Assembly (NCBI RefSeq): GCF_000744115.1
Contig: NZ_JQLG01000004.1
Location: 620,001-684,000, forward strand
Length of the DNA stretch: 64,000 nt
Direction: 5' to 3'
From: Carnobacterium alterfunditum DSM 5972
GTDB taxonomy: Bacteria; Bacillota; Bacilli; Lactobacillales; Carnobacteriaceae
The position numbers and the translations under genes were made by a program. Below the pieces are notes generated by a model. It ran no database searches. It had not been told where the DNA came from and worked only from the letters and a program-made list of their open reading frames with translations. Position 1 is the stretch's first letter, and each line of letters starts with the position of its first letter. Shown here in pieces: positions 1-64,000 of this stretch.

Positions 1-596
1 AGATTAGCTAAGAAGCTTCCATAAAAAGTTGTTATCAAAGCCGTTGCCATTCCTACACCAATCGTACTAGGGTCATTTAATTCTCCCAACATAATGACTA
101 AACCAATCAGTGTACCGATCATTCCGAAAGCCGGAGCCATTTCGCCCCATTTTAAAAAGATGTCCTGGCCGATTCGGTGTCTTTTCTCAATATTTTCTGC
201 TGTGATTTCCATGATGTCTCTGACGGTTTCTGGTTCTAGCCCATCAACAGCCATCTGTAGTCCGATTACCATTAATTCATTATCTTGTTCCTCAATATCT
301 GCTTCAATCGCTAAAATTCCTTGGCTTCTTGCTTTTCTAGATAATGCCGCAAACGTTTCAATCAATTTAGCGTAATCAGGATTTGGATCAAGCAATAAGT
401 TTTTTAAAATAGACGGCAATTTCTTGATCGATTTCAATGGAAAACTAATCAAAATCGCACTAAATGAACCGCCAAGCGTAATCACTAGAGAAGGCGCATT
501 TAAAAAACTAGCAATATTTCCACTAGAAGTAATCGACCAAATAATCAACCCAATACCTAAAAATAAACCGACTATTGGTACAATATTTTTTTTCAT
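1..596 (-). CDS. motA: Flagellar motor stator protein MotA (partial)
   Basis: MotA is the proton-channel stator subunit that pairs with MotB and pushes on FliG in the rotor. The reading frame is open from ATG at 596 to the window edge (about 198 codons), so the C-terminus is missing. The translated N-terminus has two membrane segments (KKNIVPIVGLFLGIGLIIW and a segment around residues 29-50). A cytoplasmic loop with RKARSQGILAIE carries the conserved Arg/Glu region, and MAPAFGMIGTLIGLV matches the third membrane segment with its conserved prolines. It overlaps the flbD stop as ATGA, so it is translationally coupled to flbD and is the last gene of the hook/basal-body operon visible here. Confidence 0.93.
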   Translation of the reverse strand, partial: MKKNIVPIVGLFLGIGLIIWSITSSGNIASFLNAPSLVITLGGSFSAILISFPLKSIKKLPSILKNLLLDPNPDYAKLIETFAALSRKARSQGILAIEADIEEQDNELMVIGLQMAVDGLEPETVRDIMEITAENIEKRHRIGQDIFLKWGEMAPAFGMIGTLIGLVIMLGELNDPSTIGVGMATALITTFYGSFLAN

Positions 597-796
597 AATT
601 CTCCTTCTGAAAAACCGTTGACTATTTTTCTTCTGTACTGAATGATTTTTTCCACTATTTCTTTTTCGGTCTCGGCAACGCGTAAGCTTTTACCATCCGT
701 CAATGTAATAATAGTGTCGAAAGAACGGTCTATTCGATAAATTAAATCGCAATTCAAATAAAATTCTTTTCCTGAAATAGTTGTTAAAGCAATCAT
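593..796 (-). CDS. flbD: FlbD family flagellar protein
   Basis: A small protein of about 67 residues of the FlbD family, which sits between the hook gene and motor genes in Firmicutes. The body MIALTTISGKEFYLN followed by DTIITLTDGKSLRV is the family signature. I place the start at ATG 796 because the family begins at this methionine. An in-frame TTG/ATG at 832/829 would add 11-12 atypical residues. The ribosome site at the 796 start is weak, while a strong TAAGGAGGT lies at 862-870 with no suitable in-frame start after it. Its molecular role is not well established. Confidence 0.8.
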   Translation of the reverse strand: MIALTTISGKEFYLNCDLIYRIDRSFDTIITLTDGKSLRVAETEKEIVEKIIQYRRKIVNGFSEGEL

Positions 797-881
797 ACCT
801 AAACCCCAATCTGCTTTCGTTTTCTTCATCAAGATAGAAGGCTTCTCGGACTTTCAGAAAAACCTCCTTACTAGAAATTAA

Positions 882-1733
882 TTATCTTTTTAGATTGATC
901 AATTCTTCTAACATCGTATCAGAGGTTGTAATACTTCTTGAGTTTGCCTGGTAAGATCTGCTAGTAATGATCATTTCAGTAAATTCATTCGCTAAATCTA
1001 CGTTAGACATTTCTAAGAATCCAGAACGTACACTCCCATATCCAGCATCTCCCGGATTCCCTGCTACTGGATCACCTGAGTTAGCCGATTCGGTATATAA
1101 GTTTCCACCACTTTTTTCTAGTCCATCTGGGTTAGAAAATGAGGTCAATCCCACCCGGCCTAGTACCATCGATTTTCCACCGCTGTATGATCCTACAATA
1201 AGTCCATTGCTGTCTATGTTATAACTTTGTAATTCAGCTCCATCAATGGTTTGAGGAATAGTTATAGGTGCCATCGTTGTTCCTAAAGCGGCAGGATCAA
1301 AGCCGTCAATATTTTCATCAGGCATACCTGCCTTGAATCCTTGTACTTGTAGCCCCCCGCTTGTTACCAAGTTGCCATTAGGGTCTACGTAGAATCCACC
1401 ATCTCTCGTATAAAAAGTTTTTGTTCCATCTGTTACATTGAAAAATGAGCTGTCGCCATTTTCGATTCCGAAATCTAGTGCTCTTCCAGTCGATTGCAAA
1501 GAACCACCTGACATAACGGTATCGATTGATCCAACTTGAACCCCTAAACCAACTTGTTGTGCATTGGTACTTGCTTGTGCTGATACATTTGTTTGACTCA
1601 ACATATCCTCAAAACGAACTCTGCCTGTTTTAAACCCAGTTGTACTGACATTGGCAATATTATTTGAAATTACGTCCATTTTCGTTTGAATATTTCTCAT
1701 TCCGGTAACACCTGAGTATAGTGATTTTAACAT
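882..1733 (-). CDS. flgE: Flagellar hook protein FlgE
   Basis: The hook protein forms the flexible joint outside the cell. The predicted 283-residue protein starts MLKSLYSGVTGMRNIQTKMD and contains the rod/hook N-terminal motif NNIANVSTTGFKTGRV. It ends with SGFLEMSNVDLANEFTEMI and a C-terminal D0 helix ending NLKR, matching Bacillus FlgE in order and length. The start at 1733 is chosen for the GGAGG site eight bases upstream; an upstream GTG at 1760 lacks one. It lies downstream of flgD and the TIGR02530 gene, as in Bacillus, and would be exported by the flagellar type III apparatus. Confidence 0.93.
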   Translation of the reverse strand: MLKSLYSGVTGMRNIQTKMDVISNNIANVSTTGFKTGRVRFEDMLSQTNVSAQASTNAQQVGLGVQVGSIDTVMSGGSLQSTGRALDFGIENGDSSFFNVTDGTKTFYTRDGGFYVDPNGNLVTSGGLQVQGFKAGMPDENIDGFDPAALGTTMAPITIPQTIDGAELQSYNIDSNGLIVGSYSGGKSMVLGRVGLTSFSNPDGLEKSGGNLYTESANSGDPVAGNPGDAGYGSVRSGFLEMSNVDLANEFTEMIITSRSYQANSRSITTSDTMLEELINLKR

Positions 1734-1805
1734 GTCTTTTCCTCCATTCAATTGTCCCACTTCAGTCGATCCATGGGATGATAGCCTCTTTTTCAGTCCA
1801 GCTAG

Positions 1806-2186
1806 TTATACGTTTATTTTTTTCACACTGTCAATGTTAGTGATGGTTTCCATTTCACCGGTGTTCATAGCCGTGATAATGGTTCGATTATCAATACTGG
1901 CAATCAACGCTATATCTTTATACACGATCAATGAATTTTTTGATCCCTTTTGATCCAACTCCTCTAATGCATCTGCAATAGTTGTTAAGTCCGATTGGTC
2001 TAACAGAATGCCTCTTTCGTTCATGCGTTTTTGGGCATGATTAGAAACTTTTATTTCTGTAGAAGGACTCTGCTGTTGGAGCGATCCTGTCAAAAAAGAA
2101 CCGAATGTTCGATCAATTCGTTGATTGATTGGATTGGATTTGTTAGCTAGTGTTTGATTTTGCATACCTTCAACGCGAAGAGACAT
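1806..2186 (-). CDS. Flagellar operon protein, TIGR02530 type
   Basis: A 126-residue protein of the flagellar-operon family placed between flgD and flgE in Firmicutes. The recognisable core is VSNHAQKRMNERGI (about residues 48-61), followed by a predicted small alpha/beta region ending in KDIALIASIDNRTIITAMN. The function is unknown; position suggests a role in hook assembly. Its start codon shares one base with the flgD stop, so the two genes are coupled. Confidence 0.85.
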   Translation of the reverse strand: MSLRVEGMQNQTLANKSNPINQRIDRTFGSFLTGSLQQQSPSTEIKVSNHAQKRMNERGILLDQSDLTTIADALEELDQKGSKNSLIVYKDIALIASIDNRTIITAMNTGEMETITNIDSVKKINV

Positions 2187-2620
2187 TAAGCTTGGTCACC
2201 GACTTCTAAAATATCATTTAATACGTAATCTTTCCCATCTACTTGGATCGTCGCGTAACCTTGATCGAATTTAACCTTATCCACGGTTCCACTGATAAAA
2301 CCTGATTCTGCACCCGCTACTTTGACTTCTTTTCCTAATAGACTGAGTGCTTGTTGCTGTTGCGTCATTAAAACGTTCATATTCATCATTTCTGACATAC
2401 TTGTCAACTGATCCAATGTATTAAATTGAGCTAATTGAGCCAGATAATCCGTTTCGCCACCGCCACTGCTGCCACTACCGCTTTCTCCAGGCATAGACGG
2501 CATTTTTATGGATGCTGCCATGATCTGTAGAAAATCTTCTGTTGAGAGTTCTGCACTTTTTGTTTCAGTAGATGTACTGTTATTGATTGATCCCATCATA
2601 AAATCGGTTGGAAATTCCAT
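2186..2620 (-). CDS. flgD: Flagellar hook capping protein FlgD (divergent)
   Basis: FlgD caps the growing hook and is needed for FlgE polymerisation. The 144-residue product has the family N-terminal pattern LSTEDFLQIMAASI, the YLAQLAQFNTLDQLTSM helix and a short FLIN/Ig-like tail (LLGKEVKVAGAESGFISGTV). Unusually, the segment that in other FlgD proteins reads like QNQDPLNP is replaced by a proline/glycine/serine stretch with SGSGSSGGG. The protein is short, like Bacillus FlgD, and lacks the long C-terminal domains of enteric FlgD. It sits between fliK and the TIGR02530 gene. Confidence 0.87.
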   Translation of the reverse strand: MEFPTDFMMGSINNSTSTETKSAELSTEDFLQIMAASIKMPSMPGESGSGSSGGGETDYLAQLAQFNTLDQLTSMSEMMNMNVLMTQQQQALSLLGKEVKVAGAESGFISGTVDKVKFDQGYATIQVDGKDYVLNDILEVGDQA

Positions 2621-2633
2621 TTTTTTCTTCCTC

Positions 2634-3947
2634 TCACACTAAGATACTGAGTCTGCCTGTATCTATTTTTCCCTCAGATTTCAGTGTCTTTATTTCATTA
2701 TCTGAAATTTTTGCTTGTTTTTGTCCAAAAGTCCGTTTCTGCTCTTCTCCCTGTCTTTCTTGAGAAGCCGAATCAGCTGTTGCATGCTCGTTCAATTGAA
2801 TCGTTAATTCTCCTAAGCGAATGTTTTGGCGGTCTAAATTATCTGTTAACCGGTTCATACCACTTGTCAGTAATTCTCTCGTTTCAACGTTATCGACAAC
2901 GATTTTAGTCATCAGCACGTTGTCGATCAATTCTACTGTGATTCTCACTTCACCCATTTTTTCAGGTGATAAAGTCACATGTGCAATGGATTTTTTGCCG
3001 CTTAAAAGGGATTCAGCTTCTTGTATGATCACTTCGCTCACCAGCTGGATACTCGCTTGTTTGACCGATTCTACTACACTTGATTGCTTGATCGCTAAAG
3101 CTTCAACCATCGACTGCTGTTGGATTGGTTGCCCCTGCTGATCTACTTCAGCAATTTGTATGGATTGTTCGGTGCTTTCTAGATCTTTCATAAAAGAAAT
3201 GGGATTTTTAAGCAATTTTTCATTTGAGTTAAGTTCCGCTAAGCCTCCCAATTTGCTCTCGATTATATCCGATTTTGGTTGTTGCAGCTGCTCATTGTCG
3301 CTTATTGTTCCACTCAGTTCAATTGGTTGAACGGGTTCAGCTATGAGTTGGGTAATACCCATTCGTTCGTTTTTCCATTCCTCAGTCAAAAACCGTCCAG
3401 TTGGTAAAATCGTTCCACCCAGTTTATTTTCTTTCACAGTCACCAGAACCTGATTTGCTTCACTCGGATCAGATTCTTCCGCTAAAAGGTTATCCCCATT
3501 TTTTATAATTTGAGCCTTTTGATTATCCAGCATGCTAGCTTCTTTTTGATCAAAGGCGTCTATTTTTTCCGATTCATCTGCTACTTGTGCTGCAAAAACC
3601 GGTTCACTACTATTTAGTAGTTTGTCCACTTCAACTAGTGGCTGTTCACTATCATTCAGAGCACTTTTTACTGGTTGTTGCTCTTGTCTTGCGTTAAATG
3701 GCCCACTATAAAGCAGCGATGATTCTGAGGTAAGTATTTCCTCAGTTGGTTCCTCTTGACTGTCTTCATTTGTTTCTTCTTCAGGCATTTCTTTCGAACT
3801 TTCTTTATGTAACGTATGAGGTTTTTCTTTTGCTAAATACCCGGTAAATTGTGCTTTAAATTTTTCAGGACGTACTTCTTGCTGAAGCTTAGGTTTTAGT
3901 TGGATGCTATTACTACTGGCAGAAACAGGAGTTGGGTTCAATGTCAT
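2634..3947 (-). CDS. fliK: Flagellar hook-length control protein FliK
   Basis: FliK measures the hook and switches the export gate specificity from hook to filament subunits. The 437-residue product has a long low-complexity N-terminal part rich in Glu, Gln and Ser (the ruler). Its conserved C-terminal domain around residues 315-390 includes HVTLSPEKMGEVRI and LTDNLDRQNIRLGELTIQL. The C-terminal tail is charged and Gln-rich. I start at ATG 3947, which has AAGGAGG five bases upstream; the GTG at 3953 would overlap that site. It lies between fliJ and flgD as expected. Confidence 0.9.
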   Translation of the reverse strand: MTLNPTPVSASSNSIQLKPKLQQEVRPEKFKAQFTGYLAKEKPHTLHKESSKEMPEEETNEDSQEEPTEEILTSESSLLYSGPFNARQEQQPVKSALNDSEQPLVEVDKLLNSSEPVFAAQVADESEKIDAFDQKEASMLDNQKAQIIKNGDNLLAEESDPSEANQVLVTVKENKLGGTILPTGRFLTEEWKNERMGITQLIAEPVQPIELSGTISDNEQLQQPKSDIIESKLGGLAELNSNEKLLKNPISFMKDLESTEQSIQIAEVDQQGQPIQQQSMVEALAIKQSSVVESVKQASIQLVSEVIIQEAESLLSGKKSIAHVTLSPEKMGEVRITVELIDNVLMTKIVVDNVETRELLTSGMNRLTDNLDRQNIRLGELTIQLNEHATADSASQERQGEEQKRTFGQKQAKISDNEIKTLKSEGKIDTGRLSILV

Positions 3948-3998
3948 TTTCACCTCCTTTCAATGGATAATGGATCCACTTTCTAGTACCTATGTATA

Positions 3999-4433
3999 TT
4001 AATAAAAGGATTTTCCAAAACTTAAAGCTGCCATTTCATCTAATTGTTTTTGTTCATCTTGTTTTTCTTGTTCCATCGTAAAGGTGTATTCTTTTTCCCT
4101 TAACTTTTCCATAACTTTTCGGTCTTTATGGGCTTCCATTAATGCAATACGTGCCACTTCTACATTTTTTTCCGCTTTATTAACCACATTTTTTTGGTGA
4201 ATAATTTTTTCATCGATCATATCTTTGTATAAATTTTGACGCCGCAAAACATCGATACGACTAGTTGTTAAACTATCATTCTTTATTTTTATGTTTTCTC
4301 CTATCAATCGTTGTAAGATGGTTTCTTGTTGCAGTTTATTCTGTTGGACTTGTGCTAGATTCTTTTTCTTTTCTTCTTCAGTATCAGAACGCCAATCAAG
4401 AACTTTTTCCATTGAAAATGTATAGTTTGCCAC
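3999..4433 (-). CDS. fliJ: Flagellar export chaperone FliJ
   Basis: FliJ is the coiled-coil stalk of the FliI ATPase ring and escorts export chaperones. The product of about 144 residues is almost wholly charged helix, with heptad-like runs such as RLIGENIKIKNDSL and VVNKAEKNVEVARIALMEAHK. The start is taken as GTG at 4433 (MANYTFSMEKVLDWR) because other FliJ proteins begin with a short segment before the first helix; a GTG at 4442 is the alternative. It is directly downstream of fliI. Confidence 0.87.
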   Translation of the reverse strand: MANYTFSMEKVLDWRSDTEEEKKKNLAQVQQNKLQQETILQRLIGENIKIKNDSLTTSRIDVLRRQNLYKDMIDEKIIHQKNVVNKAEKNVEVARIALMEAHKDRKVMEKLREKEYTFTMEQEKQDEQKQLDEMAALSFGKSFY

Positions 4434-4452
4434 TTCATCCACCCCAAGTCAT

Positions 4453-5790
4453 TTATTGATTACCGAACTGCTGTACGTCAAAGAGTGTTTTTAATTGGTC
4501 AACAACTTCATCAAAGGCATATCTCTCATCAACTCGTTGTTTTAAAAAGTTTTTTATTGGCGTATTTAACTGAACGGCACGATCGACTAGCGGGTTGCTT
4601 CCCTTACGGTAAGCTCCTACATCGATCAGATCTTTTGAATCCGCATAAATCGCCATATTTTCTTTTAATTTCCCTGCCGCAGCAGAATGCTTTTCGGCCG
4701 CAACGTCTTTCATCAAACGGCTGATGCTATTTTGAACATCGATCGCTGGGTAATGGTTTTCTGATGCAATTTTTCGCGATAACACAATATGTCCATCCAA
4801 GATTCCACGTACGGAATCGGCGATAGGTTCATTCATGTCATCCCCTTCAACCAATACAGTATAAAAGGCCGTTATCGAACCCGTTTCAGACATTCCGCTT
4901 CGTTCTAATAACTTAGGCAATGTTGTAAAAACAGAGGGCGTGTACCCTTTAGTTGTTGGTGGCTCGCCAGTTGCTAACCCAATTTCACGTTGGGCCATAG
5001 CGACACGCGTAACCGAATCCATCATCAAGACGACTTTCTTGCCTTGATCTCGAAAATACTCAGCAATAGTGGTTGCTACGGCTGCCCCTTTTAACCGAAC
5101 CAATGGAGGCATATCTGACGTTGCACAAACTACGACTGATTTCCGGTATCCTTCTTCACCTAAATCTTTTTCGATAAATTCCAGTACTTCTCTTCCACGT
5201 TCTCCAATCAATCCAATTACGATGATGTCTGCTTCAATGTAGCGCGCCATCATGCCTAGCAACGTACTTTTTCCGACCCCGCTACCTGCGAAGATCCCGA
5301 TTCGTTGTCCTTCTCCGACAGTCAATGTTCCATCAATGGCTTTTATCCCTGTCGACATAACATCTTTAATTTTTTTTCGCTTAAAAGGATTTGGTGAGCT
5401 TCGATTGACATCGTAAAACGTACCATCGACTTTTAACGAGGTATCCATCGGCCGGCCTAAACCATCCAACGTATTGCCGAGCAATTTTTCACTGATTTCA
5501 ACTTTTAATGTTTTGCCTGTCGGTTTAACTAAACAGCCCGGTCCAATGCCTTCTAATTCATCCAAAGGCATCAGTAAGACCGTCTCATCTACGAATCCAA
5601 CGACTTCACTCAACGCCACTCTACCAGATGATTTGATCAGTATCTCGCACACTTCACCGACAAATGCATCCAATCCATCTACTTTAATGATCAGACCGGT
5701 CACTTGACTGACTTTCCCCATCTTTAAGTAGTAACTTTTCCTATTCAATTGATTATGATACGTTTCAAAAGGAATATCAAACAACATCAT
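4453..5790 (-). CDS. fliI: Flagellum-specific ATPase FliI
   Basis: FliI is the hexameric ATPase of the flagellar type III export apparatus, homologous to the F1 beta subunit. The product of about 445 residues has the Walker A motif GIFAGSGVGKSTLLG near residue 170, the family motif GLIGERGREV, and the Walker B region KKVVLMMDSVTRVAMAQREI. The TGEPPTTKGYTPSVF segment and the SGSI/T-like region before YTVLVEGDDMNEP are typical of FliI/SctN proteins. Start and fliH stop overlap (TGATG), so fliH and fliI are coupled. No key residue is missing. Confidence 0.96.
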   Translation of the reverse strand: MMLFDIPFETYHNQLNRKSYYLKMGKVSQVTGLIIKVDGLDAFVGEVCEILIKSSGRVALSEVVGFVDETVLLMPLDELEGIGPGCLVKPTGKTLKVEISEKLLGNTLDGLGRPMDTSLKVDGTFYDVNRSSPNPFKRKKIKDVMSTGIKAIDGTLTVGEGQRIGIFAGSGVGKSTLLGMMARYIEADIIVIGLIGERGREVLEFIEKDLGEEGYRKSVVVCATSDMPPLVRLKGAAVATTIAEYFRDQGKKVVLMMDSVTRVAMAQREIGLATGEPPTTKGYTPSVFTTLPKLLERSGMSETGSITAFYTVLVEGDDMNEPIADSVRGILDGHIVLSRKIASENHYPAIDVQNSISRLMKDVAAEKHSAAAGKLKENMAIYADSKDLIDVGAYRKGSNPLVDRAVQLNTPIKNFLKQRVDERYAFDEVVDQLKTLFDVQQFGNQ

Positions 5791-6542
5791 CACTCCGAAT
5801 TCTTCATCTCGTCTATCATCGCGTCTAATTGTTTTCTAACTTGCAGGTCAACGATTGCGTGGGCGTTTTCAACAATACACCCATTTTTATCCAATGTATT
5901 ATCTGACAGTACTGCAAACCGAATATCTTGGTTCTCTTTTTCAAACTCTTTTACCTTTTCTTTGACCAACTCTTTTTGTTCCGGTCTGACCATTAACGTA
6001 ATAAATTGATCCTCTCGTTTCAAACGATGCAGGACCGGTTTGATCAAATCCATCACTTGATCCGATGACACATCAATGCTTTTATGGACGATTGTTTCAG
6101 CCATATGTCCCGCAAGATCTATGAATGCATTTTTTTTAGCTTGATAATAACTTTCAACTACTTCTTGGGCTTCATCCAGCATATTATGGATCGTTTCTCT
6201 CAAACGCAAGCTTTCTTCTTCAGCCTTTTTCATGCCATCTGTGTAGCCCATCTCGTATCCTTGTGCCGTGCCTTCCTCAAACCCTTTTTTTTTTGCCTTT
6301 TCTTTCAGCTGTTTCGCTTCTTCTTGGGCTTCAGAAAGGATCACCCTTTTTTTTTCATGTGTTTCATCTAATAAAACTTTAGCTTGCATGACTTCAATGG
6401 GTTCTACTACCGGCAACTCACTTGAGTGCCCTTGATCTGACTCTTTAGGTCGTTTCACGGCTAGCATTTCCGTTTGGATAAATGAACGACTTTCTTGAGT
6501 AAACGACTGGCCTTGTTTGATGATTTTATGAGATGATGGCAT
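5790..6542 (-). CDS. fliH: Flagellar assembly protein FliH
   Basis: FliH is the stator-like regulator of FliI in the export apparatus. The 250-residue protein has a disordered N-terminus, then a coiled-coil with the glycine-spaced motif GFEEGTAQGYEMGYTDGMKKAEEE (about residues 90-113; the repeated GxxxG pattern is the FliH hallmark). A globular C-terminal domain (VVESYYQAKKNAFIDLAGH onward) resembles the V-ATPase E subunit. It overlaps fliG by 17 bases upstream and fliI downstream. Confidence 0.92.
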   Translation of the reverse strand: MPSSHKIIKQGQSFTQESRSFIQTEMLAVKRPKESDQGHSSELPVVEPIEVMQAKVLLDETHEKKRVILSEAQEEAKQLKEKAKKKGFEEGTAQGYEMGYTDGMKKAEEESLRLRETIHNMLDEAQEVVESYYQAKKNAFIDLAGHMAETIVHKSIDVSSDQVMDLIKPVLHRLKREDQFITLMVRPEQKELVKEKVKEFEKENQDIRFAVLSDNTLDKNGCIVENAHAIVDLQVRKQLDAMIDEMKNSE

Positions 6543-7530
6543 CTTGATCGCCTCTTCTCAAATAAATCTCCCCTTTTTCATCTAAGCGACGAATCACAGT
6601 CACAATAAGCTGTTGAGCTTCTTCGACGGCTGATAAGCGAATAGGTCCCATGAATTCAAGTTCTTCTTTGAGCGACTCAACTGCACGAATGGAGAGGTTA
6701 CTATAAATAAAGCTCTTGATTTCATCCGATACTCCTTTAAGAGCCAATGCCAAGTCATCATTGTTAACGTCTCTAAGAACTTTTTGGACATCGCCTTTTT
6801 CAAGCGTAATAATGTCTTCGAAGGTGAACAGACTAGCTTTGATTTCTTCAGCCAATTCTGGTTGTCTTTTTTCCAATACACTAATGATGTTTTTCTCAGT
6901 ACTTCTGCCAACAGAGTTCAAGATTTCAACCAATGTACGAACGCCACCGACTAATTCCAAATCATTTTCAATGTAAGTGAAAAATTTGTTTTCAATAACC
7001 TTTTCGATCTTCTCTATAATTGCTGGAGATGTACTCGTAATGGTTCCAATTCTTTCAGCGATTTGCGATTGCATTTCAATCGGAAATTCAGACAAAATCA
7101 CAGCTGCTTTTTCCGGCTGCATGTAGCATAAAATCAAAGCGACCGTTTGCGGTTGCTCATTTAACAATAAATTGATAAGCTGTTGCGGATCGGCTTTTCG
7201 GGCAATATTAAAGGGACGCTCTCGCAATTGAATTTGATTCAACATATCAATGATTTCTTTAGCTCTTTGAGGACCAATCGCCTTATTCAATAAATTTTTA
7301 GCGTAGTCGATTCCTCCTTCAATCATGTATTCTCTTGCTTGAGACATCTCAATAAATTCATTGATAACCGAATCTCGTTCTTCTGGGTTCACCTGATCAA
7401 TATTGGCTATTTCATAACTCACTTTTTGAATATACCTATCCGGTAGATTTTTCATAATCTTCGCTGATGTTTCCGAGCCTAACGATATCAGTAATATAGC
7501 TGCTTTTTTTAACCCATCTACTTCATTCAT
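6526..7530 (-). CDS. fliG: Flagellar motor switch protein FliG
   Basis: FliG forms the rotor face that contacts MotA and sets torque and direction. The 334-residue length is typical. N-terminal KKAAILLISLGSETSAKIMKNL is the FliF-binding domain. The EHPQ-equivalent region reads NEQPQTVALILCYMQPEKAAVILS near residue 123. The C-terminal charged torque helix DVQKVLRDVNNDDLALALKG is intact, with MGPIRLSAVEEAQQLIV after it. It follows fliF by eight bases. Confidence 0.96.
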   Translation of the reverse strand: MNEVDGLKKAAILLISLGSETSAKIMKNLPDRYIQKVSYEIANIDQVNPEERDSVINEFIEMSQAREYMIEGGIDYAKNLLNKAIGPQRAKEIIDMLNQIQLRERPFNIARKADPQQLINLLLNEQPQTVALILCYMQPEKAAVILSEFPIEMQSQIAERIGTITSTSPAIIEKIEKVIENKFFTYIENDLELVGGVRTLVEILNSVGRSTEKNIISVLEKRQPELAEEIKASLFTFEDIITLEKGDVQKVLRDVNNDDLALALKGVSDEIKSFIYSNLSIRAVESLKEELEFMGPIRLSAVEEAQQLIVTVIRRLDEKGEIYLRRGDQDAIIS

Positions 7531-7538
7531 ATCTTCAC

Positions 7539-9107
7539 CTACTTATCTTTCATCCAAATTTTGATCAAATCAGCCGCGCCCTCTGGACTTTCTTTCGCAT
7601 ATTCTCTTACTGTACTTTCTTTTGCAGACATATTTTTGTTTAACTCTCTTTTAATTTCAGCTTTTTCTTTTGCTTCCTTTTGATCTGCTGTGGGTTGATC
7701 GGATCGGATCGGTTTTGCTGTTGGTTCTTCCTCATCAAAGAAATCCAATTCATCGTCATCTGTGCGTTTACGCATCAGAAGAATGATGAAAATCAGTATC
7801 CCTAAAAGAACGGATCCTCCCACTAGATAAGGCCAATAACGTAAAAGCATATCTCTGATACTGATCTTTAATTGTTCTGTTTCATTCTCTTCGGTTGCTT
7901 CAACAGCAGTAGCAAAATCTATTCCTTGTACCGTGACCACATCGGCACGTTCTTCAACTGTGCCGATTGTTGTGGCAACAATCGCTTCTAAAGATTCTTG
8001 ATCAGCTGGACTTAAATTGCCATCAAAAATAACTGAAGCACTTAGTTTTTCTACTTCTCCGGGTGCTTTAATGGTGTTCGTAGTCTCTGAGTTCAGTTCA
8101 TAATTCGTCGTTCGGTCATAGGTAGCGTTACCGCCTTCCTCACCACTTTGTACCTGGTTGATGCTATTGTCGAATCCTTCTCCTTCTTCAACATCAATGG
8201 TCTCACCACCTGCAGAAACAGTTTCACTGCGGACAGAAGAGTCGCCGTAATTGATAATCTCGCTTTCATTGGAATCGAAATTCATATCGGCATTAACTGC
8301 AATGGTCAATTTATCGATTCCATAGATTGGTGCTAGCGTTTGAAGCAGCTTTTGTTCCAATTCTTGTTCATAACTTTTGGTAATAGCTTGGTATTTACTG
8401 ACCAGATCGGTCGCATTTAAGTTCGCTTCATCTTCTAGCGCTGTGCTTAATAAATTGCCAGCTGTATCGACAATTTTAATGTTTTCTTTTGGCAGATTAT
8501 CGACTGCTCCAGAGATCAATGACGCGATTCCTTGAATAGCCGAAACGGGAACTTGAGACCCGCTTAACGGAGTCAATACAACAGAAGCTGAAGCTTTTGA
8601 TTGATTTTCTTCATTTGTAAAAACACTATCTTCCGGTAGCGATAACAATACTTTTGCCTCTTTAATAAAGTCCAGTGCCGAGATGGATTGTTCCAATTCA
8701 CCGGTGACTGCTCTTTGATACATGATTTTACGATCTTCGTCAGTTGCCATCATACTGGTTTCATCAAAAATTTCAAAACCGGTCGTACTTTTTGGCAGTA
8801 GATCATCTACTGCTAATTCAATTCTATATGTATCAACTTGGGATTGATCAATTAAAATGGTTGTCCCATTATCTTCCAACTTATATGCAATTCCTTTTGT
8901 TTTAATATCATTTACAATCGTACCCGCATCTGCTTCTTCTAACTCTGAGAATAGTGTGGCATACTCTACTTTCTGCGTATAGTAAGTCAAGCCTGTTACA
9001 ATGCTGATGACAAAAAAGAGAACCAAAACTAGTCCGATTCGTTTACTTTTGTCAAGATCAGTCCAACCGTCCTTAATTCCCGTCCAAATTTTCTTCATTC
9101 CATCCAT
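7539..9107 (-). CDS. fliF: Flagellar MS-ring protein FliF
   Basis: FliF builds the membrane MS ring on which the switch and export gate assemble. The 522-residue product has a first membrane helix (about residues 24-45, IGLVLVLFFVISIVTGL) and two ring-building motifs, including YATLFSELEEADAGTIV. A long periplasmic-side region is followed by a second membrane helix (YLVGGSVLLGILIFIILLM, about 430-448). The acidic C-terminal tail would bind FliG, whose gene follows directly. It overlaps no neighbour. Confidence 0.96.
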   Translation of the reverse strand: MDGMKKIWTGIKDGWTDLDKSKRIGLVLVLFFVISIVTGLTYYTQKVEYATLFSELEEADAGTIVNDIKTKGIAYKLEDNGTTILIDQSQVDTYRIELAVDDLLPKSTTGFEIFDETSMMATDEDRKIMYQRAVTGELEQSISALDFIKEAKVLLSLPEDSVFTNEENQSKASASVVLTPLSGSQVPVSAIQGIASLISGAVDNLPKENIKIVDTAGNLLSTALEDEANLNATDLVSKYQAITKSYEQELEQKLLQTLAPIYGIDKLTIAVNADMNFDSNESEIINYGDSSVRSETVSAGGETIDVEEGEGFDNSINQVQSGEEGGNATYDRTTNYELNSETTNTIKAPGEVEKLSASVIFDGNLSPADQESLEAIVATTIGTVEERADVVTVQGIDFATAVEATEENETEQLKISIRDMLLRYWPYLVGGSVLLGILIFIILLMRKRTDDDELDFFDEEEPTAKPIRSDQPTADQKEAKEKAEIKRELNKNMSAKESTVREYAKESPEGAADLIKIWMKDK

Positions 9108-9134
9108 AATTAACCTAACTCCCTCAAGTACTCA

Positions 9135-9455
9135 TTAAAATTGCATGTTTTTTATTTCATTGTATGCTTCTAGACCCTTGTTTCTTAATTGCAAGGCCAT
9201 TTCTAATGACAATTGTGCCTCGGAAGTTTGGATCATCACATTATGTAAATTATCTGTGTCTCCAGTTATCAATCCTTGCACACCTTGATCTGCTGCAACT
9301 TGTTGATCATTTAATGAACTCATTGCGTTTTCTAACATACCTGAGAATGAGGATAAACTGTTTGGTACTTCGTCCGTTTGCGGATTCATTCCACCAGTCA
9401 AGCCTGTTTGTGCTGGACCGTTTACTAAGTTGCTAAAAAGTGCATCGACATTCAT
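9135..9455 (-). CDS. fliE: Flagellar hook-basal body protein FliE
   Basis: FliE joins the MS ring to the rod. The 106-residue protein ends with the conserved SEAQLSLEMALQLRNKGLEAYNEI helix, the FliE signature, and has a helical SFSGMLENAMSSLNDQQVAADQ region. It lies between flgC and fliF, the normal flgB-flgC-fliE-fliF order. Confidence 0.94.
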   Translation of the reverse strand: MNVDALFSNLVNGPAQTGLTGGMNPQTDEVPNSLSSFSGMLENAMSSLNDQQVAADQGVQGLITGDTDNLHNVMIQTSEAQLSLEMALQLRNKGLEAYNEIKNMQF

Positions 9456-9480
9456 TTAAATTCTCCTCTAAATTGATTTA

Positions 9481-9918
9481 TTAACCGATTGTGATTTGTA
9501 GCGCCTTTGACAGCATTTCTTTGCTAGCGTTCATAGCGGTCACATTGGCATCATACGTCCGTAATGTCGTCATCATATCGACCATTTCATCGGCCATATT
9601 TACATTTGATTGCTGAACGTAGCCTTCTTCATTTGCATCTGGGTGAGTTGGGTCGTATTCCATGACGATATTTTCTGTATTTTCACTGATTTCAATCGGT
9701 TTGACCCCAAAACTTTTTTCGGTACCTTGGCCAATCAAAGACGTTTCAACTTGTTTCAAGCTCTCTTCAAATAGGACCGTTTTTTTCAAGTACGGGCCTT
9801 CGCCATCCTCTGTTCGTGTGGTGTTCACGTTCGCGATATTAGTTGAGATCGTATCCAACTTCAATCGTTCTAAACTCAATCCGCTCGCATTTATCTGCAT
9901 GGAATCAAATATCGACAT
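9481..9918 (-). CDS. flgC: Flagellar rod protein FlgC
   Basis: Proximal rod subunit of 145 residues. The N-terminus carries ASGLSLERLKLDTISTNIANVNTTRTEDGEG, the rod-protein D0 motif. The C-terminus has VNMADEMVDMMTTLRTYDANVTAMNASKEML, which pairs with it in the assembled rod. It is 28 bases downstream of flgB. Confidence 0.95.
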   Translation of the reverse strand: MSIFDSMQINASGLSLERLKLDTISTNIANVNTTRTEDGEGPYLKKTVLFEESLKQVETSLIGQGTEKSFGVKPIEISENTENIVMEYDPTHPDANEEGYVQQSNVNMADEMVDMMTTLRTYDANVTAMNASKEMLSKALQITIG

Positions 9919-9946
9919 TGTGCTACCTTCTTCCTTTTTTCAATGA

Positions 9947-10327
9947 CTACTTAGTAATTACACTACGCAACATGGCGTATTTAGCGTTTAATTGAGTCAC
10001 TAAACCATTGTAATAAATACTGTTGCTAGCTTCTTCTGCCATTTCGATATCGATATCGACATTATTGCCATTCTCTTTCACTGAAGTGTCTGTTCTTTTT
10101 GACACGACTGGTGTTACTTCATTTAAATTTCCGAAACCCATATGTAAATCATTCGTTTTTTTCATCGCTGTACCATTTGAAACATTTTCTAAAATATTTT
10201 CAAATTCTACTTTATTTACTTTGTAACCATCTGTATTCACATTCGAAATATTGCTTGAAATCATTTCTTGTCTCATTGATGCGGCATCTAATGCATTTTT
10301 TATCAGATTATAAGTAGGGTCACTCAT
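9947..10327 (-). CDS. flgB: Flagellar rod protein FlgB
   Basis: Proximal rod subunit of 126 residues and first gene of the long flgB-to-motA operon. It contains MISSNISNVNTDGYKVNKVEFE near the N-terminus and the helix MAEEASNSIYYNGLVTQLNAKYAML near the C-terminus. ATG 10327 is chosen because GGAGG lies eight bases upstream; a GTG at 10357 gives ten extra untypical residues. A 392-bp gap and the fliS terminator separate it from upstream genes, so a promoter is expected in that gap. Confidence 0.94.
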   Translation of the reverse strand: MSDPTYNLIKNALDAASMRQEMISSNISNVNTDGYKVNKVEFENILENVSNGTAMKKTNDLHMGFGNLNEVTPVVSKRTDTSVKENGNNVDIDIEMAEEASNSIYYNGLVTQLNAKYAMLRSVITK

Positions 10328-10356
10328 TGATTTTTCCTCCCTAAATCGATTTTTCA

Positions 10357-10372
10357 CCTAGTTTATACTAGG
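10357..10372. promoter_or_regulatory. Perfect palindrome upstream of flgB
   Basis: CCTAGTTTATACTAGG is a 16-bp inverted repeat 30 bases upstream of the flgB start. It could be an operator or a 5' leader hairpin for the early flagellar operon. The rest of 10373-10636 is very AT-rich with several TATA-like boxes and no clear sigma-28 box, so I cannot assign the -35/-10 with confidence. Confidence 0.35.
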
Positions 10373-10636
10373 CTGTTGCTGTATTTATGTATAATAATCG
10401 ATAAAATACATACGTTATTAATTATTATGCAGTTATTTTTCGTTTTTTTGAGTAACTATTCAGTTATATCAATACTTAGAAAGTATATACGATTTTTTTT
10501 TATTCAGCAATAGACTTTACCGAAATATTACATTCATTAAAGAAACAATCTTGTTTTCTATGAATGTTAATTTTCTCTAAGTATTTTTTTCTAGTTTGAT
10601 CATCAAAGCAAAATGCCTTTGCTCTACAATTCCAAT

Positions 10637-10665
10637 AAAAAAAGCCTTACTTTTCCCAAGTAAGG
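10637..10665 (-). terminator. Rho-independent terminator after fliS
   Basis: On the minus strand an 8-bp stem (CCTTACTT/AAGTAAGG) with a five-base loop is followed by C and seven T. It lies about 85 bases beyond the fliS stop and closes the late flagellar transcript before flgB. Confidence 0.85.
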
Positions 10666-10749
10666 TGGAGGGTAGGTTATTTGATTGACCGTTTAATTTC
10701 GACCATTTTTAAAATGTGTCCAAAAAACAACACTTGTCGTTTTGAAAAA

Positions 10750-11115
10750 TTAGTCCATTTCGATCCAAGCATCGCGTAATTCTTCAACCAATCGACGATT
10801 GCGTTTTACATCTTCTGCATCTTTCGATACATTTGCTTTAATCAATTCACTAGCGAGGTATTCATACATCCGGTATAGATTTTCTGCGACCTCTCCGCCT
10901 TTTTCAAAATCCAACGTGTTCATTAATTCAGCAATGATATCTTGTGCTTTAATCAATGCTTGGTTTGTTCTTTCAATGTTCTTTTCAGCAATATGTAATT
11001 CAGCTAATTTTAAATTTTTGATACAGCCTTCGTACAAAAGAACAATCAATTTTTTTGGCGATGCATTTAGAATTTGATTTTGTTTGTAAATGTCTGATCC
11101 ATTTTTTTGGTACAT
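10750..11115 (-). CDS. fliS: Flagellin chaperone FliS
   Basis: FliS binds the C-terminus of flagellin in the cytoplasm and prevents early polymerisation. The 121-residue helical protein has the family pattern YKQNQILNASPKKLIVLLYEGCIKNL at the N-terminus and LMNTLDFEKGGEVAENLYRMYEYL in the middle. It lies downstream of the fliT-like gene and upstream of a strong terminator. Confidence 0.94.
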   Translation of the reverse strand: MYQKNGSDIYKQNQILNASPKKLIVLLYEGCIKNLKLAELHIAEKNIERTNQALIKAQDIIAELMNTLDFEKGGEVAENLYRMYEYLASELIKANVSKDAEDVKRNRRLVEELRDAWIEMD

Positions 11116-11138
11116 GCTCTTTACCTCCTGCTTCTCTA

Positions 11139-11504
11139 TTAAACGCCTTTATCTATAAATACCGAAGCGCGTTCTACAGATACATAATTGTCTCTGACTT
11201 TATTTTTTTGATTGATCTGCTTCATCTTATTCATTAACTTTAATTTTTCGCCCCGAATTGCCGCCATCATTTGTTGTTGACAAGGAATAATCACGGTTAA
11301 CAATTGTTTTTCAGCTTGCGTATATTGAAACGCTGCATCCTCGCTCAATTTTTGCTCAATAGCTTTTAAATGATCCAAATTCTCTTGATTCCCAGCTATT
11401 ATCTCAACAGCCTCATCCGGACTTCCATTCCATGTTTCCATTAAAATCATAATATTTTTTAACACATTCGTTCGCAATTCCGCCCATTCCGTATCAGTTG
11501 TCAT
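11139..11504 (-). CDS. FliT-like flagellar protein
   Basis: A protein of about 121 residues in the usual fliT position between fliD and fliS. It is predicted all-helical, with a central ENLDHLKAIEQKLSEDAAFQY and a basic segment KLKLMNKMKQINQKNKV near the end. This resembles FliT-type chaperones, which bind FliD and FliI. Sequence similarity to FliT is weak, so the call rests mainly on position and size. ATG 11504 has GGAG eight bases upstream. Confidence 0.6.
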   Translation of the reverse strand: MTTDTEWAELRTNVLKNIMILMETWNGSPDEAVEIIAGNQENLDHLKAIEQKLSEDAAFQYTQAEKQLLTVIIPCQQQMMAAIRGEKLKLMNKMKQINQKNKVRDNYVSVERASVFIDKGV

Positions 11505-11555
11505 AATGAGCACTCCTTTCTTAACCGGTTAATCAATAAATCGTGTCAGTGTTTC

Positions 11556-11740
11556 AAAAGAAATTTCTTCTGGAATAAACGGGTCTGCTTGTGGAGAGCC
11601 ACGGGAACACCTGAAGCCTAAAAATAAATTTTCAGGCTTTCAAACTTCAAACACATCGTAATCGCTGAAGCGTTAACGCTGTGTAATTCTCATTGACTCC
11701 TTTACATGGCTACAAGCAATCCCTATTCCATGAGAAATTC
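11556..11740 (+). repeat. 180-bp foldback repeat, copy a
   Basis: First unit of a tandem doublet between the fliT-like gene and fliD. It opens with GAAATTTCTTCTGGAATAA and closes with an inverted, imperfect partner near 11722-11740. Inside are two hairpins: one built on CCTAAAAATAAATTTTCAGG-type sequence, the other on CGCTGAAGCG nested in an outer stem. The region 11514-12047 contains no gene; besides copies a and b it holds only AT-rich spacer. Confidence 0.8.
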
Positions 11741-11800
11741 TAAGTAAGTGATCCACCTGTTCTAGCAATACAAAAAGTAAGATTTATGATATTTCAATAA

Positions 11801-11982
11801 GAAATTTCTTCTGGAATAACGGATTTGCTTGTGGAGAGCCATGGGAACGCCTGAAGCCTGAAGAGAAAGTCTTCCGGCTTTCAAGCTTCAAACACAACGT
11901 AATCGCTGAAGCGTTAACGCTGTGTAATTCTCATTGAATCCTCTACATGGCTACAAGCAATCCCTATCCCATCAGAAATTTC
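11801..11982 (+). repeat. 180-bp foldback repeat, copy b
   Basis: Second unit of the doublet, starting 241 bases after copy a. Ends GAAATTTCTTCTGG and (inverted) GAAATTTCTGATGG are complementary. Internal hairpins AGCCTGAAGA/TCTTCCGGCT and CACAACGT/ACGCTGTG with an inner CGCT-GA-AGCG stem are visible. A flanking motif AAGTAAGT is also shared with copy a. Confidence 0.8.
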
Positions 11983-12047
11983 AAGTAAGTAATACACCTG
12001 ATCCACTAACTCTAAAAATGATAGACCTTCTTAAAATCTTAAACTAC

Positions 12048-13526
12048 TTAATCGGTTGTGCTAAATTGACTTTGTAAGTAAGCTAATTGCGATTCAGCTT
12101 CCATCATAGCCGAATCTAAACGAGAAAACATGGCCACATAGTTTTCGCGCTTTTTATCTAACCGTTCATTAAACTTTGTGATGCTTTCAGAAATATCTTT
12201 CAATGATTTATCAAAGGTATCCGATTTGGTAGCAATAATACCCGTTTCATCTGAAATATATGTATCCACTAATGAACGCATCTTTTGCGCCATGCCGACT
12301 TCTTTTTCAGTCGTTACCGTCGTTACAATTCCATTCTCATCTGTACTTGTTGTATCAGTTGAGATGGTTTGGAACAACATTTTTTTTACAGCCGTTGGGT
12401 CATCTGCTAAAGCGGTCTTTAATTTAGTTGTATCAAGAGTAGCTGACCCAAAACGGTCGACTGAGATCCCAATCGATCCTAGATGGTTGTATGCAGGATT
12501 GCCAGAATTCACACTCTGAGTCATTAACGAACGCAAACTAGATTGCAACCGCATTAAAGAACTGTCACCAGCTAACGCTCCGGTCTTATTTTTATCAGCA
12601 GAAGGATCCCCGACATCTAGTTGATCGCTAACAAATGTCATCGTTGAATTGTATTGATCCACAAAGGATTGGAACGCTTTAACTGTCGTGTCCGTATCTT
12701 CTTTAATTCCGACTACAACAGGTTTTGAAGCTTCCGTTAACCCTTTTAATTCAATAGTCAAACCTTCTACAGCGTCTGTGATGCTATTCGTATCACGTGT
12801 AACTGTGATACCATCTATTGTAAGTACAGCTGACTGTCCAGCTGCTTGATCTGAAGTTGTTCCAAAACCTAATTCTTCGACCATACTACCCGTACTTCCA
12901 CCAGAAGTTAATGTTCCACCAAACGTCATCGTACGTGCGCCCATCTTGCTATCCGTCATAATGATACGATTATCAACAATTTTTGCTTCTATGCCCGATT
13001 CTTTTGACTGCTCATTGATTTTGCCCACAATGTCATTCAAGCTGTCCTCTGTTAATATATCAATGTCAAAACTTCCAGTAGCGGGCTCACCATTTGCTAT
13101 TGCATCAGCATTTTCTTGATTCATGATCGTAAATGTACCATTAAGTCCAAGACCATCTTTAACAGTTTTACCTTTAGCTGAATCGATTATACCTGATGTT
13201 GCTTGGGTGGAAGTTGCTAATTTGGTTACTTCGATACTATAATTGCTCGCTGCTGCATTTGTACCTGCTGTAATAGCAACTTTAGTCGCATCACTTGAAG
13301 TGGTTGTTTTTGATTGGAAGGTTTTATCTTCTTCAAGAGTACCTAACTTGGTAAACAGACTATCTAAACGCGTATTGATGTCTTTCCAAGTATTTTTTTC
13401 TGCTGTAATGTTTGTTTGCTTATTTGTATATTGAACAAGCTTACCGGATTCTGCTTCAATCAATGAATCGATTGTTGCCGTATCGATCCCTGAATAAGAA
13501 CCTAAAAAACTAATACTACCAGCCAT
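12048..13526 (-). CDS. fliD: Flagellar filament cap protein FliD
   Basis: FliD (HAP2) caps the filament and guides flagellin folding. The 492-residue protein begins with SFLGSYSGIDTATIDSLIEAE and ends with a long coiled-coil (SITKFNERLDKKRENYVAMF, LDSAMMEAESQLAYLQSQ), both typical of FliD. The central part contains TLTIDGITVTRDTN-like hook-associated repeats. It is four bases downstream of flaG, and the two repeat copies separate it from the fliT-like gene. Confidence 0.95.
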   Translation of the reverse strand: MAGSISFLGSYSGIDTATIDSLIEAESGKLVQYTNKQTNITAEKNTWKDINTRLDSLFTKLGTLEEDKTFQSKTTTSSDATKVAITAGTNAAASNYSIEVTKLATSTQATSGIIDSAKGKTVKDGLGLNGTFTIMNQENADAIANGEPATGSFDIDILTEDSLNDIVGKINEQSKESGIEAKIVDNRIIMTDSKMGARTMTFGGTLTSGGSTGSMVEELGFGTTSDQAAGQSAVLTIDGITVTRDTNSITDAVEGLTIELKGLTEASKPVVVGIKEDTDTTVKAFQSFVDQYNSTMTFVSDQLDVGDPSADKNKTGALAGDSSLMRLQSSLRSLMTQSVNSGNPAYNHLGSIGISVDRFGSATLDTTKLKTALADDPTAVKKMLFQTISTDTTSTDENGIVTTVTTEKEVGMAQKMRSLVDTYISDETGIIATKSDTFDKSLKDISESITKFNERLDKKRENYVAMFSRLDSAMMEAESQLAYLQSQFSTTD

Positions 13527-13530
13527 ACCT

Positions 13531-13911
13531 TCACTCCTTTAGATCCACTAAAATTCCTGCTGATTCCCATATATTCGCTAACACATCAAGCATTTTTTCT
13601 GGTGGAATTTCTTTTATTACTTCTTCTGTCTGTTTATCAATTAGCCTGACAACTGTTTTACCAGTACCTTCATGGACTTTGAAATCAAACTGCGTTTTCA
13701 ACCCCAATAAAAATTGGTTTGCTTTTTCTACCGCTTGTTCCAGCTCTTCTTTGGTTATTTCAGAAACAATGATAGGTTCTTCTTTTTCTCCTGAACCTGA
13801 TATTCCTTTTATGTATGATTCTTTTTTATCGGATTGATGAATCGTACTTGATTCAATGGGACGAATTTGAAGAGATTTAGTGACCGCCTGTATGATATCC
13901 ATATCTGACAA
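13531..13911 (-). CDS. flaG: FlaG family protein
   Basis: FlaG affects filament length in several bacteria. The 126-residue product has a variable N-terminus and the conserved FlaG C-terminal domain: LGLKTQFDFKVHEGTGKTVV and then KQTEEVIKEIPPEKMLDVLA. It lies between the hag terminator and fliD and is probably expressed with fliD; no clear promoter was identified upstream. Confidence 0.92.
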   Translation of the reverse strand: MSDMDIIQAVTKSLQIRPIESSTIHQSDKKESYIKGISGSGEKEEPIIVSEITKEELEQAVEKANQFLLGLKTQFDFKVHEGTGKTVVRLIDKQTEEVIKEIPPEKMLDVLANIWESAGILVDLKE

Positions 13912-13946
13912 CTCCGTTTCTCAACATCGTATAGTTTACTATAAAT

Positions 13947-13973
13947 AAAAAGCCGGCACAACGCCGGCTTTTT
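13947..13973 (-). terminator. Terminator after hag
   Basis: A GC-rich stem AAAAAGCCGGC/GCCGGCTTTTT with a five-base loop, flanked by A and T tracts, lies about 35 bases after the flagellin stop. It works in either direction and would end the abundant hag mRNA before flaG. Confidence 0.9.
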
Positions 13974-14004
13974 TGTGTTGTATTTTTAATTTAGTATTTG
14001 ACTA

Positions 14005-15231
14005 TTATTGTAGTAATGAAAGAACACTTTGTGGCATTTGGTTTGCTTGAGCCAACATTGAAGTAGAAGCTTGAGAAAGGATGTTTGATTTAGTAAAGCT
14101 CATCATTTCTTCAGCCATATCTACGTCAGTAATACGAGAATTAGCTTCAGACAAGTTTTCTTTAGTTGTTGCTAAGTTAGAAACTGTGTGATCCAAACGG
14201 TTTTGAACAGCCCCTAAGTTTGCACGTTGAGAAGAAACAGATTCAATTGCTTTATCTAATTTACCTAAAATGTCATCTGCTGTTTGAGTTTCAGAATTCA
14301 CATCAAGATCTGCAATTCCTAATCCTTTTGCACTCATATTTTCAATTTCAACACTAATTTTTTCACCAGCATTTGCACCAATTTGAAATGAAAATTCTGT
14401 TGACTCTGTAGTTTTAAGGTCATTTGCTGATAGATTGTTTTCAGAATTGTATTTTTTAGCAACGTTAGCTTTTTGATTAGTCGTTAGCTCACTTAAAGCA
14501 GTTTCTGCATCACCAACATCAGCAAAGGTAGTGCCCGTAGTGCCATTTACTTCATCATAATTCTTAGCCAGCGCAGATAAATCAGCTGTACCACTTACTC
14601 CTCCATCTGCTTCAGCTATTGTAATATTATTAGTTGAGTTATATGATTCTATAACTTTATTTAATTCACTATCACTTAATTTCCCAAGGGCTTCAGCTCC
14701 AGTATCCTTGTCAAAATCAACAGCTATTGAAGCCCCTGTTCCATCATTATAAGCAACTGTTAAAGCTTTATAGTCTGGATTTGCTGCGTCTAAAGTACTA
14801 CTATCAGTAACTTTCCCAGCGTTCATCAAACCTTGTGTATTAAATTCAGTATCGTCAGAGATACGATCAATTTCTTCAGTTAATGATGTCAATTCAGCTT
14901 GAATGGCTGTTTTGTCATCATCTGTATTAGTTCCATTACCAGCTTGAACTGTTAAATCACGCATACGGTTTAAAATGCTATGCGTTTCGCTTAAAGCACC
15001 TTCAGCTGTTTGGATTAATGAAATACCATCTTGTGCATTACGTGAAGCTTGAGTCATACCTGAAATTTGATTTTTCATTTTTTCTGAAATTGCTAAACCT
15101 GCTGCGTCGTCTCCTGCTTTATTGATGCGTAGACCTGATGATAATTTAGCTAATGAGCTGCTTTTTGAAGCATTAGCTGAAGTAAGGTTAGTATAAGTAT
15201 TCATTGCTGCTGTATTTGTATTAATTCTCAT
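14005..15231 (-). CDS. hag: Flagellin
   Basis: The filament subunit, about 408 residues. The N-terminal D0/D1 region (MRINTNTAAMNTYTNLTSAN, then SSGLRINKAGDDAAGLAISE) and the C-terminal region (DVNSETQTADDILGKLDKAI, ending ANQMPQSVLSLLQ) are conserved. The middle (about residues 145-310) is variable and acidic. It holds two related segments, LSDSELNKVIESYNSTNNIT and LTTNQKANVAKKYNSENNLS, suggesting internal duplication. ATG 15231 has AGGAGG nine bases upstream. Two sigma-28-like promoters lie upstream and a terminator downstream, so it is mainly monocistronic. Confidence 0.97.
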   Translation of the reverse strand: MRINTNTAAMNTYTNLTSANASKSSSLAKLSSGLRINKAGDDAAGLAISEKMKNQISGMTQASRNAQDGISLIQTAEGALSETHSILNRMRDLTVQAGNGTNTDDDKTAIQAELTSLTEEIDRISDDTEFNTQGLMNAGKVTDSSTLDAANPDYKALTVAYNDGTGASIAVDFDKDTGAEALGKLSDSELNKVIESYNSTNNITIAEADGGVSGTADLSALAKNYDEVNGTTGTTFADVGDAETALSELTTNQKANVAKKYNSENNLSANDLKTTESTEFSFQIGANAGEKISVEIENMSAKGLGIADLDVNSETQTADDILGKLDKAIESVSSQRANLGAVQNRLDHTVSNLATTKENLSEANSRITDVDMAEEMMSFTKSNILSQASTSMLAQANQMPQSVLSLLQ

Positions 15232-15283
15232 GATTGTGTTCCTCCTAAAGTCTATTTTATGTTTATGTTGCCTTATACTTCTT

Positions 15284-15310
15284 ATATCGGCAGGTTTCAT
15301 TATCTGTTAA
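15284..15310 (-). promoter_or_regulatory. Sigma-28-like promoter P1 of hag
   Basis: On the minus strand TTAA (15310-15307), a 15-bp spacer and GCCGATAT (15291-15284) match the flagellar sigma consensus (-35 TAAA, about 15 bp, -10 GCCGATAT). It is 53 bases from the hag start codon. Confidence 0.85.
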
Positions 15311-15383
15311 GGATGTTTTTATTTTTTCTTTTATTCTTACTTAACATTCTAAACTTCTTCTTGAATCTTGCCTTATATTCCTT

Positions 15384-15410
15384 ATATCGGCAGAATTATT
15401 TAGGAGTTAA
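15384..15410 (-). promoter_or_regulatory. Sigma-28-like promoter P2 of hag
   Basis: A second TTAA-N15-GCCGATAT lies exactly 100 bp upstream of P1. The 20 bases after both -10 boxes are also nearly identical (ending in TAAGGCAA), so the promoter looks duplicated. Confidence 0.85.
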
Positions 15411-15449
15411 GTCTTTTTATACTTAAAGTTAAAAAAATACTGAACTATC

Positions 15450-16373
15450 TTATAGATAGTCCAGTATACTGGTTTGCAATATTTTTGTTCCCATGGATAA
15501 GGCAGCTTGATAGGCCGTTGATTCCATCGTATACTCCATGTATTTTTCTGCTAAATCAATATCTTGATTTTCAGATAACATTGTTTTTAGGTTTAACTTT
15601 TCACTATCATTCCGTTCTAACGTTGCATTCAAACGATTATAGATAGAGCCTGTTTTTGCGCGATTAGAAACCACATTTTCGATTTCTTGATCAGCTCTGT
15701 CTAACAAACTGGATAATTTTTCGGTGTCATCTGAATCTAAAGCTGTTAACACCTCAGAAAAAAAGGTACCTAGATCATCTGATCCATCGGCATTTTGAGC
15801 ATTCATGAATTTACGGCCATCGGTATTCAGTTCAACTAAAACACCTGGTGCAATTTCACGAGAAAGATTTCCTTTACCCTCATCTGTTCCATTGTAAGTA
15901 ATACCCGTGATTTCACCGTTGTCATTTTCATCTACTTTAAATGGTTTTTCTGTTGTGTTCATTCCGGCAAAAACGTAACGACCGCCAAAGTTAGTATTTA
16001 AAGCATCAACAGTCCCTCTGATTTCAGATTCAATCTCGACTTTATTAGCTTGACGATCGGTATGGCTAAGCGTGTCATTAGCTGAAGATTGAATCAAAGT
16101 TTTGATTCGTTGCATCGATTCTGTTACGCTGCTTAACGCAGAATCTTGTACATTTGTCCATTGTATCGCATCATTGATAGTTGCTTTATATTGATCATTT
16201 TGAATGATTGAGTTGTTTAAGTCTAAAATCTTTGACACTTTCAAAGGATCATCAGATGGTTTACTGACTTCTTTTAACGTTGACAATTGATTTTGGTATT
16301 TCATGACGTTCTCTGTATTAGCTGAAAGATTGCGTAAAAAGTTTTTCGACATTAACGAATCGGTTACCCGCAT
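15450..16373 (-). CDS. flgL: Flagellar hook-associated protein 3, FlgL
   Basis: FlgL joins hook and filament. The 307-residue product starts MRVTDSLMSKNFLRNL, has QNQLSTLKEVSKPSDDP (flagellin-like D0) and ends MESTAYQAALSMGTKILQTSILDYL. It is three bases downstream of flgK and shares the FlgM-FlgN-FlgK-FlgL order of other Firmicutes. The first sigma-28 promoters after it belong to hag. Confidence 0.95.
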   Translation of the reverse strand: MRVTDSLMSKNFLRNLSANTENVMKYQNQLSTLKEVSKPSDDPLKVSKILDLNNSIIQNDQYKATINDAIQWTNVQDSALSSVTESMQRIKTLIQSSANDTLSHTDRQANKVEIESEIRGTVDALNTNFGGRYVFAGMNTTEKPFKVDENDNGEITGITYNGTDEGKGNLSREIAPGVLVELNTDGRKFMNAQNADGSDDLGTFFSEVLTALDSDDTEKLSSLLDRADQEIENVVSNRAKTGSIYNRLNATLERNDSEKLNLKTMLSENQDIDLAEKYMEYTMESTAYQAALSMGTKILQTSILDYL

Positions 16374-16376
16374 TTA

Positions 16377-17810
16377 TTACACCCCCGTTCGGTTGATCAA
16401 TGTATCAAGCATTTCTGAAACCACTGAAATAATCCGAGCGTTGGCTTCAAATGCAGTTTGATAGGTAATCGTATTGGTTACTTCTTCATTGATTGAAACA
16501 CCTGAAACAGAATCTCTACGGGCTTCAAGCAGACTGACGAGGCTTCCTTGACTGTCTACCATGTTATCCGATTGTTGCTTCACAATTCCCATTTGTGTGA
16601 CACTATCATTGTAAGCACCAGAAACCGTTGAACCTTTTGTTGAATTTATAATCGACAATGTCATAGTGTCTTTATCGTAAGTCATTCCGGCCTGATTACC
16701 AGAGTAATCTAGTTTGGTATTTTGCATTGAAGCAATCGCTTGAGCACGTGTACCGTCTCCACTAACAACTTTATCAAGATTTTTTCCTGCATTGATTGTT
16801 GAAACATCATTTAATATTTCTTGTCTCACTTGAATAGAAGCAGCGTAATTACCATCTTCTGTCCCCAATTCAAAAAAATCAGCACCTGTTCCACCGTCAC
16901 TGTGTATGTTATTTACAGCCGTCGCAAAGGTAAAGGCTAAATCATTTAGTTCTTGTTTTTTAGTATCGATTTCCGTTAAGGCTTCTTGCGAACCTTTTAT
17001 GTTTCCTGATGTAATAGCGATAGTTTTTCCACCAATACTTAATTGACCATCTATTGGGTCTGTTCCAACACTTAACTCAGCTATTGAATCTTCGGTTAGA
17101 ACGGATTGGCCACCAACCGTTATACTTAAACGGTTAAATTTATCGTAATTGGCTTCAACTCCAGCAATGCCTGTCAATTCCTTTAACAATTTATCTTGTT
17201 GATCCAATAAATCATTAGGAGCTTGGCCTTGAGACGTCACATTGAAAATTTGGTTGTTCAATGAATCTAATTGCGCTACTTTTGAATTAAAATCTAAAAC
17301 ATTTTTTTCAATATCTTGCACTGTACCCTCATGTAGATTATCGATTTGATTTGACATATGGTGCAGAGTATCGGTAAATGTTTCGGAATTTTGAGCTACC
17401 ATTGTTTTAGCCGTTGCAAGTTCAGGGTTAGAACCTAGATAAGTCCAAGAAGAAAAGACTTCGCTCAAGTTATTATTTAAGCCAGTTGTTGAAGGTTCAT
17501 TAAAGATCCCTTCCAATTGACCCAAGACATCTGATTTTTGGCTGTACATTTCTAAAGAAGAGTTTTCATTTCGCAATTGGTTGTTCACGTATGGATCAAC
17601 GATCCGATCAATGGACGCAATTCTAACTCCCGTACCCACTTGGCCGATTCCACCAAGTGTATACGGATTGTCCGCTACCATAGTAACTTTTTGCCTAGAA
17701 TAGCCTTCTGTATTCGCATTTGAGATGTTGTGACTAGTTGTTTGCAAAGCAGATTGTTGTACATTCAGCCCTTTAGTTGCGTTGTTTAATGTTCCAAATA
17801 AACCTGACAT
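16377..17810 (-). CDS. flgK: Flagellar hook-associated protein 1, FlgK
   Basis: FlgK forms the hook-filament junction with FlgL. The 477-residue protein begins GLFGTLNNATKGLNVQQSAL followed by ISNANTEGYSRQKV, the rod/hook family motif. It ends ISVVSEMLDTLINRTGV after NTITYQTAFEANAR. Cys-free as expected for an exported axial protein. It follows flgN by 12 bases. Confidence 0.95.
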   Translation of the reverse strand: MSGLFGTLNNATKGLNVQQSALQTTSHNISNANTEGYSRQKVTMVADNPYTLGGIGQVGTGVRIASIDRIVDPYVNNQLRNENSSLEMYSQKSDVLGQLEGIFNEPSTTGLNNNLSEVFSSWTYLGSNPELATAKTMVAQNSETFTDTLHHMSNQIDNLHEGTVQDIEKNVLDFNSKVAQLDSLNNQIFNVTSQGQAPNDLLDQQDKLLKELTGIAGVEANYDKFNRLSITVGGQSVLTEDSIAELSVGTDPIDGQLSIGGKTIAITSGNIKGSQEALTEIDTKKQELNDLAFTFATAVNNIHSDGGTGADFFELGTEDGNYAASIQVRQEILNDVSTINAGKNLDKVVSGDGTRAQAIASMQNTKLDYSGNQAGMTYDKDTMTLSIINSTKGSTVSGAYNDSVTQMGIVKQQSDNMVDSQGSLVSLLEARRDSVSGVSINEEVTNTITYQTAFEANARIISVVSEMLDTLINRTGV

Positions 17811-17822
17811 TCTTTCACCTCT

Positions 17823-18191
17823 TTATAGGGATTGATCAATTAGATTGGCTTGTTGTGCGGCACTGTAATCTCCCTGTTTGGAGTAAGTAGAGCCACCTTT
17901 TTTGACCCCTGTAGTAATAGCTTTCATCATCATTTCTTGATAACTGATTACTTGCTGCGTCAGAACCAAATTTGTTTGTTGTAGATTTTTGATTTCTTCA
18001 ACCACTCCGATTAGGTCTTCTTTTTTCAATCCTTCAGTCGTTAAAGTGGGAAGTCTATCTAAAAAAGTTTGTTTTTGTTCTACAAGTGCTTTTACTTTTG
18101 CACTGTCATTTTTGATCAACGCGTTTTTTTCATCCATTAATACGGTTTTAAATTGGATTAGCGTATTGAGTGCTGTCGCTTTTTTACTCAT
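17823..18191 (-). CDS. flgN: FlgN family flagellar chaperone
   Basis: FlgN is the export chaperone for FlgK and FlgL. The 122-residue protein is helical with LNTLIQFKTVLMDEKNALI at the N-terminus and the conserved EIKNLQQTNLVLTQQVISYQ helix. It overlaps the flgM stop by one base (TAATG) and directly precedes flgK, its client gene. Confidence 0.9.
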   Translation of the reverse strand: MSKKATALNTLIQFKTVLMDEKNALIKNDSAKVKALVEQKQTFLDRLPTLTTEGLKKEDLIGVVEEIKNLQQTNLVLTQQVISYQEMMMKAITTGVKKGGSTYSKQGDYSAAQQANLIDQSL

Positions 18192-18493
18192 TACTCTGAA
18201 TACTCCCTTTGGTTATTCATCGCTTGCATCATGCCGCTCGCAATTTTTTCAGGTGACACATTGTAAGTGCCATTCAATACCGCTTTTTTGATAGCTTCTA
18301 CATTTGGTGTCATTGCTGTGCTGTCAGCTGATTTAGCTTTAGCCAGTTGTTTAGCTGCATCAGATATATTGACTGTTACAGATTCTTCATTAACCGTTTC
18401 GTTTGTCTTAGCCAATCCTTTACTATGTGTGTTTTCTTGATTTTGACGGACACTGTTGACGTATTGATTGTAGCCATTATTTCCTATTTTCAT
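18191..18493 (-). CDS. flgM: Anti-sigma-28 factor FlgM
   Basis: FlgM binds and inhibits the flagellar sigma factor and is exported once the hook is complete. The 100-residue product has a disordered N-terminus beginning KIGNNGYNQYVNSVRQ and the sigma-binding C-terminal half VNISDAAKQLAKAKS... VEAIKKAVLNGTYNVSPEKIASGMMQA. It heads flgM-flgN-flgK-flgL and has its own sigma-28-like promoter, giving feedback. The sigma gene itself is not in the window. Confidence 0.93.
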   Translation of the reverse strand: MKIGNNGYNQYVNSVRQNQENTHSKGLAKTNETVNEESVTVNISDAAKQLAKAKSADSTAMTPNVEAIKKAVLNGTYNVSPEKIASGMMQAMNNQREYSE

Positions 18494-18586
18494 GGTTAGT
18501 GCTCCTTTCCCATACTTTATTCTCTTTTTTATTATTGGATTTTAGTTTTGAGTTTGGTTACTGGCAGTTTATGCCTTACATATTTA

Positions 18587-18613
18587 CTATCGGCAGTTTT
18601 TCCAGATACTTAA
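18587..18613 (-). promoter_or_regulatory. Sigma-28-like promoter of flgM
   Basis: TTAA (18613-18610), 15 bp, GCCGATAG (18594-18587) on the minus strand, about 94 bases upstream of flgM. The downstream sequence shares a TAAGGCA motif with both hag promoters. Confidence 0.82.
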
Positions 18614-18675
18614 GCCTTTGATCTAAAATAGTCGCCAGCAATTTAGTATTAATAGATCAGTTGGATCACTCATTT

Positions 18676-18856
18676 GAAATTTCTGGCGGAATAGGGTTGC
18701 TTGTAGCCATATTTTGGATTCAATGAGAATTATACAGCGTTGGCGCTTTAGCGATTACGCTGTGTTTGAAGCTTGAAAGCCGGAAGACGTTTTCTTTAGG
18801 CTGCAGGTGTTCCCATGGCTCTCCACAAGCAATCCCGTTATTCCAGAAGAAATTTC
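18676..18856 (-). repeat. 180-bp foldback repeat, copy c
   Basis: Same family as copies a and b but in the opposite orientation. Ends GAAATTTCTGGCGGAATAGG and GGAATAACGGGATTGC (reverse) are partly complementary. An inner stem ACAGCGT/ACGCTGT encloses CGCTTTAGCG. It is the first of a doublet between the flgM promoter and the fliY terminator; 18614-19204 has no gene. Confidence 0.8.
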
Positions 18857-18915
18857 TTTTGAATCATCATAAGTCGCTATTTTTAGTATTGAAAGACAAT
18901 TTGCATCACTCATTT

Positions 18916-19096
18916 GAAATTTCTGACGGAATAGGGTTGCTTGTAGCCATGTTTTGGATTCAATGTGAATTATACAGCGTTGGCGCTTTAGCGATTACGC
19001 TGTGTTTGAAGCTTGAAAGCCGGAAGACGTTCTCTTTAGGCTTCAGGTGTTCCCATGGCTCTCCACAAGCAATCCCGTTATTCCAGAAGAAATTTC
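18916..19096 (-). repeat. 180-bp foldback repeat, copy d
   Basis: Second unit, exactly 240 bp after copy c and nearly identical to it. The intervening bases before each unit are also related, so the doublet probably arose by tandem duplication of about 240 bp. Confidence 0.8.
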
Positions 19097-19204
19097 TTTT
19101 GAATCATTGACACTATTTATTAAACATGCTTATTTTATTATGTACATCCGTTCATGGACTAGACTCTTCTATACTAGCAATTGCTTTTCGATTATTCAAG
19201 CAAA

Positions 19205-19236
19205 AAATAAAAAAGCCAGAACGGTATGTCCTGACT
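19205..19236 (-). terminator. Terminator after fliY
   Basis: Minus-strand stem AGTCAGGAC/GTTCTGGCT (with two G-U pairs) and a short loop, followed by six T. It lies about 50 bases beyond the fliY stop and closes the chemotaxis operon. Confidence 0.75.
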
Positions 19237-19288
19237 TCTTTGCCTTTTTAACACATTATGAATCATTATCTTTTAATTTGTTTTATGA

Positions 19289-20383
19289 TTAGTTCAAATG
19301 TTTGATTCGTTGTTCTTTGCTCAAGATATTGGTGATGCGAATTCCGAAGCTCTCATTGATTACGACAACTTCACCTTCAGCGATCAATTTGCCATTTACA
19401 TAAATCTCCAATGGCTCATCAGTCATCTTGTTCAATTCAACAACTGAACCTGTTCCCAGTGATAAAATGTCTTTGATCGTTTTTTTACTTTCGCCTAACA
19501 TAACACTAAATTGCAATGGCACATCCATAATCAGATCCAAATTACGTGGTGTTTTCAAACTGCCGGCATGCGTAAGTTCTTGGAATTCCGGTTTTTGGAT
19601 CCCAATCTTGCCTTCGTTATCTCGCGTTGGTTGACTAGCAGCCTGTTTAGTTGGAGCGGTCATCTCTTCCGTCTCAGCTTTAGCCTTAGCCACTTGGCGA
19701 TCTTGGATCACTTCGCCTTTATCTGCTAAGACGATACTTGAAATCGTTCGAACAGTTTCAAGCGTGAAGATCTGCATGATTTCACTTTCAATCAACCCAT
19801 CTACGACCATTTTAAAAGCGATCTTACACACAACTGTGTCACCGCTGATTTTATCGTAATTAACATTATCTTGATCTTTCCACACTTCAACGTCAGGTGG
19901 GAAGATATCTACGATGCGTTCTAACATAGTAGCCATTGCTGTTGCAGCAGAGCCCATCATTTGATTCATGGCTTCTCCTACAGCACTCAATTCAAGTTCC
20001 GTAAATTTTTTCCCTTCAGCGTCTCCATCACCATCCATCATTAAATCAGCAATAATAATGGCATCTCTTTCATTCATCATCAATAAGTTACTGCCAGCTA
20101 ATCCTTTTTTGAACTCGATCGTTGTCACCACTTTTGGTGTCATACTTTCATCAAGAATCTCTTGGAATTTCAGAGTAGATACAACTGGAGTCGTGATCGT
20201 TACGCGACGATTTAAAATAGAAGACAGTGTTGTAGCAGCTTGAGACATGGAAATATTCCCGATTTCTCCAACAATATCTATTTGTGTTTGATCAAGGATG
20301 TCCGTTAGTTTTGGCTCAGGAGCACTTGCATTTCCACTCATCATTGCGTCAATTTCTTCTTGCGTTAATTTTCCACTGCTCAT
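19289..20383 (-). CDS. fliY: Flagellar motor switch phosphatase FliY
   Basis: FliY is the Gram-positive switch component that combines a CheC-like CheY-P phosphatase domain with a FliN domain. The 364-residue protein starts SSGKLTQEEIDAMMSG (the CheY-binding peptide). It has two CheC motifs: DIVGEIGNISMSQAA near residue 37 and LSAVGEAMNQMMGSAA near 130. A variable linker leads to a FliN domain (LDLIMDVPLQFSVMLGESKK to the end). It overlaps fliM as ATGA. Confidence 0.95.
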   Translation of the reverse strand: MSSGKLTQEEIDAMMSGNASAPEPKLTDILDQTQIDIVGEIGNISMSQAATTLSSILNRRVTITTPVVSTLKFQEILDESMTPKVVTTIEFKKGLAGSNLLMMNERDAIIIADLMMDGDGDAEGKKFTELELSAVGEAMNQMMGSAATAMATMLERIVDIFPPDVEVWKDQDNVNYDKISGDTVVCKIAFKMVVDGLIESEIMQIFTLETVRTISSIVLADKGEVIQDRQVAKAKAETEEMTAPTKQAASQPTRDNEGKIGIQKPEFQELTHAGSLKTPRNLDLIMDVPLQFSVMLGESKKTIKDILSLGTGSVVELNKMTDEPLEIYVNGKLIAEGEVVVINESFGIRITNILSKEQRIKHLN

Positions 20384-21378
20384 TCGTCTGTCTCTCCTCC
20401 AATATACTGTAATACTTCAACCGCCATTTTTTTTCCTTTTAATCCAGGTTTAACAAAATACCTTGGGAATTTTTCCACTGTCAAGATTAACGGATCAGAT
20501 GTCTTACCATCCAAAGGAATGATGTCTCCCAATTCTAACTGTAGAAAATTTTCCAATGTCATGATTGTTTCTCCTAAAAGTACTTCCATATTTACTGGGG
20601 CAGTCTGTAGATTTTTTTCTAATTTCCCGCTATCTGAATGGTCCGTTTCCTTTTCAGAATGGAACCAATTGCGTAAACTTAATTTATCTAACATCCCTTC
20701 AAAGAAGATATAAGGAACACATAAATTTATAAACGTTCGAATATTATGCACGACAACAGTAAACGTCACCAATACGACTGGTTCATTTGGCGACATCGTC
20801 TGCATGATTTGCGGATTAGTTTCGGTTGACTCGATTTCACTTTTGATTTTCACTACATCGCGCCACGCCAATTCAAATGAATGGACAAAGTTGTTTAATA
20901 CATCTTCTAAAATAGCCATCTCAATATCTGTAAAACTTTCTTTCGTTATTTCCTCTCTACTGTCACGAATTTCTAAACTGCCACACAATAGATCAACCAA
21001 TTGTAAGCATAGTTGCGGACTGACTTCAATTATCTGTGTCCCTTCTAAAGGAGCTGAATGGAATAAGCCCATCAACGTAAAGCGAGGGACTGAGTGCACA
21101 AATTCATCAAAACTCACTTGTTCGATTGAAGCTAGCTGCACGGTTATATTGGTTCTGACTTGAGTAGACAAAATATTGCTAGCTATCTTAGTGAATTCTC
21201 CGAAAACCATATTCAAGGTACTTATGTATTCCTTTGCAAGCCGAACAGGACGTTTAAAATCATACAACTTAACTCTATTTTCTTGATCATCGTCATCTAG
21301 ATCTAAGGTATCGATTTTCCCACTTTCTACTGCCTTCAATAACGAGTCGATTTCTTGTTGTGATAAAACTTGCTTCAC
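20380..21378 (-). CDS. fliM: Flagellar motor switch protein FliM
   Basis: FliM receives CheY-P and passes the signal to FliG. The 332-residue protein begins with the CheY-binding peptide VLSQQEIDSLLKAVESG, has a middle CheC-like domain (RLAKEYISTLNMVFGEFTKI) and a C-terminal FliN-like SpoA domain (MEVLLGETIMTLENFLQLELGDII). Length and order are normal. Confidence 0.95.
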   Translation of the reverse strand: MKQVLSQQEIDSLLKAVESGKIDTLDLDDDDQENRVKLYDFKRPVRLAKEYISTLNMVFGEFTKIASNILSTQVRTNITVQLASIEQVSFDEFVHSVPRFTLMGLFHSAPLEGTQIIEVSPQLCLQLVDLLCGSLEIRDSREEITKESFTDIEMAILEDVLNNFVHSFELAWRDVVKIKSEIESTETNPQIMQTMSPNEPVVLVTFTVVVHNIRTFINLCVPYIFFEGMLDKLSLRNWFHSEKETDHSDSGKLEKNLQTAPVNMEVLLGETIMTLENFLQLELGDIIPLDGKTSDPLILTVEKFPRYFVKPGLKGKKMAVEVLQYIGGETDE

Positions 21379-21394
21379 TATTTATCCCTCATTT

Positions 21395-21796
21395 TTATAA
21401 AAATAGTTTCTCCATATTGATGACACTCACTATTTGGTCTTTTACTTGAATCACGCTGGACACTAACTCATCAATTTGGTCATCCAACTGTTGAACTGCG
21501 GATGGCTCAATATCCAAGACCCAGGCGACATCATCCACCATGAATGCTATTTTTTCCTCATCATTTTTCACAATGATAATATTATTGTACCATATTTCTT
21601 TTGTTTCATCAGTGGGAGAAAGTAATTTATAAAAGTTTATCAATGTGATCACATTGCCACGCAAGTTAACGAGTCCTTGGACCCAGGCTGGAGATTTAGG
21701 GACTGGGGTCCATGGGATCTTAGTTGTTATCTCTTCAACGTTTTCAGAAGAAAAGGCATAATATTTTTCGTTTAGAGTAAAAATAATCATCTGCAT
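21395..21796 (-). CDS. cheW: Chemotaxis coupling protein CheW
   Basis: CheW links receptors to CheA. A single CheW domain of 133 residues, with IIFTLNEKYYAFSSENVEEI, WVQGLVNLRGNVITLINFYKLL and FMVDDVAWVLDIEPSAVQQ. It lies between cheY and fliM. A second CheW domain protein is encoded at 27200-27649. Confidence 0.88.
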   Translation of the reverse strand: MQMIIFTLNEKYYAFSSENVEEITTKIPWTPVPKSPAWVQGLVNLRGNVITLINFYKLLSPTDETKEIWYNNIIIVKNDEEKIAFMVDDVAWVLDIEPSAVQQLDDQIDELVSSVIQVKDQIVSVINMEKLFL

Positions 21797-21809
21797 ATTT
21801 TTGTCACCT

Positions 21810-22172
21810 TTATAAACTTGCTTTGTCTAAAGCTTTAATAACGCGATCACTATCGAATGGTTTCACGATAAAATCGACTGCTCCAGAACGAATAGCATCC
21901 ATAACCATACCTTGTTGACCCATTGCACTACACATTACAACGCGAGCAGTTGGATCAAATGCTCTAATTTCTTTTAAAGCATCTACCCCATCCATCTCAG
22001 GCATCGTAATGTCCATAGTGACTAAGTTTGGTTTTTCAGTTTTATATTTTTCAACAGCCTCGATTCCATTTTGTGCTTCTGCTACTACATTGTAGCCATT
22101 TTTTTCTAAAATATCTTTCAGTTTCATCCTCATAAAGGCTGCATCGTCTACGATCATTACATTTTTTGTCAT
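21810..22172 (-). CDS. cheY: Chemotaxis response regulator CheY
   Basis: A stand-alone receiver of about 120 residues whose phosphorylated form acts on FliM. All key residues are present: acidic pair in MIVDDAAFMRMKL, phospho-acceptor Asp in LVTMDITMPEMDG, Thr/Ser switch region VVMCSAMGQQ and Lys in FIVKPFDSD. ATG 22172 has AGAGGAG eight bases upstream; a TTG at 22190 is less likely. Confidence 0.96.
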   Translation of the reverse strand: MTKNVMIVDDAAFMRMKLKDILEKNGYNVVAEAQNGIEAVEKYKTEKPNLVTMDITMPEMDGVDALKEIRAFDPTARVVMCSAMGQQGMVMDAIRSGAVDFIVKPFDSDRVIKALDKASL

Positions 22173-22186
22173 TTGTTTTTCTCCTC

Positions 22187-22804
22187 TCAAACTGTTAGTA
22201 CTTGTAACATTTTTTCTATTATCCCTGGTTTTGGCACGAAATACAATGAAGACTCTAATCGATCTCCTAAATAATAAAACTCATTTTTTATGATCATAAT
22301 GGAATCATCATACTGATTTTGCTCTATATAGATGCTGCTCATGATCGCACCAAACATATCCTCAATAATAAGAGGCACCGATGTGACTAGGTTTCGATCC
22401 ATCAATTTCATGACAGCATTCAAAAATGAATTCACTAATATATTTACCAGCTCTTGTAAAGCTGAATCAGCCATAGCTTCCGAGTAAGGTGTATCGTCCG
22501 GCAGCATCATAGACACTAGATCTTTTGAAAATTGCTGATCAACCGTAAACAGGAATACGCCTTCTGCATCGCCCATCATTTTTATGACGATTGCTTTTAT
22601 GACGGTTTCTTCGGCCATGATCTGCTCATATACATCTTCATAAGCCATCATTTCAATCACTGGAACAGTCATATGGACCGGTTTATCAATTAATTGGGAT
22701 AAACTAGTCGCAGCATGTCCACCACCGATATTGATGATTTCTTTTAGCACATCTAATTCCATTGCTGAATAATTAGACTTCACTGTATTCACCAACTCTT
22801 TCAT
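22187..22804 (-). CDS. cheC: CheY-P phosphatase CheC
   Basis: CheC removes phosphate from CheY-P and partners CheD. The product of about 205 residues keeps both active-site motifs: LDVLKEIINIGGGHAATSL (Asp/Glu/Asn) near residue 20 and DSALQELVNILVNSFLNAV (Ser/Glu/Asn) near 120. The reading frame overlaps the end of cheA. ATG codons at 22822 and 22804 are both possible and neither has a strong ribosome site, which suggests coupling to cheA. Confidence 0.9.
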   Translation of the reverse strand: MKELVNTVKSNYSAMELDVLKEIINIGGGHAATSLSQLIDKPVHMTVPVIEMMAYEDVYEQIMAEETVIKAIVIKMMGDAEGVFLFTVDQQFSKDLVSMMLPDDTPYSEAMADSALQELVNILVNSFLNAVMKLMDRNLVTSVPLIIEDMFGAIMSSIYIEQNQYDDSIMIIKNEFYYLGDRLESSLYFVPKPGIIEKMLQVLTV

Positions 22805-24830
22805 TGCAAATGGCTGACACATCCAAAATCAAGATGATACTACCATCTCCTAGAATAGTAGCTCCTAAATAATTTTTCAACATATTTAATTCTTGGCCTA
22901 ATTTTTTAACAACGATTTCTTGTTGTCTGATCAAATCATCTACTGCCAAAGCATTGTAACTGTCTCCTTGTTTCACCAAGACCAAATGCAGATTGGATTC
23001 TTCTGTTGCTTCCATACCCAATGTTTTATTCAATCGTACGACTGGAACAGCCAGTCCTTCGTATTTATAGACTTCCCGGTTGTGTACGCGAATGATGTCT
23101 TGTTCAGTCACTTTAACGATCGTTTTGATTATCCCTAAAGGAATAGCAAAAGCATCTTGCCCGACTTTTACCAATAGCGATTGAATAATAGATAAGGTCA
23201 ACGGTAGGTTGATTCTAAAAACGGTTCCTTTATTGACCACACTTTCCAATTCAACCGTTCCACCTAATTCAGTGATTTTTTGCTTGACCGCATCCATTCC
23301 GACACCGCGCCCAGAAATATTGGTCACTTCTTTGACCGTTGAAAAACCGGGATGGAAGATCAGTTGTTGGATCTCTTTGTCGCTCATCCCTTCAGTTGAA
23401 ACGCCTTTTCGTTCAGCACTTTCTTTGATCACTGCTGGGTCAACACCTTTGCCATCATCCGTCAACGTCAATACTACTCGGTTTCCTTCTTGATAAGCCG
23501 TGATTTTGATCAGACCTTTTGGATCTTTGCCTAATCTCACACGTTCCTCTGGCATTTCTACGCCATGATCTGCTGAATTTCGAAGTAGATGCACTAAAGG
23601 CTCACTTAGTTCTGAAACCACTGTACGGTCCAGTTCGGTGTCTTCTCCTTCGATCACTAAATTGAATTCTTTGCCTAATTCGTTACCTAAGTCACGGATC
23701 ATACGAGGGAAACGAGTCATTACTGTGCTGACAGGCTGCATTCTGATTTTTAAAACCAGTTCTTGCAACTCTGAACTGATCCTGGCAACATGTTCAAGCG
23801 GCTCTTTCATTTCAGAAACCAACAATTGGTCGCTTAGATCTTCTAATCGTGTGCGGTAAATAACCAGTTCAGAAACTAGATTCATAAAAGAATCTAATTT
23901 CCCAATATCGACTCGAATCGATTGATTCATCGCATGGTTTTGCGCTTTTGCTTTACTTGCTGCTTTCGTTGGTGTTTGACTAGTTTCAACGATGGCTGCT
24001 GTTTTTTGTTCCTCAAGTTTTTCAAATTGTTCAGGTTGAACTTTTCCAGCCTCTTTTATCAGCAAGTCATCCGCTTGATGGATCGTTTGGATCAAGACTT
24101 CCTCAATTTCGCTGTTGTCTAATGCCAAGTTAAGGACCGTTTCTTCGTCTAGTTTACTGACATAGATCAATTTAAAGATATTGCCAAAGTCATCATTTTC
24201 TAGCACTTCTGTCCCTGGTTCTGAATATAAGACGTCTCCGTGCTGTTCCAACTTGCTCATAACGAGATACACACGTGCATTTTTCATTGAACTGTCTTCA
24301 TCGATTCCGATAGCTAACACATAAGCATTGTAGCCATCTTCTTTAGCTGCTTCAATGATCATTAAATCGGAATCCTCAACTTTTTCTAAAGATAAGTTAA
24401 GCAATGAGTCCGTTACCGGTTCGATGACGGATACTTCTATTGTGCTCTCGCCAGAAGACACATGATCCAAATGTTGGATCAGATTTGTGATATCACGCTC
24501 TGCATCATTTCCTGCTCTTAGATCTTCCACTAAGTCGGATAATGTATCCAAGCAATCAAACACCAATGCAATCGACGTTGCATCAGCGATGATGATTTTT
24601 TTCTTCAACAAATCGAATACGTTTTCCATCTTATGCGTTAATTTAGCCATCGTATCGTAACCCATGGTTGCGGCCATTCCTTTGATCGTGTGAGCTGATC
24701 TAAACATAACGTCTACAATACTGGAATCTGCTGGATTGTTCTCTAATTCAAGCACTTGTTCATTTAAACTTTGCAAATGTTCATCTGTTTCTTCAAAAAA
24801 TAAATCGAGGTATTTGCTATTTTCATCCAT
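22773..24830 (-). CDS. cheA: Chemotaxis histidine kinase CheA
   Basis: CheA autophosphorylates and passes phosphate to CheY and CheB. The protein of about 685 residues has the P1 domain with phospho-His in MFRSAHTIKGMAATMG (near residue 48), a variable P2 region, and the dimerisation helix pair. The ATP-binding domain has HLLRNSADHGVEMPEERV, LTDDGKGVDPAVI and ISGRGVGMDAVKQKI, and a C-terminal CheW-like domain follows (LLVKVGQDAFAIPLGII). ATG 24830 is chosen for GGGAGG six bases upstream. Confidence 0.97.
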   Translation of the reverse strand: MDENSKYLDLFFEETDEHLQSLNEQVLELENNPADSSIVDVMFRSAHTIKGMAATMGYDTMAKLTHKMENVFDLLKKKIIIADATSIALVFDCLDTLSDLVEDLRAGNDAERDITNLIQHLDHVSSGESTIEVSVIEPVTDSLLNLSLEKVEDSDLMIIEAAKEDGYNAYVLAIGIDEDSSMKNARVYLVMSKLEQHGDVLYSEPGTEVLENDDFGNIFKLIYVSKLDEETVLNLALDNSEIEEVLIQTIHQADDLLIKEAGKVQPEQFEKLEEQKTAAIVETSQTPTKAASKAKAQNHAMNQSIRVDIGKLDSFMNLVSELVIYRTRLEDLSDQLLVSEMKEPLEHVARISSELQELVLKIRMQPVSTVMTRFPRMIRDLGNELGKEFNLVIEGEDTELDRTVVSELSEPLVHLLRNSADHGVEMPEERVRLGKDPKGLIKITAYQEGNRVVLTLTDDGKGVDPAVIKESAERKGVSTEGMSDKEIQQLIFHPGFSTVKEVTNISGRGVGMDAVKQKITELGGTVELESVVNKGTVFRINLPLTLSIIQSLLVKVGQDAFAIPLGIIKTIVKVTEQDIIRVHNREVYKYEGLAVPVVRLNKTLGMEATEESNLHLVLVKQGDSYNALAVDDLIRQQEIVVKKLGQELNMLKNYLGATILGDGSIILILDVSAICNERVGEYSEV

Positions 24831-24867
24831 AGTATCCCTCCCTTTCATTGTTTCTCATACTTGTACA

Positions 24868-25638
24868 TTAGATTTTTTCATAAATAAATGAAGCGCGTTT
24901 AATCAAGCCGTACTTTTCTGGACTGTAAATCGTTTCTGTGGCTCCTGTGAAAAATAAGCCGCCTGGAACGAGCGCATCACTGAATTTTTGATACAATTCT
25001 TCTTTTACTTCATTTTTGAAATAAATGGTCACATTGCGGCAAACGATAACGTGATAATCTCTTCCAAATCGATCGCCAATCAAATCATGTTTTTTAAATG
25101 CCACTTTATTTTTGATTTGATTAGACAGATAAAAAGTATGGTCTTCATGAGTGAAGTACCGCTTGCGGTTTTCTTCATCAACATTTTTAATTTCGACACT
25201 CGTAAAGATCCCTTTTTTAGCTTTTGCTAATATGGTCTCATCAATATCGGTAGCTGTTATTTTCTCTGCTTGGGCAATTTTATGTTTGTCCATGATCATT
25301 GCCAGTGAAAAGGCTTCTGCTCCAGTAGAACACGCCGCACTCCAGACTTTTAAAGGACCAAAACGGGGTTCAAGATACGTTACCATCAAGTCTTCAAATT
25401 CATCAAAAACTTCTCTATTGCGGAAAAAATCAGTCACATTAATAGTGATATAATTTAAAAAGTTCTTTTTAACGATCGGATCAGCTTGGATTTTAATCGC
25501 ATATTCTTCTAACGTTGCAGCACCAGTATTCTTCATAATTGTTCCGATACGTCGTTGAAGCTGTTTTTCTTTGTATCCATCTAGATTAATATTCAAATGT
25601 TCTTTTGTCCATGCATAAAAAAATTCGAAATTTAACAT
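24868..25638 (-). CDS. cheR: Chemoreceptor methyltransferase CheR
   Basis: CheR methylates glutamates on chemoreceptors with S-adenosylmethionine. The product of about 256 residues has LDGYKEKQLQRRIGTIMK (N-terminal helices), the SAM motif LKVWSAACSTGAEAFSLAMI, TATDIDETILAKAKKGIF and the VIVCRNVTIYF motif. Start ATG 25638 overlaps the cheB stop by one base and has AAGGAT upstream; an ATG at 25662 would add eight residues. Confidence 0.95.
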   Translation of the reverse strand: MLNFEFFYAWTKEHLNINLDGYKEKQLQRRIGTIMKNTGAATLEEYAIKIQADPIVKKNFLNYITINVTDFFRNREVFDEFEDLMVTYLEPRFGPLKVWSAACSTGAEAFSLAMIMDKHKIAQAEKITATDIDETILAKAKKGIFTSVEIKNVDEENRKRYFTHEDHTFYLSNQIKNKVAFKKHDLIGDRFGRDYHVIVCRNVTIYFKNEVKEELYQKFSDALVPGGLFFTGATETIYSPEKYGLIKRASFIYEKI

Positions 25639-26660
25639 TAGCTTCGCATCCTTATCATCCAATTGATTAATTCTGATATTTCATTTAAACTCGCAATTTC
25701 ATCGATCACGCCTTTTTGTACCGCATTGCCCGGCATCCCATAGACAATTGACGTTTCACGGTTTTGCGCCACGGTAAACCCGCCAGCTTTTTTGATTTCA
25801 GCTAATCCGGAGGCTCCATCTTGACCCATTCCCGTTAGAATAAAACTAGCTAAGTTACTGCCGTAAGCAGCAGCAGCCGTTTCAAACAAGTAATCTACAG
25901 CTGGCCTTACACCGTGGATCTTATCTGCTTCGTTCAATTTGATGCGATTATTTTCGATCAGCATGTGGTATCCGCCAGGAGCGACATAAACGATTCCGCC
26001 TTTTATTGCCATACCCTCTTCAGCTTCTACAACAGTTGCGTTTGATTCTTTATCCAACCGTTTGGAGAATGATGTCGTAAATCCTTTAGGCATATGTTGC
26101 ACAATAAAAATCGGAAAGCTTAAGTTTTCTGGTAAAGAGCGAATGATTGAAAATAATGCTTTAGGTCCTCCAGTAGAAGCACCTATCGTAATAGCTTTTA
26201 TTTTTTTAGGCAACCTTTTTTCCAATCCGTTTATCTGCAAAAGAGATTTTTCTACTGGCATATCCATTTTCTTTTGTTCAAATAATGGTTTTATCTTGTC
26301 TGCTACTTCATTTTTAAATACTTCCGATTGATTTCTGATATCATGCGGTTTTTCAATGAAGTCCATTGCTCCTAAGTCTAGGGCTGCGATCGTATTGTCT
26401 TCCCCACTGAATGAACTCATCATGATAACCGGTACATTGTGTTCTTTCTTTATGATCTCAAGTGTCTCTAACCCATTTAATCCCGGCATTTCAATGTCTA
26501 AAGTAATGACATCTGGTTGCAGCTGCGGAATTGCCTTTAGTGCATCACGGCCATTTCTAGCCGTGCCAATAACTTCCAACCCATCGATACTCGTTATTGT
26601 TTCAGTGATAATTTTTCTCATGAAAGGAGAATCATCCACAACTAATACTTTTATGTTCAT
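25638..26660 (-). CDS. cheB: Chemotaxis methylesterase/response regulator CheB
   Basis: CheB demethylates or deamidates receptors after phosphorylation by CheA. The 340-residue protein has a receiver domain (VLVVDDSPFMRKII, phospho-Asp in VITLDIEMPGLNG) and a methylesterase domain. The catalytic residues lie in TIGASTGGPKAL (Ser), FIVQHMPKGF (His) and ILTGMGQDGASG (Asp). It is coupled to cheR downstream. Confidence 0.96.
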   Translation of the reverse strand: MNIKVLVVDDSPFMRKIITETITSIDGLEVIGTARNGRDALKAIPQLQPDVITLDIEMPGLNGLETLEIIKKEHNVPVIMMSSFSGEDNTIAALDLGAMDFIEKPHDIRNQSEVFKNEVADKIKPLFEQKKMDMPVEKSLLQINGLEKRLPKKIKAITIGASTGGPKALFSIIRSLPENLSFPIFIVQHMPKGFTTSFSKRLDKESNATVVEAEEGMAIKGGIVYVAPGGYHMLIENNRIKLNEADKIHGVRPAVDYLFETAAAAYGSNLASFILTGMGQDGASGLAEIKKAGGFTVAQNRETSIVYGMPGNAVQKGVIDEIASLNEISELINWMIRMRS

Positions 26661-26684
26661 TATTTAATATTCCCCTGTCCCTTT

Positions 26685-27167
26685 TCACAATACGATTATT
26701 TCTCTATTCACCATTCGAACCGTTACTGTAAAGGTGGCCAAATCGACGATCATTGTTCTGCCCATGTTCCCTCCAGTATGTATGGCCAATAAAGGAATCC
26801 CTAGTTGTTTCAATACTTCTTTAACAGCAATAACATTTCGATCTCCGATACTTCCATGCGGAAGATCTTTAGAAAACTGAAACATACTTGCCCCACCCGC
26901 TATCTTAGCAACTAACGGATTGTTTTTTGTTTGTTTATTTATTTCGGATACCATATGAGGGATGGCTAGATCAGCAAATTTTTCGATCTTGTTGGGCTCT
27001 TTAAAAGCACTGCTGTCAGGCAGCATAATATGGCTTAAGCCGCCAATTTTTGTTTTAGGATCATATAAAGCGATCCCTACACATGAACCTAACCCCACCG
27101 TTATTAAAGAATTCGGCTGCTGTGCTACCTTATAATCTGAGATCCCAACTCTTAATTCATCTGCCAT
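26685..27167 (-). CDS. cheD: Chemoreceptor glutamine deamidase CheD
   Basis: CheD deamidates receptor glutamines and stimulates CheC. The 160-residue protein has the catalytic Cys in VGLGSCVGIALYD, His in GGLSHIMLPDS, and IAGGASMF and IPLLAIHTGGNMGRTMIVD further on. It precedes cheB, and the cheC partner is in the same operon. Confidence 0.95.
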   Translation of the reverse strand: MADELRVGISDYKVAQQPNSLITVGLGSCVGIALYDPKTKIGGLSHIMLPDSSAFKEPNKIEKFADLAIPHMVSEINKQTKNNPLVAKIAGGASMFQFSKDLPHGSIGDRNVIAVKEVLKQLGIPLLAIHTGGNMGRTMIVDLATFTVTVRMVNREIIVL

Positions 27168-27199
27168 CTATTTTCACCATTCCTCTAATCTACCCATTT

Positions 27200-27649
27200 T
27201 TATCGATTGATCAATGATACTAATTCTTGTTTGCCCGTTCCTGAAAAAATACTATCCACATCTAATTGTAAAATGATACCTTCTTCTGTTCGAATAAAAG
27301 CTACTATATAACTAGCTGATTCTTGATCAGCCTCTTCTGACGATTCATGGTCTGTACTTTCAAATGAACGAATATTCGTCACTTTATCTACAGCTAATCC
27401 AATTTTTTTGTCTTGCCAATTTATAACGATTACTTTCGTGTCAGGCGTTATCGCTGTTTTATTTTGAAAGAATCGTTCACTTAAATCAATGATTGGTATA
27501 ATACCTTCATCATAATCTATCGCTCCTAACACATACCCAGAAGTATCTGGAATTCGTGTTAGGTCTTCAACGTGTATAATTTTTTCAGTTACTTCGATCG
27601 GAATGGCAAAACTCTGGCCACCGCTACTAAAAACAACGAACTTTCCCAT
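27200..27649 (-). CDS. Second CheW-domain protein
   Basis: A 149-residue single CheW domain (FVVFSSGGQSFAIPIEVTEK, IPDTSGYVLGAIDYDEGIIP, KIGLAVDKVTNIRSFEST). It lacks a receiver domain, so it is not CheV. With the cheW at 21395 this operon has two adaptor genes; this one is first after mcp and may serve particular receptors. Confidence 0.85.
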   Translation of the reverse strand: MGKFVVFSSGGQSFAIPIEVTEKIIHVEDLTRIPDTSGYVLGAIDYDEGIIPIIDLSERFFQNKTAITPDTKVIVINWQDKKIGLAVDKVTNIRSFESTDHESSEEADQESASYIVAFIRTEEGIILQLDVDSIFSGTGKQELVSLINR

Positions 27650-27680
27650 TATGCTTCTCCTCCAGGTTCTCTATTTGATC

Positions 27681-27714
27681 ATATAGGTTCATTCTTATCC
27701 GAATGAACCTATAT
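27681..27714. terminator. Strong hairpin between mcp and cheW2
   Basis: A perfect 14-bp stem ATATAGGTTCATTC/GAATGAACCTATAT with a six-base loop. A T tract follows only on the plus strand. On the minus strand the hairpin lies in the mcp-cheW2 gap without U tract, so it may reduce readthrough, protect the mRNA end, or be a terminator acting on antisense transcription. Confidence 0.55.
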
Positions 27715-27734
27715 CCGTTTTTTATCTTGATAGG

Positions 27735-29804
27735 CTACTTTATTTTAAATTGATCTGTTTCTTCTTTTAATTCATTTGCAATGGTTTCTAGTTTAGCAAT
27801 ACTTGATGAGAACTCTTCCATCGTAGCCAAAATTTCTTCTGCATTTGCTGATACTTCTTGAGTTCCAGCCGAATTTTCTTCCGCTGATGCAGCGATGTTT
27901 TCAATAGCTACTAATGTTTCATCTTTCTTAGCAGAGATAACATATCCTAAGCTAGCAACGTTCATAATACTTTCAACAAGTTTATCCATTTGGTCGGTTA
28001 CTTTATTTGCTGAACTGATAGCTTCATCGATCGTTTTTGTTTGGAGTTCACTTTCTGAATGCGATTGTTCAACTTTGCTGACCATTTCATTTGATTTCTC
28101 TTGGATCCCTTTGATAATAGCGGCGATATCTTTTGTAGACTCATCACTTTTCTCAGCTAATTTCCTGATTTCATTAGCCACAACAGCGAAACCTCTGCCG
28201 CTTTCGCCTGCACGGGCGGCTTCAATAGAAGCGTTTAAAGCTAATAGGTTGGTCTGGTCAGATATTCCATCAATGACTTTAACGATTTTCTCAATATTTT
28301 GGATATCTTCATTTACGGCATGGATACTATCACCCAATCTGGCCATTGTTTCGATCGTCGTTTCCCAGTTCACATGAACTTCAGCCATCATTTGGTTGTT
28401 TTTCCCATTGGCGATAGTTGTGTCATCCGTGTGTTGTCCCATTTTTTGGATGTTTTGATCGATCTCACCCACTGTTTTCGCTAACTCTTCCATTTTGCTT
28501 ACGGTATCTTCAGTATCTTTCGTTTGGATACTTGTTGCCTGAGCGATTCCGGTAATCGTCTCAGATACTTCCTCTGTTGCTGAAGTTGTTTGTTTAGAAA
28601 TATCGTTCAGTGTTTGGGTCATATCCGTTAAGCGATTGCTCTTTTGTTGGATGCCTCCAACCATTTCCCTGAATTGTTGCATCATTTTATTGAACGCAAA
28701 TGCGATACGTCCGATCTCATCACTATTTTCATCGATTGCTTTTGGTTTTCTGAATTTTTTTAAATAGGGTTTATCCGGCAGCATATTGAAATCATTCCCA
28801 GTGATTTCAGTCGTCAAGTCGCCCTCTGCAACTCTGTTGAAGGCCTTAGTTAAACTTGCTGCAACCGTCATAACGAACTTGGAGCCCACCAACGCACTTA
28901 GAATGGCAATCATGAGTCCACTAGATAATGAAATCATAGCTGCTCTACCCATAGCATTGATTTCATTAGCCATTTCGTCTTCGCCGACTACTCCATAAAC
29001 AGTCATACCGAGACGGCTGACTTTGGCATAATAACTGCCAACTTCTTGCTTATCGTGAATATATCCCGTTTGTTCGGTAGCTTCTTTAATCAAATCACTC
29101 TCACCGATATTTGTTCCAATTTTCTCCGGATCATTAGACATCATATACTCGCCTGCTTCAGAAAGCACAAAAAAGTTTCCGGTATTTCCATTTTGGATAG
29201 AGGTTAAATAATTATTCATTCGCGTTAAATCTAAATCAATGGCTAGGACGCCATAAAAAACATCGTCGACAATGATTGCTCTAGAAATCGTCATCGCCAT
29301 CGTCCCTGTAATGGCATCGCTGTAAGGATCACTCCAGATCAATGCCCCATTGCGTTCAACCGCTCTTTGGTACCAAGTTGTTGCACTTGCATCAAAGTCC
29401 GTTGGCAAATTTTCGACCGTTCCGATTATTGCTTGATCTTCAGGAGCATAATAAGCATTTCCTATGTACATACTATTAGTCTTAACAGATTGCATATCTT
29501 CTTGGATAGCTGTTTGGATAGCTTCAGATTGAAATTCATTAAATTCTTGGAATTCCGTTTTTTCTGCCAAAGAATTGATTGTATTTTCTAATTCTAGACC
29601 GATCCAGTCTAATTGGGTCGTAAATTGGGTCGCTAAATTCTTTTCACTTTGCTCAATACGTTGGGATAACAAATTTTGTGTGCTGTAATAATTCATAACC
29701 AACACAATGACAATCGGTATGGTGATCATTGCTATTAGTGTAGGAATGATCACTACTTTTATACTTTTCTTTCTGCTATTCTTCTTTTTGCGTCTGTTTT
29801 TCAC
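27735..29804 (-). CDS. Methyl-accepting chemotaxis protein
   Basis: A transmembrane chemoreceptor of about 689 residues. A basic N-terminus precedes the first membrane helix ([20 protein letters not shown]). The extracellular part matches a dCache sensor ([45 protein letters not shown]). A second membrane helix follows near residue 300, then HAMP and the signalling domain with the hairpin tip [20 protein letters not shown] and [23 protein letters not shown] 29804 is chosen for AAGGAGG eight bases upstream. The ligand cannot be read from the sequence; dCache domains often bind amino acids or amines. Confidence 0.95.
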
Positions 29805-29913
29805 CGACAGTTCCTCCTTATATAAACCTTCTTTAAAAAACACTTTTCACACCCCAACGTGTATTTGATTGGAAGTTCTCACGAGTACTTTTTTTAAACG
29901 TTTACTAAATAAC

Positions 29914-29940
29914 ATATCGGTATTTTCCTTTATTTCTTAA
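29914..29940 (-). promoter_or_regulatory. Sigma-28-like promoter of mcp
   Basis: TTAA (29940-29937), 15 bp, ACCGATAT (29921-29914) on the minus strand, 110 bases upstream of the mcp start. It differs from the hag boxes only in the first -10 base. An IS30 copy begins 26 bp upstream, leaving the promoter intact. Confidence 0.78.
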
Positions 29941-29965
29941 GGGGCTAATTTTCTTTTTTTATTTG

Positions 29966-31028
29966 TCTGATTTGTCAAATTAAGCTATACAAAATATCTT
30001 CATCCATGTAACTCATAAAAACTTCCAGCGGTGTTTGGTAATTTAATGACTTTCTTGGAATTATATTCCGTTTGTGTGCAACAGACGATACGAAAGCCTG
30101 ATCAACTTCGTTGAAATCCATTTCTTTTGGCAATCCATCTTTTCGAAGAAGCCCATTAGAATTCTCGTTTAAAGCTCGTTGTGAAGGCGTTCCAGGGTCA
30201 GCGAAGTAGATAGCGACATCATGCTGGTTGCACAAAGATTTCCAGTTGGAGAACTCCTTACCGCAATCAAAAGTAATGGATTTGAATAATTTTTTTGGTA
30301 TGGATTGGAACCATTGATTCATAGCACTCTCAATGTCGCAGGCTTTACGCCCTTTGGGCTTTAAGGTAATGATAGCTTTCGATAAAATCTCTACTAGAGT
30401 AATGACCGCACTTTTGTGGCGGACACCTACAATGGTATCTCCTTCGATATGACCAAATTCTTCTTTAAATGTTGGATAATCTATTATTCTTTCAGAGATA
30501 TTTCGTTTATAAGCTTGTCTACCTCTACGTTCTTGATGTCCGTTAGGCTTTCTTTTCCCTTTCATTGGAAGGGTAGCTTCATCGAATGTTTTTTCTTTAA
30601 ATTGTCTATAAAGTGTTCGTACGGAACAGTCTATTGTCATTTCTTTACGGCCAATAATGACATCAGGCGTCCAGCCTTCAGCTACTTTTTCCTTGATATA
30701 AAGATGTTGTTCTTCTGGTAAAACAACTTTTTCGCGTCCACACTGCTTCTTGTTTTTCTTATACCGTAGGTAATACTCGAAAGCTGTATGTCCTGCTCTG
30801 AAGAACCTGATAACATTATTAATCGGTGTTCGAGTACGATTCAAGTAAGCAGCTATTTTAGCAACTGGAATACCTTGATGGTAATAAGCTTCTATCATCA
30901 CTAGTTCATCCATGGTAATATGGGTATAGGTCATTTGTGATCACTCCTTGTTTTCTATGGTTGGAAATACAATTAGAGTGTATCACGAATGGCTTTTTTA
31001 TTTGTATAGCTTAATCTTACAATCCACG
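29966..31028 (-). mobile_element. IS30-family element, copy 1
   Basis: A complete 1063-bp element. Imperfect ends of about 28 bp share TTAAGCTATACAAA, and a 3-bp target duplication TTG is seen at 29963-29965 and 31029-31031. It differs from the other copies by one silent base at 30278 (G instead of T). It sits just upstream of the mcp promoter. Confidence 0.95.
29975..30934 (-). CDS. IS30-family transposase (copy 1)
   Basis: A 319-residue DDE transposase. N-terminal helix-turn-helix (YYHQGIPVAKIAAYLNRTRT) precedes the catalytic core. Acidic residues fall in FGHIEGDTIVG, SITFDCGKEFSNW and ALNENSNGLLRKDG. The reading frame is intact and the protein is identical in the four copies, so the element is probably active or only recently spread. 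Confidence 0.95.
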   Translation of the reverse strand: MTYTHITMDELVMIEAYYHQGIPVAKIAAYLNRTRTPINNVIRFFRAGHTAFEYYLRYKKNKKQCGREKVVLPEEQHLYIKEKVAEGWTPDVIIGRKEMTIDCSVRTLYRQFKEKTFDEATLPMKGKRKPNGHQERRGRQAYKRNISERIIDYPTFKEEFGHIEGDTIVGVRHKSAVITLVEILSKAIITLKPKGRKACDIESAMNQWFQSIPKKLFKSITFDCGKEFSNWKSLCNQHDVAIYFADPGTPSQRALNENSNGLLRKDGLPKEMDFNEVDQAFVSSVAHKRNIIPRKSLNYQTPLEVFMSYMDEDILYSLI

Positions 31029-31067
31029 TTGTTCTTAAATACTGTCACACATTATTTATTTTGACAG

Positions 31068-31087
31068 AAAAAAAGGTATTCCTTTGA
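31068..31087 (-). terminator. Half of aldo/keto reductase terminator, split by IS3
   Basis: On the minus strand this arm reads TCAAAGGAATACCTTTTTTT. Its partner lies at 32591-32609 beyond the IS3-family insertion. Together they would form a strong terminator for the aldo/keto reductase gene. Confidence 0.7.
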
Positions 31088-31098
31088 TCGATGATACC

Positions 31099-32578
31099 CT
31101 ACCCGAAAACTAGACACTCAAAAAAAAGAGTGTTTTTAGTTTTTGGGTTATTTTTTTATTTTATTTTCGTTATACTTTAATAGAATTGTTTCTAAGTGGA
31201 GGTTTCTTTGATGAGCAAAAAATTATATACAGAATATGAAATAGAGATATTGCAAAAGAATCCTAATGTAAAATCAGCATCTTCAAAAAGCATTACCTAC
31301 TCACCTGTTTTTAAAATTAAAGCAGTAAAGGAAAGTAAGAGCGGAATGACCTCAACGGTCATATTTGAAAACGCTGGTCTGCCTGAAAATCTTCTAGGCA
31401 AAGGAAAAGCTCATAAATGTGTGGGTCGTTGGAAAAATAGTATGGCAATAAGAGGACAAGAAGGTTTCCATACTGAGACTCGCGGGAAAGGTACACGATC
31501 AGAAGGCGAAAAAATGGGATCTATCGAGGAGCAGTTGGAAGAAGCAAAAGCACGTATAGCTTATCTGGAAGGCAATTTGGAGTTAGTAAAAAAATTAGAA
31601 TTTCAAGGAAGGAGCGTGAAAAACGAAAAAGGAAACGTTCTGAAAACCCGTGAGCGGTATGAATTAATCAATTCAATCATAAGAGAATATAGTCTTAAAG
31701 GCATGGTTAAGTCTTTGTGTGAAATTGCCGAAGTTAGTCGTAGTGGTTATTATTATTGGAAGAACAATGAGGCCACACGTTATAAGAGGTACGAACAGGA
31801 CAGCAATGATTTCGAATTGCTTTATCAAGTATACATTGAGAAAAACAAATGTGGTGTAGAAGAAATAAAGATGGCATTAGAAGCTGAATATGATATCGTA
31901 ATGAACCATAAAAAAATTCGAAGAATCCTTCGAATCTACGGTATCATGTCGCCCATTAGAAAAGCTAAACCTTACAAGAAAATGATGAAGGCAACACAAG
32001 AACACAAAACCAAGAAGAATCTTGTTAATCGTGATTTTGATAGAGGAACGCCTTATAAAGTATTGCTTACTGATATTACATATTTACCTTACGGTAATAG
32101 CCAAATGGCCTACCTCTCTGCCGTTAAGGATGGTGCAACAGGAGAGATCGTTGCCCACCACTTCGCTACTTCTTTAAAGATGAATTTGGTTTATCAAACT
32201 TTAGAAAAATTAGAATGTATCACAAGTGATATGCCTGATACAGAAAGATACTTGCATTCTGATCAAGGCTTCCACTACACTAATCCTACATATCAAAGTA
32301 ATGTTGAAAAAATGGGATTTATACAATCCATGTCTAGAAGAGGTAACTGCTGGGATAATGCCCCAATGGAGTCCTTTTTTGGTCATATGAAGGACGTAGT
32401 CCTCTCAGAAAGACATGAAAACCTTCAGGGTTTGTGGAATTCTGTAGAAGAATATATTTCGTTTTACAATCATAGTCGTTATCAAAAAAAATTAAAGAAG
32501 ATGACCCCCGTTGCTTATCGGGATCATCTTCTTTGGACTGCATAATATCGTTTTTTTAAGTGTCTAGTTTAAAGGTAG
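31099..32578 (+). mobile_element. IS3-family element inserted in a terminator
   Basis: About 1480 bp bounded by inverted ends CTACC-N3-AAACTAGACACT. No target duplication could be recognised, so the exact outer bases are uncertain. It lies between the two arms of the aldo/keto reductase terminator hairpin. Confidence 0.8.
31211..32545 (+). CDS. IS3-family transposase, single frame
   Basis: A transposase of about 444 residues. It has an N-terminal helix-turn-helix region, a Glu/Ala-rich coiled segment (EEQLEEAKARIAYLEGNLEL), an HTH_21-like part (EIAEVSRSGYYYW) and an integrase core. Catalytic residues are in VLLTDITYLPYG, RYLHSDQGFHYTN and WDNAPMESFFGHMK. Most IS3 elements split these parts over two frames joined by frameshifting; here they are one frame. 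ATG 31211 has GGAGG eight bases upstream. Confidence 0.9.
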   Translation: MSKKLYTEYEIEILQKNPNVKSASSKSITYSPVFKIKAVKESKSGMTSTVIFENAGLPENLLGKGKAHKCVGRWKNSMAIRGQEGFHTETRGKGTRSEGEKMGSIEEQLEEAKARIAYLEGNLELVKKLEFQGRSVKNEKGNVLKTRERYELINSIIREYSLKGMVKSLCEIAEVSRSGYYYWKNNEATRYKRYEQDSNDFELLYQVYIEKNKCGVEEIKMALEAEYDIVMNHKKIRRILRIYGIMSPIRKAKPYKKMMKATQEHKTKKNLVNRDFDRGTPYKVLLTDITYLPYGNSQMAYLSAVKDGATGEIVAHHFATSLKMNLVYQTLEKLECITSDMPDTERYLHSDQGFHYTNPTYQSNVEKMGFIQSMSRRGNCWDNAPMESFFGHMKDVVLSERHENLQGLWNSVEEYISFYNHSRYQKKLKKMTPVAYRDHLLWTA

Positions 32579-32590
32579 TAATTCACGAAG

Positions 32591-32609
32591 TCAAAAGAAT
32601 ACCTTTTTT
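32591..32609 (-). terminator. Other half of the split terminator
   Basis: Plus-strand TCAAAAGAATACCTTTTTT is complementary to 31068-31087. It is 38 bases from the aldo/keto reductase stop. The 1.5-kb insertion now separates the arms. Confidence 0.7.
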
Positions 32610-32647
32610 ATTTTATTCTATTTGCAAAAATACTTTTTGCTTACCGT

Positions 32648-33559
32648 TTATGGCAAAATATTTCCAGCAGCTAGATAGATCTCATACCATTCATCATGAG
32701 TCATCGTTACTTCAGAAGCTTTTGCATAACCTTTCAAGCGCTCTAATGTCATTGTTCCAACAACCGTTTGCATATGAGCAGGGTGACGTAGAATCCAAGC
32801 AACAGCCACAGCTGCATTAGACAAGCCGTAACGCTCACCGATTTCTTTCAATTTGGCATTCACTTCAGGATAGTTTTTATTATCTACGAAAATATCTCCA
32901 CCATCTTTTATTGGTGACCAAGCTTGCAAAGTAATATCCTCCAAACGACAATAATCCAATACTCCGCCATCGCGGTTTATCCCACTATCAAACTTCGTAT
33001 TCACATTGATCCCAGCATCCACCATGCCGGTGTGCTTCAAGCTAAATTGCATTTGATTCGCAACTAAGGGCTGTTTGACGTAACTTTTCAATAATTTAAT
33101 TTGATGAGGGTTATGATTGCTGACACCAAAGTTGCGTACTTTACCGCTTTTTTCCAATTCATCAAAAACTTCGGCTACAATTTCAGGTTCAACTAATGCA
33201 TCTGGACGGTGCAACAGCAGTACATCTAAATAATCTGTTTGCATACGTTTAAGGATACCGTCTACACTCTCAAGTAAATACTTTTTCGAAAAATCGTAAC
33301 TGTCTTTTCGAATACCTACTTTAGATTGAAGCAACATTCTTTCGCGGATAGCAGGGTCCATTTCAATGACCTTTCCAAAAATCTCTTCAGCTTTTCCTCC
33401 GCCGTAAATATCAGCTAAATCAAAAAAATCAATTTCTAAGTCCAATGCATTGTTAACTACTTTACTCGCTTCTTGAGGTGACAAATTGCCCATTGTCCAG
33501 CACCCTAATGCAATATTTGGCACCATTAATTCACTTTTTCCTAAAAACATTCTTTTCAT
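32648..33559 (-). CDS. Aldo/keto reductase
   Basis: A 303-residue NADPH-dependent oxidoreductase of the YdhF/YcsN-like branch. Family marks: N-terminal LGCWTMGN, catalytic Asp and Tyr in DFFDLADIYGGGKAEEIFGK, Lys in LLQSKVGIRK, His in DVLLLHRPDALVE. The cofactor loop includes QAWSPIKDGG and VVGTMTLERLKGYAKA. The substrate is unknown. Its terminator has been interrupted by an IS3-family element. Confidence 0.9.
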   Translation of the reverse strand: MKRMFLGKSELMVPNIALGCWTMGNLSPQEASKVVNNALDLEIDFFDLADIYGGGKAEEIFGKVIEMDPAIRERMLLQSKVGIRKDSYDFSKKYLLESVDGILKRMQTDYLDVLLLHRPDALVEPEIVAEVFDELEKSGKVRNFGVSNHNPHQIKLLKSYVKQPLVANQMQFSLKHTGMVDAGINVNTKFDSGINRDGGVLDYCRLEDITLQAWSPIKDGGDIFVDNKNYPEVNAKLKEIGERYGLSNAAVAVAWILRHPAHMQTVVGTMTLERLKGYAKASEVTMTHDEWYEIYLAAGNILP

Positions 33560-33683
33560 ATCTGTCAGCTCGCTTTCTTTCTATCTGAGAAATCGTTTTC
33601 AGTATACCACTCATAAACCTTTTTTACTAAAAAAAATATCTTCATGAGCTTAATCTCTGGAGTTGCTTTAAGTTAGATTCGTT

Positions 33684-33891
33684 GACGGAGAAGTGAGGAC
33701 ATTTCCATGGTCTACTTTTACATGGAACCTCGTTTGACGTAGGAGTAAACCCATTTTCACGTCTCACTCCTTCATGAACGGCCTATTGACGAAGGAGTTC
33801 GGAAGTTTTCTTGTTTCACTCTTTCGTACTAGACCGTTTCACGGAAGACTGTAGCTCCTTCTCTTCTCTACTCTTACATGAAAACTTATTC
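33684..33891. repeat. Array A: four 52-bp hairpin units
   Basis: Unit starts at 33684, 33736, 33788 and 33840 are exactly 52 bp apart. Each unit has a right arm like GACGNAGGAGT, a T-rich spacer, a left arm like ACTCNTTCRT and a ~13-base loop. Neighbouring arms are complementary, for example ACTCCTTCAT with ACGAAGGAGT. A degraded fifth unit may follow to about 33940. The rest of 33560-34011 is AT-rich spacer between divergent genes. Confidence 0.8.
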
Positions 33892-34011
33892 CCCGAAAAA
33901 AACATTTTCATGAACAACTCTCCCATTGAAATGAGGATATAAAAAATGACTTTTGCTATTTTCTTCTTATATTAAAGGAGAATGATCAAAATTAAGGAGC
34001 GCGATAAACTA

Positions 34012-34923
34012 ATGCTATTAAAAGAACGAACAAAATCGGTCACCCACCGCATCTTAGAATCTTTGAATTATCGAATGAATTTGCCGGATGAGGAAAAAAT
34101 AAAATATGAAAATCAATTAAAAGGTTTTGCTGGTGAAAAACAATTTGATGTTTGTATGAGTCGATCTCACCAGTCATGTCTCATATTGAACGATCTTGTT
34201 CTGACCCATAGAGATACTGTTTTTCAAATCGATTCCCTTCTCATCACGACTGATGCCGTCTATTTGTATGAAGTTAAAAATTATGCCAGTTCATACTTTT
34301 ATAGAGAAGAGTCATTTTTCACGGAATCGGGCTACAAAATCCTTAATCCCCTGAGACAAATCGACAGAAGTGTGACCTTTCTTTATAATGTGATGCTTAG
34401 TCTAGGGTACCGATTGCCGATACATCCTCTTATTGTTTTTATTGATCCAGAATTCAATCTTTACTCTCTGCTGCCAAACAAACTATTTCTATTTTCAAAT
34501 CAATTGCCTAAGCACCTTAACACCTTATCTGATCAAAATTTTTCAATCACAGATAAACAGGTGGAACTTGGGAAGAAATTAAAAGCGTTACATAATGAAA
34601 ATTATCGTCCCGATAATTTACCTATTTATCATTTCGATCAATTGCAGAAAGGAATCTTATGCCCCATTTGCTTCTCAACAAGCTATAGAGATACAAGACA
34701 AACTTACTTTTGTGCCGCATGCGGCCACAAAGAAACCATTATAAGTGCCATTGAGCGTAGTATTGTAGAATTTAGACTGCTCTTTCCTGAAAGCTTAATG
34801 ACGACAAATCGGATTTACCAATGGTGTGGAGCAATCTACTCTAAAGAACGGATCCGCGTGATCTTAAAAAAAAATTACCATCGTCATTTGTCCCGGCAGA
34901 TGACGTATTATAGTGAAAAGTAG
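34012..34923 (+). CDS. NERD-domain protein with zinc ribbon
   Basis: A protein of about 303 residues. The nuclease-related domain spans residues ~35-150 with GFAGEKQFDVCMS, VFQIDSLLITTDAVYLYEVKNY (Asp and Glu-x-Lys of a PD-(D/E)XK-like core) and LIVFIDPEFNLY. A C-terminal zinc ribbon has CPIC and CAAC. Such proteins are often linked to nucleic-acid processing, but the role here is unknown. The start is uncertain: ATG 33982 is only one base after AAAGGAG, ATG 34012 is 12 bases after AAGGAG. It is flanked on both sides by 52-bp hairpin arrays. Confidence 0.8.
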   Translation: MLLKERTKSVTHRILESLNYRMNLPDEEKIKYENQLKGFAGEKQFDVCMSRSHQSCLILNDLVLTHRDTVFQIDSLLITTDAVYLYEVKNYASSYFYREESFFTESGYKILNPLRQIDRSVTFLYNVMLSLGYRLPIHPLIVFIDPEFNLYSLLPNKLFLFSNQLPKHLNTLSDQNFSITDKQVELGKKLKALHNENYRPDNLPIYHFDQLQKGILCPICFSTSYRDTRQTYFCAACGHKETIISAIERSIVEFRLLFPESLMTTNRIYQWCGAIYSKERIRVILKKNYHRHLSRQMTYYSEK

Positions 34924-34957
34924 TCAACGCCATTTTTTTCCCGTTTGGCGCATGTTT

Positions 34958-35150
34958 CATGAAAGAGTGAAAGCCTTTCTAGGGTCTACTTCTACGAGCA
35001 GCCTCATTTGACGTAGAAGTAAACATATTTTCATGTCTTACTCATTCGTTAGTACCCTGTTGACGAATGAGTTGACACTATTTCCTACCTTACTTTTACG
35101 TGGAAGGTTATTTCACGAATGAGTGCGTATCACAGCCTCACTAAATCACC
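34958..35150. repeat. Array B: four 52-bp hairpin units
   Basis: Units start at 34958, 35010, 35062 and 35114, exactly 52 bp apart. Perfect stems occur: ACTTCTACG with CGTAGAAGT, and ACTCATTCGT with ACGAATGAGT. The array fills the gap between the convergent NERD gene and NCS2 permease gene. Confidence 0.82.
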
Positions 35151-35217
35151 AACTCATTAAAGCTAAAAAAAACGTTCACCACTCCTAAATCAGAGTGATG
35201 AACGTTTTGCTGTTTGA

Positions 35218-36492
35218 TTAAATTGTTTCGCTTTCTAGTGCTGGTTTTTCTTTCAAAATAATGTTCAAAAATAAGGTAACGATCGTTCCAGCGGAAATCC
35301 CTGATGAAAATAATCCACCAAGAATTCCTGGCAACCCGGCTACTACTTCAGGCCGGAAAGCCACGCCAAGTCCAACACCTAATCCGGCAGCGACAATGAT
35401 CAGATTGCGGTTGTCAAAATTCACACGAGACAATGATTTCACGCCAGACGCGGCTACGTTGCCGAACATCAGAACTCCTGCTCCACCTAGAACAGCCATT
35501 GGCATGATCGATACAAGTGTCGCAAATTTAGGCAAGAAACTCATTAACATCAATAGAACACCGGCTGCGATCGCAACTGAGCGAGAGGCATTTCGCGTTA
35601 AAGGGATCAATCCAGCATTTTGGCTAAAAGTCGCCACCGGGCCTGACCCAATCGCCGGTCCAATAAATGACCCGACTCCATCAGCACGGACACCATTTGC
35701 AATATCATCATCGGTTAATTCGGTTTCTGTTACCACACCAATAGTCTGCATCACACCCACTGTTTCAATAACTGTTACTAAGTAGCCTGAGATAAATGGA
35801 ATAGCAAATTTCAAATCAAAACTCACACCATATTTAAAGAGCTGCGGCATAGCGAACCAATTAGCTCGAGTTACTTGACCGAAATCAACCATTCCAAGCG
35901 GGATACACATCACATAACCAACAACGATCCCGATCAGTACTGCTGCAGGCCCGATTTTCGAACTCCCATAATGATTCAGTATAACAATGATCAAAAATAC
36001 AATTGTAGCAATCGTTAAGTTAAGCAGTGAACCATAGTTAGCTGATCCTACTCCACCGGCTACCCAATCAAAGGCAACAGGCATCAACGTTAATCCCATC
36101 AGTGAAATAACGGTCCCTGTTACGGCTGTCGGAAAAAATTTCATTAAAGGTTTAATAAAATAACTTAAGCTGATCTCTAAAACGGCTCCCATCATGGTCC
36201 CACCAAAATAACCAGCTATCCCTCCACCCATTGTATTGATGACTGCATTTGCTGGACCGACGAAACCAAAATCGGTTCCCATGATCGTTGGAAGACCGGC
36301 TCCTACACGAAACCACTTCGGCCCGATTCCTTTGGATTGAATGATTGAAACAACGCCCGAACCCAACAAGGCTGCACTGATCATATAAGAAGTATCTGCG
36401 ACCCCAAATCCTGCAATACCAGAGATCACTAAGGGCACAGCTACGATCCCGCCAAAAGCAGTCAGTATATTTTGAAATCCTAAGAGAGTCAT
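35218..36492 (-). CDS. NCS2-family nucleobase permease (xanthine/uric acid type)
   Basis: A membrane transporter of at least 424 residues with about 12-14 membrane segments. NCS2 marks: FGFVGPANAVINTMGGG, ETVGVMQTIGVVTE (conserved Glu) and GPAIGSGPVATFSQNAG (the family signature). ATG 36492 is used here. However, the upstream frame stays open and encodes PESNLIYQVDDKPGFFL, the normal lead-in to membrane helix 1, without a usable start. A one-base shift near 36550-36575 would join it to a TTG with a good ribosome site. Confidence 0.85.
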   Translation of the reverse strand: MTLLGFQNILTAFGGIVAVPLVISGIAGFGVADTSYMISAALLGSGVVSIIQSKGIGPKWFRVGAGLPTIMGTDFGFVGPANAVINTMGGGIAGYFGGTMMGAVLEISLSYFIKPLMKFFPTAVTGTVISLMGLTLMPVAFDWVAGGVGSANYGSLLNLTIATIVFLIIVILNHYGSSKIGPAAVLIGIVVGYVMCIPLGMVDFGQVTRANWFAMPQLFKYGVSFDLKFAIPFISGYLVTVIETVGVMQTIGVVTETELTDDDIANGVRADGVGSFIGPAIGSGPVATFSQNAGLIPLTRNASRSVAIAAGVLLMLMSFLPKFATLVSIMPMAVLGGAGVLMFGNVAASGVKSLSRVNFDNRNLIIVAAGLGVGLGVAFRPEVVAGLPGILGGLFSSGISAGTIVTLFLNIILKEKPALESETI

Positions 36493-36696
36493 CAAGAAAA
36501 AGCCTGGTTTATCGTCTACTTGATAAATAAGATTCGATTCGGGTTTCGGTGCAATTCCCCCTTCTCCCCTCTTTTTTTCGGTAATACGATTTTTCTTTCT
36601 GGATTTCCTATTCTTTCTTCCAAAATAACCCTCCCGTTAAATACGAACATTTATTTTTAAAAACGTTTCATACTTCGTCTTTATTACTACTTTTTT

Positions 36697-36725
36697 AGTA
36701 TAACTGCTTGAAAACATTATGTAAA
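36697..36725 (-). promoter_or_regulatory. Vegetative promoter of NCS2 permease
   Basis: TTTACA (36725-36720), 17-bp spacer, TATACT (36702-36697) on the minus strand. It is followed by a leader of about 70 bases with a TGAAACGTTTTTA segment resembling a catabolite-response element. No purine riboswitch fold was recognised. Confidence 0.7.
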
Positions 36726-36945
36726 GCATTAAAAAGCAATCTCTCTATTCTTTTCATAACTAGATTGTTCGTGTTTCCTCCTCAAAAAAAAGGCTGGGAC
36801 ATAAGTCCAACCCCTCTTCACCTTACCCAACCATTGATTTTAAATGTAGCCTCATTGGTAGAAAATGAGACTGCAATTGACTATCATGCCTTAACTCTTT
36901 TTAGCAAAGAATTTAGTGGTAATAGATTAGTTTAATCACTTCCTT

Positions 36946-37126
36946 GAAATTTCTAGCGGAATAGGGTTTGCTTGTAGCCTAAAATGAAGCACTGTGGGCA
37001 AATAACGCCCAAGTGTATCATGTTTGTAAGCTGCTAAAGCAGCAACAACCATGACAACTTTCTCTTTAGGCTTCAGGTGTTCCCATGGCTCTCCACAAGC
37101 AAACCCGTTATTCCAGAAGTAATTTC
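36946..37126 (-). repeat. 180-bp foldback repeat, copy e (variant core)
   Basis: The outer ~45 bp on each side match copies c and d (GAAATTTCTAGCGGAATAGG; CCATGGCTCTCCACAAGC). The central part is different, with GGGC-aaataac-GCCC and GCTGCT-aa-AGCAGC hairpins. The surrounding stretch 36726-37171 holds no gene; at about 36790-36815 there is a GGCTGGGACATAAGTCC hairpin with a T tract on the minus strand. Confidence 0.75.
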
Positions 37127-37230
37127 TTTTGGAACACTATTTTTTAAACAATCGATATATATATAACAAAATAAGAGTCTGTTCATCAGTTTCCTGATAA
37201 GGTGCTGACCCCTAAAAGTTAGAGTTTTTA

Positions 37231-38097
37231 TTATTCAGCTGATTGGCTGGTTTGAATTCGGTATTCTACCGGACTTAAGCCAGCCAATTTTGCTTTTGAT
37301 CGAACATGATTATACCATTCGATATATTCTTCAATTCTTGATTTCAATTCCTCATAACTGACTAATTTCTCCCCATGATACATTTCTTGTTTTAGGATGC
37401 CGAAGAAATTTTCTATTGCCGCATTATCTGCACAAGTCGCCTTGCGAGACATACTCTGAAAAACGTTATTTTTCTTTAGTGTTTTGACCCAATGATTATG
37501 CTGATACTGCCAACCTTGATCAGAATGAAGAGTGGTACGAACCGTGGCGTATTCTTTAAGCATGCCGATGGCTTCTTCCAAAGGTTTCATCACTAAGTCC
37601 AGGATAGGTCGTTTATTTATTCCATAAGCTATCACTTCACTATTAAATAGATCTAGAATAGGACTAAGGTAGAGCTTTTCTCCGCCTGTACATTTAAACT
37701 CTGTCACGTCGGTGACGAGCTTCTGTAAAGTGATGGATGTAGAGAAGCGTCTATTTAACTTATTCTTGGCAATAGTGCCTACTTTTCCTTTATAAGAGTT
37801 ATATTTCCGAGATTTTCTAATAAATTTAACACACTTCAAACCCATTTCTTTCATGAGACGATAAACTTTCTTGTGATTGACACTATAACCTAGTTTCTTC
37901 AGTTCATTTGTAATGCGTTTGTATCCAAATCGCTCTTTGAACTGAAAGAAAAGTTGTTCAATCTGTTCTTTTAGTCGCTGATTACTATCTATTTTTTTTA
38001 ATTGCTTTACGTAATAGTGATAGGTTGACTCTGGAATACCCACCACCAGAAGGATATCTTTTAGTTTGAATCCTTCTTCTTTAAGTTCGTATGCCAC
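37231..38097 (-). CDS. IS3-family transposase OrfB (integrase part)
   Basis: The 288-residue catalytic part with VTDVTEFKCTGGEKLYL, TTLHSDQGWQYQHNHW and ADNAAIENFFGILKQEMYHG (the DDE triad). The frame is open upstream of the GTG at 38097 as far as the slippery AAAAAAG at 38157-38151, so it is likely made as an OrfAB fusion by -1 frameshifting. Confidence 0.92.
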   Translation of the reverse strand: MAYELKEEGFKLKDILLVVGIPESTYHYYVKQLKKIDSNQRLKEQIEQLFFQFKERFGYKRITNELKKLGYSVNHKKVYRLMKEMGLKCVKFIRKSRKYNSYKGKVGTIAKNKLNRRFSTSITLQKLVTDVTEFKCTGGEKLYLSPILDLFNSEVIAYGINKRPILDLVMKPLEEAIGMLKEYATVRTTLHSDQGWQYQHNHWVKTLKKNNVFQSMSRKATCADNAAIENFFGILKQEMYHGEKLVSYEELKSRIEEYIEWYNHVRSKAKLAGLSPVEYRIQTSQSAE

Positions 38098-38627
38098 TGC
38101 TGCTTGTGCTTTTCGAGAAAGACGTCGGGATTCTTCTGAAAAGCTTTCAACTTTTTTAAATAGGCATTCTCCAATTTCAGTAGTTCAATTTCTCGTTCTA
38201 ATTCTTGTCTAGAACAATCTGCTGATGTGCCTGGTTTCAGTTGCTGTTTTTTTGGTTTTTTAGTCATTGAAGGACGCCCCTTTGGGTGTGGTTTTAGGCC
38301 TTCAATTCCCTTGCCTTGGAAAGCTTGATTCCAATTTGCGATAAGGGAAGGATTATTCATGCCGAAGGTAATGGCTGTATCTGAATAAGAAGTGCCTGTC
38401 TGTTTTATAAAGTGTAATACATCTACCTTAAATTGAACAGAGTAAGCTGCTTTCGTCTGTTTCCTTTTTAAACCGTCCAAACCAAGTTTTCGGTATGCCT
38501 TTACCCAATTATTAAGGGGAGTTGTAGAGGAAAGAGCATATTTCTTCGCTAGTAATTGAAAGCCCAAAGGGCCGTTTAGATACTCTTGAACAACTTGTAA
38601 CTTAAATTCTTCACTATATTTTGTCAT
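38061..38627 (-). CDS. IS3-family transposase OrfA
   Basis: A DNA-binding part of about 188 residues with two helix-turn-helix regions (KYSEEFKLQVVQEYLNG, and AITFGMNNPSLIANWNQAF). A leucine-zipper-like helix follows (QELEREIELLKLENAYLKKL). The slippery heptamer A-AAA-AAG falls in that helix. ATG 38627 is preceded by a G-rich site. Confidence 0.9.
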   Translation of the reverse strand: MTKYSEEFKLQVVQEYLNGPLGFQLLAKKYALSSTTPLNNWVKAYRKLGLDGLKRKQTKAAYSVQFKVDVLHFIKQTGTSYSDTAITFGMNNPSLIANWNQAFQGKGIEGLKPHPKGRPSMTKKPKKQQLKPGTSADCSRQELEREIELLKLENAYLKKLKAFQKNPDVFLEKHKQQWHTNLKKKDSN

Positions 38628-38728
38628 AAAAACAACCCCCAAAAGTTTAGATTTCACTCTAACTTTTGGGGGTCGCTACCTAAGCAGACTCTTACTGTAT
38701 AATCTATCATTTTTAATGTTTGTTTTTA

Positions 38729-39850
38729 TTAATGAACAATTGGAAACCAACCCGGTCGGCTTTCAATGTACTCCCACATGGCGTCTGGCAACATAAGATC
38801 TTTACGATACTCTGGTTTGATTTTTTTACGAATCGCTGTTTCATTACCTAATTTTACTTTTTGGATCCAGTCAGGCTCAACAATTAATTCCCGACCGATT
38901 GCAACAATTGGTATACCCAATTTCATTGTCTCCAAAGCATCATCCGGCGTGATGATCGACCCTACTCCAATGATAGGGAAATCTTTTCCGACAAATTCTT
39001 GGATACGTTGAACAATAGGAGTCGCTTCAGCTGGATTGCGAACTGATCCTTGAGACCATTCATTCGTTGAGACATGAATGTAGTCTAATCCTTGCTCTTT
39101 CAATTTAGCCACAAGCTGAAGGGTATCATCTATTGTGATACCGGGTTCTTTTATTTCTTCAGGAGAAATACGGTACCCAAAAATAAATGGTTTTTCAGCA
39201 TAAGTTTGAATGGCTTTTTTTGCAGCTTGGACGACTGCCAAAGGAAAGTTCATACGCTTTTCAAGTGATCCTCCCCAATGATCTTCACGACGATTCGAAT
39301 GTGGTGAGAAAAATTGTTGGATCATGTAATTATTTGCCCCATGTAATTCGATCCCATCAAATCCAGCTTGGATCGCTCTTCTAGTCGCTTGTCCAAATGC
39401 ATCAACTAGTTCGTGTACTTCTGCGTCGGATAACGCTCTTGGTACTTCTGCTCCTGCAACATCCAAAGCTACTGCACTTGCACTAACCGGTTGTTCACCT
39501 CTTAAAGTCCTTCTGGATCCAAGTCGGCCCACATGGAAAATTTGCAAAATAGCTTTTGGTCCTTCATCTTGGATCGTTGTTGCTAATTTTGAAAGACTAT
39601 CGATTCGGTTATCGGATGCGGCACTTAACGAACCAGCGAATCGTCCGTTTTCCATCACTTGAGCACATGAAGTCACGACAGCTCCTAGACCTGCAACACG
39701 TCTTTTATAATATTTTTTTTCATCTGTTGTGACCATTCCGTTTTCAAAGGAAGAATTCGTTGTCATTGGTGCCATAATTAAACGGTTATCGATTTTGACT
39801 CCTGATGCAAATGTAAAAGGTTCAAACAATGGATCGTATTTTGGTTTCAT
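38729..39850 (-). CDS. NADH:flavin oxidoreductase, old yellow enzyme family
   Basis: A 373-residue FMN-dependent TIM-barrel reductase. It begins with DPLFEPFTFASGVKIDNRLIMAPMTTN. The substrate/FMN pocket includes ILQIFHVGRLG, GFDGIELHGANNYMIQQFFS and NRREDHWGGSLEKRM. FMN phosphate is bound by PIIGVGSI and AIGRELIVEP. The His-Gly-Ala-Asn-Asn variant of the usual His-Gly-Ala-His motif is found in the YqiG-like group. ATG 39850 has AGGAG upstream. The substrate is unknown. Confidence 0.9.
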   Translation of the reverse strand: MKPKYDPLFEPFTFASGVKIDNRLIMAPMTTNSSFENGMVTTDEKKYYKRRVAGLGAVVTSCAQVMENGRFAGSLSAASDNRIDSLSKLATTIQDEGPKAILQIFHVGRLGSRRTLRGEQPVSASAVALDVAGAEVPRALSDAEVHELVDAFGQATRRAIQAGFDGIELHGANNYMIQQFFSPHSNRREDHWGGSLEKRMNFPLAVVQAAKKAIQTYAEKPFIFGYRISPEEIKEPGITIDDTLQLVAKLKEQGLDYIHVSTNEWSQGSVRNPAEATPIVQRIQEFVGKDFPIIGVGSIITPDDALETMKLGIPIVAIGRELIVEPDWIQKVKLGNETAIRKKIKPEYRKDLMLPDAMWEYIESRPGWFPIVH

Positions 39851-40032
39851 AAATTTTCTCCTACTTTTATTCATTTATTTTTTTTAGTCTTGTCATCCCC
39901 TAATGATAAAAGAATTAAACGCTTTTTTCAATCAATTCCACTTACAATTTATCAAAAAACATCTCCGCTAACCTTTTAGGTTTACTTTTGGTATACTAGT
40001 CAAAACAACTTATCTTACTGGAGGAATAACTG

Positions 40033-40443
40033 ATGAAACAAGAGAAATCATGCGGGGCCATAATTGTCACAAAAGGAATAGAACCGCCAAAATTTTTATT
40101 GATCAAACACCACAATGGAGGACATTGGGCTTTTCCAAAAGGACATGTAGAAGGAACGGAAACGGAAGAAGAAACTGCACTACGAGAGATCATGGAAGAA
40201 ACGCATCTAACGGTTGAACTAGATACTCATTTTAGACACGTTGTTCACTACTCACCATATGAAGGCACTGTAAAAGACGTGATTTATTTTATTGCGTATG
40301 CTGCTGAACAAGCTATTCAAAAACAAGAAGAAGAAGTCCTAGACAGTACTTGGTTAAGTTTCGAAGCAGCCTTGGCTCTCATTACTTATGAAAATGATCG
40401 GATCGTCCTCGAAGCGGCCATGAATTACCTCATTAAAAATTAG
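40033..40443 (+). CDS. Nudix hydrolase (diadenosine-tetraphosphatase-like)
   Basis: A 136-residue protein with an intact Nudix box GHVEGTETEEETALREIMEE at about residues 37-56. The HWAFPKGH segment before it and KFLLIKHHNGG near the N-terminus resemble Ap4A hydrolases of the MutT family. The actual substrate cannot be told. A GGAGG site lies upstream of ATG. Confidence 0.88.
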   Translation: MKQEKSCGAIIVTKGIEPPKFLLIKHHNGGHWAFPKGHVEGTETEEETALREIMEETHLTVELDTHFRHVVHYSPYEGTVKDVIYFIAYAAEQAIQKQEEEVLDSTWLSFEAALALITYENDRIVLEAAMNYLIKN

Positions 40444-40499
40444 GTGAATATGGTTCTTAAAGCAGACGTCTGGTTTGTTTCTCGAGATACATTCGATAT

Positions 40500-40535
40500 A
40501 AAAAGGTGTTGAGACAAAAGTCTCAACACCTTTTT
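40500..40535. terminator. Bidirectional terminator
   Basis: A 16-bp stem AAAAAGGTGTTGAGAC with loop AAAA and the matching arm, flanked by A and T runs. It serves the convergent Nudix and hsp20 genes. Confidence 0.92.
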
Positions 40536-40552
40536 GTGGTCTTTTTAGTTGT

Positions 40553-40972
40553 TTAGTGAATTTCAATTTGTTTAGGATCATTTTCATCTGAAACTTTTTT
40601 AGGTAATGTTACTGTTAAAATACCATTTTCAAAAGCTGCAACAATGTCTTCATCTTTGACATTTTTTAATAGGAATTGGCGGCTATACGATTTAGTTGAA
40701 CGTTCTCTGCGGATGTAGTTGCCTTTATCATCTTTTTCATCTTTACTTGTTTCTTGGGTTGCCCCAATAGACAGAACATTGTCTTCATATTTCAATTGAA
40801 TAGCCTCTTTAGCCATCCCAGGTAATTCAGCTTCTACGATATAAGCATCGTCTTCATCCCGAATATCTACATTGAAATTCGCTGTGCTTGGTAATAAGTG
40901 GTCAAAAGGATCTTCGAAAAAATTCTTACTAAAATTCATGAAATCACGTCCTGCTGGAAATAAATTACTCAT
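40553..40972 (-). CDS. Small heat-shock protein (Hsp20 family)
   Basis: An ATP-independent chaperone of about 139 residues. The alpha-crystallin domain runs from NVDIRDEDDAYIVEAELPGM to FENGILTVTLPKK, with the GILTVTLPK motif, followed by a short tail ending KQIEIH. ATG 40972 is chosen for GAAGGAG upstream; an earlier start would add a run of Lys/Arg. Confidence 0.94.
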   Translation of the reverse strand: MSNLFPAGRDFMNFSKNFFEDPFDHLLPSTANFNVDIRDEDDAYIVEAELPGMAKEAIQLKYEDNVLSIGATQETSKDEKDDKGNYIRRERSTKSYSRQFLLKNVKDEDIVAAFENGILTVTLPKKVSDENDPKQIEIH

Positions 40973-41035
40973 AAATCTCTCCTTCTTTCTCTTTTTTTTA
41001 GACCTTTTGAGCAAGTACATCCTTTGCTCAAATTT

Positions 41036-41064
41036 AGTATAGGACGTTTAAAAATCTTAGTCAA
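41036..41064 (-). promoter_or_regulatory. Promoter of the hsp20 gene
   Basis: TTGACT (41064-41059), 17-bp spacer, TATACT (41041-41036) on the minus strand, 63 bases from the start codon. One heptad TTTGACT overlaps the -35, but the second half of a CtsR box is not visible, and no CIRCE element is present. Confidence 0.75.
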
Positions 41065-41186
41065 AGAAGATGATTTATTTTGCCTTTTTTCTGCTATCTT
41101 ATTATCAGCTCTTTTATCTCTTATTCGTATTAATATTCTTTATTTGTTATACTAGCTAAACAAACACTGTACGGGAGGTATGCGTT

Positions 41187-41363
41187 ATGTTTAACATTAT
41201 AGGAAAAATTCTATTAGTTATCGGTCTGATGATCATCGTTTTTGGTTACTTTGGACCTGTTAAATCAGGAGACCCGATTATTGGCACACTATTTATTCTA
41301 GTCGGCTTGGTTATCATAGCTTTGGCTTTTATCTTAGGGAAAAACCGGACACCTAGAATGTAA
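41187..41363 (+). CDS. Small hydrophobic membrane protein, 58 residues
   Basis: Encodes MFNIIGKILLVIGLMIIVFG, a short polar loop (YFGPVKSGDP), then a second hydrophobic segment (IIGTLFILVGLVIIALAFIL) and a basic tail KNRTPRM. It has a GGGAGG site eight bases upstream and a strong terminator downstream, so it is likely real. It resembles small two-helix membrane proteins of lactic acid bacteria; the function is unknown. Confidence 0.72.
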   Translation: MFNIIGKILLVIGLMIIVFGYFGPVKSGDPIIGTLFILVGLVIIALAFILGKNRTPRM

Positions 41364-41384
41364 ACTCCCTAGCACTAAAAAAGG

Positions 41385-41428
41385 GCATCACTCTCCTGAA
41401 AGAAAAAGGAGAGTGGTGCTTTTTTTTG
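41385..41428 (+). terminator. Terminator after the 58-residue gene
   Basis: Stem GCATCACTCTCCT with matching arm AGGAGAGTGGTGC (one G-U), nine-base loop and eight T. Confidence 0.9.
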
Positions 41429-41539
41429 ATCTGTCATTAAAGTAACAGCTGATTCTATCATCACACATCCCGGTATATGAAATCCGCTGCTTGTATGTAT
41501 CGAAGCACTAAATTCTAAGACTTCGAAAATTCATTAGCC

Positions 41540-42154
41540 TCAGTTGATCCAGTTTAAAAGCGTTCGTAATGTGTCATTTTCTACCATGATAAAGACTCCT
41601 AATCCAATAAATACTATTGGTACAATAACTCGTTCATATTTTTCTAAAGTAGTCGAGACAAAAGAAATTTTTGCCAATTTATAACTGATAAAGCAAAGAA
41701 GAGCAATAGAGATAACAAATACAACTAGGGCAATGATGATTTCTGAAACAGATAGAGAAGCAAAGTAAGGAATATAAATACCCAGATTATCGCCACCAGA
41801 AGCAATCGTTATCAAAGAAACTGTCCAGAACAAGCGACTTGTCCCTCTAGCTTCTAGCTTTTCAGCAACTTCCTCTTCTTCCTCCTCTTCGCCTGTTACA
41901 GCAACTCGGATGCCTAAGTAAATCGGGATCAATCCCAGGAGACCAATGATCCAATCTTGCGGAATAAAATTCAGCACATAAGCTGCAAACAAACTTACCA
42001 TTACTAAAATCCCTGTTCCAAGATATTGGCCCCAATAAATCTGACGTAACCCTTTTTTGGTATGACTTTGGGAAAAGATGATCAGCAAGATAAATAAATA
42101 ATCAATGCTGGTGGAAATATAAACAGCACTAGCTGAAAAAATACTTTGTAACAA
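41540..42154 (-). CDS. CadD family transporter
   Basis: A 204-residue membrane protein with five or six membrane helices. Motifs: TSIDYLFILLIIFSQ near the N-terminus, GQYLGTGILVMVSLFAAY, and ITIASGGDNLGIYIPYFA, the CadD signature. An acidic run of seven Glu (EEEEEEEV) lies in the middle loop. CadD proteins give cadmium resistance or quaternary-amine export in staphylococci; the substrate here is not shown by sequence. Confidence 0.87.
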   Translation of the reverse strand: MLQSIFSASAVYISTSIDYLFILLIIFSQSHTKKGLRQIYWGQYLGTGILVMVSLFAAYVLNFIPQDWIIGLLGLIPIYLGIRVAVTGEEEEEEEVAEKLEARGTSRLFWTVSLITIASGGDNLGIYIPYFASLSVSEIIIALVVFVISIALLCFISYKLAKISFVSTTLEKYERVIVPIVFIGLGVFIMVENDTLRTLLNWIN

Positions 42155-42366
42155 AATAACTCACTCCAAACTAAAATTTTATCGCTAACATTTCTGAGAA
42201 CTCTATCTATTGTAATACATATGATTTTAATTTGCTCATTCAGTTCAGATTGCTTTATCTGTTATAAGTAAAGGAGGTATACTTTAGTTAACAAGATGGT
42301 TGGAGTAAGGAACTGGCTGGATTTAAAAAATAGGATGGACAAATTTATTGAGGAGGAATAAAACTC

Positions 42367-43344
42367 ATGGACACAATAAAGCAATATGTCGAATCGATTT
42401 TTGTTAATTTACCCCGGACTTCTAAAATGCTGCAGCTTAAAGAGGATATGCTCACTGATATGGAAGATAAATATCGTCAACTAAAAGCAGAGGGTAAAAG
42501 TGAAAATGAAGCCATTGGTGCAGTTTTATCTGAATTTGGCCATACTGATAAACTTATTGCAGAGTATCATTCAGAAACTGAATCAGAACAAACTGATGAC
42601 CATTCCGTTTATTTGTCAGAAACACAAGTTGAAGCGTTTATGCAGCACCGATCCAAGTATGGAATGGCCATTGGAGCTGGTGTTGCTCTTTGTATTTTAG
42701 CTCCGGCTATCATGATTTTATTCCGTGAAGTTGCCATTCTAGTTTTTTCTTCAGCAGCTATGGAAAATATTGATATATTATCAGTTATTCCACTTTTTAT
42801 TTTTATTGCTATCGCTGTTGGCATTTTCATCATTTTTGGGTCGAAGGAAGAACAATTTGATCTTAATAAAAAAAATATCATTCTTGATCCCGATACGCGT
42901 GTCAACTTGAATCGAGAAATGAAAGATTTCAAGCCTAGTTTTGCGAAGGCCATTGCTTCTGGTGTGATCCTTTGTATTTTAGCTCCCATTTCGTTACTGC
43001 TAGCGGTTGTTCTTTTAGGTGAAGATAGCGCTTGGTCTGTCATTTTCCTATTGGGTTTTGTAGCTGTTGGTGTTTTCCTATTTGTCTTTTATGGCACTCT
43101 GAATTCCACCTATGAAAAGCTGCTCTCAATTGGTGATTATAAACCTGAAAGAGTCATTGCTAGCAAACTGACCGATACGATTGCAGGGGTTATCTTTCCA
43201 TCAGCTACAGCTGTTTATTTATTCTTAGGTTTTGTTTACAATGCTTGGGGTACGGCTTGGATCATTTTTCCAATAACCGGTATCCTCTTCGCCGCTTTCT
43301 CTTCACTCTACCAAGGTTTTATTGAAACAAAACGAAAAAAATAA
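42367..43344 (+). CDS. Membrane protein with N-terminal helical HAAS-like domain
   Basis: A 325-residue protein. The first 75 residues (QYVESIFVNLPRTSKMLQLK ... NEAIGAVLSEFGHTDKLIAEY) match the small helical domain found in DUF1700/permease-prefix proteins. Six hydrophobic segments follow, in two related pairs (YGMAIGAGVALCILAPAIMI and KAIASGVILCILAPISLLLA). Such genes usually follow a PadR-type regulator, but none is seen in 42155-42366, which contains only promoter-like sequence and a possible 21-codon frame. A GGAGG site precedes ATG. Confidence 0.75.
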   Translation: MDTIKQYVESIFVNLPRTSKMLQLKEDMLTDMEDKYRQLKAEGKSENEAIGAVLSEFGHTDKLIAEYHSETESEQTDDHSVYLSETQVEAFMQHRSKYGMAIGAGVALCILAPAIMILFREVAILVFSSAAMENIDILSVIPLFIFIAIAVGIFIIFGSKEEQFDLNKKNIILDPDTRVNLNREMKDFKPSFAKAIASGVILCILAPISLLLAVVLLGEDSAWSVIFLLGFVAVGVFLFVFYGTLNSTYEKLLSIGDYKPERVIASKLTDTIAGVIFPSATAVYLFLGFVYNAWGTAWIIFPITGILFAAFSSLYQGFIETKRKK

Positions 43345-43355
43345 CCTTTTTGATG

Positions 43356-43404
43356 AACGGGTCGATACAGTTAGACAGGATCTAACTGTATCGACCCGTT
43401 TATT
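43356..43404. terminator. Perfect 20-bp stem terminator
   Basis: AACGGGTCGATACAGTTAGA and its exact complement with a five-base loop, followed by a short T-rich stretch. It lies 12 bases after the preceding gene. Confidence 0.88.
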
Positions 43405-43607
43405 AGTTACATAAGTATATTTTATTAGCTGCCAACCAAATATTTAGCTTCTTGATCGAACCCGTTATTTTAACTTTAATTAAATATGTTTCATTACCTT
43501 TCTTACAAAAATAAGTCATCTTTTAGGAAACTATTGTTATGCAGAATACCACATTGTATACTTAAGTTTGTCGACGATACACATTAAAAAGATTGGAGTT
43601 CTAGTTT

Positions 43608-43886
43608 ATGTATAATACTAAAAAAAACACTCAAAAATGGCCAACTATTTTATTTTCTCTTTCAATCGTGTTGACCATCCTCTCAATTTTTATTCAAAGT
43701 CAATTTTCATTGTTTAGCTTTCCTGTTTTTCTTGGTGTTCTCATTGTTGCTGTTTTATTAAGCACGTTATCAATGATTTTATCCTTGAAAGCCAGAAGTC
43801 AAACATACACGATTGTCTTTTTCATCCTTAATTTACTGATCATTGCTTTCTTAGCTTTTACTATTTATACACTTTTGATGGCTTGA
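43608..43886 (+). CDS. Small membrane protein, unknown
   Basis: A 92-residue protein with three predicted membrane segments (WPTILFSLSIVLTILSIFI; FPVFLGVLIVAVLLSTLSMI; IVFFILNLLIIAFLAFTIY). TTGGAG lies nine bases before ATG. I do not recognise a family. The preceding gap 43405-43607 is AT-rich without a gene. Confidence 0.7.
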   Translation: MYNTKKNTQKWPTILFSLSIVLTILSIFIQSQFSLFSFPVFLGVLIVAVLLSTLSMILSLKARSQTYTIVFFILNLLIIAFLAFTIYTLLMA

Positions 43887-43960
43887 ATCAAATAAAGCTT
43901 TCTTCCTAAAATCTTCACACTTTCTTTTATTCATTGTCACAAAATAGGAAGAAATGATCA

Positions 43961-44092
43961 TTAAGTTTTCACACCTAGCGTTTATACTAAAGACATACCA
44001 AACCTGAAACTTTTTTTTCTACTTATTTACCCCCATAAATGAGTAATCCATACCCCTTTTAAAGCCTTTGCGATTTTAGCAAAGGCTTTTTC
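43961..44092 (+). ncRNA. Possible short transcript with terminator
   Basis: TTAAGT (43961) and TATACT (43983), 16 bp apart, could start a transcript near 43995. A clear terminator follows at 44061-44092 (AAAGCCTTTGC/GCAAAGGCTTT and T run). No reading frame with a ribosome site fits the ~95 bases between, so a small RNA is possible. The -35 is weak; the terminator is sound. Confidence 0.4.
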
Positions 44093-44191
44093 TATGGAAA
44101 GGTAGGATCCCAAGAAGCCTTTAGATCTGATTTAAGTAAAAAGGGTCCGAAAAAAACTTTGCTGCACGATAAATCACCTTTGCACTATTTT

Positions 44192-44372
44192 CATAGCGGA
44201 GTAAGAATTTTTTCTTGCTTCACTTTCACGTGAAAACGACTTTGACCAAAGAGTGATGACTTTTTTTAGTCTCACTCTTTGGTACCGGGCTGTTTCATAA
44301 GGGAGTGATACTAATATGCCGCTCTACTTGTTCATAAAAAGTCCTTTGATGAACAAGTGGCTCCCGTGGCTC
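44192..44372. repeat. Array C: four 52-bp hairpin units
   Basis: Units start at 44192, 44244, 44296 and 44348, exactly 52 bp apart. Perfect pairs: ACCAAAGAGT with ACTCTTTGGT inside unit 2 (extended by GACT/AGTC), and ACTTGTTCAT with ATGAACAAGT between units 3 and 4. It lies between the 92-residue gene and pepF in a 660-base gap without a gene. Confidence 0.82.
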
Positions 44373-44392
44373 CCGTGGCTCCCGTGCCTCCC
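44358..44392 (+). repeat. 9-bp tandem repeat
   Basis: Three perfect copies of TGGCTCCCG and a degenerate fourth, directly after the last right arm of array C. The GC content is far above the neighbourhood. Confidence 0.85.
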
Positions 44393-44545
44393 ACTTCCCC
44401 TATCGCTTACCAAGCAAATAGCAAAGTTCAAAAATAGTTGATCCGAAAAAGACTCAGATCTATTTCTGATGAAAGAAACCATCAAAAATGGAGCTGAGTC
44501 TTCTGCTAATGATTTAGACAAACTTGTTCTTTTTGCGGATGAAGT

Positions 44546-46357
44546 TTAAATCGTAATCTCTTTGGTCAATGCAATGATCTTATCAACGGATTCATCTAAA
44601 TAGTGGATCGTATCAGATAAAGGTTTATCAGTCGTGATGTCAACACCTGCAATTTTAGCAGCTGGAGCTGGACGGTATTGATCACCTAAAGCTAGGAATT
44701 CCAACCACTCTTCTACTGCTGGTTGGCCCAGTTCTTTGATGCGTAAAAATGCTTGAGTCGCGATCGTTAACCCGGCAGAGTATGTGTAAGAATACAATCC
44801 CATATAATAATGGCTTTGGCGCATCCACGTTAATTCTGCTCCTGGATTGATTTCAACTGCATCTCCCCAGAATTTATTCAATACAGATCGTTTAATGTCG
44901 CTTAATGCCGCTGCATCGAAACTTTTGCCTTCATCGATCAGTTGATAAACTTCTCGTTGATAAGCAGCTTCCAATAAATGTGTAATGAAGTTATGGAAGT
45001 ACGTGTTAGAAATCATATTAGACAAGGCAAAGCGTTGTTCACGAGGAGCATCACTTTTGCGTCTTAAAGATTCTGTTAATAATAATTCATTGAATGTTGA
45101 TGGAGCTTCAATCAAGTAAAGCGATGGTTCTGATCCTAAAAGGGCATTGTTTTCGCCAGAGAGCATCCCTTGACCAGCATGTCCTATCTCATGGATCAAT
45201 GTGTAAACGTCAGATAATTGGTTGTTCCATGACATTAAAATATAAGGGTGTTTGCCATATGGAGACGTACAGAATCCACCAGTCGATTTCCCTTTATTTT
45301 GAACAAAATCTACCCAGCGTTCTGGATAAGCTTTCATGATCCGATCAACGTAATCTTGCCCTAAGACACTCAGTGCATCTACTACGACCTCTTTTGACTG
45401 CTCAACCGTGATTTTTGATGAATAATCGGCATCCAAGTCGATTTTCAAATCAGCATAGGTCATTTTGTCCAACCCATTTACTTCTTTCACATGGCTGATG
45501 TACTTTTGCATAACAGGAGCTAGATCATTCATAATGCTGTCGATTTGACGGTTGTATAATGTGCGGTCAACCTCTTGATCGTACAAAAGATAGTCAATAA
45601 CTGAATCAAAACCACGCATAGTAGCAATTGTTTTTTCTTTTTGGACTTGTGTATAATAAGCTGCTGCTACAACATTTTGGTAATCGCTAAGGACTGCTGA
45701 AAATTTATCAAATGCTGCACGTCGAATAGTAGTGTCTGCATGATACATGTACAAGTCTTCGTATAAGACAAAACTCAATGGGTAGTCTTTCCCAGCAGCA
45801 TTAAATGTTCCAAAATCCATATCTGCCAAGCGTGCTTGTTCGTATATGGCTTCAGGTGCACCAAGGACTGGTGAAAGTTGTGCTAAGGCTTTTTCAACTT
45901 TAGGGTCCAATTGAATTGATTTGTCTTCTTTGATGTGACGAATAAAAGACGCAAATTGAGGTTCTTCTTTTTCAACTTGGTCTAAAACAGTCGTATCCAC
46001 TGCTTTTAATTCAGAATCAAAAAAGGATAATTGAGCACCAATTTCTGCTAATACATTGTCCATGGAACGAGACAATTGGGTATTTTCAGGATTGGTCAAA
46101 TCAGTAGCAGCTGGTAAAAAGGCATAATGATTTGTCCAGTCTGCCGTTTGCATGATTTCACTGTATTGTTTTAAAGCCGTGCAGATCATTTTAGCATCCG
46201 TTAAATTTCCTTCATAAGTCGTACTGAATTGCTTGACCGCTGCTTTCATATCTTCTACTGCAGCTTCAAAGGCTTCTTTAGTTGGGTATAAACCTGTGAG
46301 ATCCCACGTTAATGCTTCGGAGACCTCAGATCTGTTTTTCAATTCTTCTTGTGCCAT
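44546..46357 (-). CDS. pepF: Oligoendopeptidase F (M3 family)
   Basis: A cytoplasmic zinc metallopeptidase cleaving oligopeptides. The 603-residue length is typical. The zinc site is in DVYTLIHEIGHAGQGMLSGE (HEIGH, about residue 385) with the third ligand Glu in LIEAPSTFNELLLTESL. N-terminal AQEELKNRSEVSEALTWDL is the PepF pattern. AAAGGAG lies nine bases upstream. It could help use peptides imported by the OppA-type binding protein encoded further right. Confidence 0.95.
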   Translation of the reverse strand: MAQEELKNRSEVSEALTWDLTGLYPTKEAFEAAVEDMKAAVKQFSTTYEGNLTDAKMICTALKQYSEIMQTADWTNHYAFLPAATDLTNPENTQLSRSMDNVLAEIGAQLSFFDSELKAVDTTVLDQVEKEEPQFASFIRHIKEDKSIQLDPKVEKALAQLSPVLGAPEAIYEQARLADMDFGTFNAAGKDYPLSFVLYEDLYMYHADTTIRRAAFDKFSAVLSDYQNVVAAAYYTQVQKEKTIATMRGFDSVIDYLLYDQEVDRTLYNRQIDSIMNDLAPVMQKYISHVKEVNGLDKMTYADLKIDLDADYSSKITVEQSKEVVVDALSVLGQDYVDRIMKAYPERWVDFVQNKGKSTGGFCTSPYGKHPYILMSWNNQLSDVYTLIHEIGHAGQGMLSGENNALLGSEPSLYLIEAPSTFNELLLTESLRRKSDAPREQRFALSNMISNTYFHNFITHLLEAAYQREVYQLIDEGKSFDAAALSDIKRSVLNKFWGDAVEINPGAELTWMRQSHYYMGLYSYTYSAGLTIATQAFLRIKELGQPAVEEWLEFLALGDQYRPAPAAKIAGVDITTDKPLSDTIHYLDESVDKIIALTKEITI

Positions 46358-46648
46358 TTTATCAAGCTCCTTTATTGGTTACTATCAGTTGATTTTTTTT
46401 GATAAATTACTCGTCTAGTATAACACTACTGATGGAAAGGTTGCTAAACTTCTTCTCTATCACTAACAAAAAAATCAGTTGACTTAAGTATTTAAATAAC
46501 AGCTATTCTTGTATAAAATGCATTCTTTAAAATAGAATCAATCTCTTTTCTAGCAATCAAACTATTTGGATGGTATACTGCTAATTGCGTTTAAAATGAG
46601 TTGGATAATCCCTCTTTACTTTTCGGCTTTTGAAAGGAGCTTATTTCA

Positions 46649-48895
46649 TTGAAAAACAGTCTATCTATGGAACAACAACGTGTCCAAACCGTTGTAAAAC
46701 AAATTCAAACTGAACTGAATCAATTAAAACAAACCGTAGCAAACGATAGTGAAATACAAAAAATGCGTTTAAAAGAATCCGGTGAAATCAAGATCAATCA
46801 AGGTTCAAGTGAAAGTATGTGGGAATCAGCAGGCGAATTGCGTTCGATCGAACAAGATTTAATGATTCGTAGTAGAACACTGCTTAAAAACCAAAATCGC
46901 GTCATGGCATTAGAAAAAATGGTCAATGATCCTTACTTTGGGCGAATCGATTACGAAGATGAACTTGGTAAGGAAACTATCTATATTGGCATTAGTTCTG
47001 TCTTTGACGAATATGATAATTTAGTAGTCGATTGGCGCTCTCCCATTGCTTCGCTTTATTATGAAGGCAATGTAGGCGACACGATCTCTTTGAAAATTGG
47101 AGAAGAGAAATTAGCGCTTTTGATTGAATTGAAACGCCAATTTCTAATTCGCCAAGCAAAGATCATCCAACTATTGGATACAGATAATATAATGGGTGAC
47201 CCTTATTTGCTTGAAGCCTTAGAAGACCGATCCACTTATCAAATGGGTGCTGTTATTTCGACGCTGCAAAAACAACAAAATCAAATCGTACGAGAAACTT
47301 CTGCAAAGATCACTTTGATCGAAGGTGTTGCCGGATCTGGAAAAACGGTTGTTTTGATGCAAAAAATCGCATATCTGCTTTACACGTTCAGAGATCAGTT
47401 AAAAGCATCTGAAATCATCCTATTCTCACCCAATAAGATTTTCCAAACCTATATCTCTCAAGTTTTGCCTGAATTAGGTGAACTGAATGTGACGAGTCAC
47501 ACTTTCCCCGAATTTATGAATCAAAGAGTTCCAAAATACACGCTCATTTCTAATCAAGATGAAGAGTTGTCTGACGTCACTTTATTAAAAGGGAGCCTAC
47601 AATTTTCAGAGGCGTTAAAAGACTATACTGATCGATTAAAATCGAACTTTATGCGTTTTTCTTCGCTATCCTTCCAAGATGAAATCATCATTTCAAAAGA
47701 AGAAATCAAAGAATTGTTTTACAGTATCGAAAGTGAGGGTACCTTAGCTAGTAAGTTGGCCTTGCTTCAAACATTGTTGCTTCAAAAAATAGCTCAATTT
47801 AAACAGACGCAAAGAACAGCTAATTGGGTCGAAGATGCTTTGCTTTCAATGTCTGACAGTGAGTTGCGCCAATACGAAAGCGAATCAAAAAACGAACAAA
47901 AGGCTGAAGAAACTTTGATTGATTCGATCCTAGAAACAGCTTATTCACCAGTCGTTAAAAGAATTAAAAGATTAACCTTCATTCGCTGCCAGCATCAATA
48001 CATCCATTTCTTAAAAACTGTACCAAAATTGCTTTCTTTAGCAGACTTTTCAATTGATGATGACATGTGGACAGAGCATATCCAACAAGTTGTCACGAAT
48101 ATGGCCCATAAAGAATTAGTGTTAGAAGACTTGGATGCCTTTTACAGCCTGTTCCAATTGATGCATGGACCGATCAGCAGCACAAAATTTAAATACATTT
48201 GTTTAGATGAAGTGCAAGACTTCTCTCCATTCCAATTACAAATGCTAAAAGATTTTTACCCAACTGCCTACTTTGTTTTGAGCGGTGACTTAAACCAAAA
48301 TATCCTAATGAAACGTATCTCTTTTAATGATTTAGATGCTATTTTCGCTGGAAATTCTTTTCAACGATATCAGTTGTTAACGAGCTACCGTTCGACAAAT
48401 GAGATCATTCAATTCTCAAATCGCTTTTTAGAAGAAAATTCTGTAGCGGAACCTAATTTTCGTGAAGGAAAAAAACCAGAATTAATTTTAACTACTGATA
48501 ATGATCATTACTTGGATTACGTGAAAACAAAAATTGCTGAAAATCAAAAAGCTGGTTTCCGTACAGCTTTTATCAGTAAAAATTATGCAGAAGCAGAACG
48601 TTTCTATCAAGAGTTAACAAATAATGGCATTGAAAGCAATTTAGTGTTGAAAGATACTGATAATAGTCATTACCCTGTTATTGTTATCCCTGTTCAGTTA
48701 GCTAAAGGATTGGAATTCGACAGCGTATTTGCTCTTTTCCATTATTCGACTCCTACTTCTTCCAATGATTTATCGACTGCTTATACTATCTGCAGTCGTG
48801 CTATGCACGAGTTATATTTCATTGCACCTGATCTTCAAAGTCCATTAGTAAGTCGTCTTGAATCAGCTGATTATCATTTAGTTGACTTGAATTAA
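46649..48895 (+). CDS. helD: HelD-like superfamily 1 helicase
   Basis: A 748-residue protein of the HelD family, which frees stalled RNA polymerase in Gram-positive bacteria. It has the N-terminal coiled-coil arm (MEQQRVQTVVKQIQTELNQL), Walker A IEGVAGSGKTVVLMQKIAYL near residue 230, Walker B YICLDEVQDFSPFQLQML, SYRSTNEIIQFSNRFL and VIVIPVQLAKGLEFDSVFAL (motifs V/VI). The start is TTG at 46649 with AAAGGAG nine bases before it. The gap 46358-46648 is a divergent promoter region. Confidence 0.9.
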   Translation: MKNSLSMEQQRVQTVVKQIQTELNQLKQTVANDSEIQKMRLKESGEIKINQGSSESMWESAGELRSIEQDLMIRSRTLLKNQNRVMALEKMVNDPYFGRIDYEDELGKETIYIGISSVFDEYDNLVVDWRSPIASLYYEGNVGDTISLKIGEEKLALLIELKRQFLIRQAKIIQLLDTDNIMGDPYLLEALEDRSTYQMGAVISTLQKQQNQIVRETSAKITLIEGVAGSGKTVVLMQKIAYLLYTFRDQLKASEIILFSPNKIFQTYISQVLPELGELNVTSHTFPEFMNQRVPKYTLISNQDEELSDVTLLKGSLQFSEALKDYTDRLKSNFMRFSSLSFQDEIIISKEEIKELFYSIESEGTLASKLALLQTLLLQKIAQFKQTQRTANWVEDALLSMSDSELRQYESESKNEQKAEETLIDSILETAYSPVVKRIKRLTFIRCQHQYIHFLKTVPKLLSLADFSIDDDMWTEHIQQVVTNMAHKELVLEDLDAFYSLFQLMHGPISSTKFKYICLDEVQDFSPFQLQMLKDFYPTAYFVLSGDLNQNILMKRISFNDLDAIFAGNSFQRYQLLTSYRSTNEIIQFSNRFLEENSVAEPNFREGKKPELILTTDNDHYLDYVKTKIAENQKAGFRTAFISKNYAEAERFYQELTNNGIESNLVLKDTDNSHYPVIVIPVQLAKGLEFDSVFALFHYSTPTSSNDLSTAYTICSRAMHELYFIAPDLQSPLVSRLESADYHLVDLN

Positions 48896-48897
48896 AT

Positions 48898-48940
48898 AAA
48901 AAAAGGGATAAAAAGCAGTCGCTTTTTATCCCTTTTTTTA
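48898..48940. terminator. Bidirectional terminator
   Basis: Stem AAAAAAAGGGATAAAAAGC with its complement and loop AGTC, flanked by A and T tracts, between convergent helD and the PPOX-like gene. Confidence 0.92.
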
Positions 48941-48949
48941 TCTTTTTAT

Positions 48950-49369
48950 TCAATTTAAATAGATTGAAAGCACTTCAGGATTTTTTGTTCCTCTGAGGGC
49001 AACGGTGTCTGGTTGGATTTTTAAAACAACGATATTCGGGTCATCTTTCCCTTCAAAGATAAGCTTCATATAGGGGCTCCAAAGATGTTCGATCATCGCT
49101 CGATCATCAATGATAGAGACCTGGCCTGCTATTTCAACATAGTTAGTATTCAACATACCAGAGTCATAGCCCAATAAAATAAACGTATAGGGATTTTTTT
49201 CTAATTCTTTCACTTTATGTGTTCGCTTGTCTGTTAATGTATACAGAATGAATCCTTCATTAAAAAAAGTCATATAACGAGATACAGGTTTACCATCTGA
49301 AACAGTAGACATCGTTCCTATATTATTTTTTTCAATAATTTTTAAAGCTTTATCACGCTCATCAGCCAC
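48950..49369 (-). CDS. Pyridoxamine-phosphate-oxidase-like flavoprotein
   Basis: A 139-residue split-barrel protein like general stress protein 26. Motifs: IGTMSTVSDGKPVSRYMTFF and VKELEKNPYTFILLGYDSG. It binds FMN or a related cofactor in known members; the reaction is unknown. The start is GTG at 49369 with GGAGGG eight bases upstream. Confidence 0.82.
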   Translation of the reverse strand: MADERDKALKIIEKNNIGTMSTVSDGKPVSRYMTFFNEGFILYTLTDKRTHKVKELEKNPYTFILLGYDSGMLNTNYVEIAGQVSIIDDRAMIEHLWSPYMKLIFEGKDDPNIVVLKIQPDTVALRGTKNPEVLSIYLN

Positions 49370-49462
49370 AATTGCATCCCTCCATTTTTAATTTATTATG
49401 ACATACCAAGTATGCTTATTCAAAGAATATGTTCCAGTTTTTGTATGCGTTTACTTTAAAAA

Positions 49463-50110
49463 CTATTCAACTTCTGAAACTACTGTATAGCGTTCATTAA
49501 CGTGTGCTGCCTGCTCGATCTCATCAACGATCGCAATAGCAAAGTCAGCATAACTGATGTAACTTTGATTAGTTGAATTGACAATTACTTGGTCCGTCCC
49601 GACTTGGTAAGCACCCGTTCGCTTACCGGTAGCATCAAAATCTAAGGCAGGGCTGACAAAAGTCCATTTTATACCAACTGATTCTTTTAAATCCTCTAGA
49701 TTTTTAGCTTGATTGATTGCTGTCGGTTTAAAAAAGGTTGGCAAGTCTGGCGTATCCATTACTCGAAGTGTTTTTGCTGCGTTGACATACAAACTTCCTG
49801 CTCCACCTACAACGATCAATCTTGTATCAGGTGCTCCTTTTAATGCTTCAATTAAAATTTTGCCAAATTGTACATGTTTCACAGCTTGTTCTTGCTCCAT
49901 GCCTGTACCAAAAGCATTAACAACGACGTCATATTTTTTCAAATCTTCTGAAGTCAAAGAAAAAAGATTTTTTTCTACTACTTTCAAATCTTTATCTGCT
50001 AATCTTTCTGCGTTTCTTACAATTGCAGTCACTTTATGCCCTCTATTTTTTGCTTCTTCTGCAATCAAACTTCCTGCTCTTCCTGTTGCTGCGATAACGG
50101 CTACTTTCAT
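49463..50110 (-). CDS. NAD(P)-dependent oxidoreductase, NmrA/YwnB-like
   Basis: A 215-residue Rossmann-fold protein. The nucleotide motif is VAVIAATGRAGSLIAEEAKN, followed by HKVTAIVRNAERL and VVNAFGTGMEQEQ. RLIVVGGAGSLYV and KWTFVSPALDFDATGKR are typical of this atypical short-chain group. Substrate unknown; members often respond to redox stress. Confidence 0.85.
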   Translation of the reverse strand: MKVAVIAATGRAGSLIAEEAKNRGHKVTAIVRNAERLADKDLKVVEKNLFSLTSEDLKKYDVVVNAFGTGMEQEQAVKHVQFGKILIEALKGAPDTRLIVVGGAGSLYVNAAKTLRVMDTPDLPTFFKPTAINQAKNLEDLKESVGIKWTFVSPALDFDATGKRTGAYQVGTDQVIVNSTNQSYISYADFAIAIVDEIEQAAHVNERYTVVSEVE

Positions 50111-50222
50111 CTTGTTTACCTCCTTTAGCTTTACTATCTTCTTTTTATCAGATTAACACATGGGGTATTGTAAATGAAATTTATAGCCTTCTAATATCTT
50201 GTTATTTTTTTGTTGAATTAGT

Positions 50223-50261
50223 CTAAATGTCACATAAATGTGAACTTTAAATGACATTTAG
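50223..50261. promoter_or_regulatory. Inverted repeat upstream of spx
   Basis: CTAAATGTCA and TGACATTTAG are perfect 10-bp arms separated by 19 bp, with an inner CACATAAATGTG palindrome. The right arm ends two bases before a possible -35 (TTGCGT at 50264; -10 TAACAT 17 bp later). The position suits an operator for spx. Confidence 0.5.
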
Positions 50262-50367
50262 TGTTGCGTTTTGTACATATTCATAGTAACATACTACTTA
50301 CAATTGATTTTTAATTTTATTTTATAAATTATTAATTAGTTTAACTCTAATTAGGAGAGTGGATATA

Positions 50368-50772
50368 ATGATTACTTTGTATACAACACCTAGCTCGGCT
50401 TCATGCCGTAAAGCAAAATCATGGCTAGAGGAAAATAATCTATCTTTTATTGAAAAAAATATTTTCAACGAAAGTTTGACTATTTCAGAATTAAAAGCCA
50501 TTTTACGTCTGACAGAAAATGGGACAGAAGATATTATCTCATACCGTTCGCAAGCTTTCCAAAATTTAAATATTTCACTAGATGACTTCTCATTATCTGA
50601 AGTGTTGGCATTGATCCAACAAAATCCAAGTTTGATTCGTAGACCTATTTTAATTGACGATAAAAAATTGCAAATTGGATTCAACGATGATGATATTCGT
50701 CGCTTTTTACCAAGAGAAGTTCGTCGTATCGATTTGTTAGAGATGCAAAAACAGCTTTCTGATATCTCTTAA
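50368..50772 (+). CDS. spx: Spx/ArsC-type transcriptional regulator lacking the CxxC pair
   Basis: Spx binds the RNA polymerase alpha subunit and adjusts transcription in thiol stress. The protein of about 134 residues aligns along its whole length with Bacillus Spx: MITLYTTPSSASCRKAKSWL, GTEDIISYRSQAFQNLN, SLIRRPILIDDKKLQIGFND, DIRRFLPREVR. The redox motif Cys-Thr-Ser-Cys is Ser-Ala-Ser-Cys here, so the disulphide switch cannot form. ATG 50368 is preferred; GTG 50359 is too near the AGGAG site. Its terminator is split by an ISL3-family element. Confidence 0.9.
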   Translation: MITLYTTPSSASCRKAKSWLEENNLSFIEKNIFNESLTISELKAILRLTENGTEDIISYRSQAFQNLNISLDDFSLSEVLALIQQNPSLIRRPILIDDKKLQIGFNDDDIRRFLPREVRRIDLLEMQKQLSDIS

Positions 50773-50852
50773 ACTTAAATCAATACTTGATCTGTTTTCT
50801 TCACACTTGTAGATCATGCTGCAGATAAATAAAAAGCTAAAAACTAAAAATT

Positions 50853-50879
50853 TAAAAAACAGCTCTTCCAAAAAATTTC
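50853..50879 (+). terminator. Left arm of the spx terminator, split by ISL3
   Basis: AACAGCTCTTCCAAAAAATTTC pairs with GAAATGTTTTTGGGAAAGCT... at 53448-53474, which is followed by a T run. The element and its 8-bp duplication lie in the loop region. Confidence 0.8.
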
Positions 50880-50937
50880 GGCTGTATAATTTTTGGTGTG
50901 GATGAAGAAATTCATTCGCACCTATTTTTTTATAAGA

Positions 50938-51985
50938 CGGTTTGTCAAATTAAGTGCAACACCTTTTCCATAAACGCTTCGTATGGTGTTTTCCAGTCCA
51001 GGCATTTTCTGGGCCGATTATTAATCAAGGAAAGAGCTTCTTCAACTTCCTCTGTGAGAATGGTATCAAAATTCGTTCGTTTTGGGAAAAACTCCCTGAA
51101 AAGGCCATTACTATTTTCATTACTTCCTCTCTGCCAAGCAGCGTACGCATCAGCGAAGTACATTGGAATGTTCAACTCTGATTCAATCACGGTATAACAG
51201 GCAAATTCTTTTCCTCTATCCGTTGTAAAGCTTTGAAAGGCTTCTCGTGGATAAAGAGCATGAAGAGTTCGAATGGCTCGCTCCATTGACTTTGCGGAAC
51301 GATCCGGTATAAGAATGGCTTTATACCAACGGGTTTGACGTTCTACAAAGGTGGCAACACAGCCCTTCGCTTGACCACGACCTGAGACAACAGTATCCAA
51401 CTCCCAATGACCAAAAGTCGTGCGTTTTCTGATTTCTTTTGGCCGTTTGGAAATCGGTGTGCCGACAACAAATCGACCTCTTGTTTCCTTTGGTTTTTGA
51501 CGCTTCCCTTTCTGACGCAAGACCGTCAAAGGCACGTCAAGCAAACCGGCATAAATCCAGCGGTAAATGGTTTTGAAGGTCAAGGATCCTTGAAGTAAAC
51601 GGCCACTAATTTGTTCTGGAGACCACGTTTGATCCAACTTTTCTTGGATAACTATTTTTAGCGAGGCTGTTAGTTTAGAATGAGCCCCGCAGGCAGCTTT
51701 CCTTTGATTATAAGATGTTTGAGCTTTTTCCGCTTGGTAGTTTGGGTTTCGTTGGCATTCTCTAGAAACGGACGAGGGAGAGCGATTTAGCTTTTTCGCA
51801 ATTGTACGAATGGACATCTTAAGTTCAAGATAGACTTCTATTTTGGAACGTTCGGTTATGGTAAAATGAGTGTAGCTCATGACAACTCCTCCAATCGAAT
51901 GGTAGTGTGGTAACTTCATTCTATACGAGGACGTCATGGGTTTCTTTTATTTCGTCTTGGGTGTTGCACTTAATATTACAATTCA
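50938..51985 (-). mobile_element. IS30-family element, second type (nested)
   Basis: About 1.05 kb with ends TTGTCAAATTAAGTGCAACACC and, reversed, TTGTAATATTAAGTGCAACACC. The boundaries are approximate because the target duplication is unclear (ATA is possible). It is not the same element as the four 1063-bp copies, though the tips are related. Confidence 0.85.
50945..51880 (-). CDS. IS30-family transposase (nested element)
   Basis: A product of about 311 residues with helix-turn-helix SIRTIAKKLNRSPSSVSREC and DDE core motifs FGHWELDTVVSG, SFTTDRGKEFACY and GSNENSNGLFREFFPK. ATG 51880 has GGAGGAG seven bases upstream. The frame is intact. Confidence 0.93.
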   Translation of the reverse strand: MSYTHFTITERSKIEVYLELKMSIRTIAKKLNRSPSSVSRECQRNPNYQAEKAQTSYNQRKAACGAHSKLTASLKIVIQEKLDQTWSPEQISGRLLQGSLTFKTIYRWIYAGLLDVPLTVLRQKGKRQKPKETRGRFVVGTPISKRPKEIRKRTTFGHWELDTVVSGRGQAKGCVATFVERQTRWYKAILIPDRSAKSMERAIRTLHALYPREAFQSFTTDRGKEFACYTVIESELNIPMYFADAYAAWQRGSNENSNGLFREFFPKRTNFDTILTEEVEEALSLINNRPRKCLDWKTPYEAFMEKVLHLI

Positions 51986-52060
51986 TCATAAAAAAATAGA
52001 AACAAATGAATTTTCCAGTTAGAATAAAGTCACGACAACCCACTAGAAAGGAAAATTCAT

Positions 52061-53380
52061 ATGTCTCATAATAATTGTATCCGAACTGCACTTGATTTAA
52101 AAGATAAAAATATCTTTTTTGATGAAAAATTTTGCGAGGAGAAACGAATCAAAGGGTTCAGATCAAAAGTTTTCTATGCCACTTTAACGTACAAACCCAC
52201 TCACTGTGAGTGTTGTGGGATGAAGAACCACGCCTACTCTATTGTAAAGAATGGGTATTTAACCTCTAGGGTTAAATGGGTCAGTTCGACTCATTATGCA
52301 ACGTCTATTCGATTAAAGAAGCAGCGGTTTCTTTGTAGAGCATGCGGTGTTACCTTTGTTGCACGTTCTCCTGAAATTGAAGAAGGTTGCTTCATCGCTA
52401 AACGGGTCAAACAGTCTATCGCGGTTGAATTAGCCGACACTATTTCTATAAAAGACCTGTCTAAACGGCATTTTGTTTCTCCTACCACTGTAGACAGAGT
52501 CTTGAAACAACTCAATCAGTCTGTTAAAAATACCTTCAAATCCTTGCCGCAACACCTCTCTTTCGATGAATTTCAATCCGTTAAAAACGTCGAAGGAAAA
52601 ATGAGCTTTATTTATTCGAATGCAGACACACATGAACCAATCGATATCTTGCCAACTCGGCTGCTACTAGCTTTACGCCGTCACTTTCTTCGCTATCCCT
52701 ATAAGACGAGGATGAACGTAAAAACGATTGTCGTAGACATGAACGCGGCCTACTTTACATTAGTTAAAGATCTCTTTCCTAATGCTAAAGTGATCATTGA
52801 CCGTTTCCATATCGTTCAGTTGATATCACGCTCGTTGAATCAAACCAGAGTTCAAACAATGAAACAATTCCATACCTCTAATTCAGAAGATTTAAAGAAT
52901 TACAGAAAATTTAAAAGGTACTGGCAACTCCTGTTAAAGGATTCAGACGACTTAAATTTTAAGGATTACCGCTATCAACGACTCTTTAAAAAACCTTTAC
53001 CGAATACAGAAATCATCGACTACCTACTTACGCTCGACGAGACTCTTAAAGCGACGTATGATTTGTATCAAAATCTTCTTTATTATTCTAAAAAAAATGA
53101 CTATAAAGGGTTTAAAGACCTTGTACTTAAGGCTTCTCCTAAAGAGTTATCTCCTTTTATGCAGACTGCCCTTAAAACCCTGCGTAAACACTTGCCTAGG
53201 ATAAAACATACTTTTATGTATCCCTATTCTAACGGTGCTTTAGAAGGGTCAATCAATAAAATAAAAGTCATCAAACGGGTTGCTTATGGTTATCGGAATT
53301 TTCAGAACTTTAGATGTCGTATTTTGATTAGTTTTAAAGCAAAAAAAAGCAGCGCGAGAAGATTCTCTCACGCTGCTTAA
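52061..53380 (+). CDS. ISL3-family transposase
   Basis: A 439-residue transposase. The N-terminal zinc-binding part has CECCGMKNH and CRACGVTF; a helix-turn-helix follows (DTISIKDLSKRHFVSPTTVD). The catalytic region contains LSFDEFQSVKN, KTIVVDMNAAYFTLVKDLFP, VIIDRFHIVQLISRSLN and YSNGALEGSINKIKVIKRVA. It is intact; its own promoter region may be displaced by the nested IS30. Confidence 0.93.
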   Translation: MSHNNCIRTALDLKDKNIFFDEKFCEEKRIKGFRSKVFYATLTYKPTHCECCGMKNHAYSIVKNGYLTSRVKWVSSTHYATSIRLKKQRFLCRACGVTFVARSPEIEEGCFIAKRVKQSIAVELADTISIKDLSKRHFVSPTTVDRVLKQLNQSVKNTFKSLPQHLSFDEFQSVKNVEGKMSFIYSNADTHEPIDILPTRLLLALRRHFLRYPYKTRMNVKTIVVDMNAAYFTLVKDLFPNAKVIIDRFHIVQLISRSLNQTRVQTMKQFHTSNSEDLKNYRKFKRYWQLLLKDSDDLNFKDYRYQRLFKKPLPNTEIIDYLLTLDETLKATYDLYQNLLYYSKKNDYKGFKDLVLKASPKELSPFMQTALKTLRKHLPRIKHTFMYPYSNGALEGSINKIKVIKRVAYGYRNFQNFRCRILISFKAKKSSARRFSHAA

Positions 53381-53447
53381 ACAAGACGTTATTTCCAACT
53401 AAATTTAGCTCATCCACACCATTTGACGTAGAGCCAAAATTTCGAAA

Positions 53448-53474
53448 GAAATGTTTTTGGGAAAGCTGTTTTTT
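53448..53474 (+). terminator. Right arm of the spx terminator
   Basis: Complement of 50853-50879 followed by six T. Now 2.6 kb from its partner because of the ISL3 insertion; IS30 copy 2 lies five bases further on. Confidence 0.78.
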
Positions 53475-53481
53475 ATCAATT

Positions 53482-54544
53482 TCTGATTTGTCAAATTAAG
53501 CTATACAAAATATCTTCATCCATGTAACTCATAAAAACTTCCAGCGGTGTTTGGTAATTTAATGACTTTCTTGGAATTATATTCCGTTTGTGTGCAACAG
53601 ACGATACGAAAGCCTGATCAACTTCGTTGAAATCCATTTCTTTTGGCAATCCATCTTTTCGAAGAAGCCCATTAGAATTCTCGTTTAAAGCTCGTTGTGA
53701 AGGCGTTCCAGGGTCAGCGAAGTAGATAGCGACATCATGCTGGTTGCACAAAGATTTCCAGTTGGAGAACTCCTTACCGCAATCAAAAGTAATTGATTTG
53801 AATAATTTTTTTGGTATGGATTGGAACCATTGATTCATAGCACTCTCAATGTCGCAGGCTTTACGCCCTTTGGGCTTTAAGGTAATGATAGCTTTCGATA
53901 AAATCTCTACTAGAGTAATGACCGCACTTTTGTGGCGGACACCTACAATGGTATCTCCTTCGATATGACCAAATTCTTCTTTAAATGTTGGATAATCTAT
54001 TATTCTTTCAGAGATATTTCGTTTATAAGCTTGTCTACCTCTACGTTCTTGATGTCCGTTAGGCTTTCTTTTCCCTTTCATTGGAAGGGTAGCTTCATCG
54101 AATGTTTTTTCTTTAAATTGTCTATAAAGTGTTCGTACGGAACAGTCTATTGTCATTTCTTTACGGCCAATAATGACATCAGGCGTCCAGCCTTCAGCTA
54201 CTTTTTCCTTGATATAAAGATGTTGTTCTTCTGGTAAAACAACTTTTTCGCGTCCACACTGCTTCTTGTTTTTCTTATACCGTAGGTAATACTCGAAAGC
54301 TGTATGTCCTGCTCTGAAGAACCTGATAACATTATTAATCGGTGTTCGAGTACGATTCAAGTAAGCAGCTATTTTAGCAACTGGAATACCTTGATGGTAA
54401 TAAGCTTCTATCATCACTAGTTCATCCATGGTAATATGGGTATAGGTCATTTGTGATCACTCCTTGTTTTCTATGGTTGGAAATACAATTAGAGTGTATC
54501 ACGAATGGCTTTTTTATTTGTATAGCTTAATCTTACAATCCACG
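53482..54544 (-). mobile_element. IS30-family element, copy 2
   Basis: 1063 bp with a 3-bp duplication ATT at 53479-53481 and 54545-54547. It has T at the position where copy 1 has the silent G. Confidence 0.95.
53491..54450 (-). CDS. IS30-family transposase (copy 2)
   Basis: The same 319-residue protein as copy 1, with intact HTH and DDE motifs. It is five bases into a terminator-distal position after spx, so no host gene is broken. Confidence 0.95.
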   Translation of the reverse strand: MTYTHITMDELVMIEAYYHQGIPVAKIAAYLNRTRTPINNVIRFFRAGHTAFEYYLRYKKNKKQCGREKVVLPEEQHLYIKEKVAEGWTPDVIIGRKEMTIDCSVRTLYRQFKEKTFDEATLPMKGKRKPNGHQERRGRQAYKRNISERIIDYPTFKEEFGHIEGDTIVGVRHKSAVITLVEILSKAIITLKPKGRKACDIESAMNQWFQSIPKKLFKSITFDCGKEFSNWKSLCNQHDVAIYFADPGTPSQRALNENSNGLLRKDGLPKEMDFNEVDQAFVSSVAHKRNIIPRKSLNYQTPLEVFMSYMDEDILYSLI

Positions 54545-54582
54545 ATTCTAAAAATCATAGAAACTAGCCAAATTTTAAAAGA

Positions 54583-55248
54583 TTAGACCATCATCCTTTT
54601 TTTCAACTCTCTCAGCACTTCTGCTCGATAAAAAATAAAATTGACGATCAGCATAACGGTACTCAATCCTATTGACAGCCATGCTGGTAAAGGATTTGTT
54701 ACCCAATCAAAGAAAAGAAAAACAGCTGGGATCAAACCAATCAGCGCTGCACACAACAAATATAGAATATAATCTTCGACTTCTACTTTCACCAAACGAA
54801 CCGCGATATACATAGCGATAAGTGCAAAAATGCAAATCATCGGCACCGCATGAGTGGTTGACCAAGCTGACCATCCCTCTACATAATCCCAATAGATACT
54901 TAATAAAGATAAGGAAATAATCAAATAGACGATACTTTTAGCAATGTTTCGGCGTTTGCGAATAATAATCAAAACAACTAGCCACATACTTACAATACCA
55001 AAAGAAATAATGTTGAGGCCTCTGGTTGAATTCAAAAAGAACAGTTCAATGATAAGAGATATACTGATAGTCGCAATAGAAATACTCGTCAAAATACGCA
55101 AAACTTGTTGCTTATTAAAACGTAACGGGATATCTGGATAAGGATTAGGTGTTGGTATTTCAGAAACCTTTTCCAATGGTTGATGACAAAGAGGACAATT
55201 TAACCAATCGCCATTAACAGACACCTTACATTCTTGGCAATATCTCAC
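54583..55248 (-). CDS. Zinc-ribbon membrane protein (DUF6320-like)
   Basis: A 221-residue protein with an N-terminal zinc ribbon (CQEC and CPLC, residues 4-21), then six or so membrane helices. It starts with GTG overlapping the acyltransferase stop (GTGA), so it is the third gene of a coupled set. DUF6320 proteins often accompany these enzymes; no function is established. It may anchor or transport a product of the two enzymes. Confidence 0.75.
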   Translation of the reverse strand: MRYCQECKVSVNGDWLNCPLCHQPLEKVSEIPTPNPYPDIPLRFNKQQVLRILTSISIATISISLIIELFFLNSTRGLNIISFGIVSMWLVVLIIIRKRRNIAKSIVYLIISLSLLSIYWDYVEGWSAWSTTHAVPMICIFALIAMYIAVRLVKVEVEDYILYLLCAALIGLIPAVFLFFDWVTNPLPAWLSIGLSTVMLIVNFIFYRAEVLRELKKRMMV

Positions 55249-56654
55249 TCTTCTTCACCTCTCAATTCTAAACCATCTATTCTATTAGCTGAAATAGTTA
55301 TAGGTACCCCCAGAGCGGTTAAATCTCTAACAAATTGTTTATACAATGTGGTTTCGACGAATGGCGAATTTAAACAAATAGATAAATAGTCTTGGTGACT
55401 GATGACACAAAACTGCGGTCTTACGGCAGACGTTTGAAAATAAAATTGATGCACCTTATCATCGATTGATTGAGGTAATTGAACGCTTCCTAAATTAGAC
55501 ATTGCAAAAGTTAACCCGCGATTGTTAAAGTAATTGATCACTTTTAAAATACCATCCTTGACAGGTCTAAAAATTACACGCGTAATAGGATTAAATTCAT
55601 AGGCAATCAATTTGTTTAATCGTGTTTCTAAACTATTTGGACTAAGTTGTTGCTGCAATTGTTCTTTAAGTGTCTTACAAATAACCGCTAAATTTGTTTC
55701 CTCTGACGGCTCATACGTATATTCCAAATGCGTAGTACTAAAAAAGTTTCGAGCAGAAGTTGAATCATAAAATTTCCTCAAGTTGACTGGAACCGATACC
55801 GCTATTGTCATCCCGTCTTCTACAACAGGGTTCGTTTTCTGGATGGCTTCGATGAATAATGCCGTTAAATAAATTGTAAGCGAAGCGTTTTGTTCATGTG
55901 CTAATTTCAACACCGGTTGAACCGACATATTTAATTCAACGACATGCGTCCGATTATCAATTGTTCGCTTGCCTTTTATTTGATAAACTTTCTTTCGCTT
56001 CTTTTTATTTTCTTGATTGGTCATTTCATACCGCATAGCTTTTTTTCCATATTCTAGTGCAAATTTACCAGCTGTCTTACTTGCACCCGTTAATTTACGG
56101 ATAGAAGACTGCGCGGCTTCTGCATAGGTGCGTTGTCCTTTATGACGGAAGTGATGGATAAAACTATCTGTATGTGCACCCTCTATAGCGCGCTCTGACT
56201 GGGAACTTTCCTTGTTTGTTTCAGCAGAGATAAAATCATTTTGAAGGAGAACGTATTCACTCAACAAATCTTCAAAAAACCACATCGCTCCCGTTCCATC
56301 TGACAAAGCATGAAACACTTCCAAATGAATTCGATTTTGATAATATACTACTCGGAACAGCAATTCTTTACGATCAAAATGATACAATTGAGAACAAGGA
56401 GGTTGTTCATCCAATAAGACTTGCGGTTTCAAATCACTTTCTTCTAAATAGTACCAGAATACACCTCGTCGTAAGACACTATGATAGAGCGGATAGGCTT
56501 CAAAGTTCTTGTCTAATGCTAGTTGCAATAATATTGGATCAATGGCTTCTTCCATAGTTGCACTCAGTCGAAAGACCTTCGTATCAAAATCAGTCATGGA
56601 CGCGAGAAAAATATTAGACGCATTATCAAGACGAACCCAATTTTTCCGTTTCAT
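55245..56654 (-). CDS. Alcohol acetyltransferase/condensation-fold acyltransferase
   Basis: A 469-residue protein of the CoA-dependent acyltransferase fold. The catalytic HxxxD motif is in LEVFHALSDGTGAMWFFEDL (near residue 125), and AVSVPVNLRKFYDSTSARNF matches the second half. The family includes yeast-type alcohol acetyltransferases and peptide-synthetase condensation domains. Acyl donor and acceptor are unknown. It lies between an esterase gene and the zinc-ribbon membrane gene. Confidence 0.82.
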   Translation of the reverse strand: MKRKNWVRLDNASNIFLASMTDFDTKVFRLSATMEEAIDPILLQLALDKNFEAYPLYHSVLRRGVFWYYLEESDLKPQVLLDEQPPCSQLYHFDRKELLFRVVYYQNRIHLEVFHALSDGTGAMWFFEDLLSEYVLLQNDFISAETNKESSQSERAIEGAHTDSFIHHFRHKGQRTYAEAAQSSIRKLTGASKTAGKFALEYGKKAMRYEMTNQENKKKRKKVYQIKGKRTIDNRTHVVELNMSVQPVLKLAHEQNASLTIYLTALFIEAIQKTNPVVEDGMTIAVSVPVNLRKFYDSTSARNFFSTTHLEYTYEPSEETNLAVICKTLKEQLQQQLSPNSLETRLNKLIAYEFNPITRVIFRPVKDGILKVINYFNNRGLTFAMSNLGSVQLPQSIDDKVHQFYFQTSAVRPQFCVISHQDYLSICLNSPFVETTLYKQFVRDLTALGVPITISANRIDGLELRGEEE

Positions 56655-56694
56655 ATTATTTCCCCTTCACTCTACTAAAATTCGCCTTTTTAGT

Positions 56695-57618
56695 TTACTT
56701 TTCGTTTAAAAAATTATTTATAGCCTGATAAGCAGCTGTCACTGGTACCGCGAATTTAGGGTAGGTAATGAAGCCATGTACTGCTCCTCCGATTCGCTGA
56801 ATGACTACATCATTTCCGGCTTCTCTTAAAGCTATTCCATACATTTCGCCTTCATCGCGTAATGGATCAAATTCCGCTGTAATGATCAATGTTTTAGGCT
56901 GATTTTTTAAATCTTTTGCCATCAGCGGCGAGATGTAAGGATTCTTACGGTTAGCTGGATCAGGTTCATACATCTCCATATATTCTTGAACTTTTTTGGC
57001 TGTCAAGCCATATTCATACCCATTTGTACGAATGGATTCAAACGGAGAACTCTCTGTATGGTTCCAATAAGTGACTGGGTAAAGTAAAATTTGCTTAGTT
57101 GGGACTGCTTTTCCTCTGTCCCTCAACAATAAAGAAACGGCAGCTGCTAAATTCCCGCCGGCTGAATCTCCGATCAACGTGATTTGTGAAGCCTCCATGG
57201 ATCCGCTTAGTTCCAGATGAGTCATTAAGGTTTCTGCGATTCGGTAGCAATCTTCTAAGCCAGATGGATACGGGTACTCTGGAGCTAGCCGGTAATCGAC
57301 TGAATACACTACTCTTCCTGTTAAGTCAGCCATATTTGTACAAGCTGTTGTATAAGTATCGATATCCCCGATTACCCATCCCCCTCCATGAAAGAAAACT
57401 AAAACATCTTCATTTAAAGGTTCCTTTGGATAAAAAATGCGTACTGGGATATCATGTGATCGATCCTCCGAATAAATTTTCTTATCTAATATTCGATACC
57501 CTCTTTTTGGTTTTGACGAAAAGAATTGCTGCACTTTTCGTACCCAGAGATAATCTTCTTGCATGTTTATTTTTGGTGAAGATACTAATTTTAATACGAT
57601 TCTAAATAATGGATTCAT
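56695..57618 (-). CDS. Alpha/beta hydrolase (hormone-sensitive-lipase-type esterase)
   Basis: A 307-residue esterase. The oxyanion motif is LVFFHGGGWVIGD, the nucleophile is in LIGDSAGGNLAAAV, the catalytic Asp region is TAEFDPLRDEGEMY and the His is in GAVHGFITY. It is first in the three-gene set, with the acyltransferase gene 40 bases downstream. An esterase and an acyltransferase together suggest making or trimming an ester-linked product; this is inference. Confidence 0.9.
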   Translation of the reverse strand: MNPLFRIVLKLVSSPKINMQEDYLWVRKVQQFFSSKPKRGYRILDKKIYSEDRSHDIPVRIFYPKEPLNEDVLVFFHGGGWVIGDIDTYTTACTNMADLTGRVVYSVDYRLAPEYPYPSGLEDCYRIAETLMTHLELSGSMEASQITLIGDSAGGNLAAAVSLLLRDRGKAVPTKQILLYPVTYWNHTESSPFESIRTNGYEYGLTAKKVQEYMEMYEPDPANRKNPYISPLMAKDLKNQPKTLIITAEFDPLRDEGEMYGIALREAGNDVVIQRIGGAVHGFITYPKFAVPVTAAYQAINNFLNEK

Positions 57619-57737
57619 TTTTTTCCTTTCACACTAACCTATTCTTTTTATTCAGCATGAGTTATTCGTTTAAAATTGTCAAGACAATACACCATTGGAA
57701 TAGGATTGATTCATCATCACCAAAAATTGTAGGACCT

Positions 57738-57777
57738 AAAAAGCCATTATTTCCAGCTGCAAATAATGACTTTTTTC
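57738..57777 (-). terminator. Terminator after ribT-like gene
   Basis: Stem AAAAAGCCATTATTT/AAATAATGACTTTTTT with one mismatch and an eight-base loop. T runs follow on both strands. It lies between the RibT-like gene and the esterase operon. Confidence 0.75.
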
Positions 57778-57788
57778 TTTTTATTTGT

Positions 57789-58130
57789 CTAATAGACAGC
57801 ATCTATAAAGGCTTCTATCTCAACAATAGCAGTCATTCTGTATTCGCTATATATTTTTTGAATTTCACTTATCATGGCCTTTCCTACTCCTTCTCCGCGA
57901 AATGAAGGGATAACAGCTAAATGTTGGATCAAAAACCCATCTTTTTGGAGGCTGATTCCTATTATTCCAATATATTTTTCATCTTCTTTCCACAAATACA
58001 TTTCCCAGTTAGGATCTTGTTGATAGCGTTGCATCGTTAGTTGGAGGTGTTTTAATCCCTGCTCTTTTGGCATAAGCGATAGTAAACCTTGAGCCACTTT
58101 GTTATGGCTACTTCTATACTTAACTAACAC
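57789..58130 (-). CDS. RibT-like GNAT acetyltransferase
   Basis: A 113-residue protein close to Bacillus RibT (LVKYRSSHNKVAQGLLSLMP, YLWKEDEKYIGIIG). The acetyl-CoA motif is LAVIPSFRGEGVGKAMISEI. It is shorter at the C-terminus than RibT as I recall it. No riboflavin genes are nearby, so a riboflavin role is not supported by context. The start is GTG at 58130 with AAGGGG upstream. Confidence 0.75.
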   Translation of the reverse strand: MLVKYRSSHNKVAQGLLSLMPKEQGLKHLQLTMQRYQQDPNWEMYLWKEDEKYIGIIGISLQKDGFLIQHLAVIPSFRGEGVGKAMISEIQKIYSEYRMTAIVEIEAFIDAVY

Positions 58131-58264
58131 TAGCTACCCCTTCTCTCCTTTAAAGCAAAGCACTTTTCAAACATTTTGATTATAAGAAAATAGTATCATA
58201 TACCTGATTGTTGCCTAATTGATTGGACCATTAAATTGATTAGATTTTTGACTTTTTTATTCCA

Positions 58265-59327
58265 CGTGGATTGTAAGATTAAGCTATACAAATAAAAAAG
58301 CCATTCGTGATACACTCTAATTGTATTTCCAACCATAGAAAACAAGGAGTGATCACAAATGACCTATACCCATATTACCATGGATGAACTAGTGATGATA
58401 GAAGCTTATTACCATCAAGGTATTCCAGTTGCTAAAATAGCTGCTTACTTGAATCGTACTCGAACACCGATTAATAATGTTATCAGGTTCTTCAGAGCAG
58501 GACATACAGCTTTCGAGTATTACCTACGGTATAAGAAAAACAAGAAGCAGTGTGGACGCGAAAAAGTTGTTTTACCAGAAGAACAACATCTTTATATCAA
58601 GGAAAAAGTAGCTGAAGGCTGGACGCCTGATGTCATTATTGGCCGTAAAGAAATGACAATAGACTGTTCCGTACGAACACTTTATAGACAATTTAAAGAA
58701 AAAACATTCGATGAAGCTACCCTTCCAATGAAAGGGAAAAGAAAGCCTAACGGACATCAAGAACGTAGAGGTAGACAAGCTTATAAACGAAATATCTCTG
58801 AAAGAATAATAGATTATCCAACATTTAAAGAAGAATTTGGTCATATCGAAGGAGATACCATTGTAGGTGTCCGCCACAAAAGTGCGGTCATTACTCTAGT
58901 AGAGATTTTATCGAAAGCTATCATTACCTTAAAGCCCAAAGGGCGTAAAGCCTGCGACATTGAGAGTGCTATGAATCAATGGTTCCAATCCATACCAAAA
59001 AAATTATTCAAATCAATTACTTTTGATTGCGGTAAGGAGTTCTCCAACTGGAAATCTTTGTGCAACCAGCATGATGTCGCTATCTACTTCGCTGACCCTG
59101 GAACGCCTTCACAACGAGCTTTAAACGAGAATTCTAATGGGCTTCTTCGAAAAGATGGATTGCCAAAAGAAATGGATTTCAACGAAGTTGATCAGGCTTT
59201 CGTATCGTCTGTTGCACACAAACGGAATATAATTCCAAGAAAGTCATTAAATTACCAAACACCGCTGGAAGTTTTTATGAGTTACATGGATGAAGATATT
59301 TTGTATAGCTTAATTTGACAAATCAGA
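58265..59327 (+). mobile_element. IS30-family element, copy 3
   Basis: 1063 bp, the only copy in the plus orientation, with target duplication CCA at 58262-58264 and 59328-59330. Confidence 0.95.
58359..59318 (+). CDS. IS30-family transposase (copy 3)
   Basis: The same 319-residue transposase as the other copies, intact, with AAGGAG ten bases upstream of ATG. Its 5' element end provides an AT-rich promoter-like region. Confidence 0.95.
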   Translation: MTYTHITMDELVMIEAYYHQGIPVAKIAAYLNRTRTPINNVIRFFRAGHTAFEYYLRYKKNKKQCGREKVVLPEEQHLYIKEKVAEGWTPDVIIGRKEMTIDCSVRTLYRQFKEKTFDEATLPMKGKRKPNGHQERRGRQAYKRNISERIIDYPTFKEEFGHIEGDTIVGVRHKSAVITLVEILSKAIITLKPKGRKACDIESAMNQWFQSIPKKLFKSITFDCGKEFSNWKSLCNQHDVAIYFADPGTPSQRALNENSNGLLRKDGLPKEMDFNEVDQAFVSSVAHKRNIIPRKSLNYQTPLEVFMSYMDEDILYSLI

Positions 59328-59477
59328 CCATTTAAAAACTATTCTTTTCAAAGTTTTTATGATGCATTAACAGAGTCACACAATTCGTGTAACTCTGTTA
59401 GGTCTGAGAGGAAACAAAATGCACGTAACCACTCTTATAACTTTTGGTTCTAAAACAAATGGTGTGGATGTTTCAAA

Positions 59478-59657
59478 AAAATTTCTTCTGGAATGGACGG
59501 GTTTGCTTGTGGAGAGCCAAGGGAACGCCTGAAGCCTAAAAAAAATCTTCCGGCTTTCAAGCTTCAAACACACCGTAATCGCTGAAGCGCCAACGTTGTG
59601 TGATTCACATTGAATCCTCTACATGGCTACAAGCAACCCTATTCCTCCATAAATTTT
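59478..59657 (+). repeat. 180-bp foldback repeat, copy f
   Basis: Same orientation as copies a and b. The end ATTTCTTCTGGAATGGACGG, the hairpin parts and the closing ACATGGCTACAAGCAACCCT are recognisable; the right end is the most degraded of the six. It lies between IS30 copy 3 and the YflT-type gene, in 59331-59787, which has no gene. Confidence 0.75.
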
Positions 59658-59787
59658 GGGTAAGTAATGCCATTAGATTAAATCTATCAACACCAAAAAT
59701 TATACAGCCTAATTTTTTACCTTTGCATTTTTAGTTATACTTAACTATTTTCCAGCTTATCTTCTATATCTAAGATATCGATTTGAA

Positions 59788-60270
59788 TCAGGGATTTTTA
59801 TCTTCACTAGAATCGTCTTTTGCCGCTCCAGATTTCTTTACAACACCAGGAATGATAGGACCTGCGCCAAATCCAGGAACACTATTATTTATAGTCGGCG
59901 TTATAGGGACGGTGCGCTTTTCTTGATCATAACTTGAGGGCTCTGTTTCATCATCAATGATCACTACATATTCCCCATTTTTGATAGCTTTCGTATAGTC
60001 TTCTGTTTGCTTTTTATTAAAACCATATTTTTTAAGTGGATCATCTTCATCATTTGAGAAAACCTGTTTTACTTTTTCCCATATCGAATCTGGCTCCTCT
60101 TCAGTTGTAACGGCCTCAAATTCTGCAATAATATGATCTTTAATAGCCTTGATTTTTTCTTCTTTTGCCACTACCGTAATATTATCAGATCTATAGCCTT
60201 CCTTTTGCAACCGTTCAACTTTTGCTGTTGTTTTTTCAAGTGTAGGATAAGCTCCTAAGATTTTTTTCAT
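59788..60270 (-). CDS. General stress protein 17M-like (YflT domain)
   Basis: A 160-residue protein. The N-terminal half, ILGAYPTLEKTTAKVERLQK followed by GYRSDNITVVAKEE, and DYTKAIKNGEYVVIID match the YflT/GSP17M domain, which is heat- or stress-induced in Bacillus. The C-terminal tail is polar and Pro-rich. AAAGGTG lies upstream of the ATG. Its biochemical role is unknown. Confidence 0.85.
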   Translation of the reverse strand: MKKILGAYPTLEKTTAKVERLQKEGYRSDNITVVAKEEKIKAIKDHIIAEFEAVTTEEEPDSIWEKVKQVFSNDEDDPLKKYGFNKKQTEDYTKAIKNGEYVVIIDDETEPSSYDQEKRTVPITPTINNSVPGFGAGPIIPGVVKKSGAAKDDSSEDKNP

Positions 60271-60508
60271 TGATTCTCACACCTTTCATCTTCTATTTTT
60301 TCTTTATCATACCAAATAAAAGAACTGCTTCCAAAGATAACGCTTTCTTTATTTATGTTGGCTATTTCATGCTAGTTTGCCTTATACGATCGTTCATTTA
60401 TCTAGTTACGATTGCTATTTTTAAAAAATTATAAGTGCTATAATAAAGAAACAAAATAAAATTGGTATAGAGAGAAATCATTATTTGATTTTAAAGGAGC
60501 GTACATAT

Positions 60509-62152
60509 ATGAAAGTGCAATTTTATAAACTTGGATTACTATCTTTTACCTCACTTGCAGTATTAAGTGCATGCGGAGATGCAGAACAAGAAAATACTGA
60601 AAACACTGGTGAAGAGCAGCAAGTTTTACATTTAGCCGCTGAATCAGAAATGGATACGATGGATACAACGATATCCACCACTAATTTCACACCGATGAAT
60701 AATGTTTTTGAAGGCTTGGTTACCTATGATCTAGATGGCAACTTAGTTCCTGGGAATGCAGCTTCCATGCCTGAAGTATCAGAAGATGGACTGACTTATA
60801 CGTTTACTCTTCAAGAAGACGCTAATTGGTCAAATGGGACTACTGTTACTGCAAATGATTTTGTTTTCGCTTGGAAAAGAATGGTAGATCCTGAAAATGG
60901 ATCCGGATATGCCTATCTGTTTTCGGGTATCATAAAGAATGCTGAAGCTATTTTAAATGGTGAAGCAGAAGTTGATACATTAGGTGTTGTTGCCCTTGAT
61001 GACAAAACGTTAAAAGTAACATTAGAAAAACCAGTTCCTTATTTTCTTGATGTCTTAACGATTCCCAGTTATTTCCCCCAAAACGAAGCTTTTGTGACCG
61101 AACAGGGTGAAAATTACGGATTAAATGCAGAAAATGCTATTTACAATGGTCCATTTACATTAGCTGACTGGGATTCTGCTTCAGGTGATTCTTGGAACTA
61201 TCAAAAAAATGACGAATACTGGGGCAAAGATACTGTTAATTTAGATGAAATCACTACACAAGTTGTCAAAGAAGTCGGTACCGGACTTAACCTGTATGAA
61301 TCTGGTACCCTGGATTCCATTTCTTTATCCGGTGATTTTGTTGCTCAATACACAGAAAATGCTGATTTTAAAACAAATGACAAAGCCTGGATTTATTATA
61401 TTGAAGTCAACCATGAAGTACCCGAATTAGCGAATGAAAATATTCGCAAAGCTTTATCTTACGCTATCGATCGTCAAGGATTCACAGATAATGTTCTGTT
61501 AGATGGATCTCAACCTATTTTTGGGCATGTTCCAAACGGATTAGCTAAAAATCCAGAAACAGGCGTCGATTTCCGCGAAGACGCTGGAGATGTTGTGCAA
61601 TCTGATGTAGAAACGGCTCAAGCAGCTTGGCAAGCAGGTCTGGAAGAATTAGACATGGATACTTTCTCGTTGGAGTTGACGACATCTGATTCTGAAGATA
61701 GTAAAAAATTAGCTGAATTCATTCAAAGTGAGTTACAAAATAATTTACCTGGTTTAACGATCGATATTCGTCAAATGCCCGATAACTCAAGACTGGACAA
61801 TATTAAATCAGGAAACTACCAAATTGCTACTTCTTACTGGTTAGCTGATTTTGCAGATCCGATTAATTTTGTCGAACGTTTTGACACAGATATTAACCGC
61901 GGCAATTACTCCTTCGAAGATATCGATGCACTCGTGGATCAAAGCAACCAACAATATGATGATGCCTCAGCAAGATGGAATACATTGATCGAGATTGAAA
62001 AAACAGCTTTAGGCGAACATTATGTCGATGTTCCAATTTATCAAACAGCTGAAGCTTACCTTGAAAAGCCTTATGTAAAAGATATTTATCGTCCTGTATT
62101 TGGCAGCAGAAGTTTTAAATATGCTTCCATCGATGATACTCAAAAAGAGTAA
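60509..62152 (+). CDS. oppA: Oligopeptide ABC transporter substrate-binding lipoprotein
   Basis: A 547-residue OppA-type protein. The signal peptide ends in the lipobox LSAC (Cys near residue 23), followed by an acidic linker. The SBP_bac_5 domain has MNNVFEGLVTYDLDGNLVPG, VTANDFVFAWKRMVDPENGS and ENIRKALSYAIDRQGF. No permease or ATPase genes follow, so it would use a transporter encoded elsewhere. ATG 60509 has AAAGGAG nine bases upstream; TATAAT at about 60438 is a likely -10. Confidence 0.92.
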   Translation: MKVQFYKLGLLSFTSLAVLSACGDAEQENTENTGEEQQVLHLAAESEMDTMDTTISTTNFTPMNNVFEGLVTYDLDGNLVPGNAASMPEVSEDGLTYTFTLQEDANWSNGTTVTANDFVFAWKRMVDPENGSGYAYLFSGIIKNAEAILNGEAEVDTLGVVALDDKTLKVTLEKPVPYFLDVLTIPSYFPQNEAFVTEQGENYGLNAENAIYNGPFTLADWDSASGDSWNYQKNDEYWGKDTVNLDEITTQVVKEVGTGLNLYESGTLDSISLSGDFVAQYTENADFKTNDKAWIYYIEVNHEVPELANENIRKALSYAIDRQGFTDNVLLDGSQPIFGHVPNGLAKNPETGVDFREDAGDVVQSDVETAQAAWQAGLEELDMDTFSLELTTSDSEDSKKLAEFIQSELQNNLPGLTIDIRQMPDNSRLDNIKSGNYQIATSYWLADFADPINFVERFDTDINRGNYSFEDIDALVDQSNQQYDDASARWNTLIEIEKTALGEHYVDVPIYQTAEAYLEKPYVKDIYRPVFGSRSFKYASIDDTQKE

Positions 62153-62167
62153 AGCAATTTGTAAATA

Positions 62168-62216
62168 ACCTAAAAAAAGTTAACTTTCACTTAAGTGAAA
62201 GTTAACTTTTTTAGGT
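62168..62216. terminator. Terminator after oppA
   Basis: Near-perfect palindrome ACCTAAAAAAAGTTAACTTT and CACTT with its complement, and a minimal loop, 16 bases after the stop. Confidence 0.93.
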
Positions 62217-62248
62217 TAAAATCATTATTCAAAAATAATTTATATTTT

Positions 62249-63311
62249 TCTGATTTGTCAAATTAAGCTATACAAAATATCTTCATCCATGTAACTCATA
62301 AAAACTTCCAGCGGTGTTTGGTAATTTAATGACTTTCTTGGAATTATATTCCGTTTGTGTGCAACAGACGATACGAAAGCCTGATCAACTTCGTTGAAAT
62401 CCATTTCTTTTGGCAATCCATCTTTTCGAAGAAGCCCATTAGAATTCTCGTTTAAAGCTCGTTGTGAAGGCGTTCCAGGGTCAGCGAAGTAGATAGCGAC
62501 ATCATGCTGGTTGCACAAAGATTTCCAGTTGGAGAACTCCTTACCGCAATCAAAAGTAATTGATTTGAATAATTTTTTTGGTATGGATTGGAACCATTGA
62601 TTCATAGCACTCTCAATGTCGCAGGCTTTACGCCCTTTGGGCTTTAAGGTAATGATAGCTTTCGATAAAATCTCTACTAGAGTAATGACCGCACTTTTGT
62701 GGCGGACACCTACAATGGTATCTCCTTCGATATGACCAAATTCTTCTTTAAATGTTGGATAATCTATTATTCTTTCAGAGATATTTCGTTTATAAGCTTG
62801 TCTACCTCTACGTTCTTGATGTCCGTTAGGCTTTCTTTTCCCTTTCATTGGAAGGGTAGCTTCATCGAATGTTTTTTCTTTAAATTGTCTATAAAGTGTT
62901 CGTACGGAACAGTCTATTGTCATTTCTTTACGGCCAATAATGACATCAGGCGTCCAGCCTTCAGCTACTTTTTCCTTGATATAAAGATGTTGTTCTTCTG
63001 GTAAAACAACTTTTTCGCGTCCACACTGCTTCTTGTTTTTCTTATACCGTAGGTAATACTCGAAAGCTGTATGTCCTGCTCTGAAGAACCTGATAACATT
63101 ATTAATCGGTGTTCGAGTACGATTCAAGTAAGCAGCTATTTTAGCAACTGGAATACCTTGATGGTAATAAGCTTCTATCATCACTAGTTCATCCATGGTA
63201 ATATGGGTATAGGTCATTTGTGATCACTCCTTGTTTTCTATGGTTGGAAATACAATTAGAGTGTATCACGAATGGCTTTTTTATTTGTATAGCTTAATCT
63301 TACAATCCACG
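62249..63311 (-). mobile_element. IS30-family element, copy 4
   Basis: 1063 bp with target duplication TTT at 62246-62248 and 63312-63314. It lies between the oppA terminator and degV. Confidence 0.95.
62258..63217 (-). CDS. IS30-family transposase (copy 4)
   Basis: Identical 319-residue transposase, intact. Its outward end is about 60 bases from degV and could supply or disturb the degV promoter. Confidence 0.95.
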   Translation of the reverse strand: MTYTHITMDELVMIEAYYHQGIPVAKIAAYLNRTRTPINNVIRFFRAGHTAFEYYLRYKKNKKQCGREKVVLPEEQHLYIKEKVAEGWTPDVIIGRKEMTIDCSVRTLYRQFKEKTFDEATLPMKGKRKPNGHQERRGRQAYKRNISERIIDYPTFKEEFGHIEGDTIVGVRHKSAVITLVEILSKAIITLKPKGRKACDIESAMNQWFQSIPKKLFKSITFDCGKEFSNWKSLCNQHDVAIYFADPGTPSQRALNENSNGLLRKDGLPKEMDFNEVDQAFVSSVAHKRNIIPRKSLNYQTPLEVFMSYMDEDILYSLI

Positions 63312-63369
63312 TTTTATTAAAGCTTTTCCTATATACTCAATTTACAACTTATTTTAAGAAGAGCATTCA

Positions 63370-64000
63370 ATGAAATTAAAAATTGTAACCGATTCAACTG
63401 TCGAATTAACCGATGAAGAAGTAGCTCGTTATGGTATTCAGATTATCCCGTTATCTTCTATGATCGACAACGTGGTCTATCATGATGATATTGAGATAAC
63501 AAATGAAGAATTTCTACAGAAAATGAAACAATCACCTGAGCTGCCGAAATCCTCTCAACCACCTGTTGGGAAATTTTTAGCTACCTATAATGCTTTAACG
63601 GCTGATGGAAGTGAAGTTTTGTCTATTCATGTAACCGAAACATTGAGCGGGACTGTCCATTCAGCACATCAAGCAGCAGCATTAGCTGATGGTAAAGTAA
63701 CGGTCGTCGATTCTCAATTTTGTGCTCGCGGTATGGCTTTTCAAGTCCTTGCAGCAGCCGAATTTGCAAACCTTGCTTCATCAACAGAAGAGATGCTCGA
63801 TCATTTAGAAAACGTAAAATCTAGAACGATACTTTATATCAGCATCGTAAATCTTGAAAATATGATAAAAGGCGGCAGAATAGGTAAAACGATGGGCAAA
63901 CTGACTTCCCTAATGGATATCAAAGCAACTTTACAAATGACAGATGGAAAACTCCATTCCGATTCAAAAGGACGTGGAACGAAATCAATTGTAAAACGCT
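63370..64000 (+). CDS. DegV family fatty-acid-binding protein (partial)
   Basis: The frame is open from ATG 63370 to the window end (210 codons seen, C-terminus missing). The start KLKIVTDSTVELTDEEVARY is the DegV signature. PKSSQPPVGKFLATYNAL carries the Thr/Ser lipid-contact region, followed by VLSIHVTETLSGTVHSA and VKSRTILYISIVNLENMIKGGRIG. DegV (FakB) proteins hand fatty acids to the FakA kinase. The ribosome site AAGAAGAG is modest. Confidence 0.9.
   Translation, partial: MKLKIVTDSTVELTDEEVARYGIQIIPLSSMIDNVVYHDDIEITNEEFLQKMKQSPELPKSSQPPVGKFLATYNALTADGSEVLSIHVTETLSGTVHSAHQAAALADGKVTVVDSQFCARGMAFQVLAAAEFANLASSTEEMLDHLENVKSRTILYISIVNLENMIKGGRIGKTMGKLTSLMDIKATLQMTDGKLHSDSKGRGTKSIVKR

Follow-up and report, generated by a model that had tools for sequence, protein, structure and literature searches.

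Helically spaced inverted-arm arrays beside a NERD zinc-ribbon nuclease gene of Carnobacterium alterfunditum point to a two-part repeat system

The locus considered here lies in a 64-kb stretch of the Carnobacterium alterfunditum DSM 5972 genome, called the window throughout, whose coordinates are collected in Table 1. Array A occupies a divergent gap. On one side of it is a gene that resembles aldo/keto reductases, a name given by eye; on the other is a gene for a protein that joins a NERD domain to four cysteines resembling a zinc ribbon, beyond which lies a second array, B. The units of array A start at 33684, 33736, 33788 and 33840, in exact 52-bp steps, and each is composed of a right arm, a 19-nt spacer, a left arm and a 13-nt loop, with 10-bp arms in inverted orientation. 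This confirms an earlier note on the same DNA, which had described four units at exact 52-bp spacing with a T-rich spacer, here fixed at 19 nt, and a loop of about 13 bases. Arrays B and C share this layout with A, and their 137-bp segments (34988-35124 and 44222-44358) are laid out identically without gaps. When array A was searched against the window with nhmmer, B was recovered at E=8e-18 and C at 5e-8, both beyond chance, and successive copies within arrays A-C are about 60% identical. The three arrays were not reported in a TRF run on the window, no family came close to its gathering score in an Rfam scan of 33500-35300, and no match was obtained when a plasmid collection was searched with the array for distant DNA similarity.

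Table 1. Positions of the arrays, their units and the NERD gene in the window
Feature	Position	Strand	Description
Array A	33684..33891	none	Three full units with inverted arms, flanked by two half units; repeats exactly every 52 bp
Array A, end arms	33685-33694; 33870-33879		Orphan right arm; last left arm
Array A, unit 1 (HP1)	33714..33746	none	Arms ACTTTTACAT / ACGTAGGAGT
Array A, unit 2 (HP2)	33766..33798	none	Arms ACTCCTTCAT / ACGAAGGAGT
Array A, unit 3 (HP3)	33818..33850	none	Arms ACTCTTTCGT / ACGGAAGACT
NERD (PF08378) and four-cysteine zinc-ribbon-like nuclease gene	33982..34923	+	313 aa; proposed partner of the arrays
Array B	34959..35124	none	Orphan right arm 34959-34968; units at 34988, 35040, 35092
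Array C	44193..44358	none	Orphan right arm 44193-44202; units at 44222, 44274, 44326

Other repeats and mobile genes are also found in the window. Array C passes straight into a 9-bp tandem repeat, GTGGCTCCC, present in four copies at 44357-44392. Two imperfect tandem duplications of about 240 bp (11552-12000 and 18642-19107) resemble part of a second, commoner dispersed repeat, and a stretch of locus L064 that looks similar to them by eye has dozens of matches in genomes G001 and G004. Transposase-like ORFs surround the NERD region at 29975-30934, 31196-32545 and 37231-38657, and are IS30-like or IS3-like as judged by eye only.

At the protein level, the product of the NERD gene matches PF08378 at E 1e-17 and shows a weak zinc-ribbon match over its four cysteines; with regard to its start, several homologues begin near an internal ATG at 34012. 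The NERD domain was matched by 34/34 proteins of the family, and a HuH domain sought in the same 34 was found in none, one member weakly matching a transposase zinc-ribbon model. In an alignment of 78 proteins, all of at least 250 aa and free of internal stops over the aligned region, E52, Q82, D84, E97 and K99, together with C227, C230, C244 and C247, are 94-100% conserved, and we take the first five to be arranged like a PD-(D/E)XK active site. The final 60 residues, beyond the zinc ribbon, may be a DNA-reading part of the protein. AlphaFold2 models reached a pLDDT of 34.6 with one sequence and 39.3 with two, too poor for a fold search, and a profile search of solved structures with the protein returned weak matches only, mostly to zinc ribbons.

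The gene is recurrent among relatives and beyond: matches were obtained in 21/59 relatives (E 1e-3), in at least 51/299 genomes of the class (E 1e-8) and in 9/398 genomes of a phylum sample (E 1e-15), six of these nine belonging to the class of the window. A search of phage records gave no match and one of plasmid records a single weak match, while five single-protein scans of viral contigs, seeded by exact peptide patterns, detected no relative; from these three results the gene looks chromosomal. Copies per genome range from several to many and are divergent, with 11 matches in G035 and 8 in G048, some of them fragments. In its own genome, a second NERD gene (C4:112908) has an array family of its own at 14 places, its own locus included and the last three weak, and a third NERD gene, in pieces, lies beside a 53-bp array (L156). 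An internal stop interrupts the window-type gene in two further species (G001:C8:1101368-1102302 and G002:C2:2111521-2112456). The arrays persist in both genomes despite the interrupted gene and appear no more decayed, so that these two species offer a natural test of the role of the enzyme in array maintenance.

The association between arrays and NERD genes extends well beyond the window. The homologue in G009, 48% identical, lies in a different neighbourhood and again has arrays on both sides, of 7 and 9 units. A more distant homologue (36% identical) from Robertmurraya (L049), also of the class Bacilli, was found by a protein search that used no arrays; it is preceded by about nine 52-bp units that end some 140 bp before the gene, unrelated in sequence to the window arrays and with dispersed copies also in Robertmurraya. 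This case prompted a general test, in which the best short-period self-match over 90 bp was sought within 1.5 kb on either side of each homologous gene at lags of 35-79, with a threshold of 0.556 identity. Of the 90 loci, drawn from 12 families, 79 pass this threshold (71 reach 0.6 and 49 reach 0.8), the array being downstream in 44, upstream in 24 and on both sides in 11. Six of the 79 stay under 0.58 (L160, L170, L182, L230, L231 and L235), L170 passing at lag 39 only. Among the eleven failing loci, L172 has a strong 103-bp repeat, L140, L178 and L188 give weak signals (51, 52 or 102 bp), and the remaining seven show no repeat signal. In these counts, a gene's second fragment and a handful of weak entries among the relatives' matches were not taken as separate loci, and L194 and L195 (the same as L151 and L147), L246-L249, L251 and L256 were omitted as repeats, as was L268, a fragment of the L156 gene.

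As controls, 187 pieces were scanned at lags of 18-79, comprising 39 from the window, 12 at dnaA and 136 ends of array loci. Eight of them reached 0.556, two at exactly that value; the other six proved to be true 52-bp arrays, situated beside the second NERD gene, at two dispersed copies of its array (L065 and L113), and at three places in G009. Class-wide loci fetched after the idea had been formed all pass (28/28 among the matches listed, three of them at 0.556-0.567), as do 14/14 new loci that the phylum scan added for the class, examined at lags from 18, one at exactly 0.556. Three loci outside the class, which match mainly in the NERD part, have no short-period array. At the level of whole genomes, window-type arrays occur in 9/21 genomes with the NERD gene, two of them weakly, vs 0/38 genomes without it.

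The periods of these arrays are also informative. The best periods of the 79 passing loci fall at 39-42 (18 loci), 49-53 (60 loci) and 63 bp (one locus), to which the phylum set adds 20-21 bp and, weakly, 31 bp, so that the array periods correspond roughly to 2-6 turns of B-DNA. For the 49 strong arrays, whose lineages are not independent, a Rayleigh scan gives R = 0.92 at 10.5 bp and peaks at 10.75 bp with a value no higher (0.92), so that the helical repeat length is poorly fixed. Spacing near whole turns is what would be expected of sites read on duplex DNA. The remark in the earlier note that 52 bp approximates five helical turns is therefore borne out, as periods beside homologous genes cluster near whole turns. 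Distant NERD branches (L229, L250, L258, L259, L262, L263, L266 and L267) show a 20-21-bp period or sub-period, and their 20-21-bp arrays resemble iterons in length.

Away from the NERD genes, the array family was followed with a covariance model (R1) built from seven seed arrays and searched against the own genome and 59 others, a kind of search that the earlier note had proposed. It gave 33 matches on both strands of the own genome, one at chance level, which correspond to 15 places, all within about 540 kb of the window's NERD gene; the seven seeds match by construction, and the best non-seed matches have E=1e-19 and 2e-18. Nine of the 59 genomes were matched, namely all six of the genus, G009 (another genus of the same family) and, weakly, G016 and G035. 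In stretches drawn from 15 genomes, a unit scanner detected 245 units in 71 loci vs 29 in base-shuffled copies, usually two or three per array in the home genus and up to eleven in G009. As many as 41/59 genus array loci have an orthologous array in another species, which indicates that spread is slow or old, and in three pairs the orthologous arrays differ in length by 52, 52 and 53 bp, that is, by whole-unit indels between species. By crude ORF calls, the flanking genes are convergent for 32/49 genus arrays, tandem for 10 and divergent for 6, and a single array falls inside an ORF; for comparison, 10/62 gene pairs of the window are convergent. Genus arrays lie mostly to one side of dnaA, a one-replichore band that is partly explained by clustering around the NERD gene and by shared descent of positions. 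The earlier note had also offered a mobile structural element as a possibility, and this is possible, though with indirect support only. Of the marks of an insertion sequence or MITE, neither a clean empty site nor a target duplication was found in the one case considered, L064: sequence from five species has no array where the corresponding gene ends, but the neighbours there are rearranged. Among L063, L069, L075, L079 and L092, near 3800-4350, several arrays begin shortly after a terminator whose double hairpin is TTGATGAT...ATCATCA-like, and the arm sequence itself forms a terminator-like hairpin at the end of several.

Within the arms, the frame ACT....CRT is kept across species and the core is species-specific, as exemplified by ACTCTTCCAT in G001 and G002, ACTGTATCGT in G005 and ACTTGTTCAC in G009. 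Complementarity of core pairs, scored out of 4, averages 2.48 within a hairpin, 2.36 across the spacer and 1.66 between different arrays. When the two possible partners of a right arm were compared head-to-head, the one across the 13-nt loop and the one across the 19-nt spacer each won 45 times, with 17 ties, and only in G005 does spacer pairing beat loop pairing, by 8 to 1. Hairpin-specific covariation was considered and rejected: pair counts on the seven seed arrays looked convincing, but the segments compared had been placed by their hairpins, and on chains chosen by consensus alone pairing across the 19-nt spacer is equally good. Accordingly, of the covarying arms that the earlier note had described, the excess of matching within over between arrays stands, and the specificity for hairpins does not; the correlation of the arms is array-wide and species-wide. 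An excess of G-U over A-C mismatches, a signature of RNA, was sought after arrays had been oriented by spacer composition and was seen neither in the genus (118 v 126 and 72 v 80) nor in G009 (37 v 38 and 30 v 30). It is important to consider as well that the units are near-palindromic and the covariance model consequently scores both strands, so that its success is no evidence for RNA. In a shuffle test, from which one array with an N in its consensus was dropped, the inverted arms of the unit consensus were better than 60 shuffles at p 0.05 in 43/78 arrays, and among arrays with 38-43-bp periods in 6/18 only. The arms thus look less like an RNA hairpin than like a recognition sequence that has changed in concert.

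Array sequences and arms vary from one NERD lineage to another, even where the lineages share a genome, and array similarity follows that of the nuclease: across 67 loci, protein identity and array similarity are correlated with a Mantel r of 0.34, a value reached in 0/2000 permutations. Dispersed arrays also tend to lie near their own gene. In a test that left out G005, dropped arrays within 3 kb of the gene and merged those within 2 kb of each other, 20/48 dispersed arrays of the first family and 14/43 of the second lie within 125 kb of their own NERD gene, with 4.7 and 4.2 expected, compared with 8/39 and 6/43 around the other NERD gene. The median distance of the first family is short in G001, G002, G003 and G004 (p 0.0002 to 0.025). 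For the second family clustering is significant in one of four genomes, G004, and in the own genome it is significant for neither family (p 0.08 for the first and 0.46 for the second); the species in these comparisons are not independent.

These observations suggest, with a rough probability of 0.57, that array A is one of the dispersed site arrays belonging to the adjoining NERD zinc-ribbon nuclease, the two forming a REPtron-like pair whose nuclease would read its array on duplex DNA and drive the local spread of the array. The NERD protein would probably recognise its own arm sequence in duplex DNA, and the whole-turn spacing of the units would put successive sites on one face of the helix, so that several molecules could line up. 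A nuclease activity of the PD-(D/E)XK type may then cause units and arrays to be gained, lost and homogenised and to spread locally into intergenic sites. The enzyme would be unrelated to TnpA-REP, for which a similar action on REP sequences is proposed. Among the guesses made in the earlier note, that of inverted protein-binding half-sites fits best, given the helical periods, the kept arm frame with its species-specific core and the way in which array similarity follows that of the neighbouring nuclease. That note made no link between the arrays and the gene lying between A and B. A further-reaching version, which we hold tentatively and at slightly less than even odds, is that these pairs are genome parasites or domesticated elements, in which a PD-(D/E)XK-type NERD nuclease, in place of a HuH transposase or integrase, would read duplex arrays of inverted sites at whole-turn spacing and copy or homogenise them with a preference for the vicinity of its own gene, fast co-evolution of protein and recognition sequence producing a lineage-specific code.

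The main rival is a host function, in which the NERD protein and the arrays would form a chromosome-organising, segregation or regulatory system whose arrays are kept by host selection. The orthology of 41/59 genus array loci between species, the position of 32/49 arrays between convergent genes compared with 10/62 gene pairs of the window, the concentration on one replichore and the chromosomal look of the gene in the phage, plasmid and viral-contig searches would all suit such a role. Divergent NERD copies with different arms, several of them with internal stops, are nevertheless odd for a core function, and the conservation of the catalytic residues also counts against it; we regard this explanation as unlikely, with a real minority chance. 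Conserved nuclease residues and the diversity of the pairs could be read as the marks of a defence or conflict system, with the nuclease directed against incoming DNA and the arrays serving to mark, titrate or train it. Weak similarity to PglW and MAD6 models is seen in 20/34 members, and Cas10 and Cas4 models are weakly matched by a few. These weak matches may merely reflect the NERD domain, however, and the window protein has no match among PADLOC and NCBIfam models at E 0.01, which leaves such a role improbable.

An even smaller chance is given to arrays that are transcribed and act as folded RNA. The complementary arms, the compensating differences between arrays and the terminator-like hairpins in which several arrays end would agree with a structured RNA family, but G-U and A-C mismatches are equally frequent, no pairing register is preferred, helical-turn spacing is a feature of duplex DNA, and no Rfam family corresponds; the structured-RNA guess of the earlier note is thus not upheld. 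Passive repeats, that is, tandem arrays generated by slippage and palindrome correction and persisting near the NERD gene by chance, are comparably improbable. They would account for the whole-unit indels between species, and arms can come to match through template switching with no selection involved, but it would be left unexplained why the arrays are linked to one gene family, why their arms are specific to lineages and why their periods are helical.

The pairing of NERD nucleases with their arrays, the reading favoured here, invites comparison with REPtrons, in which, by the available text of their descriptions, an enzyme gene that is chromosomal and for the most part immobile adjoins its own repeats, copies of which occur over the genome (PMC8266576, PMC2817692). 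Like REP/RAYT (TnpA-REP) systems, as far as those texts describe them, NERD arrays are dispersed, intergenic and palindromic (1/49 inside an ORF, by crude gene calls), and a dedicated nuclease-type gene is flanked by its own repeats, here mostly on one side, with which it has co-diversified, and behaves as chromosomal. In contrast to the HuH (Y1) tyrosine transposase of RAYT, the NERD protein has PD-(D/E)XK-like residues and a zinc ribbon; unlike REP sequences, its arrays have exact periods near whole helical turns, occupy about 15 places per genome instead of hundreds and carry no constant GTAG or CGTC tag at the palindrome. On either strand, GTAG is present in 78/236 units and CGTC in 105/236, GTAG being nearly absent in G001, G003, G005 and G009. 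With regard to the REPtron trait of recognition as a single-stranded hairpin, NERD arrays show no preferred hairpin register. Since both the HuH enzyme and the tag fail, NERD arrays are not a REPtron member, and a separate system is proposed. CRISPR shares with them a regular array, partly palindromic units, variable stretches and an adjoining nuclease gene, but the stretches between the arms of NERD arrays are not unique, neighbouring units being up to 98-99% alike in G009 and Robertmurraya. Short intergenic stem-loop families offer other parallels: BOX and Bcr1 are of this kind, BOX being modular with a variable number of units, and EFAR is a further repeat family of Enterococcus faecalis akin to NERD arrays. 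We know of no cognate nuclease for BOX or Bcr1, which are set apart from NERD arrays by description only. Pneumococcal BOX and Bcr1 are named in tables of a source whose available part also describes the Efa-1 repeats of Enterococcus faecalis as intergenic, with two adjacent stem-loops, a listed size of 163 and 65 members (PMC2267715). Efa-1 repeats and NERD arrays are both intergenic stem-loops, and they are set apart by description only, no partner gene of Efa-1 being mentioned in that part.

The majority of the related genes examined have their own array beside them, and this points towards a two-part repeat system that has not been described; the openly accessible literature, within which the search was made (subscription journals falling mostly outside its scope), contained no description of the NERD-array pair and, on related repeats, yielded just the analogues compared above. 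The NERD domain is widespread. According to the available text of a 2022 paper, its function had received no experimental study before that paper's own mutants, which concern SmdA of Staphylococcus aureus, a membrane-anchored division protein with partial NERD-domain similarity that is without several of the most conserved NERD residues (PMC9040797). The NERD zinc-ribbon branch is now tied to specific DNA sequences through dozens of protein-array pairs that are directly testable. If the further-reaching version above is true, the NERD domain would gain a defined DNA target. If recognition of the arms is true, these pairs would constitute a natural library of protein-DNA specificities, would mean that the REPtron way of life arose a second time, and would account for a class of intergenic repeats that have lacked an explanation.
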